Below, piece after piece: positions 1 through 33,754 of a stretch of DNA of 33,754 nucleotides. Made by a program: the position numbers and the translations under genes. The notes under the pieces were generated by a model that worked only from the letters and a program-made list of their open reading frames with translations, searched no databases and was not told where the DNA came from. The DNA comes from Gemmatimonadales bacterium (GTDB lineage Bacteria; Gemmatimonadota; Gemmatimonadetes; Longimicrobiales; Gaopeijiaceae), in NCBI GenBank assembly GCA_007695195.1, contig REEG01000077.1:1-33754 (forward strand). Direction: 5' to 3'. Every line of letters begins with the position of its first letter. Position 1 is the stretch's first letter.

Positions 1-840
1 CGGGACTTCGGGTTTTCGGAGCGGATGATCGATACCTTCTTCCGCCCCTTCATGGGGGGCATCCTGCTGGATCGGGGTCTCTCGGCTCCGTCCCGCCTCT
101 TCCGCTTCTACTTCCGCATGATGGCGGACGGAGCTACATCGGTCCCGGCCCTGGGGATGGAGGAGATCCCCCGTCAATTGGCGGGGCGCTTGCCGGATGG
201 AACCATTCGCACGGACGCTCCGGTGGCACGGGTGGGGAAGGGGGAGGTTGAACTGGAATCGGGTGAGGTCCTCTCGGCCCGGGCCGTGGTGGTGGCCACC
301 GAGGGCCCTGTGGCGGCGCGTCTGCTCCGGGGGAAGCTGGCCAATCCCGGCTCCCGTGGCACCACCACCCTCTGGTTCGCCATCCCTGAGCCGTTGGATG
401 GGGATCCGGTCCTCATCCTGAACGGGGAGGGGAAGGGCCCGGTGAACCACATGGCGTTCATGGACCGGGTTTCGGAGAAGTATGCGCCGGAAGGGCGCGG
501 GTTGGCGGCGCTGAACGTGCTCGACGACGCCCTCCCGGAGGAGATCCGGATTCATCCGGGGACGGACCCCACGGCGGCGCTTCTCCCGGCGGTGGGGGCT
601 CAGATGAAGGAGTGGTTCGGGTCTTCGGCGCGGAAGTGGCAGCACCTCCGGACCTACCGCATTGATCACGCCCACCCGCTTCAGACGCCCCGGAGCTTCG
701 ACCCGCCGGTGAGGTCTTCACGCCTGGGGCGCGATCTCTGGGTAGCCGGAGATCACCGGGAGAACGCGTCCCTCAATGGGGCCATGGGGTCCGGGCGCAG
801 AGCCGCCCGCCAACTCGCGGAGGAGCTGGCGGGCGGCTGA
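1..840 (+). CDS. FAD-dependent oxidoreductase, phytoene desaturase-like (5'-truncated by window edge)
   Basis: The reading frame is open from the first base, so this is the C-terminal 279 residues of a longer protein; the N-terminal FAD-binding GxGxxG region lies outside the window. The visible part resembles the substrate-binding and C-terminal FAD-binding regions of amine-oxidase/phytoene-desaturase-family proteins. It has a segment close to the wording GMEEIPRQLAGRLP, a GEVLSARAVVVAT-type strand, and a C-terminal LWVAGDHRENASLNGAMGSG segment that matches the usual FAD-contacting end. The full protein would probably be about 420 residues, shorter than CrtI or CrtD. It converges on crtI with only 22 bp between stop codons, so a carotenoid-related oxidation is possible but not shown. 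A general FAD amine oxidase is the alternative. Confidence 0.75.
   Translation, partial: RDFGFSERMIDTFFRPFMGGILLDRGLSAPSRLFRFYFRMMADGATSVPALGMEEIPRQLAGRLPDGTIRTDAPVARVGKGEVELESGEVLSARAVVVATEGPVAARLLRGKLANPGSRGTTTLWFAIPEPLDGDPVLILNGEGKGPVNHMAFMDRVSEKYAPEGRGLAALNVLDDALPEEIRIHPGTDPTAALLPAVGAQMKEWFGSSARKWQHLRTYRIDHAHPLQTPRSFDPPVRSSRLGRDLWVAGDHRENASLNGAMGSGRRAARQLAEELAGG
802..837. terminator. Convergent hairpin at the end of the FAD oxidoreductase gene
   Basis: GCCGCCCGCCA (802-812) and TGGCGGGCGGC (827-837) are perfect 11-bp inverted repeats, and an inner CTC/GAG pairing extends them. The hairpin ends one base before the stop codon TGA (838-840) and lies about 25 bp from the crtI stop. It has no T-tract, so it may act as a bidirectional structural terminator or may only reflect coding constraint on the last codons. 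Confidence 0.4.
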
Positions 841-862
841 CCCGGCTCGGAAAGAAGGGGCC

Positions 863-2452
863 TCAGTCTCCCGTTACGAGCCGCTCCGCAGCGGCATGCC
901 TCGGGTCGCCGGACTCCAGCTCAACCCGCCCCTTCTCGTTCCAGTCCCACTGATCCGGCAGGCCCAGATCCTTGGCGATGACCCCATAGGTGGCCTCGGC
1001 CGAGAGGAACACGCCGGGGACGCCGGCGCCCGGGTGCGTCCCGGACCCCACCAGGTAGAGGCCGTCCACATCCTCGCTCCGATTGTGGGGCCGGAAGTAC
1101 GCCGTCTGGGTGAACTTGGGGACGATCCCGAAGGCGTTTCCGTCCAGGGAGTTCAAGTCGTCGCGGAAGTCTGTGGGGTCCATGAGGTGAAGGACCTCAA
1201 GATTCTCCCGGAGTCCGGGCATCCCCCAGTCTTCCAGGAAGTCGATGACCCGGTCGGCGAAGGGCTGGCGCATCTCGTCCCAGTCGATCCCCGACTTGAG
1301 ATTGGCCACCGGGACCAGGACGTACATGCTCTCGCACCCCTCCGGCGCCATGGACGCATCGGTCCGGGTGGGCACGTGGAGGTACATGGAGAAGTCGTCG
1401 GGAAGGATCTTCTTGTCGAAGATGTCCTTGAGCAGCTCCTTGTAGCGCTCCGTGAGGATCAGGGTGTGGTGCTCCAGCCCCGGGTACTTCCGCTTCACCC
1501 CCAGATAGAGGAGGAAGCAGGACATGGAGTGGTCCAGGCGGCTGATCTTCTTGTCCGTCCACTTCTTCCGGCTCCCGGCGTCGATGAGGTCCCGGTAGGT
1601 GTGACCGGGGTCGCCGTTGGAGATGACCAGGTCGGCCTCGAAGCGGCGCCCCCCTGCCTCCACATGGGTGACCCGCCCATTCTCGGTGCCGATGCGGGTG
1701 ACCTCGTGATCGGTGTGGATCTCGCCACCCAGCTCACCGATGAGCCGCCCCATGGCCTCTACCAGCGAGTACATCCCGCCCCGGGAGAACCAGACCCCGC
1801 CCCGACGCTCCAGATACGGGATCATGAGGTAGACCGAGGGGGTCTGGAAGGGGTTCCCGCCCACGAAGAGGGGGTGGAACGAGTAGAGGAAGCGGTTCCG
1901 GAAATCCTTGAAGTACCGGTTCACCAGACGGGTCACCGGCATGTAGGCCTCGGTCTTGATGAACTTGGGGATGAAGCCGATCATGGTCTTCAACTCCCCG
2001 AAGGACCGGGAGCCCAGGCGGTCCCCGATGATGGCGTCGTAGATGGGGAGCACCTTCTTCATGAAGTCGTCGTAGCGGTCCGCGTCCTCGGGGCTGAACT
2101 TCCGCATCTGCGCCTTCATCCGGTCTGGATCGCCCACATAGTCGATGTGGGTTCCGTCGTGGAAGTAGATCCGGTAGTACGGATCCAGGGGGACCAGCTC
2201 CACGTACTCCTCCAGCCGCCGACCCGCCGCCTGGAAGACCGAGTCGATGATATGGGGCGCCGTGATGAGGGATGGGCCCATGTCGAAGACGTATCCCCGG
2301 TCTTCGAGCTTGTAGGCACGACCGCCGATGGCTTCGCGCTTCTCGAGCACGGTCACCTGGAGGCCTGCGGCCTGCAGACGGGCCGCCAGGGCCAGACCGC
2401 CGAAACCGCTTCCGATGATGACGGCCCGTCGGGCCTGATCCTTAGTGGGCAT
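863..2452 (-). CDS. crtI: Phytoene desaturase CrtI
   Basis: Bacterial CrtI is an FAD enzyme that desaturates phytoene in several steps to neurosporene or lycopene, at the membrane. The 529-residue protein starts with a dinucleotide-binding motif, VIIGSGFGGLALAARL, at residues 11-26, then VTVLEKREAIGGRAY. It ends with the family C-terminal signature GLYLVGSGTHPGAGVPGV, which contacts FAD. I chose ATG at 2452 because the motif follows within ten residues, as is usual, and GGAG lies six bases upstream; the frame continues open upstream but that part is low-complexity. It is transcribed away from bchI. No crtB lies next to it in this window, unlike the common crtIB pair. The number of desaturations cannot be read from sequence, and CrtD is a less likely alternative. 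Confidence 0.92.
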   Translation of the reverse strand: MPTKDQARRAVIIGSGFGGLALAARLQAAGLQVTVLEKREAIGGRAYKLEDRGYVFDMGPSLITAPHIIDSVFQAAGRRLEEYVELVPLDPYYRIYFHDGTHIDYVGDPDRMKAQMRKFSPEDADRYDDFMKKVLPIYDAIIGDRLGSRSFGELKTMIGFIPKFIKTEAYMPVTRLVNRYFKDFRNRFLYSFHPLFVGGNPFQTPSVYLMIPYLERRGGVWFSRGGMYSLVEAMGRLIGELGGEIHTDHEVTRIGTENGRVTHVEAGGRRFEADLVISNGDPGHTYRDLIDAGSRKKWTDKKISRLDHSMSCFLLYLGVKRKYPGLEHHTLILTERYKELLKDIFDKKILPDDFSMYLHVPTRTDASMAPEGCESMYVLVPVANLKSGIDWDEMRQPFADRVIDFLEDWGMPGLRENLEVLHLMDPTDFRDDLNSLDGNAFGIVPKFTQTAYFRPHNRSEDVDGLYLVGSGTHPGAGVPGVFLSAEATYGVIAKDLGLPDQWDWNEKGRVELESGDPRHAAAERLVTGD

Positions 2453-2711
2453 GCTGGGCTCCGTGGGTGTGGGGTCGTCCACTGGGAGTAGGAGGGGTTG
2501 TCCGCTTAGGGAAGTTCGGGGCGAAGTGGCCCGTGCGGAAGAGCGCCGGAGAGTACGTTGGGGGGGCTGAAGAGTTCCAGTCCGCTGAGGCATGGTCTCC
2601 AAGCTCCCCTTCCCACGGTGCTTCCCGGGGCCGGAGCCGTTGCGGCGTAGCGCCGTTCTCTTGTACCCTTCGTGCGTCAATTCACCGCCGACTCCATATC
2701 AGAGGTGCCCG
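2453..2711. other. Divergent crtI/bchI intergenic region
   Basis: This 259-bp spacer must hold the promoters of crtI (minus) and bchI-bchD-crtF (plus). I found no TGT-N12-ACA (PpsR/CrtJ) site in it, and no ACA triplet at the right spacing from any TGT. I see no convincing -35/-10 pair. An AGAGG at 2701-2705 serves as the ribosome-binding site of bchI. Confidence 0.5.
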
Positions 2712-3731
2712 TTGGCAACGCCCTTTCCATTCTCGGCCATCGTGGGCCAGGACGAGATGAAGCTGGCCCTCCGCATCGCCGCCGTGGACCCCACCATCGG
2801 GGGGGTCCTGGTCTTCGGCGACCGGGGTACGGGGAAGTCCACCGCGGTCCGTGGCCTCCCGGCCCTTCTTCCTCCCATCCGGACCATTCGGGACTGCGCC
2901 TACAACTGCGACCCCGATGGTGCCGCCAGCCCCTGTCCCACCTGTGGAAAGAGGGATCCAGGGAAGGGGCGCACCCGCACCATGGAGGTTCCGGTGGTGG
3001 ACCTTCCCCTGGGAGCCACCGAGGATCGGGTGGTGGGTACATTGGACCTGGAGCGGGCGCTGGTGGACGGGGTTCGCTCGTTCGAGCCGGGACTCCTGGC
3101 CCGGGCCAATCGCGGCTTCCTCTACATCGATGAGGTGAATCTCCTGGAAGACCACCTGGTGGATCTTCTCCTGGATGTGGCCGCATCCGGCGAGAACGTG
3201 GTGGAGCGGGAAGGGATCTCCATCCGCCACCCCGCCCGCTTCGTACTGGTGGGGAGTGGGAACCCCGAGGAGGGCGATCTCCGGCCTCAGCTCCTGGACC
3301 GGTTCGGGCTCTCGGTGGAGGTGGTGACGCCCCGGGTGATCGAGGAGCGCATGGAGGTGCTGCGGCGCCGGGACGCCTACGACCGGGACCCCGAGGCCTT
3401 CCACCGGCGGTGGAGTGGGCAGGACGGTCGGCTCCGGAGCAATCTCCGCCGAGCCCGAAAGCTCCTTCCCGACGTGGTGGTGCCGGACGAGATCCTTCGC
3501 ATGGCCACCGAGCTCTGTCTGGCGCTGGAGGTGGACGGCCTTCGCGGTGAACTCACCCTCCTCCGGGGAGCCCGGGCATCCGCCGCCCTGGAAGAGGAGT
3601 CCATTGTGGAGCCCCGGCACCTGGCGGAGATCGCTCCGTCGGCTCTCCGGCACCGACTGCGGCGGGACCCCCTGGACGAGAGCGGATCCAGTGTTCGCGT
3701 GGAACGGGCCCTGACGGAACTCCTGGGCTGA
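2712..3731 (+). CDS. bchI: Magnesium chelatase ATPase subunit I (BchI)
   Basis: BchI is the AAA+ motor of Mg-chelatase. Together with BchD it drives Mg2+ insertion into protoporphyrin IX on BchH, the first committed step to bacteriochlorophyll. The 339-residue protein has Walker [10 protein letters not shown] (36-44), the cysteine set C62/C66/C75/C78 of the BchI insertion, the signature [15 protein letters not shown], and Walker B FLYIDEVN (136-143). Next come ENVVEREG and [20 protein letters not shown], with the sensor and arginine-finger region. No ATG fits. I chose TTG at 2712 because it puts [10 protein letters not shown] at residues 4-13 as in other BchI proteins, and AGAGG lies six bases upstream. 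The longer upstream frame looks non-coding. bchD starts three bases after its stop. Confidence 0.95.
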
Positions 3732-3734
3732 GCG

Positions 3735-5498
3735 TTGGAACTCCGAGACCTCCCGTCTCTGGCAGCGGCGCTCCTGGCTCTTGACGCCCGGGGCGTAGGG
3801 GGGATCTGCATCCGCGGACCCACCGGGCCGGCGGTGGACGGCTGGCTGGGCTTTCTCCGGGCCCTCCTCCCTGGGGGGACCCCGGTCCGGAAGCTTCCCT
3901 TGGGCGTCACGCCCGATCGGCTGCTGGGTGGCCCGGACCTGACGGCGACCCTGGCTCAGGGGCGCCGGGTCATTCGCGGTGGGGTCATCAGCGAGACCGA
4001 CGGTGGGCTCCTCCTGGCGCCTTCCATGGAGCGGATCACCGACGAGGTGGCCGCCGCACTCCTGGCTCCCCTGGATCACGGCGAGATCCACCTGGAACGG
4101 GAGGGGTGTTCTGCCACCCTTCCGGCCCGGATCGCCATCCTGGGTCTCGACGAGTCCCGGGATGAGGAGGAAGGCCCCCCGCGGGCGCTCCTGGAGCGCA
4201 CCGGGATCCATCTGGAGCTGAATCCCCGCTGGACTCCCCCCCCGGTGGCGCCGTGGATCGCCGCCGTGGACCGGGTTCGACGGGGCATGGACGATCCCCC
4301 TTCGGAGGAGTTGGTCCGTACCATGGCTGCGGCGGGGGTGGAGTTGGGGATCCCATCGCTGCGCCCCTCCCACTTCGCCCTTCGGGCCGCCGGACTCATC
4401 GGACGGTTGAAGGGCACGGTGGACGGGGACGCCCTGGGGCTCGCCGCGGCCCTCATCCTCCTCCCCCGGGCCACCCGACTCCCCGAGTCTCCTCCCGACG
4501 AGCTTCCTCCCGAGGAGGTCCCTCCCGAGGAGATGGACGAACCGCCCCCGCCGCCGCCACCGGACGAGCTGGACGAGCCGGAAGAGGAGCCGCCGGAGGA
4601 GGACTCGCGCCAGGATGAGCCCGAGGGAGAGGTGGAGGCCCTTCCGGATCAGGTGGTGGAGGCGGCCCGGGCCGTCCTGCCACCGGACTGGACGCCGCCG
4701 GCCTCCCGGGGCCGAACCATGAGAGGGCGGGGGACGGGGCGGTCCGGCGACGAGACCGAGGACCGGGCCCGAGGGCGACGAAAGGCGGTCCGACCCGGCG
4801 ACCCACGCCGCCGCCGGGTCGATCTGGGTGCCACTCTCCGAGCGGCGGCCCCCTGGCAGAAGGTTCGGGGCCGGGAGCCGGGCCAGTCGCTTCGCATCGA
4901 GGCCGGCGACATCCAGGTGCAGATCCGGGTCCGCCCCCTGGGTGGCCGGTCCATCTTCGTGGTGGACGCCTCGGGATCCCAGGCCATGCGCCGCCTGGGC
5001 GAGGTGAAGGGGGCCGTGGAGCTACTCCTGGCCGAGAGCTACCGGTCGCGGGAGGAGGTGGCCCTTGTGGTCTTCCGCGACCGCAATGCCCGGGTGCTGG
5101 TGCCCCCCACCCGGTCCCTCACCCGGGCGAAACGGCTGCTGCGGGGGCTGGCCGGCGGCGGCGGTACCCCCATGGCCCGGGGCATCGAGCGGGCGTTGGA
5201 GCTGGCCATGGCCGGACGGAGGGACGGCAAGGCTTGCCGAATCCTCCTCCTCTCGGATGGGCGGCCCAATGTGAATCGCCAGGGGTTGGGCGGCCGTCGC
5301 TCGGCCATGGACGACGCCCTGGCCCTGGCCCGGGAGGTACAGCGGCAACAGATCCCCTTCGTGGTCCTGGATACCTCTCCCCGGGGGATGGACTTCCTGC
5401 GTGAACTCGCCGGCGCAGCCGGCGGTCACGCCCACCACCTGCCCCGGGCCGACGCCAGGCGAATCCGGGACCGTGTCACCTCGGAGGGTTGGACATGA
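3735..5498 (+). CDS. bchD: Magnesium chelatase subunit D (BchD)
   Basis: BchD is the second AAA+ subunit of Mg-chelatase; it forms the double hexamer with BchI. The 587-residue protein has three parts. Residues 1-245 are an AAA+-like domain whose P-loop is degenerate (IRGPTGPAVDG at 26-36, no GKS/T), as is usual for BchD. Residues about 250-300 are a linker of almost only Pro, Glu and Asp. Residues about 404-587 are a von Willebrand A domain with the MIDAS motif DASGS (411-415) preceded by SIFVV. A basic, Arg-rich stretch (about 325-362) lies between linker and VWA domain. The start is TTG at 3735, three bases after the bchI stop, so translation is probably coupled. The stop overlaps the crtF start as ATGA. 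Confidence 0.93.
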   Translation: MELRDLPSLAAALLALDARGVGGICIRGPTGPAVDGWLGFLRALLPGGTPVRKLPLGVTPDRLLGGPDLTATLAQGRRVIRGGVISETDGGLLLAPSMERITDEVAAALLAPLDHGEIHLEREGCSATLPARIAILGLDESRDEEEGPPRALLERTGIHLELNPRWTPPPVAPWIAAVDRVRRGMDDPPSEELVRTMAAAGVELGIPSLRPSHFALRAAGLIGRLKGTVDGDALGLAAALILLPRATRLPESPPDELPPEEVPPEEMDEPPPPPPPDELDEPEEEPPEEDSRQDEPEGEVEALPDQVVEAARAVLPPDWTPPASRGRTMRGRGTGRSGDETEDRARGRRKAVRPGDPRRRRVDLGATLRAAAPWQKVRGREPGQSLRIEAGDIQVQIRVRPLGGRSIFVVDASGSQAMRRLGEVKGAVELLLAESYRSREEVALVVFRDRNARVLVPPTRSLTRAKRLLRGLAGGGGTPMARGIERALELAMAGRRDGKACRILLLSDGRPNVNRQGLGGRRSAMDDALALAREVQRQQIPFVVLDTSPRGMDFLRELAGAAGGHAHHLPRADARRIRDRVTSEGWT

Positions 5499-6781
5499 AG
5501 GAACCGCGGACCCCGGCGCCCACGGCGCCCCGCAGGAGTGACCCGGAGCCGGCCGGCGACGGCCCCGACGCCGCAGACGGTACCGGCGCCGCCACCCCCC
5601 GAGCCCCCCGATCGGGCGTGGCCCGGGATCGCCCTCCGAGACGAGGGGCCGAGGCCCCGGGCCGGGTCCGGGGGGTACTGGAGTTCTTCCGCCAGCGGTG
5701 GACGGCGCTCCTGTCGTCTCAGCGCTTCCAGCGCTGGTCCGCCGCCTTCCCCCTGACCCGCCCCATCGCCCTGTCCCGGTCGCGGCAGGTGTTCGACATC
5801 TGCGCCGGCTTCGTCTACTCCCAGACCCTCCTGGCCCTGATCCGCCTCGACCTCTTCGATCGGCTGGCCCGGGGGCCGGTGCGGGTGCCTGTCCTGGCGC
5901 AGGAGTTCGGCGTGCCGGAAGACCGTCTCCGTCGCTTCCTGGGGGCGGCGGTGACCATCCGGCTCCTTCGGTGGGCCGGCTCCGACGGTGTGGGCCTGGG
6001 GCCGCTGGGGGCTCCCCTGGTGGGAAACGAGTCGGTGGCCCGCATGGTGGAGCACAACGTGCTGCTCTATCGGGATCTGGAAGATCCGCTGGCCCTCCTC
6101 CACGGTGAGACCGAGGAGGGCGAAGGCCTCAAGGGCTACTGGCCCTACGCAGGCCGGAGTGACCGGGAGGGGCTCGATCCCGACGATGTGGCTCCCTACT
6201 CGGAACTCATGGCCGGGTCCCAGCCCATGGTGGCGCAGGAGGTCCTGGACGGATACGACTTCGACGACCACGAGCACGTCCTGGATGTGGGTGGGGGGAA
6301 GGGCGCCTTCCTCCGGGCGGTGGGGCGACGTCACGCCGACCTCCGCCTCACCCTCTTCGATCTGCCGCCGGTGGTGGAGGTGGCCCGGCGCAATCTGGAC
6401 GAATTTCCCGGTCCGGACCGTCTCTCACTGGTGGGCGGTGACTTCCTTCGTGATGACATTCCCACGGGCGCAGATCTCATCACCCTGGTCCGCATTCTCC
6501 ACGACCACGAGGACGAGGACGTGGTGAAGCTCCTGCGGCGGATCCGGGCGGTGATCCCTCCCGACGGTACGTTGCTGGTGGCCGAGCCCATGGCCGGCAT
6601 CCGGGGCGCCGAGACGGTGGGGACGGCCTATTTCGCCCTCTATCTCATGGCCATGGGGCAGGGGCGACCGCGGACCCCGCGCGAGCTCACCGGGCTCCTG
6701 AAAGAGGCCGGATTCACCCGGATCCGCCATCCGCGACCCAGGTCTCCCGTCCTCACGTCCCTCCTCATCGCTCGTCCCTGA
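5495..6781 (+). CDS. crtF: Carotenoid O-methyltransferase CrtF-like
   Basis: This is a SAM-dependent methyltransferase of the CrtF/BchU/hydroxyneurosporene family; CrtF methylates the tertiary hydroxyl of 1-hydroxy carotenoids. The 428-residue protein has an N-terminal dimerisation/winged-helix part (VFDICAGFVYSQTLLALIRL, a segment also typical of CrtF) and the SAM motif VLDVGGGKG at about 262-270, followed by LTLFDLPPVVEVARRN. ATG at 5495 overlaps the bchD stop (ATGA), and GGAGGG lies six bases upstream, which settles the start. The first 55-60 residues are a Pro/Ala/Arg-rich, probably disordered extension. Its place just before bchCXYZ matches the crtF-bchCXYZ-puf order of Proteobacteria. 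BchU (C-20 methylation) is an unlikely alternative. If the organism makes non-methoxylated carotenoids, the substrate could differ. Confidence 0.85.
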   Translation: MKEPRTPAPTAPRRSDPEPAGDGPDAADGTGAATPRAPRSGVARDRPPRRGAEAPGRVRGVLEFFRQRWTALLSSQRFQRWSAAFPLTRPIALSRSRQVFDICAGFVYSQTLLALIRLDLFDRLARGPVRVPVLAQEFGVPEDRLRRFLGAAVTIRLLRWAGSDGVGLGPLGAPLVGNESVARMVEHNVLLYRDLEDPLALLHGETEEGEGLKGYWPYAGRSDREGLDPDDVAPYSELMAGSQPMVAQEVLDGYDFDDHEHVLDVGGGKGAFLRAVGRRHADLRLTLFDLPPVVEVARRNLDEFPGPDRLSLVGGDFLRDDIPTGADLITLVRILHDHEDEDVVKLLRRIRAVIPPDGTLLVAEPMAGIRGAETVGTAYFALYLMAMGQGRPRTPRELTGLLKEAGFTRIRHPRPRSPVLTSLLIARP

Positions 6782-6810
6782 GCCCTCTTCCCGAAACCAT
6801 AGGTCCTTTG

Positions 6811-6843
6811 GCCCCGGTCGGTTACACAACCGATCGGGGCTTT
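6811..6843 (+). terminator. Rho-independent-like terminator after crtF
   Basis: The stem GCCCCGGTCGGTT (6811-6823) pairs with AACCGATCGGGGC (6828-6840) over 13 bp with a single G-T wobble and an ACAC tetraloop, followed by a short TTT. It lies 29 bp after crtF and separates the bchI-bchD-crtF unit from the bchC promoter. Confidence 0.75.
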
Positions 6844-6863
6844 GTCGTACCCGGGTCACCGGT

Positions 6864-6881
6864 TGTATGGTAGGCTGGACA
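6864..6881. promoter_or_regulatory. PpsR/CrtJ-type operator, box 1
   Basis: A perfect TGT-N12-ACA palindrome, the binding consensus of the redox/light repressor PpsR (CrtJ). It lies 95 bp upstream of the bchC start. A degenerate copy ending in ACC rather than ACA (6843-6860) lies just upstream. The regulator gene itself is not in this window. Confidence 0.75.
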
Positions 6882-6889
6882 ACCCCGGT

Positions 6890-6907
6890 TGTAATTTTTA
6901 CTTGACA
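6890..6907. promoter_or_regulatory. PpsR/CrtJ-type operator, box 2
   Basis: A second perfect TGT-N12-ACA palindrome, separated from box 1 by exactly 8 bp. This tandem spacing is the one described for the bchC promoter of Rhodobacter, where a PpsR dimer pair binds cooperatively. Its 3' half contains the TTGACA -35 hexamer, so repressor binding would block RNA polymerase. Confidence 0.78.
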
Positions 6908-6930
6908 CCAGGGCCCGACGGGCCAAATAT
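6902..6930 (+). promoter_or_regulatory. Sigma-70-like promoter of bchCXYZ
   Basis: A perfect -35 hexamer TTGACA (6902-6907) is followed after 17 bp by AAATAT (6925-6930), an A/T-rich island in otherwise GC-rich DNA; the -10 is weak and could be read one to three bases further on. It overlaps PpsR box 2. Confidence 0.6.
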
Positions 6931-6975
6931 AGAGGCGAGCGAAGGACACGAAGATCACCGCAAGACAGGAGGCCC

Positions 6976-7914
6976 GTGGACACCTTGGCCGTAGTCCTGG
7001 AAGAGCCGAGACGGCTCGCCCTGCGACGCCTGGACCTGGCAAACCCCGCACCGGACGAGGTTCTGGTGGAGGTGAGCTGGACCGGGGTGAGCACCGGGAC
7101 GGAGCGGCTTCTGTGGACCGGCGCCATGCCTCCCTTCCCAGGGATGGGCTACCCGCTGGTTCCAGGCTACGAGGCCATGGGTCAGGTGCGGTGGGCAGGA
7201 GAGAGTTCCGGTCGCCAGGTGGGCGACTGGGTCTTCGTGCCGGGCTCGAAGGGGTTCAAGGAGGCCCACGGGCTCTTCGGAGCCGCCGCCCGCACCCTGG
7301 TGGTGCCCGGGGCGAGAACCATCGCCCTGGACGAAGGGAGCGGAGAGGACGGCTGCCTCCTGGCCCTGGCGGGGACGGCGTGGCACGCCGTAGTGGCCGG
7401 AACCGAGGGGGACGCCCCCCTGGTGGTGGGTCACGGAGCGCTGGGTCGGCTCCTTGCCCGGATCCTGCGGTCCCGGGGCGCAGACCCCGTAGTGTGGGAG
7501 ATCGATCCCGAGCGGCGGGACGGAGCCCGGGATTACCCGGTGCTGGATCCCGCCGACGATCCGGAGCGGCTCTACGACCGGATCTACGATGTGAGTGGCG
7601 CCCAGGGGATCCTGGACATCGTCATTCCCCGGCTCACACCGGGCGGAGAGGTGGTCCTGGCGGGCTTCTACTCCGAGAGCGTCCACTTCCGCTTTCCCCC
7701 GGCCTTCATGAAGGAAGCGAGGATCCGGGTGGCGGCGGAGTGGAAACCCGAGGATCTGCGGGCGGTGGCCCGTGCGGTCTCCCGCGGGGAGCTGGCCCTG
7801 GACGGGCTCGTGACCCACAGGGAAGACGCCGGCAGGGCCCCGGAAGCGTATCGCACCGCCTTCGAAGATCCGCGTTGCGTCAAGATGATCCTGGACTGGA
7901 GGAATGTGGCATGA
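6976..7914 (+). CDS. bchC: 3-hydroxyethyl bacteriochlorophyllide a dehydrogenase (BchC)
   Basis: BchC oxidises the C3 hydroxyethyl group of the bacteriochlorin to acetyl, using NAD, late in bacteriochlorophyll a synthesis. The 312-residue protein has the medium-chain dehydrogenase layout without zinc sites: an N-terminal GroES-like domain (VSWTGVSTGTERLLWTG, then LVPGYEAMG) and a Rossmann motif VVGHGALG at about 150-157. FYSE and the C-terminal region also match BchC. The start is GTG at 6976, with AGGAGG at 6967-6972 only three bases upstream, a short spacing. It is the first gene of bchCXYZ; the stop overlaps bchX as ATGA. Two PpsR boxes and a promoter lie upstream. Confidence 0.93.
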   Translation: MDTLAVVLEEPRRLALRRLDLANPAPDEVLVEVSWTGVSTGTERLLWTGAMPPFPGMGYPLVPGYEAMGQVRWAGESSGRQVGDWVFVPGSKGFKEAHGLFGAAARTLVVPGARTIALDEGSGEDGCLLALAGTAWHAVVAGTEGDAPLVVGHGALGRLLARILRSRGADPVVWEIDPERRDGARDYPVLDPADDPERLYDRIYDVSGAQGILDIVIPRLTPGGEVVLAGFYSESVHFRFPPAFMKEARIRVAAEWKPEDLRAVARAVSRGELALDGLVTHREDAGRAPEAYRTAFEDPRCVKMILDWRNVA

Positions 7915-8828
7915 GTGCTGAGAAGGAGACGCAGATCATCGCCATCTACGGAAAGGGCGGCATCGGGAAGAGTTTCACCCTGGCCAACCTCTCCTACATG
8001 ATGGCCCAGCAGGGCAAGAAGGTCCTCCTCATCGGATGTGACCCGAAGTCCGACACCACGAGTCTCCTCTTCGGCGGTCGGGCCTGCCCGACCATCATCG
8101 CCACCTCGTCGGAAAAACGGATCGCCGGGGAGGAAGTGGCCATCTCCGATGTCTGCTTCACCCGGGACGGTGTCTTCGCCATGGAGCTCGGCGGCCCGGA
8201 AGTGGGTCGAGGATGTGGAGGCCGGGGCATCATCCACGGCTTCGAGCTCCTGGAGAAGCTGGGCTTCCACGACTGGGGGTTCGACTTCGTCCTCCTGGAC
8301 TTCCTGGGCGACGTGGTGTGCGGTGGCTTCGGTCTCCCCATCGCCCGGGACATGTGCCAGAAGGTCATCGTGGTGGGGTCCAACGACCTGCAGTCGCTCT
8401 ACGTGGCCAACAATGTCTGCTCCGCGGTGGAGTACTTCCGCACCATGGGCGGCAACGTGGGTGTGGCCGGGCTGGTCATCAACAAGGATGACGGCACCGG
8501 TGAGGCCCACGCCTTCGCCGAGAAGGTGGGGATCCCGGTGCTGGCGGCCATCCCGCAGCACGACGACATCCGCCGCAAGAGTGGCAACTACGAGATCGTC
8601 GGGACGCCGGGGGGACGGTGGGCACCGGTGTTCGAGGAGCTGGCACAAGGGGTGGCCGAAGCGCCGCCGCTGCAGCCCAACACCCTCACCCACGATGAGT
8701 TGCTGGACCTCTTCAAGGGCGAGGACGTGGGCCGGGATGTGATCCTGACCCCGGCCACGCCGGAAGAGATGATGAGCGCCGATGCGCTCGAGCGGGAATC
8801 GCTGGAAATCGTCTACGAGACTGCTTGA
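7911..8828 (+). CDS. bchX: Chlorophyllide a reductase iron protein (BchX)
   Basis: BchX is the NifH-like homodimeric ATPase that passes electrons to BchYZ, which reduces ring B of chlorophyllide a to the bacteriochlorin. The 305-residue protein carries the P-loop GKGGIGKS (14-21), switch residues in CDPKSDTT, and the two conserved cysteines that bridge a [4Fe-4S] cluster, C102 in GRGCGGRG and C137 in DVVCGGFG. ATG at 7911 overlaps the bchC stop, with GGAGG just upstream. It is shorter than many proteobacterial BchX proteins because it lacks their N-terminal extension. The frame that stays open for 800 bases upstream overlaps bchC and is not coding. BchL is excluded by context and by the following bchY and bchZ. 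Confidence 0.95.
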   Translation: MSAEKETQIIAIYGKGGIGKSFTLANLSYMMAQQGKKVLLIGCDPKSDTTSLLFGGRACPTIIATSSEKRIAGEEVAISDVCFTRDGVFAMELGGPEVGRGCGGRGIIHGFELLEKLGFHDWGFDFVLLDFLGDVVCGGFGLPIARDMCQKVIVVGSNDLQSLYVANNVCSAVEYFRTMGGNVGVAGLVINKDDGTGEAHAFAEKVGIPVLAAIPQHDDIRRKSGNYEIVGTPGGRWAPVFEELAQGVAEAPPLQPNTLTHDELLDLFKGEDVGRDVILTPATPEEMMSADALERESLEIVYETA

Positions 8829-8845
8829 TGGAGACCAGGAGACCC

Positions 8846-10555
8846 ATGTCCACCACCGAATCCACCACCGAACCGCGCCGCCGGAAGCTGCCGGTCGTGA
8901 CCGGAGGCTCCGCTCAGGAGCCCGCCGGACCCGACCTGGCCGCCGCCGTGGAGGCCGGGGCCCCATCGCCCAACGGCGCCGGGTGCCATGGTGGGTCGGA
9001 GCGTCTCCGGGCGGCCGCGAAGACGGGAGAGTCCGGCAAGGTGCTGGAAGAGTTGGTGAAGGACTATCCGCTGGGGCCCCACGACAAGCCCCAGGGGATG
9101 TGCCCGGCCTTCGGGTCGCTGCGGGTGGGACTCCGCATGCGGCGGACCGCCACCATCCTCTCCGGATCGGCGTGCTGCGTCTACGGGCTCTCCTTCACCT
9201 CCCACTTCTATGGAGCCCGGCGCACGGTGGGATACGTGCCCTTCAACTCCGAGACGCTGGTGACCGGCGCCCTGTTCGAGCATGTGAAGCAGGCGGTGCA
9301 CGACCTGGCCGATCCTGAGAAGTATGACGCCATCATCATGACGAACCTCTGCGTTCCCACCGCATCCGGGGTGCCTCTGGATCTCCTTCCAAAGGAGATC
9401 AACGGGGTCCGGATCATCGGGATCGACGTGCCGGGGTTCGGCGTCCCCACCCACGCCGAGGCCAAGGATGTCCTTTCGGGGGCCATCCTCCGCTACGCCC
9501 GCAAGGAAGCGGAGCGGGGCCCGGTGGCGCGACCGAAGGATCTGGTGAAGGATCGGCCCACGGTCACCCTTCTGGGAGAGCTCTTCCCGGCAGATCCCAT
9601 GGGGATCGACGCCCTCCTGAGGCCCTTGGGGGCCACGGTGGGCACCACGGTTCCGACCCGGGAGTGGCGCGAGCTCTACAAGGCGCTGGATGCCCCGGTG
9701 GTGGCGGCGGTGCACCCCTTCTATGTGCGAGCGGTCCGGGAATTCGAGCGTGCCGGTCGCACGGTCGTCCCCTCCGGACCGGTGGGAGCCGACGGGACCG
9801 CAGCGTGGCTCGCCGCCGTCGGTGAAGTCCTGGGTACCCCCGCCGATGTTCTCGGCGCGGCGGTGGATCAGGCCGTGGGAGCCACCCGGAGTGCCCTGTC
9901 CGCACAGCGGATCGATGGGCGCATCGTGGTTTCCGGTTACGAGGGTTCCGAGCTCCTGGTGGCCCGACTCCTGACGGAGGCGGGCGCCGAGGTCCCCTAT
10001 GTGGGGACCGCCCTTCCCCGGTCCAAGTGGAGCGATCCGGACCGGGAGTGGCTGGAGGCACGGGGCACCCACGTGCAGTACCGGGCGTCGCTGGAGCAGG
10101 ACCTGGCGGCCTCCAAGGATGTGAATCCCGACCTGGTTCTGGGGACGACGCCGGTGGTGCAGGCGTCCAAGGAGGCCGGGACCCCGGCCCTCTACTTCAC
10201 GAACCTCATCTCGGCACGGCCCATCTTCGGGCCGGCCGGCGCCGGTGGGATCGCCGAGGTCATCGGCGGGGCTATCGGGGGTCGGGAACGGCTGAACCGG
10301 ATGCGGGCCTTCTTCGCCGGCGTCGGGACGGGTCACACGGCCGGATATGGTCACGACGGGGTTCCCGAGGAGCGCCTCAGTGCGCGTCAGCGGAACGCCC
10401 GGGCCAGGGGCGGCAAGGCATCAACAGGTCAACGGAAGGGGGCGGAGACACCGACGGCCAAGGCCGCCGGCGGAGAGCCGACGCCTTCCGCTGAAGCCGG
10501 CGAGGGCACCGGACGCACGTCCGAGCCCCCCCGGAAGGACCAGGAGGTCGCCTGA
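8846..10555 (+). CDS. bchY: Chlorophyllide a reductase subunit Y (BchY)
   Basis: BchY and BchZ form the NifDK-like catalytic component of chlorophyllide a reductase. The 569-residue protein shows the BchY cysteines that would bind the [4Fe-4S] cluster: C86 in [11 protein letters not shown]110/C111 in [16 protein letters not shown], and C169 in [10 protein letters not shown]. The last 55-60 residues are a low-complexity, charged and probably disordered tail, and the first 45 residues are also low-complexity; the protein is therefore longer than usual (about 490-520). I chose ATG at 8846 because AGGAGA lies just upstream; ATG at 8828, overlapping the bchX stop as TGATG, is an equal alternative and would add six residues. 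Its stop overlaps the bchZ start (TGATG). Confidence 0.93.
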
Positions 10556-12003
10556 TGTTGGTCCTGGATCACGATCGAGCCGGCGGATACTGGGGCTCCG
10601 TCTACGCCTTCACGGCGCTGAAGGGGCTTCAGGTAGTCATCGATGGACCGGTGGGATGCGAAAACCTTCCCGTCACCTCGGTCCTGCACTACACGGACGC
10701 CCTTCCTCCCCACGAGCTGCCCATCGCCGTCACCGGGCTCTCCGAGGACGAGCTCTCCATGACCGGCACGGAGGAAGCCCTCCGCCGGGCCGGCGAGAGT
10801 CTGAACCCGGACGAGCCGGCGGTGGTGGTCACAGGCAGTATCGCGGAGATGATCGGGGGCGGTGTGGTGCCGGCAGGGACGAATCTTCTGCGCTTCCTCC
10901 CCCGCACCATCGATGAGGACCAGTGGGAGTCCGCCAATCGGGCGCTCTACTGGCTCTGGACCCAGTTCGGAGAGAAGAAGGCCCGCAACCGCAAGAAGAG
11001 GGAGTCGGAGCGGCCCCTGGTGAACATCATCGGGCCCATCTACGGAACCTTCAACATGCCTTCGGATCTGGCCGAGATCCGGCGGCTCATCGAGGGCGTC
11101 GGGTGCGAAGTCAACATGGTGTTCCCCCTCGGGGCGCACGTGGATGACATCCCCGCCCTCGCCGATGCCGATGTGAATGTGCTCATGTACCGGGAGTTCG
11201 GGCAGAAGCTCTGTGAGGAGCTGGAAAAGCCGTGGATCCGCGCCCCCATCGGGATGTCGTCCACGACCCGGTTCCTCGAGGCACTGGCCGAGCATACCGG
11301 AATCGATGCCGGACCGTTCATCGAAAAGGAGAAGCACACGACGCTGAAGCCCATCTGGGACTTGTGGCGAAGTGTTACCCAGGACTTCTTCGCCACCTCA
11401 TCCTTCGCCGTGTTCAGCGGTGAAACGTACGCCAAGGGACTGGAGGGATACTTCACCGAAGATCTGGGAATGCCCTGTACCTACGTACACCATCGGCGCC
11501 CGGGACAGAAGCCGGACAACGAGGCGGTGCGCGACACGCTGAAGCGGCGCCCGCCCCTGCTCCTCTTCGGGAGCTTCAATGAACGGATGTACGCGGCCGA
11601 GTTGGGCCTCCGCTGCCAGTACATCCCGGCGTCCTTCCCGGGCGCCATCGTACGACGACACACAGGAACGCCCTTCATGGGCTACGCAGGGGCCACCTAC
11701 CTGGTCCAGGAGATCTGCAACGCGCTTTTCGACGCCCTCTTCCACATCCTTCCCCTGGGGACGGAGATGGACAAGGGAGACGCCACCCCGGCCCGGCCCG
11801 GTGGGGAGTCCATCCCCTGGGAGGACGAGGCCCGGGAGTTCCTGGACGAGATCCTGCGGGAATTCGCGCCCCTGGTTCGGATTTCCATGGCGAAACGGAT
11901 GCGGGACGCCGCCGAGAAGGCCGCCCTCGCCTCCGAAGAAGAGATCGTAACGCTGGAGCGGGTCCAGATGGCCCGCGAGCAACTGTCGGGGGTGGCGGCA
12001 TGA
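10555..12003 (+). CDS. bchZ: Chlorophyllide a reductase subunit Z (BchZ)
   Basis: BchZ is the NifK-like partner of BchY; the heterotetramer binds chlorophyllide a and reduces the C7-C8 bond with electrons from BchX. The 482-residue protein matches the family along its length, starting [17 protein letters not shown], with C35 in [10 protein letters not shown] as the cluster ligand, then [32 protein letters not shown] and [20 protein letters not shown]. The C-terminal helix (residues about 430-482) is the usual BchZ tail. ATG at 10555 shares a base with the bchY stop, and AGGAGG lies seven bases upstream. In Proteobacteria puf genes follow directly; here the next gene is bchO on the opposite strand, 43 bp away. 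Confidence 0.95.
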
Positions 12004-12046
12004 CGCCCACCACCACCGAGCACCGGGACCAACGCGGTGTCCCCCC

Positions 12047-12973
12047 TCAGTCGCCGGATGCGGCGGGGAGGACTCCGACACGCTCGGCCAGCTCCAACAG
12101 ACAATCGGCCACCAGTTCCGGGGCTTCCTCGGGAAGCAGGTGCCCAAGCTTTGGCTCGAAACGGAGTTGCAGGCTTTGCTGCCCCTCGGGGTGAGCAAGG
12201 ATGGCCCGGGAGATGGACTCCCGGATGGTGGCGGGAGGGACCCACTGGTCCTCCTCCCCTGCCAACACAGTCACGGGAATTCCGAGTCGGGCCGCTTCGA
12301 CGGCCACGTTCGATGGGTCCCAGTCCGAAAAGAGTGCGAGTGCCCCGGCCACGCGCCGGGGATCGGACAGCAGGGCCCGGTAGCGGGACCGGACCTCCGG
12401 GTCCAACCGGGATCCGGTGGATCGGAGGAGTTGCTCCACCACCGGGAGATTGCGAATGACGCCGGCTGCACCCCGGGCAAGAAGCCCGGAACGCGCCAGA
12501 GCCGCCATAGGACGATCCAGCAGGGGCGGAACATAGGTGTCGCGGCTTCCCAGAGCGGGAGCCAGCGCCAGAATGGCCCTGGGGGCGATCCACCCCCGAG
12601 CTGCCGCCCGGATCGCGATACAGGCTCCGGCCGAATGACCGGCCACCAGCGGGGGGGAGATGCCCTCCTGTCGGAGGAGGCGACCCAACTGGGATGCCAC
12701 CTCCTCCAGCCCGGAACGACCGGGCGGAGAAGAAAGGGAGTAACCATGTCCCGGGAGATCGGGAATGATGAGGGAGAGGCGGGTTTCCAGCAGCCTCGCG
12801 ACGCGGCTCCACTGGTGGGCCGACGAAGCGCTCCCATGGATCAACAGCAGGGGTGGGCCCGAGCCGAGGTGGACCAGGTGCCAGCGAGCATCCTCCACCC
12901 GGACGTATCGACCCGCCTCGGGGAAGGGCCAGGACGGCTCAGCCCCACTTGGGTCGGGAGGCATCGCGTTCAC
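12047..12973 (-). CDS. bchO: Mg-chelatase-associated alpha/beta hydrolase BchO
   Basis: BchO is an alpha/beta-hydrolase-fold protein usually encoded with bchI and bchD; its reaction is unknown. The 308-residue protein has the oxyanion-hole segment LLLIHGSASSAHQW, PDLPGHG, the nucleophile elbow VAGHSAGAC (Ser), and a C-terminal LGHLLPEEAPE with the catalytic His. STGSRLDPE and RRVAGALALFSDWD are typical BchO wording. I chose GTG at 12973 because GGGAGG sits five bases upstream; the ATG three codons later and a longer TTG start are less well placed. It is inverted relative to its neighbours and lies between bchZ and pufB, rather than after bchD. It diverges from pufB, so both promoters must lie in 12974-13131. 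Confidence 0.85.
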   Translation of the reverse strand: MNAMPPDPSGAEPSWPFPEAGRYVRVEDARWHLVHLGSGPPLLLIHGSASSAHQWSRVARLLETRLSLIIPDLPGHGYSLSSPPGRSGLEEVASQLGRLLRQEGISPPLVAGHSAGACIAIRAAARGWIAPRAILALAPALGSRDTYVPPLLDRPMAALARSGLLARGAAGVIRNLPVVEQLLRSTGSRLDPEVRSRYRALLSDPRRVAGALALFSDWDPSNVAVEAARLGIPVTVLAGEEDQWVPPATIRESISRAILAHPEGQQSLQLRFEPKLGHLLPEEAPELVADCLLELAERVGVLPAASGD

Positions 12974-13131
12974 GCGGACCTCCCGGGCGTTGAGACCGCG
13001 ACGAAGGTCGCGGGATCCGCCCCACGGCGGGCCCCCGTCCGGCAACGGGAAATCTTCGGAGCATTGCTTTGCCGAGTAGTGGTTCGAATCCGTTCCGACA
13101 TGTTCATCTGACCCTCATGAAGGAGGTCATC
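12974..13131. promoter_or_regulatory. Divergent bchO/pufB promoter region
   Basis: This 158-bp spacer must start both bchO and the puf operon, because bchO blocks simple read-through from bchCXYZ being the only source. It contains no TGT-N12-ACA site and no clear sigma-70 pair that I can defend. A strong ribosome-binding site, AAGGAGG, precedes pufB. The call as a regulatory region rests on gene orientation only. Confidence 0.45.
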
Positions 13132-13287
13132 ATGGCACAGCAAGATGGCCCGGGAAGCCTCTCCGGGCTCACGGACAACGAGGCGAAAGAGTTCCACAAG
13201 ATCTTTGTGAGCTCGTTCGTCCTGTTCACGGCCGTCGCCGCAGTCGCTCACATCCTCGCGTGGATGTGGCGCCCCTGGGGCGTCTAG
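13132..13287 (+). CDS. pufB: Light-harvesting complex 1 beta polypeptide (PufB)
   Basis: PufB is the single-helix beta subunit of the LH1 antenna ring around the reaction centre. The 51-residue peptide has the family pattern: a soluble N-terminus ([15 protein letters not shown]), one membrane helix, H40 in [14 protein letters not shown] as the axial ligand of a bacteriochlorophyll, and the conserved WMWRPW end. H22 is the second conserved histidine. I chose ATG at 13132, preceded by AAGGAGG, over an upstream in-frame start. pufA follows after 25 bp. Confidence 0.95.
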
Positions 13288-13312
13288 ACGTCTCCCCCGA
13301 TTGGAGAAAGAA

Positions 13313-13501
13313 ATGTACCGCATCTGGATGGTCTTCGACCCCAGAAGGACGCTGATCGCCCTCTTCTCATTCCTGGGCGTGCTCGCGTTGACGATTCACT
13401 TCATCCTGCTCAGCACCGACGAGTACAACTGGCTGGTGCCGACCGATCAAGCTACCGCGGGAGCCATGGTCGACGTGACCCCGCTTCCGCCCGGCCTCTA
13501 A
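13313..13501 (+). CDS. pufA: Light-harvesting complex 1 alpha polypeptide (PufA)
   Basis: PufA is the LH1 alpha subunit. The 62-residue peptide begins [14 protein letters not shown], typical of LH1 alpha, followed by one membrane helix with H29 in [12 protein letters not shown] as bacteriochlorophyll ligand and the conserved EYNWL. After that comes a periplasmic tail of about 20 residues rich in Pro, Thr and Val. I chose ATG at 13313 because GGAGAAAG sits just before it and the peptide then starts as in other PufA proteins; the TTG twelve bases upstream lies within the ribosome-binding site. A stable hairpin follows the gene. Confidence 0.94.
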
Positions 13502-13521
13502 CAGGGCCGCGATGCGGAGCC

Positions 13522-13555
13522 GCGGCGCCGGGGGGCGTTTGACCCCCCGGGCCGC
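13522..13555 (+). other. pufA-pufL intercistronic mRNA hairpin
   Basis: GCGGC (13522-13526), a bulged G, and CCGGGGGG (13528-13535) pair with CCCCCCGG (13543-13550) and GCCGC (13551-13555): 13 GC-rich base pairs around the seven-base loop CGTTTGA. There is no T-tract. In Rhodobacter a hairpin at this place protects the pufBA message from 3' decay and sets the excess of antenna over reaction-centre protein; the same role is inferred here. The rest of the 200-bp spacer (13502-13701) holds no gene. Confidence 0.75.
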
Positions 13556-13701
13556 AACCAGGGCCGGCCCTTTGTCGAGAGGCAGCCGAGCCCACGCACA
13601 TTGGGCGGGAGTCCGCCCCGGTCCGGATACCGGGTCTGACGAACGGACCCAGGACCAGAGGCGAATCACGCCCTCCGGCCCGCCCTCATCGGAGAACGAC
13701 G

Positions 13702-14544
13702 ATGGCGATGCTATCATTTGAAGAAAAGTACCGCGTACGCGGCGGGACCCTCATAGGAGGCGATCTGTTCGATTTCTGGATCGGTCCCTTCTACGTGGGG
13801 TTCTTCGGCGTAGTCAGTATCTTCTTCGCTACCCTTGGTACGGCACTCTGCGTTTGGGGAGCTGCCATCGGTGAAGGCCTGGCCGGCCAGACCTGGAATC
13901 TCTGGCAGATCAATATCGCGCCCCCTCCGCTAGAGTACGGGCTTGGTATAGCACCCATGTTGGAAGGCGGACTATGGCAGGCCATTACGGTCTGCGCAAT
14001 CATCGCCTTCGTATCCTGGGCGCTTCGGCAGGCCGAGATAGCGAAGAAGCTGGGGATGGGTTATCACGTGCCGGTGGCCTTTGGTGTGGCTGTTGGCGCA
14101 TACATAGTTCTCGTCGTGGTCCGGCCCTTTCTACTGGGTGCCTGGGGCCACGGTTTCCCCTACGGAATCATCTCCCACTTGGACTGGGTCTCCAACGTGG
14201 GCTATCAGTACCTCCACTTCCACTACAACCCGGCCCACATGCTGGCGATCACGTTCTTCTTCACGAACGCGCTCGCCCTGGGCCTGCACGGCTCCCTGAT
14301 CCTATCGGTGACCAACCCACCGAAAAACGAGCCGTCACTCAAAACCAGCGAACACGAGAATACCTATTTCCGTGACACGCTGGGCTACTCGATCGGCGCC
14401 ATCGGGATTCACCGTCTTGGGCTGTTCCTGGCCCTGAATGCGGGGATCTGGAGCGCGGTCTGTATCGTCATCAGTGGACCATTCTGGACGCGCGGTTGGC
14501 CGGAATGGTGGAGCTGGTGGCTGAACATCCCCATCTGGGCCTGA
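13702..14544 (+). CDS. pufL: Photosynthetic reaction centre L subunit (PufL)
   Basis: PufL is one of the two core membrane subunits of the type 2 reaction centre. The 280-residue protein opens with [20 protein letters not shown] and has five membrane helices. By alignment with Rhodobacter L from memory, H159 corresponds to L153 (accessory bacteriochlorophyll), H174 to L168, H179 to L173 (special pair), and H196 and H237 to the Fe ligands L190 and L230. Near the QB site E219 corresponds to L212 Glu, and N220 to L213, which is Asp in Rhodobacter. GGAGA lies seven bases before the ATG. By eye the codons are less GC-biased than in the bch genes. pufM follows after 10 bp. Confidence 0.97.
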
Positions 14545-14554
14545 GGAGCTGACA

Positions 14555-15661
14555 ATGGCTGAATACCAGAACCTCTTCACCCAGGTCCAGGTCCGGCACG
14601 CGCCGGATCCCGGGGTTCCCGTACCGGACGGTGAGAACCGTATTCCGGACAGCGGGTTCTCCTATTGGCTCGGTAAGATCGGTGACGCCCAGCTCGGTCC
14701 CGTGTATCTCGGGTGGCTGGGAATCCTGTCCCTCATCACGGGCGGTCTGTCCATCATCTTGATGGGTCTCGTGATGTGGAGTTCGGTGGCCTGGGATCCA
14801 ATCCAGTTCGTCCGACTCCTTCCCTGGCTCGCGGTGGAGCCGCCGGCGCCTGAATACGGACTGTCCATCCCGCCCCTCGCCGAGGGGGGCTGGTGGCTGC
14901 TCTGCGGGTTCCTGCTTACGGTCTCCATCATCCTCTGGTGGTTCCGGATGTACACCCGGGCCCGGGCTCTGGGAATGGGTACACATGTCGCCTGGTCCTT
15001 CGCGGCCGCGATCTGGCTGTACCTCGTGCTTGGCTTCATCCGCCCCCTGTTGATGGGGAGCTGGGGCGAAGCGGTTCCCTTCGGAATCTTCCCGCACCTG
15101 GATTGGACGGCGGCGTTCTCAATCCGGTACGGCAACCTTTTCTACAACCCCTTCCACATGCTGTCCATCGCATTCCTGTATGGATCAGCACTTCTCTTCG
15201 CCATGCACGCCGCGACCATTCTGGCGGTAGCGAAGATGGGCGGTGAACGGGAGATCGATCAGATCACCGACCGCGGCACGGCGGCGGAACGCAGCCAGCT
15301 CTTCTGGCGGTGGACCATGGGCTTCAATGCCACCATGGAATCCATCCACCGGTGGGCCTGGTGGTTCGCTTCGCTGACTGTGATCACGGGCGGAATCGGG
15401 ATCGTCCTCACCGGTACCGCAGTGGAAAACTGGTACTTCTGGGGCCAGCAGCACGGCCTCATACCGATCTATCCCGAGGTCTACGAGGCGCCGGTGCCGC
15501 CGCCCCTGCCAGGTGAACTGGATGGGCAGCATATCGGACCTCCGCCTGAAGGCCTCCCCGGTGTAAGTAGCTCCATGGAGGCAGGACCCAGCTTCGCTCT
15601 GCCGGGCACCGAAGCGCACGTGTCCTTCGCCTCGACCCTCAATCAGGAGGTGGCACGATGA
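14555..15661 (+). CDS. pufM: Photosynthetic reaction centre M subunit (PufM), with long C-terminal tail
   Basis: PufM pairs with PufL to hold the special pair, pheophytins, quinones and Fe. The 368-residue protein has five membrane helices. H181 matches M182 (accessory bacteriochlorophyll), H201 matches M202 (special pair), and H218, E233 and H265 match the Fe ligands M219, M234 and M266. [26 protein letters not shown] is near-identical to proteobacterial PufM. D44 stands where Rhodobacter has Asn M44, which pairs with the Asn at L213 in PufL. After the last helix (about residue 298) a tail of about 65 residues follows, rich in Pro, Gly and Ser, some 45-60 residues longer than in Rhodobacter. 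AGGAG precedes the ATG; the stop overlaps pufC as ATGA. Confidence 0.97.
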
Positions 15662-16719
15662 AAACCCTTAGCCGGATGGCGATAGCCCTGGCCGGGGGGC
15701 TTCTCATCACCACCACCGGATGTGAGTTCCCGCCCATCGATACGGTTCAGTTGGGATTCCGGGGCGTGGGGATGGAGCATGTGGCGAACCCCCGGACCGT
15801 GCAGGATTCCGTGGACGCGGTTCTCGCGAGAGAGCCCTTCGTACCGGGTCCTCCCGACGAATTCGGAGACCCGGCACCTCCTGGCACCTGGGAGAACGTT
15901 CAGGTGCTCGGCCATCTCAGTGAGGCGGAGTTCAACCGCTTCAAGTTGGCCATGACCACCTGGGTGGCGGCCGCCACCGGTGAAGGGTGTAACTATTGCC
16001 ACGTCATCGAGGACAGTGGTGAGGTCAACTTCGCCTCGGATGCCAAGTACCAGAAGGTGGTCTCCAGGAGTATGATCAGCATGACGCAGACGGCCAACGT
16101 CGAGTACGCCGCCCATGTGGGCGAGGCGGGGGTGAACTGCTGGACCTGTCACCAGGGTCAGGTGCAACCGGTGAATCGCTGGTACTTCGGCGATCGCCCG
16201 GACCCGCCCTCGGCAGGTTCCATGATCGAGCGACCTCAGTGGGAGCGGCACTACCTGGATCGGGACGACGCCCGGCTCATCAACCAGACCGCTCTGTCCC
16301 GGAATCGGGAAGAGAATGTGTCCCTCCAGGATACCGAGTACACCTACTGGCTCATGATCCAGATGTCGGAACACCTCGGGGTGAACTGCACGTACTGCCA
16401 CACCTCGGCACGGTTCTCCGACTGGGATGAGAGCCCGCCACAGCGGGTACACGCCATGCGTGGGCTGGACATGGTCCGGACCATGAATATGGAGTACATC
16501 GTACCGCTGACGGACGAACTCCCCGAGCACCGACTCGGACCCGAGGGAGACGGCGCCAAGATCAACTGTGCCACCTGCCATGCAGGGGCCTGGAAGCCCC
16601 AGTACGGGCTGCCGGCCACGCACGGAATCGACTGGCCCGCCCTCATGCAGATCGGCGTTTCGCACCCTACCGGTAACGGGGCGGCAGACGCAGGTGAGGA
16701 GCTCTCCGGAGCGCCATGA
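15658..16719 (+). CDS. pufC: Reaction-centre tetrahaem cytochrome c subunit (PufC)
   Basis: PufC sits on the periplasmic face of the reaction centre and re-reduces the special pair. The 353-residue protein has a lipoprotein signal peptide with a lipobox ending at C22 (ITTTGC), so it is likely lipid-anchored. It has four CxxCH haem motifs: CNYCH (111-115), CWTCH (161-165), CTYCH (244-248) and CATCH (304-308). Methionines at [10 protein letters not shown] and [10 protein letters not shown] are candidate sixth ligands. The start ATG overlaps the pufM stop, and AGGAGG lies eight bases upstream. The stop overlaps the next gene as ATGA, so the operon continues. Confidence 0.96.
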
Positions 16720-17396
16720 GGAATGCGACGCTCCCGGATGCTTCGGCATCCACGTCGACGCCCATGGCCCCGAGTCCGGCCCCACCCCACCTGACCGGGT
16801 CCGCCGGCCTAGCGCTGGAGGACTTCCGGGCCGGGTGGGGTGGGGAAGACCCCGTCCTCCGCATCCGCGCAGGTGGATCGGAAGGCGGGGGGGCAGCGCC
16901 CGACCTCTTCCTGGGTTTCGTGGAGCGGCGCGAGCCGCTGGAACCTGGAGAGAGTGAGGTGGCTGCCCACCCTTTCCCTGTACGAATTGATCCGGCTTCG
17001 GCCCGGCGTCTGGCTTCCTGGGAGATTCACTTCGGGGAGTCGGACGGTCATCGGGGGTTCCACCTCCGCCCGGGCCAACGCCAGGATCCCTCCTGGTCCA
17101 ACGGAGCCGAGACCTCGCTGGATCGAAAGGTCCAGGCAGTGTTGGATCAACACGTGAATCCCCTCGTGGAAGGACACGGGGGGAGCATTCACCTTCTGAA
17201 CGTCACCCCCGACGGCATCGCCCGCGTGGAAATGCGGGGCGGGTGTCAGGGGTGCGGAGCGGCCCGGGAAACCCTGAACGAACTCGTGACCCGGATCCTC
17301 ATGAAGGACGTCCCTGGGTTGAGCTCAGTGAAGGACGTGACGAATCACGACGCAGGCCAGAACCCTTTCTTCGTTCCCCTTACAGCGGGCCGCTAG
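16716..17396 (+). CDS. nfuA: NfuA-like Fe-S cluster carrier protein
   Basis: Nfu proteins carry [4Fe-4S] clusters to target apoproteins. The 226-residue protein has a C-terminal NifU-like domain (about 136-210) with GHGGSIHLLNVTPDG and the cluster-binding CxxC motif CQGC (177-180), followed by SSVKDVTNHDAGQNPFF, close to the end of E. coli NfuA. The N-terminal half (about 30-125) resembles the degenerate A-type (IscA/HesB-like) domain of NfuA without its cysteines. The first 30 residues are Ala/Pro/Ser-rich. The start overlaps the pufC stop (ATGA), so it is co-translated with the puf operon. A role in supplying clusters to BchX and BchYZ is inference from this place alone. The closest alternative is a stand-alone Nfu with an unrelated N-terminal domain. 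Confidence 0.82.
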   Translation: MRNATLPDASASTSTPMAPSPAPPHLTGSAGLALEDFRAGWGGEDPVLRIRAGGSEGGGAAPDLFLGFVERREPLEPGESEVAAHPFPVRIDPASARRLASWEIHFGESDGHRGFHLRPGQRQDPSWSNGAETSLDRKVQAVLDQHVNPLVEGHGGSIHLLNVTPDGIARVEMRGGCQGCGAARETLNELVTRILMKDVPGLSSVKDVTNHDAGQNPFFVPLTAGR

Positions 17397-17411
17397 CCCG
17401 GGAGAATGGCC

Positions 17412-18212
17412 ATGAGTTGGCTTCTTCCAATTCTGGCGGCGTTGGCCGCCTGGTGGGCCGGAACCCTCACCGTTCTGGTGCTGTCGAGGATCGGTGGGAC
17501 CGGTCGTCGGTTGGCCCTCAGAGGTGGGTGGATCCTGGTCGTACTTCTCATTCCCATGCTGATCCTCCTGCACCCGCAGGACTCTCCGGCGGCGGCCTAT
17601 CTGGGCTTTGCTGCCGGTCTGGCGCTCTGGGGATGGCAGGAACTCCTCTTTCTACAGGGCGTGGCCACCGGATCCCGGAAGGCGCCGTCCCGGCCAGGTC
17701 GGAAGGGGCTGGCGCGGATTCGGGAAGCGTTCGAAGCGATATCCCATCACGAAGTAGGGCTCTTTGCTACGCTTCTGGTGCTGGCGCTCCTGTCCATCGG
17801 AGCGGCTCTCCCTGTTGCACTCTGGACCTTCAGCGCCCTCTGGATCCTTCGCCTGTCCGCGAAGCTGAATCTCTTCTACGGGGTTCCGCACCCCAACGGG
17901 CATCTCTTCCCACCGAGGATCCGCCACCTGGCGTCGTTTATCGGTCGCCCTCGTCGAAGCCTCCCTCTCCTGATCTGTATCGGCGGGTGGTTCGGACTGG
18001 CTACCGGGCTCTTCATCAGTGGCATAGCGCACGAAGGCTCCGGGCTGTCTACCGCCCTCCTTCTTCTGGGCGGGCTGGTTGGGCTCGGTGCCCTGGAGCA
18101 CCTGGCCTTCCTCTTCCGGCTTCCGCTTGAAGAGCTCTGGGGGTGGGATGTGGATGATCCTCCCCAGGGACCCATGCCCCGAGACCGAAAGGCGCTGGAA
18201 GGCTTGTTCTGA
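17412..18212 (+). CDS. puhE: Photosynthetic complex assembly protein PuhE (DUF3623 family)
   Basis: PuhE is a polytopic membrane protein, usually encoded in the puhABCE operon, that helps assembly of the reaction centre; its exact action is not known. The 266-residue protein has about seven hydrophobic segments. The family wording is clear: WWAGTLTVLVLSR, LALWGWQELLFLQGVATG, HHEVGLFATLLVLALLS and LWILRLSAKLNLFYGVPHPN, the last being the strongest signature. I chose ATG at 17412 because GGGAG lies seven bases upstream; ATG at 17406 would add two residues. It starts 15 bp after nfuA, so it is probably part of the puf transcript. It ends 45 bp from the convergent next gene, with no clear terminator. 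Confidence 0.85.
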   Translation: MSWLLPILAALAAWWAGTLTVLVLSRIGGTGRRLALRGGWILVVLLIPMLILLHPQDSPAAAYLGFAAGLALWGWQELLFLQGVATGSRKAPSRPGRKGLARIREAFEAISHHEVGLFATLLVLALLSIGAALPVALWTFSALWILRLSAKLNLFYGVPHPNGHLFPPRIRHLASFIGRPRRSLPLLICIGGWFGLATGLFISGIAHEGSGLSTALLLLGGLVGLGALEHLAFLFRLPLEELWGWDVDDPPQGPMPRDRKALEGLF

Positions 18213-18257
18213 CCCCAGGTCCTCGCCTCTCTCCCCTCGACCCCTCTCAGTCCCTGG

Positions 18258-19616
18258 TCAATCCCTGGGCGGCACCGGAGTCACTTCCGTGACGAAGGGT
18301 GCCAGAGCCTCTTCCAGGGTGGGCCGTCCCAGCACCTGCAGATCGTAACGGATTCGGGTGTGTGGGACGGGAATATCCAGCAGACGTGAGATGTCGATGG
18401 GTGTGCCAACGGCCACCGCCTCCACACCTCCCTCCCGGCAAGCGGTCTCCAGCGTCGCCTGCAGATCCCGGATCTGGGCCTCCCCGTATCCCATGGCCGG
18501 AAGGGCGGCCGAAATGTGGGGGTAGGCGCGAAAGGTCTCCTTGAGCGCGCCGTGGGCGAAGGGGCGGGGATCCACCAACTCCTTGGCGCCGGCCCGTCGG
18601 GCGCCGAGCCACCCGGCGCCGTGGGGCATCCCGCCATGGGTCAGGGTGGGACCGTCTTCCAGCGCCAGGACCCGCCGGCTCCGGAGGATCTCCGGATCGT
18701 CCGGCACCGGGGGGGATGCGGCTTCCAGGATGACGGTGTCCGGCCGCACCCGGCGAATGGTCTCCCGTACGGCGAAGACCTGTTCCGGGTGTGCCGAGTC
18801 CACCTTGTTCACCACCACCACCTGGGCCACGCGCAGGTTCGTCTCACCGGGGTGGTAGCGGACCTCATCGCCGGCGCGGTGTGGATCCACGACACAGATG
18901 GTGAGTTGGCTGGCCAGGAAGGAGGTGTCGTTGTTTCCCCCGTCCCAGAGAAGAACATCGGCTTCGGCCTCGGCGGCTCGTACGATACGCGCGTAGTCCA
19001 CACCGGCCCACACGATACTCCCCGCCTCCAGATGGGGCTCGTACTCTTCCCGCTCCTCAATGGTCACCTGGTGACGGTCCAGGTCGTCGGCATGGGCGAA
19101 GCGTTGGACCGCCTGGGCCTCCAGGTCTCCGTAGGGCATAGGGTGCCGGAGGATCCCCACCCGTATCCCCAGGCTCCGGAGGTGGGCCGCCACCGCCCGC
19201 GCCGTCTGGCTCTTCCCGGCTCCTGTCCGGGATGCCACTACGGATACCGAGGGAAGCCACGACCGGACCTGGGTGCGGCGAGTGCCCAGAAGCGCGAAGT
19301 CGGCCCTGGCCGCATTCACCCGGCTGGCCAGATGCATGACCTCCTCGTGGGAGATGTCCGAGTACGCCATGACGCACCGTTCCACCTCGAACTCGGCGAT
19401 GAGGCTCTCCAATTCACTCTCCGGGTGGATGGGGATGCCGTCGGGGTAGAGAGGGCCGGCGAGGGCAGGGGGATAGCGCCGATTCGTGATGTTGGGGATC
19501 TGCTGGGCCGTGAAGGCCACTACCTCGCTGCCATCGTCTTCCCGGAAGACCATGTTGAAGTTGTGGAAGTCTCGTCCGGCGGCGCCGAGGATCAGGGTGC
19601 GGATGCGACTGGCCAT
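18258..19616 (-). CDS. CpgS-like GTPase (cyclic 2,3-diphosphoglycerate synthetase family)
   Basis: The 452-residue protein resembles cyclic 2,3-diphosphoglycerate synthetase and related P-loop NTPases. It starts with a Rossmann-like segment, RTLILGAAGRDFHNFN. A P-loop SRTGAGKSQ lies at about 129-137, with LLWDGGNNDTSF as the Walker B region and VVVNKVD as a G4-like motif. In methanogens the enzyme makes a cyclic phosphoglycerate used as a thermoprotectant and reserve; bacterial homologues are mostly uncharacterised, so the substrate here is open. The ATG at 19616 is preceded by GGAGA at good spacing. It converges on puhE and has no visible link to photosynthesis. The C-terminal third carries no motif that I recognise. 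Confidence 0.7.
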   Translation of the reverse strand: MASRIRTLILGAAGRDFHNFNMVFREDDGSEVVAFTAQQIPNITNRRYPPALAGPLYPDGIPIHPESELESLIAEFEVERCVMAYSDISHEEVMHLASRVNAARADFALLGTRRTQVRSWLPSVSVVASRTGAGKSQTARAVAAHLRSLGIRVGILRHPMPYGDLEAQAVQRFAHADDLDRHQVTIEEREEYEPHLEAGSIVWAGVDYARIVRAAEAEADVLLWDGGNNDTSFLASQLTICVVDPHRAGDEVRYHPGETNLRVAQVVVVNKVDSAHPEQVFAVRETIRRVRPDTVILEAASPPVPDDPEILRSRRVLALEDGPTLTHGGMPHGAGWLGARRAGAKELVDPRPFAHGALKETFRAYPHISAALPAMGYGEAQIRDLQATLETACREGGVEAVAVGTPIDISRLLDIPVPHTRIRYDLQVLGRPTLEEALAPFVTEVTPVPPRD

Positions 19617-19997
19617 GGATTTCTCCGGTGGGACGGGAAGGGACCGGGTAGGAGGGCTGATGCTCCAGCTTTCCGACCAAGGTCGACCGGCGGAGCGCCA
19701 CTGCGCAACATCCCGCCCTCAGGCCGCCCCTGGGCCTTGTTCCTCGTGCCCTGTGTGCTCGGGACCCGGTTGGCGAGGGCCAGGTCAGGGGGTATAAGGC
19801 GGTTGCGCGAAGACTGGGGTCCATATAAGGCAGAAATCCCTCACGGACGGGCCGGCCGGGGTGAAGGGCCAGTCCGGAGCGCACCCATGTACGCCGGGAA
19901 GTCGTTATCCTTTTCCCGCATCCGTTTCGCCGGCACCATTGATCGGAGGGCCGCGGCCCCGCAGGTACGGCGCACATTCAACTTGCATCCGGAGACC
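19617..19997. other. Divergent intergenic region with repeated TATAAGGC elements
   Basis: This 381-bp spacer separates the CpgS-like gene (minus) from the porin-like gene (plus). It holds two copies of TATAAGGC, at 19793-19800 and 19824-19831, 31 bp apart, each with a TTG-containing hexamer upstream. I see no credible gene; short frames in it lack ribosome-binding sites and family likeness. Confidence 0.5.
19770..19798 (+). promoter_or_regulatory. Candidate sigma-70-like promoter upstream of the porin-like gene
   Basis: TTGGCG (19770-19775) and TATAAG (19793-19798) are spaced by 17 bp, with 4/6 and 5/6 matches to the consensus. A second, less well spaced pair, TTGCGC (19803-19808) and TATAAG (19824-19829), follows with a 15-bp spacer. 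Either would give a leader of roughly 160-200 bases before the ATG at 19998. Confidence 0.4.
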
Positions 19998-21131
19998 ATG
20001 GATTCCATTCGCCCCCTCCTCATCGTCATTCTCACCCTCTCGTCCCTTGTACTCCTCATTCCCGGCACGTGGCAGGCGCTGGAGGCCCAGACGCCTCCTA
20101 CTCCGGGAACGGTGGTCACAGTGCACGACGATGTGACCTTCCGGTTCGGAGGGGTCATCCAACCCCGACTCAGTTGGACCCGGGATCACCTGGCTGATGA
20201 AGAGGCGCTGGGCTTCGGTATCCGTCGCTACCGTCTCTATACTCTGGTGGACGTAGGAGACCGCATCGGACTCTTCGCCCAGCTCGAGGGAGGGGCGGCG
20301 GCCGGGTCCACCGCATGGATCGATCTCGAGGCCTCTCTCCGCCTCGACGAGACATGGGACATCTATGCCGGGCGGATCATCGGACCCCAGCCCCGGGCCT
20401 ACGCCCTCACCCTCCTTCCCCTCCTCGATGGGATCGACCGCCCGGTCATCACCGTTGCATGGGCCAATCGGACGTTGGGAGCCGACGGCCGTACCTATGG
20501 GGCCGGACTCCGGGGCCGGGGGGCGGACTGGGAGGCCCGGGCCGTGGTGCATAGCGGCACCAACCAGCGAAACATCCGTGGCGAGATCGCCGATGAACGG
20601 CCCGCCCGTCCCCAGGGGACCGGCCTTGCCACTGCCGGCTACCTGACCTGGCGCCCTGCCGGTGTGGACGGGCTCGAGCTCGGTGGTCATGTGGGGTACA
20701 ACCGGTCACGAAATGCCCTGACCCGGGCCGACGGCCGGGGCCGCGCCTATACCGACGGCAGCCTCCACCTCTACTGGGGCGCCGACCCCGGGAGTCAGCC
20801 GGTGCGGGTCAAGGCCGAAGCCGTGGGAATCGCCTGGGAATCGCTTGAAGGGGTCTCGGACCGTTCCTTCGCCGGTGTGTCGGTGCTGGGCGCCCTCGGA
20901 GTCCGGGAATGGGCCGAGCTCATGGCCCGCATCGAGCGCATGCAGGACTCCGCCCCCGGACCCGCCGCGACCCAGACCATCCTCATGGGCGGGGTCAACC
21001 TGAGTCGCAGCGCGGCCACCAGCGGCTTCAATCGCGAGAAGCTCACCATCGGATGGTCGGTACGTCAGGGAGAGGGTGGAAGCGACGCCCGCCGCCATCA
21101 GTTGGCGGTCCAGGGTCAGGTGGTTTTCTGA
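19998..21131 (+). CDS. Porin-like outer-membrane beta-barrel protein
   Basis: The 377-residue protein begins with a signal peptide (hydrophobic stretch about residues 5-24, cleavage probably after LEAQ or nearby). The mature part resembles phosphate-selective porin O/P-type barrels: FRFGGVIQPRLSWTRD, then FGIRRYRLYTLVDVGDRIGLFAQLEGG, and many alternating strands ending in a final aromatic residue (QGQVVF), which is the usual signal for barrel insertion. GGAG lies just before the ATG. The frame stays open far upstream, antisense to the CpgS-like gene, but that part is not coding. It ends overlapping the last bases of the convergent hydrolase gene. The substrate cannot be told. Confidence 0.72.
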   Translation: MDSIRPLLIVILTLSSLVLLIPGTWQALEAQTPPTPGTVVTVHDDVTFRFGGVIQPRLSWTRDHLADEEALGFGIRRYRLYTLVDVGDRIGLFAQLEGGAAAGSTAWIDLEASLRLDETWDIYAGRIIGPQPRAYALTLLPLLDGIDRPVITVAWANRTLGADGRTYGAGLRGRGADWEARAVVHSGTNQRNIRGEIADERPARPQGTGLATAGYLTWRPAGVDGLELGGHVGYNRSRNALTRADGRGRAYTDGSLHLYWGADPGSQPVRVKAEAVGIAWESLEGVSDRSFAGVSVLGALGVREWAELMARIERMQDSAPGPAATQTILMGGVNLSRSAATSGFNREKLTIGWSVRQGEGGSDARRHQLAVQGQVVF

Positions 21132-22363
21132 GTCCCCAGGCGGGTCGACACCTTCACGCCACTCTCCAGGGAGCGGTGGACGGGGCAGCGGTCCGCGATC
21201 TGGAGTAGCCGCTCGCGCTGCTCGTCATCCAGGGGGCCGTGCAGGACCAACTCCCGTTCCAGATGGTCGGTGCGAGGATCGGCGTCGGGGTCCCGGGGGC
21301 GTCGCTTCTGCTTGGTGTGGTCCAGGTGGACCTCCACATCTTCCAGGGGCCACCCCTTCCGGTCGGCGTACATGCGCAGCGTGATGGTGGTGCAGCTGCC
21401 CAGCGCCGCCGCCAGGAGTTCGTAGGGGGTGGGGCCGGTGTCATCGCCGCCCAACGAGACCGGTTCGTCGGCTCGGAGCGCGTGACTCCGGGCCGCGATG
21501 CGGGTCCGGTACCCCGTGGCTCCGGTCTGTACCCGGACCCGCCGGTCTTCGGTCTGTACCTCATCACCCGGCTCTGCCTTCGCCTCCGCCGCCCCCGCCG
21601 CCTCCACGAGGTACCGGCCGGCCCAGGCGGCCAGCACGGAGCCCACGTAGAGCGAGTCCTCCTCCCGCATGAGGAGGTGGTCCGCATGGTCCAGCGAAAC
21701 GAAGCTCTTGGGGTGGCGGGCCGCCTGATAGATCCGGGCGGCGTTGTCGATCCCCACCACCTGATCCGTCGGGGAGTGGAAGATCAGGAGCGGGCGGCGG
21801 AGTTCGCCCAGGATCGCCTCCATGTTCCGGCCTTCCAGATCCTTCAGGAAGTCGCTTCGGATGGTGAAGCTGCGTCCGGCGATACTGACCTGGGCATCGC
21901 CCTCTTCCTGGATCGTCTCCAGCGACCCCTCGAAGAGCCCCTTCACGTGCTCCGGGTCGAAGGGAGAGCCGATGGTGGCCACGGCCCGGACCTTGGGGAG
22001 CTGAGCGGCGGCCTGGATGACGGCGGCCCCCCCCAGGGAATGGCCGATGAGCACCGATGGGCTGTGCCACTCTTCTTCCATGTACCGGGCTGCGGCCAGG
22101 AGGTCGTCCACATTGGACGAGAAGTCCGTGTCCGCGAAGTCCCCGTCGCTCTCGCCAAGTCCGGTGAAGTCGAAGCGGAGGACGGCGAAGCCCCGCTGGG
22201 TGAGCGCCCGGCTGATGTTCACCGCCGGCTTCAGATCCTTGGAGCAGGTGAAGCAGTGAGCGAAGAGGGCGCAGGCGCGGGGCTCACCGACCTCAGGGAG
22301 GCTCAGGCGAGCGGTGAGGTTATGACCGAGGGCGCCGGGGAAGGTGACCGGAAGATTCTTCAT
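21116..22363 (-). CDS. Bifunctional alpha/beta hydrolase / OsmC-family peroxidase fusion
   Basis: The 415-residue protein joins two domains. Residues 1-255 are an alpha/beta hydrolase with LFAHCFTC, FDFTGLGESDGDF, the nucleophile elbow IGHSLGG (S109), D200 in HSPTDQVVG and H226/H229 in LDHADHL. Residues about 265-415 are an OsmC/Ohr-like domain with GPTPYELLAAALGSCTTITLRMYA (C324 at its end) and C393 in ADRCPVHRSLE, the pair expected for thiol-based reduction of organic hydroperoxides. This fusion is known in several phyla. The ATG at 22363 lacks a clear ribosome-binding site; longer starts add only low-complexity sequence. The 3' end overlaps the porin-like gene by 16 bases. A role in oxidative stress is plausible for an oxygen-exposed phototroph. 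Confidence 0.85.
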   Translation of the reverse strand: MKNLPVTFPGALGHNLTARLSLPEVGEPRACALFAHCFTCSKDLKPAVNISRALTQRGFAVLRFDFTGLGESDGDFADTDFSSNVDDLLAAARYMEEEWHSPSVLIGHSLGGAAVIQAAAQLPKVRAVATIGSPFDPEHVKGLFEGSLETIQEEGDAQVSIAGRSFTIRSDFLKDLEGRNMEAILGELRRPLLIFHSPTDQVVGIDNAARIYQAARHPKSFVSLDHADHLLMREEDSLYVGSVLAAWAGRYLVEAAGAAEAKAEPGDEVQTEDRRVRVQTGATGYRTRIAARSHALRADEPVSLGGDDTGPTPYELLAAALGSCTTITLRMYADRKGWPLEDVEVHLDHTKQKRRPRDPDADPRTDHLERELVLHGPLDDEQRERLLQIADRCPVHRSLESGVKVSTRLGTQKTT

Positions 22364-22661
22364 GGAATGGGAGGCGGTGGAATGGGAGGGGCAGGCTTTG
22401 GGGATGGCGGGGGGAGGTTGCCGCCGAGTGGTTCCTGGTCCGGAACCACCCGGTTCCAAAGATGGCCAGGGCTCTCCTTCACTTCCAGGGCAGGATGCCC
22501 TTGATGCGGTTTCACGTTACTCTTGAGCCGTGCCGGATCGAGCGCGCTCCGAGGCACCGGAGAGTGCCGCCGGCCCCGGGTCCCATCCTGGGACGGCGCT
22601 CACAGACAGCTCTTGGTCACGTCCGGCCTGCCTTCAACGTCCCCGCCGCTACGGCACCCCT
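22364..22661. other. Divergent intergenic region, no clear signals
   Basis: This 298-bp spacer lies between the hydrolase-OsmC gene (minus) and the type III polyketide synthase gene (plus). I see no convincing promoter, repeat or RNA gene. The polyketide synthase frame is open from 22530, so part of this could be an N-terminal extension. Confidence 0.35.
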
Positions 22662-23774
22662 ATGCCCGTCTTTCTCCACGGACTCACCACTGCAGTGCCG
22701 GAACCCGAGTACGATCAGGGGTGGACCTGTGATCTGGTGCAGGAGCACGCCACCGAGCGGCGCGGGGTCCGCAGGATCATCCGGAGCATCTACCGGAATT
22801 CGGGGATTCGGAAGCGCCACAGCGTCATCGACGACTGGAGCGACACCGTCCGGGACCCCCTCTTCTTCGACTCGGAGGGGCAGCTCCGTCCCACGCCCGG
22901 CACCGCCCGTCGCAATGAGGTCTACACCCGTGAGGCACGGCGTCTCTTCGTGGATCTGGCACGGAAGCTGGTGCGGGACACCCCGGGGTTTACGGCGTCC
23001 GACGTCACCCACGTGATCACGGTGTCATGTACCGGATTCTTCGCGCCGGGTCCCGACTACCATGTGGTGCGCGCCCTTGGCCTCCCTGGGACCACGCAGC
23101 GTTACCATGTGGGGTTCATGGGGTGCTACGCCGCATTCCAGGGGCTTCGGATGGCCCACGCCTTCTGCCGCAGCGATCCGGAGGCGGTTGTGCTGGTCCT
23201 GAGCGTGGAACTCTGTACCCTGCATCTCAAGTTCACAGAGGATACGGATGAGCTCATCGCCGGAGCGGTCTTCGCCGACGGAGGCGCCGGAGCCCTGGTG
23301 AGTGCACGGGAACCACACCCGGGCGCCGCAGGCCCCGCCGTGGAACTCGAGTCGTTCCACACCGCCCTCACCGAGGAAGGAGAGGAGGATATGGCCTGGA
23401 CCATCGGGGACCAGGGATTCCGGATGCGGCTCTCCACCTACGTTCCCGAGATCATCCGGACCAATCTGGCCCCGGTTCTGACAGATCTCCTGGGGCGTAG
23501 CGGGGTGGAGGCGTCCGAGGTGGATCATTTCGCCATCCATCCCGGCGGTCGAGCCATCCTGGACAAGGTTGAGGCCACCCTGGGGATGGCCGAAGGGGGC
23601 CTCCTGGCCTCTCGCCGCGTGTTGCAGGAATTCGGGAATATGAGCAGTGCCACCATTCTCTTCGTGCTGGACGAGCTCCTTCGAGGCGGCGGGGTCCAAT
23701 CGGGAGATCGGATCCTGGCCATGGCCTTCGGGCCCGGGCTCACCATTGAATCGGGCCTCTTCCGGGCCCCCTGA
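22662..23774 (+). CDS. Type III polyketide synthase (chalcone/stilbene synthase-like)
   Basis: Type III polyketide synthases extend an acyl-CoA starter with malonyl-CoA and cyclise it, giving for example alkylresorcinols, alkylpyrones or phloroglucinols. The 370-residue protein has the catalytic triad: C155 in HVGFMGCYAAFQGLR, H293 in FAIHPGGRAIL and N326 in FGNMSSATILFVL. VITVSCTGFFAPGPDY and FGPGLTIESGLF (residues about 356-367) also fit. ATG at 22662 starts the homologous part but has no ribosome-binding site; a GTG at 22530 would add 44 low-complexity residues. It starts 23 bp upstream of sbtA on the same strand. The product cannot be read from sequence. No companion tailoring enzyme (such as a methyltransferase) follows. 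Confidence 0.9.
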   Translation: MPVFLHGLTTAVPEPEYDQGWTCDLVQEHATERRGVRRIIRSIYRNSGIRKRHSVIDDWSDTVRDPLFFDSEGQLRPTPGTARRNEVYTREARRLFVDLARKLVRDTPGFTASDVTHVITVSCTGFFAPGPDYHVVRALGLPGTTQRYHVGFMGCYAAFQGLRMAHAFCRSDPEAVVLVLSVELCTLHLKFTEDTDELIAGAVFADGGAGALVSAREPHPGAAGPAVELESFHTALTEEGEEDMAWTIGDQGFRMRLSTYVPEIIRTNLAPVLTDLLGRSGVEASEVDHFAIHPGGRAILDKVEATLGMAEGGLLASRRVLQEFGNMSSATILFVLDELLRGGGVQSGDRILAMAFGPGLTIESGLFRAP

Positions 23775-23797
23775 CCGCAACGCCCCGTCCACGAACC

Positions 23798-24790
23798 ATG
23801 GCCGAGATCCTCGCCACCAACCTCCTCTCGCCGGTGGTCCTGGCCTTCGCCCTCGGGGCGCTGGCCACCCTGGTCAAGAGCGACCTGGAGTTTCCCGAGC
23901 CCCTCTACCAGGCGCTCTCCATCTACCTGCTCCTGGCCATCGGGCTGAAGGGAGGGGCGGCGCTGGCCGTCACCCCCATGTCCGTGGTCTGGGCGCCGGC
24001 GGCCATGACCCTCTTCCTGGGCGCGCTGACCCCCGTGACGGCCTTCGTCATTCTCCGGTACGTGGGGAAGATGGACCGGATCAACGCCGGAGCCCTGGCC
24101 GCCCACTACGGATCGGTCTCGGCGGTAACCTTCCTGGCGGCCATCGCCTTTGCCGAAGCCACGGGAGCGCCGGCCGAGGGGTTCATGCCGGCCCTGGTGG
24201 CCCTCCTGGAAGTCCCGGCCATCGGGGTGGGGCTCCTTCTGGCCCGCATGGGGGCCAGATCCTCCACCGATGCTCCCACCAAGGACCCCCAGGGCACGCC
24301 CACCTGGGTGCTGGCCGCCCATGAGGTCCTCACCGGGCGGAGCATCGTGCTGCTGGTTGGGGGACTTCTCATCGGATGGATCTCCGGTCCGGCCCGGATG
24401 GCGGAGGTGGAGCCCTTCTTCACCGCCATCTTCCCTGGCGTCCTCAGCCTCTTTCTCCTGGAGATGGGGCTGGTGGCGGCGCGGCGACTGCGGGACCTGA
24501 GGGAGACCGGCGTCTTCCTGGTGCTGTTCGGCACGCTGGTTCCGGTGCTCCACGGTGCACTGGGAGTATGGGGAGGCACGGTGGCCGGACTGTCGGTGAG
24601 CGGCGCAGCCGTTTTCGGGACCCTGGTGGCTTCCGCTTCCTACATTGCCGCTCCTGCCGCCGTGCGGGTGGCGCTCCCGGAAGCAAAGCCCAGCCTGTAC
24701 CTTACGGCATCCCTGGGGATCACCTTCCCATTCAATCTGGTGTTTGGGATCCCCATCTTCTTCGCCATGGCTCGCTTCATCGGAGGGTGA
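23798..24790 (+). CDS. sbtA: SbtA-type sodium-dependent bicarbonate transporter
   Basis: SbtA proteins import bicarbonate with Na+ across the inner membrane. The 330-residue protein has about ten hydrophobic segments in two inverted halves. Family wording includes LSPVVLAFALGALATLVKSDL at the start, YLLLAIGLKGG, INAGALAAHYGSVSAVTFLAA (the conserved SVS substrate-site segment) and ITFPFNLVFGIPI near the end. The soluble loop in the middle (about 148-170) matches the site where the partner SbtB docks. The gene sits directly before an sbtB-like gene (1 bp gap), which supports the call. There is no strong ribosome-binding site. No carbon-fixation gene is visible in the window, so its job may be anaplerotic supply. 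Confidence 0.88.
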   Translation: MAEILATNLLSPVVLAFALGALATLVKSDLEFPEPLYQALSIYLLLAIGLKGGAALAVTPMSVVWAPAAMTLFLGALTPVTAFVILRYVGKMDRINAGALAAHYGSVSAVTFLAAIAFAEATGAPAEGFMPALVALLEVPAIGVGLLLARMGARSSTDAPTKDPQGTPTWVLAAHEVLTGRSIVLLVGGLLIGWISGPARMAEVEPFFTAIFPGVLSLFLLEMGLVAARRLRDLRETGVFLVLFGTLVPVLHGALGVWGGTVAGLSVSGAAVFGTLVASASYIAAPAAVRVALPEAKPSLYLTASLGITFPFNLVFGIPIFFAMARFIGG

Positions 24791-24791
24791 C

Positions 24792-25103
24792 GTGGAGACC
24801 CGGGAAATGACATTGGTCACAATCGTCGCCGAGCGGCTCCTGAAGAAGCGGGTGCTGGAAGGGATCCGGTCGGTGGGCGCCAGGGGCTGGACCCTCACCG
24901 ATGTGACGGGGGAAGGGGACCACCGGATCTCGGCCCACGAGTGGGAGGGGCCCAGCGTGAAGGTGGAGACCCTGGTCACCGACGAGGTGGCCAGGAAGAT
25001 CCTGGAGCTGGTCTCGGGCCGGTACTTCGAACATCACGCCGTCATTGTATTCACGAGCCCTGTCCGGGTGATCCGGGGAGAGAAATTCAGGGACCGATCA
25101 TGA
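24792..25103 (+). CDS. sbtB: SbtB-like PII signalling protein
   Basis: SbtB is a trimeric PII-like protein that binds adenine nucleotides, including cAMP and AMP in cyanobacteria, and gates SbtA. The 103-residue protein has a PII fold layout: a first strand MTLVTIVAERLLKKRV, a helix, a T-loop region near DVTGEGDHRISAHEWEG, VKVETLVTDEVARKIL and a last strand HHAVIVFTSPVRVI. It lacks the C-terminal CGPxGC redox loop seen in many cyanobacterial SbtB proteins. I chose GTG at 24792 because GGAGGG (24782-24787) sits four bases upstream and one base follows the sbtA stop; an ATG five codons on is possible. The stop overlaps the next gene (ATGA), so three genes are co-translated. Confidence 0.82.
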   Translation: METREMTLVTIVAERLLKKRVLEGIRSVGARGWTLTDVTGEGDHRISAHEWEGPSVKVETLVTDEVARKILELVSGRYFEHHAVIVFTSPVRVIRGEKFRDRS

Positions 25104-25681
25104 GACCGCAACGCACACGGCCCATCCATGCACCATCCTGGTTCGGACTTCCCATCGTCCTATCTCTACTGATCCTGGGAGCGGCCCCGGGGCTCTCCGC
25201 CCAGACTCCCGGCGGGTTGGACTCGGGAGCCCGTTCCCTCTCCTTCGGCATCGACGGCAGTGGAACCGCCGAGGCAGGGATCTGGTTCTTCGTCACCGAC
25301 CGGACCAACCTGGGGCTCCTCGGATCACTCAACTGGTTCTCCGAGGACCGCAGGAACGACGACGATCGCTCCGGCCTGAGCCTGACCCTCGGCCCCAGGG
25401 CCAAGTGGTATCTGGCTTCGGTGGGGTCCACCGCTCCCTTCTGGTACGGCGGGCTCGACTTCGGCCACGTCCGCGATTCCCGGGAGGGGCGGGACGATCG
25501 CACCGGTCGGGTGCTGGGGCTGGAGGCAGGGTTCGGGGTGGACTGGTTCCCACTGGACCGTGTTTCCCTGGGGGGATGGACGGGGGTGCGGCTCCAGGAT
25601 GAGCGCTTCCCCTCCGACGACACACGGACCCGCCTCGATACCTTCACCACCGGCCTGCGCGTCCACCTCTACTTCTTCTGA
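25100..25681 (+). CDS. Small outer-membrane beta-barrel protein of unknown function
   Basis: The 193-residue protein has a signal peptide (hydrophobic stretch about residues 17-35, ending LSAQ). The mature part is an eight-strand-like barrel of the OmpA/OprF-beta-brl or OMP_b-brl type, with alternating hydrophobic residues and a terminal aromatic pair (VHLYFF). The ATG overlaps the sbtB stop. Its place at the end of an sbtAB operon suggests common expression, but I cannot name a function. A strong hairpin follows the stop. Confidence 0.7.
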   Translation: MRPQRTRPIHAPSWFGLPIVLSLLILGAAPGLSAQTPGGLDSGARSLSFGIDGSGTAEAGIWFFVTDRTNLGLLGSLNWFSEDRRNDDDRSGLSLTLGPRAKWYLASVGSTAPFWYGGLDFGHVRDSREGRDDRTGRVLGLEAGFGVDWFPLDRVSLGGWTGVRLQDERFPSDDTRTRLDTFTTGLRVHLYFF

Positions 25682-25687
25682 TTCTCC

Positions 25688-25714
25688 TGAGGCGGCGGGC
25701 ACGCCGCTGCCTCA
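25688..25714. terminator. Hairpin between the sbt operon and pruA (convergent)
   Basis: TGAGGCGGCGG (25688-25698) pairs with CCGCTGCCTCA (25704-25714) over 11 bp with one G-T wobble and a five-base loop. It starts seven bases after the barrel-protein stop and lies about 60 bp past the end of pruA. It lacks a T-tract and is symmetric enough to act on both strands. Confidence 0.6.
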
Positions 25715-25774
25715 CCGCAACGCGGCGCCCCGCAGAAGCCGGACCCGACGGACTTCCGGAGGCGCCCCGCAGCC

Positions 25775-27415
25775 TCACTCCTCCATGTGCGGGTAGCGCC
25801 AGTCCACAGCGGGTACGAAGGTCTCCTTGATGGCCCGGGGGCTGGTCCAGCGCAGCAGGTTGAAGATGGACCCCGCCTTGTCGTTGGTTCCGGAGGCCCT
25901 GGCACCACCGAAGGGCTGCTGGCCCACCACCGCTCCGGTGGGCTTGTCGTTGATGTAGAAGTTGCCGGCGGCATTGCGGAGCAGCTCTTCGGCCTGCCGG
26001 ATGGCGCGTCGATCCCGCGCCCACACTGCACCGGTGAGTCCATAGGGGCTGGTGCCGTCCACCAGCTCCAGCGTCGAACGCCAGTTGGCGTCGGCGCCTG
26101 ACGAATCGTCGTAGACGTAGACGGTGAGGATGGGGCCGAAGAGCTCCCGCACCATGGTATCCGAGGCCGGATTCTCCGTTCGCAGTATGGTGGGCTCCAC
26201 GAACCATCCGTCGGTGTCGTCGGTGCCTCCGCCCACCACCACCTTGGCTCCATCCGAGCGCGCCTGCTCGATGGCTTCCCGGTGGGTCCGGAAGGCCGAT
26301 CCGTCGATGACCGCCCCCATGAAGGTGGAGAGGTCACCAACATCGCCCATGGTGAGTTCCTCGGTCATGGCTATGACCCGTTCCCGCAGGCGGGCCCACA
26401 TGGACTGGGGGATGTAGGCCCGGGACGCGGCGGAGCACTTCTGCCCCTGGTATTCGAAGGCTCCCCGTACCATGGCCACCGCCAGCGGCTCCAGCTCCGC
26501 CGAGGGGTGGGCCACGATGAAGTCCTTCCCCCCGGTCTCACCCACGATGCGGGGGAAGTTCCGGTACCGCTGCAGGTTCTCACCGGTGGTCCGCCACATG
26601 GACCGCAGCACGTCGGACGAGCCGGTGAAGTGGAGGCCGGCGAAGGACTCGTGGGCCAGGCAGACTTCGGCGGTGAGGGGGCCCGGGCCGTTCACCAGAT
26701 TGATCACCCCGTCCGGCAGGCCGGCCTTCCGGAAGATCTCCATGGTGTAATGGGCCGCCAGGGCCTGCTTCTGGGAGGGCTTCCAGACCACCACATTGCC
26801 CATGAGCGCCGGCGCCGACGGCAGATTTCCGGCGATGGCCGTGAAGTTGAAGGGGGTGATGGCCAGGATGAAGCCTTCCAGGGGCCGATAGTCCAGTCGA
26901 TTCCAGACGCCCTCGGGGGAGTCGGGTTGCTCTTCCAGGATCCGACGGGCGAAGTGGACGTTGAATCGGAGAAAGTCGGCCAACTCGCACACCGCGTCGA
27001 TCTCGGTCTGGTAGACGGACTTGGATTGACCGAGGATGGTGGCGGCGTTGAGGGTGTGCCGGTAGGGTCCGGTGATGAGATCGGCAGCCTTGAGGAAGAT
27101 GGCCGCCCGCTCCTGGAACGGCGTGGCAGCCCACTCCCTGGCCGCCGCCTCGGCCGTTTCGATGGCCAACCCGATGTGCCCCCGCCCGGCGGTGTGCACA
27201 CGCGCCAACTCCCGGCTGTGGTTATGGGGCGAGACCTGGGTGAAGGTGCCTTCCCCCTTGACCTCCCGGCCGCCGATCTGGAGCGGGATCTCCAGGGTTT
27301 CCTTCTCCATCTCCCGGACACGGGCGCGAAGGCCGCTGCGTTCGGGGGATCCGGGCGCGTAGGCCAGGATGGGCTCGTTCCGGGGGGCAGGGGGAGGAGG
27401 GAAGCCGTCGCTCAT
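25775..27415 (-). CDS. pruA: L-glutamate gamma-semialdehyde (1-pyrroline-5-carboxylate) dehydrogenase
   Basis: This NAD-dependent aldehyde dehydrogenase makes glutamate from glutamate semialdehyde, the second step of proline breakdown. The 546-residue length and wording fit the stand-alone ALDH4A1-type enzyme: ILAITPFNFTAIAGNLP, FTGSSDVLRSMW, the general base E293 in IVGETGGKDF, the nucleophile C327 in FEYQGQKCSAASRAYIP, and the C-terminal QQPFGGARASGTNDKAG. I chose ATG at 27415 with AAGGAG eight bases upstream; a GTG three codons earlier overlaps that site. No proline dehydrogenase (putA/prodh) gene is next to it. It lies 128 bp downstream of the lipoprotein gene on the same strand. Confidence 0.93.
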   Translation of the reverse strand: MSDGFPPPPAPRNEPILAYAPGSPERSGLRARVREMEKETLEIPLQIGGREVKGEGTFTQVSPHNHSRELARVHTAGRGHIGLAIETAEAAAREWAATPFQERAAIFLKAADLITGPYRHTLNAATILGQSKSVYQTEIDAVCELADFLRFNVHFARRILEEQPDSPEGVWNRLDYRPLEGFILAITPFNFTAIAGNLPSAPALMGNVVVWKPSQKQALAAHYTMEIFRKAGLPDGVINLVNGPGPLTAEVCLAHESFAGLHFTGSSDVLRSMWRTTGENLQRYRNFPRIVGETGGKDFIVAHPSAELEPLAVAMVRGAFEYQGQKCSAASRAYIPQSMWARLRERVIAMTEELTMGDVGDLSTFMGAVIDGSAFRTHREAIEQARSDGAKVVVGGGTDDTDGWFVEPTILRTENPASDTMVRELFGPILTVYVYDDSSGADANWRSTLELVDGTSPYGLTGAVWARDRRAIRQAEELLRNAAGNFYINDKPTGAVVGQQPFGGARASGTNDKAGSIFNLLRWTSPRAIKETFVPAVDWRYPHMEE

Positions 27416-27543
27416 CCAGGGCACTCCTTGGTGGGGGTAGCTCTCCAGGTGCGGGTGCGCCCGACGGACGACCCGGTAGACGCAGAATGGAATATGGGGC
27501 GAGACCGGTGGAAGGTGGGAGGGGGCTGCCGGACGGACTCCGG

Positions 27544-27915
27544 TCAGTCCCGGATCGTCACCGTGACCCGGTCGGCCAGCGAGTCCCCGGCGAAGGTGAA
27601 GATCCAGGCCTCGGCCTCGTAGGTTCCCGCGTCCTGGTAGATGTGCTCCGCCGTCCGTCCCACCGATGTGGCCCCGAAGGCCGCAGTGGTGTCGGCGGCG
27701 CCGTCCCCGTAACGGGTGATGAGCCGTTCCAGCCCGCCGCCCCGAGCGTTCACCTCGAAGACCACGGTGCGATCCACCCGGAGTTCACCGGCGGACTGCT
27801 CGATGGAGACGGTGAGCGGACCCGGGTCCGTCAGAATTCCCTGCTCGCACCCGGCCAACCCCGCTACCCCGAAAACGAGACCGGCGCCGAACATGGATGC
27901 CTGGAGTCGATTCAT
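27544..27915 (-). CDS. Small lipoprotein with PKD/Ig-like domain
   Basis: The 123-residue protein has a lipoprotein signal peptide with lipobox GLAGC (Cys about residue 23). The mature part looks like a single PKD/Ig-like beta-sandwich: LTVSIEQSAGELRVDRTVVFEV, then TRYGDGAADT (like the WDFGDG motif of PKD domains) and HIYQDAGTYEAEAWIF (like the YxxxGxYxVxLxV strand). The start overlaps the stop of the M28 peptidase gene (ATGA), so they form an operon. Function unknown; probably surface- or periplasm-anchored. Confidence 0.75.
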   Translation of the reverse strand: MNRLQASMFGAGLVFGVAGLAGCEQGILTDPGPLTVSIEQSAGELRVDRTVVFEVNARGGGLERLITRYGDGAADTTAAFGATSVGRTAEHIYQDAGTYEAEAWIFTFAGDSLADRVTVTIRD

Positions 27916-28964
27916 CGGGACTGCCCCACCGACACCGCCGTCTCCCGTTCGCTTCGCTCAAGGATCATCTGGCCGTCCCGGTCCGCCAGGGTGACGAAGT
28001 GGAGGATGCTCCGGGCCGACTCCACGAAGAAGTCGGGGGTGATGTTCTCGAAGGTGTCCGAGGGATCGTGATAGCCGGCGTGATCTTCCACGCCGAAATA
28101 GATGAACGGGATCCCCTGCTGGTGGAAGGGCGCATGATCCGAGGCCATGGTCCAGTCCTGACCCGGCGGCAGATCCGGAGAGTCATGGCCCGTGAGCACG
28201 GTGATCCGTGAGGCCTCCATCACCTCCTCCACCAGGGGGAGGAGGAAGGGGTAGTGGTAGGTGCCGGCGGCGTAGATCTCTCCCACCTCGCTCCGGCTCA
28301 CCATATCCAGGTTGATGTTCATGACGATGCTCTCCAGGGGGATGGGCGCGTCGGCCACGAAGGCCCGTGCACCCTGGAGCCCCATCTCCTCGGCGTCCAG
28401 GAAGGCTAGAACCACCGAATGGGCCGGTGGGTTCGCCGCGAAGTGACGGGCGGCGGCCAGGAGAACGGCCACTCCCGACGCATTGTCGTCGGCGCCGTTG
28501 TAGATCTGGTCGTTCACCACGCCCAGGTGATCGTAATGGGCCGTGAGGACGATGTAGCTGTCCGGGTGCTCGGTGCCCTGGAACCAGCCGAGGAGGTTGT
28601 GGCCCACATAATTCTGCCCGTCCCGGCGGTTCTGGAATTCAAACGACTGGAACCGTTCCCCGTGAAGGGGAGCCACACCTCGATCGTCGAGGGAGGCGAG
28701 GATGAAGCTTCGCGCCCGCTCGATGCCGGGGGTTCCCGGTCGCCGTCCCTCCATGGAGTCGTGGGCCAGGATCTCCAGATCCCTCAGTAGCTCCTGGGCA
28801 TCCACCTCCGGGAGATCGGATTGCGGGGCACTGGACTGCCATCCGGCCACACGCGGGGCGTCGTCCACGGGCGTGGCGCCGGGAAGCACGGTTCCCGCCG
28901 CCGCCAGAGGCACGGCCAGCAGCGAGAGAGCGACGAAAGGGCGAAGGAAGCGGCGAGGGGTCAT
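27912..28964 (-). CDS. Exported M28-family zinc aminopeptidase
   Basis: M28 enzymes are di-zinc aminopeptidases or carboxypeptidases. The 350-residue protein has an N-terminal signal peptide (PFVALSLLAVPLAAAGT). Metal ligands are visible in order: H143 in LTAHYDHLG, D159 in NGADDNASG, the catalytic E and ligand E193 in FLDAEEMG, D220 in NLDM and H299 in GYHDPSDT. EGRRPGTPG is also typical of the family. I chose ATG at 28964; a GTG at 28979 adds five residues and neither has a good ribosome-binding site. It heads the operon with the lipoprotein gene and perhaps pruA, and diverges from another exported peptidase. Confidence 0.9.
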   Translation of the reverse strand: MTPRRFLRPFVALSLLAVPLAAAGTVLPGATPVDDAPRVAGWQSSAPQSDLPEVDAQELLRDLEILAHDSMEGRRPGTPGIERARSFILASLDDRGVAPLHGERFQSFEFQNRRDGQNYVGHNLLGWFQGTEHPDSYIVLTAHYDHLGVVNDQIYNGADDNASGVAVLLAAARHFAANPPAHSVVLAFLDAEEMGLQGARAFVADAPIPLESIVMNINLDMVSRSEVGEIYAAGTYHYPFLLPLVEEVMEASRITVLTGHDSPDLPPGQDWTMASDHAPFHQQGIPFIYFGVEDHAGYHDPSDTFENITPDFFVESARSILHFVTLADRDGQMILERSERETAVSVGQSR

Positions 28965-29267
28965 GGGCCGTGGGGTCACGGGGATGCAGGGGAAAGCCGT
29001 GGTCCGAGCGATGGCTCTCGGATGTCCAGGCTGTCGGGAGTCGGGACCAGATCGGGGACGTCGGGGTCAGGGCAAGATGGTTCCCGCTCATACACACGCT
29101 ACGGGGTCAGGTTCGTGCGACACATCCGCAGCACCGGCGTTTCACGGAACCGTGGGATTCCGGGGGGGGATCCGGAACGGGGTTCGGTGGGGTAGGAGCG
29201 GCACCGGGAGGCGCCCGAGCCCTCCCCCGTCGGTTTCGCCGCCCGTTCATCCCAACCCCTCCAGGTC
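28965..29267. other. Divergent intergenic region between two exported peptidase genes
   Basis: This 303-bp spacer must hold promoters for the M28 gene (minus) and the M24 gene (plus). I find no strong -35/-10 pair, long repeat or RNA gene. Only a small CACGG-AA-CCGTG hairpin is visible near 29143-29154. Confidence 0.35.
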
Positions 29268-30752
29268 ATGATCCGTCGCCGCCTCTTCCTTCCCGTCCTG
29301 GCCCTCCTCCTCACCGCCGCGCCTTCCCTGTCCGGGCAGGCCACCCTGTCGTCCATCTCCCTCGACGAGTTCGCCGAACGGCGCGGGGGTCTGGCGGAGG
29401 TGGTGGGCGAGGGCTGGATCCTGGCCGTGGGCGGGATGACCGCTCCCCAGCCCTTCATCCCCTTCCACCAGGATCCCGTCTTCCGGTACCTCACCGGCTT
29501 CACCCAACCGGAGGCGGCGCTGCTGATCCGGGCAGAGGGTGGAGAGGTGCGGGACGAGATCCTATTCGTCCAGCCCCGGGACCCGGCGGCCGAGACGTGG
29601 GACGGGTACCGGATGGGGCCGGAGGCTTCCGCCGAGCGCACAGGGATCCCGGGTCGGAGTGTCCAGGATCTGGCCGTTGTGGTGGACTCCCTGGCCGCTG
29701 CCGGAGCGTTGACGCGGCTTCATGTGGCGGGAGCGTACAACCCCGATGCGGCCGTGGCCAATGACGTGACCCAGCGGATCCGGGGACTGCTGGCCCGGCA
29801 CCAGGGGGTGGAGGTGGAGGTGGTCACGCCGGCGGTGGACCGGATGCGACAGGTGAAGTCCGAGGCCGAGGTGGCGCTCCTCCGACGGAGCATCGAGATC
29901 ACCTCGGAGGCTCACCGGGAGGTGGCTCGGGCCCTCCGACCCGGGATGAACGAGTTCGAGATCCAGGCACTCATCGAATACACCTTCCGCCGCTACGGCG
30001 CCGAGCGTCCCGCCTTCTCCAGCATTGTGGGTTCCGGGCCCAACTCCACCATTCTCCACTACGAGACCAACGACGATTTCATGGAAGACGGGGAGGTGCT
30101 CCTGGTGGACGTAGGTGCGGCGTTCGGCGGGTATGCCGCCGACATTACCCGGACCTACCCGGTGAACGGCCGGTTCAGCGACGCCCAGCGGGAGATCTAC
30201 CAGCTGGTCCTGGATGCGCAGCAGGCGGCCGAGGCAGTGGCCGGTCCAGGAGTCTCCATGGGCCAGCTCTCCCAGGCGGCCACCGTCGTTCTGGCGGAGG
30301 GGTTGGCGGAGCTGGGCCTCATCGAGGCCCCGGACGCCGTGTACGAGGACGAGATGGGCCGTCAGGTACCCCAGCTCCGTCTCTTCTACATGCACGGTCT
30401 CGGGCACGGGATCGGCCTCCATGTGCACGACCCCACCCCGCCGGTGCTGGAACCCGGTGTCGTCTTCACCATCGAGCCCGGGATCTACGTGCGGGAGAAC
30501 CTCTTTACCGACGTCATTCCGGATACACCGCGGAACCGGGCCATGATGGAGGCCATCGGCCCCGCCTTCCAGCGGTACGTGAACATCGGTGTGCGCATCG
30601 AGGACAACTACCTTGTCACGGCCCAGGGGTTGGAGCGTCTCTCCGACGCCCCCCGGGAGGTGGATGAGGTGGAGGCGCTCATGGCGTCGGGTGAGCCCAC
30701 CCCCGGCGCGCGGCGCGACCAGTGGGTGGAGCGGTTTCGGGAGATGCGCTGA
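29268..30752 (+). CDS. Exported M24-family aminopeptidase P (Xaa-Pro aminopeptidase)
   Basis: Aminopeptidase P removes the first residue from peptides with proline in second place. The 494-residue protein starts with a signal peptide (FLPVLALLLTAAPSLSGQA), so it acts outside the cytoplasm, unlike E. coli PepP. The N-terminal creatinase-like domain contains FRYLTGFTQPEAALL. The pita-bread domain carries the five metal ligands: D281 and D292 in VDVGAAFGGYAADITRTYP, H380 in HGLGHGIGLHVHD, E403 in FTIEPGIYV and E445 in GVRIEDNYLV. ATG at 29268 lies seven bases after CCTCCAGG, a weak ribosome-binding site. Its end lies close to or overlaps the next gene. Confidence 0.92.
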   Translation: MIRRRLFLPVLALLLTAAPSLSGQATLSSISLDEFAERRGGLAEVVGEGWILAVGGMTAPQPFIPFHQDPVFRYLTGFTQPEAALLIRAEGGEVRDEILFVQPRDPAAETWDGYRMGPEASAERTGIPGRSVQDLAVVVDSLAAAGALTRLHVAGAYNPDAAVANDVTQRIRGLLARHQGVEVEVVTPAVDRMRQVKSEAEVALLRRSIEITSEAHREVARALRPGMNEFEIQALIEYTFRRYGAERPAFSSIVGSGPNSTILHYETNDDFMEDGEVLLVDVGAAFGGYAADITRTYPVNGRFSDAQREIYQLVLDAQQAAEAVAGPGVSMGQLSQAATVVLAEGLAELGLIEAPDAVYEDEMGRQVPQLRLFYMHGLGHGIGLHVHDPTPPVLEPGVVFTIEPGIYVRENLFTDVIPDTPRNRAMMEAIGPAFQRYVNIGVRIEDNYLVTAQGLERLSDAPREVDEVEALMASGEPTPGARRDQWVERFREMR

Positions 30753-30757
30753 TCCCG

Positions 30758-31975
30758 GTGTCGAATCCCCGTCGGCCTCCGTCCCGTCGTCTGCCCACCC
30801 GCCGACTCCTTCGCCGGTTGGCCTGGATTGGGGTGGGAGCCGGCGCGGTGATGGCCCTGCAGTTCCTGCGGCGGCGCCCCTCCCTGGCGGAGGCCGTGGT
30901 TGGTGAGGGTCCACTGGGAGAGCTGCCCCGTGTGCTGTCCAGGATGACCGGCACCATTCCGCTGCCGGTGGCGGAGGTTGTGGTTGCCGGCTTCCTGATC
31001 CGGCAAGGCATAGGGGTTTGGAAGGATCTTCAGGAGTTCGGTCCAGGACCCGCGCGGAGTCGTTGGGTCCTGGTGTCCGTGGGGACTCGGCTGGGTCAGG
31101 ACCTGGGAATCCTCACGGCCCTCTTCGTCCTCCTCTGGGGTGCGCACTACGCTCGCCCGGACCTCCCGGCCCGTATGGGATTGGTTGAGGCCGGAGCGGT
31201 GGATGTGATGGAGCTTGAGAGGTTGAGTGCTCTGGCTGTGGCCGAGGCGAACCGGTGGTATCTGGAGCTACACGGCACCCCCGATGCCGGCGTTCCCACC
31301 CCTCCGCCGTCGGCGGCGCAGCTGAGGACGGAGCTTGAGAGGGGGTGGGAGGTGGTGACCCACCGGTGGGCTCTCCCCCAGCGGTCGGCCCTGGACCACG
31401 GACCATCCAAGTCGTTCGTGGTCGGATCCGTCCTTCGCCGCTTCGGCGTGGCCGGGATGTACTTCCCCTTCACTGGCGAATCGCTGGTCCTGCCAGGACT
31501 TCCGGGGTCGGATCTTGCCCGGACAAAGGCCCATGAGATGGCACATCAGAGGGGGTGGGCCCGGGAGTCCGACGCCAACGCCCTGGCCTTTCTCGTGGCC
31601 CGGGAGTCGACCCACCCCGGGGTTCGGTATTCAGCGGCGCTCTTCCTCCAGGGGCAACTGCTCACCGCGTTGGCCGGGAGTGATCTGGACCTGGCCCGCA
31701 CGGTGGCCTCCCGGCGCCTTCCCGGCGTTCGTCGCGATCTGGCGGCACGGGCCCTCTTCTGGGAAGTGGCCCAAGGGTGGACGGTGCGGGTGGGACGGAC
31801 GCTGAACAACACCATGCTGCGCGCCCATGGGATTCCCGAGGGGGTGGCCAGCTACCAGGGCAGTGTGGGGATCCTTGTTGCCCTGGCCCGCGCCGAGGGG
31901 ACCGGTGTCCTCTTTTCCGACCCCGCGTCCCAGGGGCCACCCATGGACCTCACGGGGGCGTCGGGGGGTTCCTAG
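30758..31975 (+). CDS. DUF3810 membrane protein with HExxH zinc-peptidase-like motif
   Basis: This looks like the DUF3810 family, known mostly from Bacteroidota and Gemmatimonadota and not characterised. The 405-residue protein has a basic N-terminus and hydrophobic segments near residues 20-40, 65-85 and 105-130. Past these lies the motif HEMAHQRGWARESDAN, with HEMAH at about 259-263 and a downstream Glu at 270, the pattern of gluzincin-type metallopeptidases. YFPFTGES and GPSKSFVVGS, typical of the family, lie before it. I chose GTG at 30758, five bases after the peptidase stop; a GTG at 30722 would overlap the preceding gene by 31 bases. Substrate unknown. Confidence 0.75.
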   Translation: MSNPRRPPSRRLPTRRLLRRLAWIGVGAGAVMALQFLRRRPSLAEAVVGEGPLGELPRVLSRMTGTIPLPVAEVVVAGFLIRQGIGVWKDLQEFGPGPARSRWVLVSVGTRLGQDLGILTALFVLLWGAHYARPDLPARMGLVEAGAVDVMELERLSALAVAEANRWYLELHGTPDAGVPTPPPSAAQLRTELERGWEVVTHRWALPQRSALDHGPSKSFVVGSVLRRFGVAGMYFPFTGESLVLPGLPGSDLARTKAHEMAHQRGWARESDANALAFLVARESTHPGVRYSAALFLQGQLLTALAGSDLDLARTVASRRLPGVRRDLAARALFWEVAQGWTVRVGRTLNNTMLRAHGIPEGVASYQGSVGILVALARAEGTGVLFSDPASQGPPMDLTGASGGS

Positions 31976-32046
31976 CTCGTCATCAATTCGGCCCGCCACG
32001 CAGCCCCCGCTTGAATCGCAGGCCCTCCCCGTCGACATTTCGCCCC

Positions 32047-33372
32047 ATGATCGGAATCATCGGAGCCGGGATCACCGGATTGGCCCTCAGCGCCTTCCTC
32101 GAGGAACGGGGTGTGCCGCACCTCGTGCTCGAGGCCGGCGAACGCCCGGGCGGCGTGATCCGCAGCACCGTTGTGGACGGGCACATCCTGGATCATGGGC
32201 CGCAACGGACCCGGGTGACGCCGGAGCTGTCCCGGCTCCTGAAGCAGATCGGTCTGGACGATGAGATCGTGGAGGTCTCACCGGACCTTCCTCTCTTCGT
32301 GTGTCGCCAGGGGCGCCTCCGCCAGGTCCCCTTCGCCGCCCACGGCCTGCTGCGCACCAACCTCATCTCCACCCGAGGGAAGCTCCGGGCCCTCATGGAG
32401 CCCCTGACCCGGAGCTGGACCGACGAGGAGACGGTGGGCGCCTTCGTGTCCAGGAAGTTCGGGCGGGAAGTCTACGAGAACCTCATGGGACCGCTGTTCG
32501 GCGGGCTCTACGGGTCCGACCCCGGGAAGATGTACGTGCGCCATTCCCTGGCCACCACCATGGAACGGATGGGCATCTCCCGCAGCATCCTCTGGCGGTT
32601 CCTGCGTGGATCGTTCAACCGGGCGGCGGCGCCGGCGGCCATCTCGTTCCGGGAAGGGATGGAGGCACTGCCCCGGGCGCTCTATCACTTCGTGTCCCAT
32701 CGGGTTCACCTGTCGACTCCCACTTCGGGTCTCCGTCGAGGCCCGGGCGGGGTGGGCTGGCGGGTGTTCACCGAGGGGGGGGGCACGCTGGACTTCGATG
32801 GGGTGGTCCTGACGATTCCCTCTGAGCGCGCCGCGGAGCTCTTGCAGGAAGAAGCCCCTGAGTCGGCGGCTCGCCTTCGCCTTCTGCGCTACAATCGCCT
32901 GGCTGTGGTCCACCTGAAGGGAGAGAGCGGTCGCCTCCACGGCCTGGGCTACCAGGTGGCGTACGGGTCCCGGATCCGGACCCGGGGTGTTACCTGGAAT
33001 GACTCGGCCCTCGGGCGTCCCGGCGTCTTCACCGCGTATCTGGGTGGGGCACGGGATCCGGATCTCCTGAAGCTGGACGACGGGGAGATCGCGCAGATTG
33101 CCCGGCAGGAATTTCGGGAGGTGACGGGGCTGGACACGGAGCCCCTGAACGTGAGCCGGATGCGCGTCCCGTCCTGGGACCGGAGTTGGACCGTCATGGA
33201 ACAGCTTTCACTGCCCGACGGTGTTCACCTCTGCTCCAACTACGAATCCCGGGTGGGCATTCCCGGGCGCATCACCCGGGCCTCCCTCATGGCGCGGGAA
33301 TTGGCGGGGCTCCCTGCGCTTCGGCCGAAGAAGGTTCTCGCCCAGCGGCAGACGTCGGGATCCGCCGCCTGA
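32047..33372 (+). CDS. hemY: HemY/CgoX-type protoporphyrinogen (or coproporphyrinogen) oxidase
   Basis: This FAD enzyme oxidises protoporphyrinogen IX to protoporphyrin IX with O2; in the coproporphyrin-dependent pathway the same family oxidises coproporphyrinogen III. The 441-residue protein opens with IGIIGAGITGLALSAFLEE (FAD-binding) and LEAGERPGGVIRS, followed by DHGPQRTRVTPELSRLL, MEPLTRSW, ENLMGPLFGGLYGSDP (a family signature), and a C-terminal FAD-contacting GVHLCSNYESRVGIPGRI. The ATG follows the family start closely but has no visible ribosome-binding site. It faces the ferrochelatase gene tail to tail. Its product, protoporphyrin IX, would feed both haem and the BchI-BchD-BchH Mg-chelatase. 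The O2 requirement suits an aerobic phototroph. Confidence 0.85.
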   Translation: MIGIIGAGITGLALSAFLEERGVPHLVLEAGERPGGVIRSTVVDGHILDHGPQRTRVTPELSRLLKQIGLDDEIVEVSPDLPLFVCRQGRLRQVPFAAHGLLRTNLISTRGKLRALMEPLTRSWTDEETVGAFVSRKFGREVYENLMGPLFGGLYGSDPGKMYVRHSLATTMERMGISRSILWRFLRGSFNRAAAPAAISFREGMEALPRALYHFVSHRVHLSTPTSGLRRGPGGVGWRVFTEGGGTLDFDGVVLTIPSERAAELLQEEAPESAARLRLLRYNRLAVVHLKGESGRLHGLGYQVAYGSRIRTRGVTWNDSALGRPGVFTAYLGGARDPDLLKLDDGEIAQIARQEFREVTGLDTEPLNVSRMRVPSWDRSWTVMEQLSLPDGVHLCSNYESRVGIPGRITRASLMARELAGLPALRPKKVLAQRQTSGSAA

Positions 33373-33416
33373 GGCGAGCCGCCCCCGTACCGGGGTGCCG
33401 GCCCACCTCAGGCGGC
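33364..33416. terminator. Bidirectional hairpin between hemY and hemH
   Basis: GCCGCCTGAGG (33364-33374, covering the hemY stop) and CCTCAGGCGGC (33406-33416) are perfect 11-bp inverted repeats. An inner CCCCG-TAC-CGGGG hairpin lies between them. There is no T-tract. Position between two convergent genes supports a termination role. Confidence 0.5.
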
Positions 33417-33447
33417 GTTGGTGCCGGGGAGAGCCGGCCGGTGGGAT

Positions 33448-33754
33448 CTAGCCGGCGGTCAACGCGCCGGGGCGGGGAGCCGCCTCCTCCCGGGGAAGGG
33501 AGTTCAGGCACAGGGTGTTGGCCTCGGGCCGGCAGCGGCACGGACCGTAGCGGAAGCCCACGGAGCTGGGCTCGCCGGTGAGGAAGGGTTCCATGAGGTC
33601 CGCCAGGACCCGGGCGAAGCGGGGGTCCTCGTGGGGCACCGGCACACGGTGGAATCCCAGCCCCCGTTCCTCGGCCTCTTCCCGCAGTTCGTGGTCCAAC
33701 TCGGCCAGCGTCTCGGACTGCTCGTGCATGAAGGAGACGGGATCCACCACCACG
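33448..33754 (-). CDS. hemH: Ferrochelatase, Fe-S type (N-terminal part outside window)
   Basis: Only the C-terminal 102 residues or so are visible; the frame runs through the window edge. Ferrochelatase inserts Fe2+ into protoporphyrin IX or coproporphyrin III. The segment VVVDPVSFMHEQSETLAELDHELREEA matches the conserved end of the second ferrochelatase domain (usually PIGFVSEHIETLxELDxE, here with FMHEQSETL), followed by GLGFHRVPVPHEDPRF. The last residues contain CRCRPEANTLC, three cysteines in the place where many ferrochelatases bind a [2Fe-2S] cluster with one further upstream cysteine. It competes with Mg-chelatase for porphyrin. Confidence 0.85.
   Translation of the reverse strand, partial: VVVDPVSFMHEQSETLAELDHELREEAEERGLGFHRVPVPHEDPRFARVLADLMEPFLTGEPSSVGFRYGPCRCRPEANTLCLNSLPREEAAPRPGALTAG

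Follow-up and report, generated by a model that had tools for sequence, protein, structure and literature searches.

A putative SbtA-SbtB inorganic-carbon uptake gene pair near the photosynthesis gene cluster of a Gemmatimonadales bacterium

The window analysed here, a stretch of 33,754 nucleotides (contig REEG01000077.1), carries four consecutive genes on its forward strand: a type III polyketide synthase (PKS) gene (22662..23774; Pfam PF02797/PF00195), a gene for an SbtA-like Na+-dependent (bi)carbonate symporter of 330 aa and the SASYIA subtype (23798..24790; PF05982), a gene for an SbtB-like PII protein of 103 aa (24792..25103; PF00543) and a gene for a small exported, possibly beta-barrel protein (25100..25681; weak MipA match). 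The spacing described in an earlier, sequence-only reading was confirmed, with 23 bp between the PKS end at 23774 and the sbtA start at 23798, and with the barrel ATG overlapping the sbtB stop as ATGA; the 1 bp gap between sbtA and sbtB holds with an sbtB start at GTG 24792, which is backed by an upstream GGAGGG and by a near-identical junction in the relative L018 (a start at ATG 24807 would instead give a product of 98 aa). An 11-pair hairpin was present at 25688..25714 on the same strand, where the barrel gene and the aldehyde dehydrogenase gene converge, but the strength attributed to it was not borne out (z -1.39; equalled by 14 of 200 shuffled sequences); it lacks a T-run and was not among the terminators listed by the terminator scan. 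A scan of 22300-26000 for sigma-70-like promoters found none.

The photosynthesis cluster near which the pair had been placed was found upstream, with Mg-chelatase-like and nitrogenase-type reductase genes, two reaction-centre genes and a reaction-centre cytochrome gene. Regarding the six other puf-positive, SbtA-carrying genomes (G045, G046, G062, G075, G083, G101), sbtA and puf were found on separate contigs, many of them short, and in G068 the PKS (C239) and puf (C245) genes lie on two different contigs, each about 94 kb long. A conserved nearness of sbtA to the photosynthesis cluster was thus not seen in relatives and, since many of their contigs are short, is unsupported rather than excluded.

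The SbtA-like protein matched PF05982 over its whole length (residues 12-325, E 1.9e-113), and its AlphaFold model (pLDDT 84) yielded TM scores of 0.85-0.90, by query length, to 7egl, 7cyf, 8zor, 7egk and 7cye. Gene order, the PF05982 and P-II families and the predicted fold are common to the window pair and SbtA-SbtB of Synechocystis PCC 6803 (Slr1512-Slr1513; 7cye, 7cyf, 7egl). The identity between the two SbtA proteins is about 26%; the S322 Na+ position and two of the four HCO3- contacts of Slr1512, S114 and S324, are kept (the latter two as S108 and S281), whereas Y140 and S327 are replaced by V134 and A284. Window-type SbtA proteins were defined by an identity of 45% or more (n=26 loci, window included), and every readable one of these relatives has V, L or M at the first of the replaced positions and A at the second; the same two of the four contacts are replaced in four non-cyanobacterial plasmid relatives. 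In Slr1512 a change of Y140 or S327 to alanine reduced transport to 10-40% (PMC8352866). Because V134 and A284 take the place of two HCO3- contacts, the transporter is referred to as SbtA-like and not classed as SbtA1; judged by its residues, it is of a SASYIA subtype that is distinct from plain cyanobacterial SbtA and spans many phyla. A second SbtA of the source genome (contig C137, 37% identity) is of another subtype and lies beside an NhaR-like LysR gene.

For the SbtB-like protein both the P-II fold (PF00543, E 1.9e-18) and the position of its gene next to sbtA were confirmed. The best match in sequence and in fold was TTHA0516 of Thermus thermophilus (2cz4, E 6e-25, 45-48% identity), whose T-loop is of equal length and has WEG, while cyanobacterial SbtB proteins matched at E 1e-7 or weaker; no paper naming TTHA0516 was found in the open-licence literature. 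Compared with Synechocystis SbtB, the T-loop of the window protein is 5 residues shorter, the CGPxGC motif is missing, and R43 and R46, described as a phosphate clamp (R43xxR46) in PMC10117731, are replaced by H39 and S42 (98-aa numbering). Among the 22 other window-type SbtBs R43 is always kept and R46 is replaced in eight; three cyanobacterial-type SbtBs of the family have H and K at these positions. The absence of CGPxGC had been noticed earlier and is seen also in 25 aligned relatives, with a C-terminal cysteine in 0 of 26 aligned SbtB rows; the motif is conserved in some SbtBs only (PMC8352866). The short T-loop, the missing redox loop and the replaced RxxR arginines support the earlier suggestion that signalling may differ, and with these features the protein is not expected to possess the ATP/ADP-hydrolysing switch seen in Synechocystis SbtB.

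SbtB follows SbtA in 23 of the 26 window-type loci, the exceptions being L012, L032 and L033, of which L033 is truncated by its contig end. With flank lengths that are unequal among loci, a beta carbonic anhydrase gene directly adjoins in nine of the 26 (match edges 7-186 bp apart; a match farther off in L029 was left out), and in 13 an NhaR-like LysR gene lies no more than about 1 kb from the module. The strict RRxF[hydrophobic] pattern was found in three of the nine adjoining carbonic anhydrases (L031, L152, L153); five more (L023-L027) have twin-arginine signals when judged by eye, and that of L032 is fragmentary. The available flanks of the window clade (window, L017, L018, L019) yielded no match to carbonic anhydrase or LysR. 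Relatives were also found in four further phyla: Planctomycetota, Myxococcota, Actinomycetota and Bacillota. Plasmid-borne proteins of Arthrobacter, Anoxybacillus, Aureimonas and Cereibacter, annotated by NCBI as 'sodium-dependent bicarbonate transport family permease', share 43-49% identity and the SASYIA-type site; an SbtB-like gene adjoins that of Arthrobacter, as in the window, whereas no PII-like gene is annotated alongside the other three. The Cereibacter sphaeroides relative (43%) adjoins a LysR gene, genes for the large and small subunits of form I RuBisCO, and CbbQ, and no carbon-fixation gene was found within 3 kb in most plasmid relatives examined (Arthrobacter, Anoxybacillus, Aureimonas). 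In the open-licence literature no paper was found that links SbtA with Gemmatimonad*, none that joins sodium-dependent bicarbonate transporter, carbonic anhydrase and Planctomycet*, and none that joins Sbt, DIC, PII, carboxysome and Thiomicrospira.

The premise that such phototrophs lack the Calvin cycle is contradicted by the source genome, which contains, on one contig, genes for the form I RuBisCO large subunit, CbbS, the activase CbbX and phosphoribulokinase; the best matches of the RuBisCO set were 25hn, 1bxn and 5nv3, the last two presumably of red-type form IC. Misbinning of the RuBisCO contig is unlikely given that 14 of its 26 called ORFs are collinear with contig C215 of the same-genus genome G068 (cbb proteins 82-88% identical) and that GC is similar (0.661 vs 0.673). 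The recommended genome search also found a beta carbonic anhydrase, encoded on contig C212 and probably cytosolic, since it has no twin-arginine pattern. The carboxysome (BMC) shell protein PF00936 was detected in 0 of 19 genomes, the source genome included, with positive controls in E. coli and S. elongatus. A standard carbon-concentrating role, which would have spoken against the sequence-only reading, is therefore matched in the presence of RuBisCO but not in a carboxysome shell, and the pair has relatives in genomes without form I RuBisCO; with no shell found, the pair points to uptake of inorganic carbon and not to a complete carbon-concentrating mechanism. In counts that are not tree-corrected and in which absences from metagenome-assembled genomes are soft, SbtA of any type occurred in 7 of 11 puf-positive vs 6 of 110 puf-negative genomes of the family (p 7e-6; by genus, 6 of 7 vs 2 of 33), and window-type sbtAB in 3 of 5 genomes with form I RuBisCO vs 7 of 116 others (p 0.004). 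With the same softness of absences, the RuBisCO-positive and puf-positive G068 and G078 yielded no SbtA match; puf is absent from G044, which has a 76% relative, and the RuBisCO-like match there is weak. Ge1, a metagenome-assembled genome of a soda-lake phototroph in Gemmatimonadota, has puf genes and form IC rbcS-rbcL-prk (Zorz et al. 2019, PMC6748926); SbtA is not mentioned in the text of that paper.

The PKS contains both the N- and C-terminal chalcone/stilbene synthase domains, its best PDB match being pks18 (1ted, E 1.3e-46) and its best NCBIfam match DpgA, far under the DpgA cut-off; neither SbtA nor SbtB nor the barrel protein had an NCBIfam match. The latter had been called a small outer-membrane barrel, which was not confirmed: it has a signal-peptide-like N-terminus (by eye), and its MipA match of 20.0 bits is under the cut-off of 24.2. 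PKS orthologues (63-74% identity) occur in nine other genomes of the family, six without any SbtA match and three (G075, G083, G086) with PKS and SbtA on different contigs, and the searched flanks of these orthologues yielded no sbtA or sbtB match. Barrel orthologues (60-68%) were found in the same-genus genomes G066, G067 and G068, all without an SbtA match; in G067 and G068 they are linked to the PKS and aldehyde dehydrogenase genes in the order PKS, one minus-strand gene, barrel, aldehyde dehydrogenase, and sbtAB, which in the window fills the interval between PKS and barrel, is absent. Genes and spacing are as described earlier, yet by gene order the four form no conserved unit: the linkage that was to be surveyed in relatives persists for sbtA-sbtB and does not extend to PKS and barrel. 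In this genome sbtA-sbtB is a cassette of two genes set between those for PKS and barrel, which look like parts of an older block and bystanders to the transport pair. A four-gene operon in which malonyl-CoA connects the import of bicarbonate with the making of polyketides, as previously proposed, would agree with the common strand and the tight spacing, but it is very improbable given the lack of PKS-sbtA linkage in the nine other genomes and the opposite strand of the intervening gene in G067 and G068; coupling of the PKS to import through malonyl-CoA was rejected on grounds of linkage and synteny.

The pair (23798-25103) is taken, with moderate confidence, to encode an importer of inorganic carbon that is coupled to Na+ and most likely carries bicarbonate, together with the PII-like protein that regulates it, in a probable photoautotroph. 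Families, predicted fold, pairing, the matching gap in two sister genomes and the Calvin-cycle genes of the same genome are established at the sequence level; substrate and direction of transport are presumed. SbtA would import HCO3- on the Na+ gradient, the C212 beta carbonic anhydrase would turn it into CO2, and form I RuBisCO would fix this CO2, powered by the type 2 reaction centre; other carboxylases would also draw on the imported HCO3-. SbtB probably binds SbtA on its cytoplasmic side and senses an adenyl nucleotide. Family and fold of both proteins, their pairing in most window-type loci, the two kept HCO3- serines, the RuBisCO neighbour in Cereibacter (which raised confidence slightly), the carbonic anhydrase and LysR neighbours, the Calvin-cycle set of the same genome and the puf/RuBisCO enrichment were counted in favour; counted against were the replaced Y140/S327 contacts, the Shewanella protein discussed below, G068 and G078 without SbtA, G044 without puf, the window clade without carbonic anhydrase or LysR, and the plasmid relatives that lack a carbon-fixation gene nearby. 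Unlikely, though deserving some weight, is a general bicarbonate importer of heterotrophs, serving anaplerosis and pH balance, that occurs by chance in a RuBisCO-bearing phototroph, with carbon going mainly to carboxylases, as the earlier reading suggested, and with no PKS link. The seven family genomes that have window-type sbtAB and no form I RuBisCO, the spread over four further phyla and G044 agree with such a role, but the enrichment in RuBisCO- and puf-bearing genomes, the RuBisCO beside the Cereibacter relative and the Calvin-cycle genes, a large carbon sink if used, argue against it. That the SASYIA-type protein is a PF05982 member that carries another small anion, such as formate, or exports, is more doubtful still. 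It would fit the two contacts replaced in all readable window-type rows and in the four plasmid relatives, and also Shewanella SO_3758, a putative Sbt-type protein whose published residues S268-A269-S270-Y271-I272-A273 match the SASYIA site and which is tied to formate tolerance, with efflux favoured by the authors; the passages on SO_3758 available from that work (PMC12093963) give no transport measurement, and the adjoining carbonic anhydrase in nine of 26 loci, the RuBisCO in Cereibacter and the PII-like partner, conserved as in SbtAB, oppose this alternative.

A second SbtA family of cyanobacteria, SbtA2-SbtB2, likewise includes a dedicated PII-like protein; a review reports HCO3- uptake by SbtA2 in E. 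coli with a Km of about 150 uM and chloride dependence (PMC13249358). A Leptolyngbya protein called SbtA2 has conserved substrate residues, according to PMC10536570, and does not fit the SASYIA subtype. If the SASYIA branch is the SbtA2-SbtB2 family, the window pair is an ordinary new member of it. Tentatively, and with the odds somewhat against it, SASYIA-type SbtA and its short-T-loop, clamp-less PII protein may constitute an uptake system for inorganic carbon in its own right, with a range that takes in at least Gemmatimonadota, Planctomycetota, Myxococcota, Actinomycetota, Bacillota and Pseudomonadota. Compared with SbtA1-SbtB, such a system would have a remodelled substrate site and simpler regulation; it would operate whether or not RuBisCO is present, would often be combined with an NhaR-like regulator and an exported beta carbonic anhydrase, and in a few Gemmatimonadota would have become linked to Calvin-cycle growth that is driven by light and does without carboxysomes. 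The branch, with its different substrate site and simpler PII protein, offers a comparison with cyanobacterial SbtAB for which features of the latter are essential, and the pair would provide a testable entry point of inorganic carbon for photoautotrophic Gemmatimonadota.

The window is one contig (C26) out of 306 in a genome of 3.92 Mb and 96.4% completeness. In its first half lies a photosynthesis cluster that includes genes of a type 2 reaction centre; the GTPase-like protein encoded next to that cluster (18258-19616, minus strand), whose CobW match is marginal at 21.3 bits against a cut-off of 20.7, may resemble cyclic 2,3-diphosphoglycerate synthetase. The plus-strand locus comprises genes for a type III polyketide synthase (PKS, 22662-23774), SbtA (23798-24790), SbtB (24792-25103) and a small, exported protein that may be a barrel (25100-25681), followed by a convergent aldehyde dehydrogenase gene. 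For sbtB, a GTG start 1 bp past sbtA is backed by a near-identical junction in the relative L018. SbtB directly follows SbtA in 23 of the 26 window-type loci (SbtA at least 45% identical to that of the window, which is included); the pair described by the sequence-only reading is real. The strong hairpin described at the locus end was not confirmed, as 14 of 200 shuffles of 25688-25714 were equally stable and a T-run was absent.

The metabolic frame of that reading, a heterotroph without the Calvin cycle, is wrong, since by sequence match the genome carries Calvin-cycle genes. PRK, cbbL, cbbS and cbbX lie consecutively at a form I RuBisCO locus (PF00016, E 8e-136), with CbbX and PRK above their NCBIfam cut-offs and with 25hn, 1bxn and 5nv3 as best matches of the large subunit. 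Of the 26 ORFs called on this contig of 44 kb, 14 run collinear with contig C215 of the same-genus genome G068, the cbb proteins being 82-88% identical. The second PF00016 match (E 2e-51), at the end of contig C70, is a RuBisCO-like protein additional to the form I enzyme. The search for carbonic anhydrase was likewise successful (beta type, contig C212); BMC shell proteins were found in none of 19 genomes. PF00016 matches of any kind occur in 26 of 121 family genomes, form I (E about 1e-135) in five only, all of which carry puf genes; in G045, cbbL, cbbS, cbbX and prk adjoin the puf genes. The G045 contig concerned (C235) carries pufC, pufM and pufL, and a second puf set is on C38. Form IC RuBisCO in soda-lake phototrophic Gemmatimonadota has already been published (PMC6748926; see also PMC8547001, PMC10581226); the term SbtA does not occur in these three texts.

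SbtA of any type was found in 7/11 puf-positive vs 6/110 puf-negative family genomes (p 7e-6) and, in the order, in 7/11 vs 11/143 genomes (p 2e-5) or, by genus, 6/7 vs 6/54 (p 1e-4). Window-type sbtAB occurred in 5/11 puf-positive vs 5/110 puf-negative family genomes (p 5e-4) and in 3/5 form I RuBisCO genomes vs 7/116 others (p 0.004), none of these p values being tree-corrected. Counting against the association, G068 and G078 have RuBisCO and puf genes but no SbtA match, and G044 holds a 76% relative without puf genes and with only a weak RuBisCO-like match.

The SbtA model (pLDDT 84, 10 sequences) matched five Synechocystis SbtA entries with TM 0.85-0.90. Among site residues of known role in Synechocystis Slr1512 (PMC8352866), S114 and S324 are kept (S108, S281), and Y140 and S327 are changed (V134, A284); position 140 is V, L or M in all 26 window-type rows and position 327 is A in all 25 readable ones. 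Y and S are retained in three cyanobacterial-type SbtAs (G045, G046, G101), which cluster with Slr1512 (100/100, long stem); the window groups with L017 and L018 (100/99), with L019 of the Longimicrobiaceae next at weaker support (88/82). In these three puf-positive genomes a long-T-loop SbtB follows the cyanobacterial-type SbtA, whose site residues are S/Y/S/S, and two additionally have a window-type SbtA. A Shewanella protein with the identical six site residues has been linked to formate tolerance, its substrate being unproven (PMC12093963). Given this link and the Y140 and S327 replacements, the substrate of the window SbtA is an inferred one.

Among plasmids, 18 of 72,556 records match SbtA; six were examined, with the S-A-S-Y-I-A site subtype in Arthrobacter, Anoxybacillus, Aureimonas and Cereibacter and the Slr1512 type in both cyanobacterial ones. 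The Cereibacter sphaeroides gene adjoins LysR, form I RuBisCO large and small subunit and CbbQ genes, and an SbtB-like gene adjoins the Arthrobacter one. The former plasmid (CP031752.1) belongs to a purple phototroph, and two more Cereibacter plasmid records match SbtA.

Among the 26 window-type loci (L024-L026 nearly identical; flanks unequal, some 1.5 kb or less), a beta carbonic anhydrase gene is directly adjacent in nine, an NhaR-like LysR gene is near in 13, and at least one of them is present in 14; within these unequal flanks, neither was found for the window clade. The strict twin-arginine pattern fits three of the nine anhydrases; five others look twin-arginine by eye and one is fragmentary. 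NhaR was the best NCBIfam match, below cut-off, of the two LysR proteins tested. At 8326-10323 of locus L029, past sbtAB and the LysR gene, a carbonic-anhydrase match lies within a longer open frame, whose upstream part appears to be a SulP-type permease; a transporter-anhydrase fusion is possible. The own genome's second SbtA relative (37%; contig C137, 272-2160 of locus L085) lies immediately downstream of an NhaR-like LysR gene, with no SbtB match at that locus; contig C64 of G083 has a similar pair (LysR 77% identical).

The match of SbtB to Thermus TTHA0516 (E 6e-25) is far stronger than that to cyanobacterial SbtB (1e-7 or weaker), compared with which its T-loop is five residues shorter and the C-terminal cysteine is lacking. 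In Synechocystis SbtB the phosphates are held by R43 and R46, and ATP/ADP hydrolysis is lost when either of these, or the R-loop cysteines, are altered (PMC10117731). The window SbtB instead has H39 and S42; other window-type SbtBs keep R43 in 22/22 and R46 in 14/22 cases. The family's three cyanobacterial-type SbtBs have H and K, so the window is not alone in lacking R43. Nucleotides are still bound by SbtB when the R-loop is absent, and the SbtB of Cyanobium naturally has none (PMC10991534); entry 8zor is described as SbtA with T-loop-truncated SbtB.

Judged from gene order, the PKS, sbtA, sbtB and barrel genes are not an anciently linked set. SbtA has relatives in 13/121 family and 18/154 order genomes; of nine other genomes with PKS orthologues (63-74% identity), six have no SbtA match and three have SbtA on another contig. 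Of the proposed four-gene linkage, the sbtA-sbtB part stands and that to the PKS and barrel genes does not. Same-genus G067 has the order OsmC/hydrolase, DoxX-like (named by resemblance to the G068 gene), PKS, minus-strand CARDB-domain gene, barrel, aldehyde dehydrogenase; G068 has DoxX, PKS, a minus-strand gene without Pfam match, barrel, aldehyde dehydrogenase. The PKS-barrel gap filled by a minus-strand gene in each holds sbtAB in the window. The genus has four other genomes, MAGs of 61-95% completeness, and none gave an SbtA match. Gain of sbtAB in the window's lineage is the economical reading; the others may instead have lost it. On contig C13 of G075, a distant homologue of the barrel protein (about 39%) and a beta carbonic anhydrase gene are convergent.

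According to a review (PMC13249358), cyanobacteria have a second family, SbtA2, which takes up HCO3- in E. coli and has its own PII-like partner, SbtB2; a genomic survey likewise divides SbtA into SbtA1 and SbtA2 (PMC9477826). The window subtype may be related to SbtA2 or distinct from it. Most likely, sbtAB would serve regulated Na+-coupled import of inorganic carbon, the presumed substrate, in a probable photoautotroph without carboxysomes.
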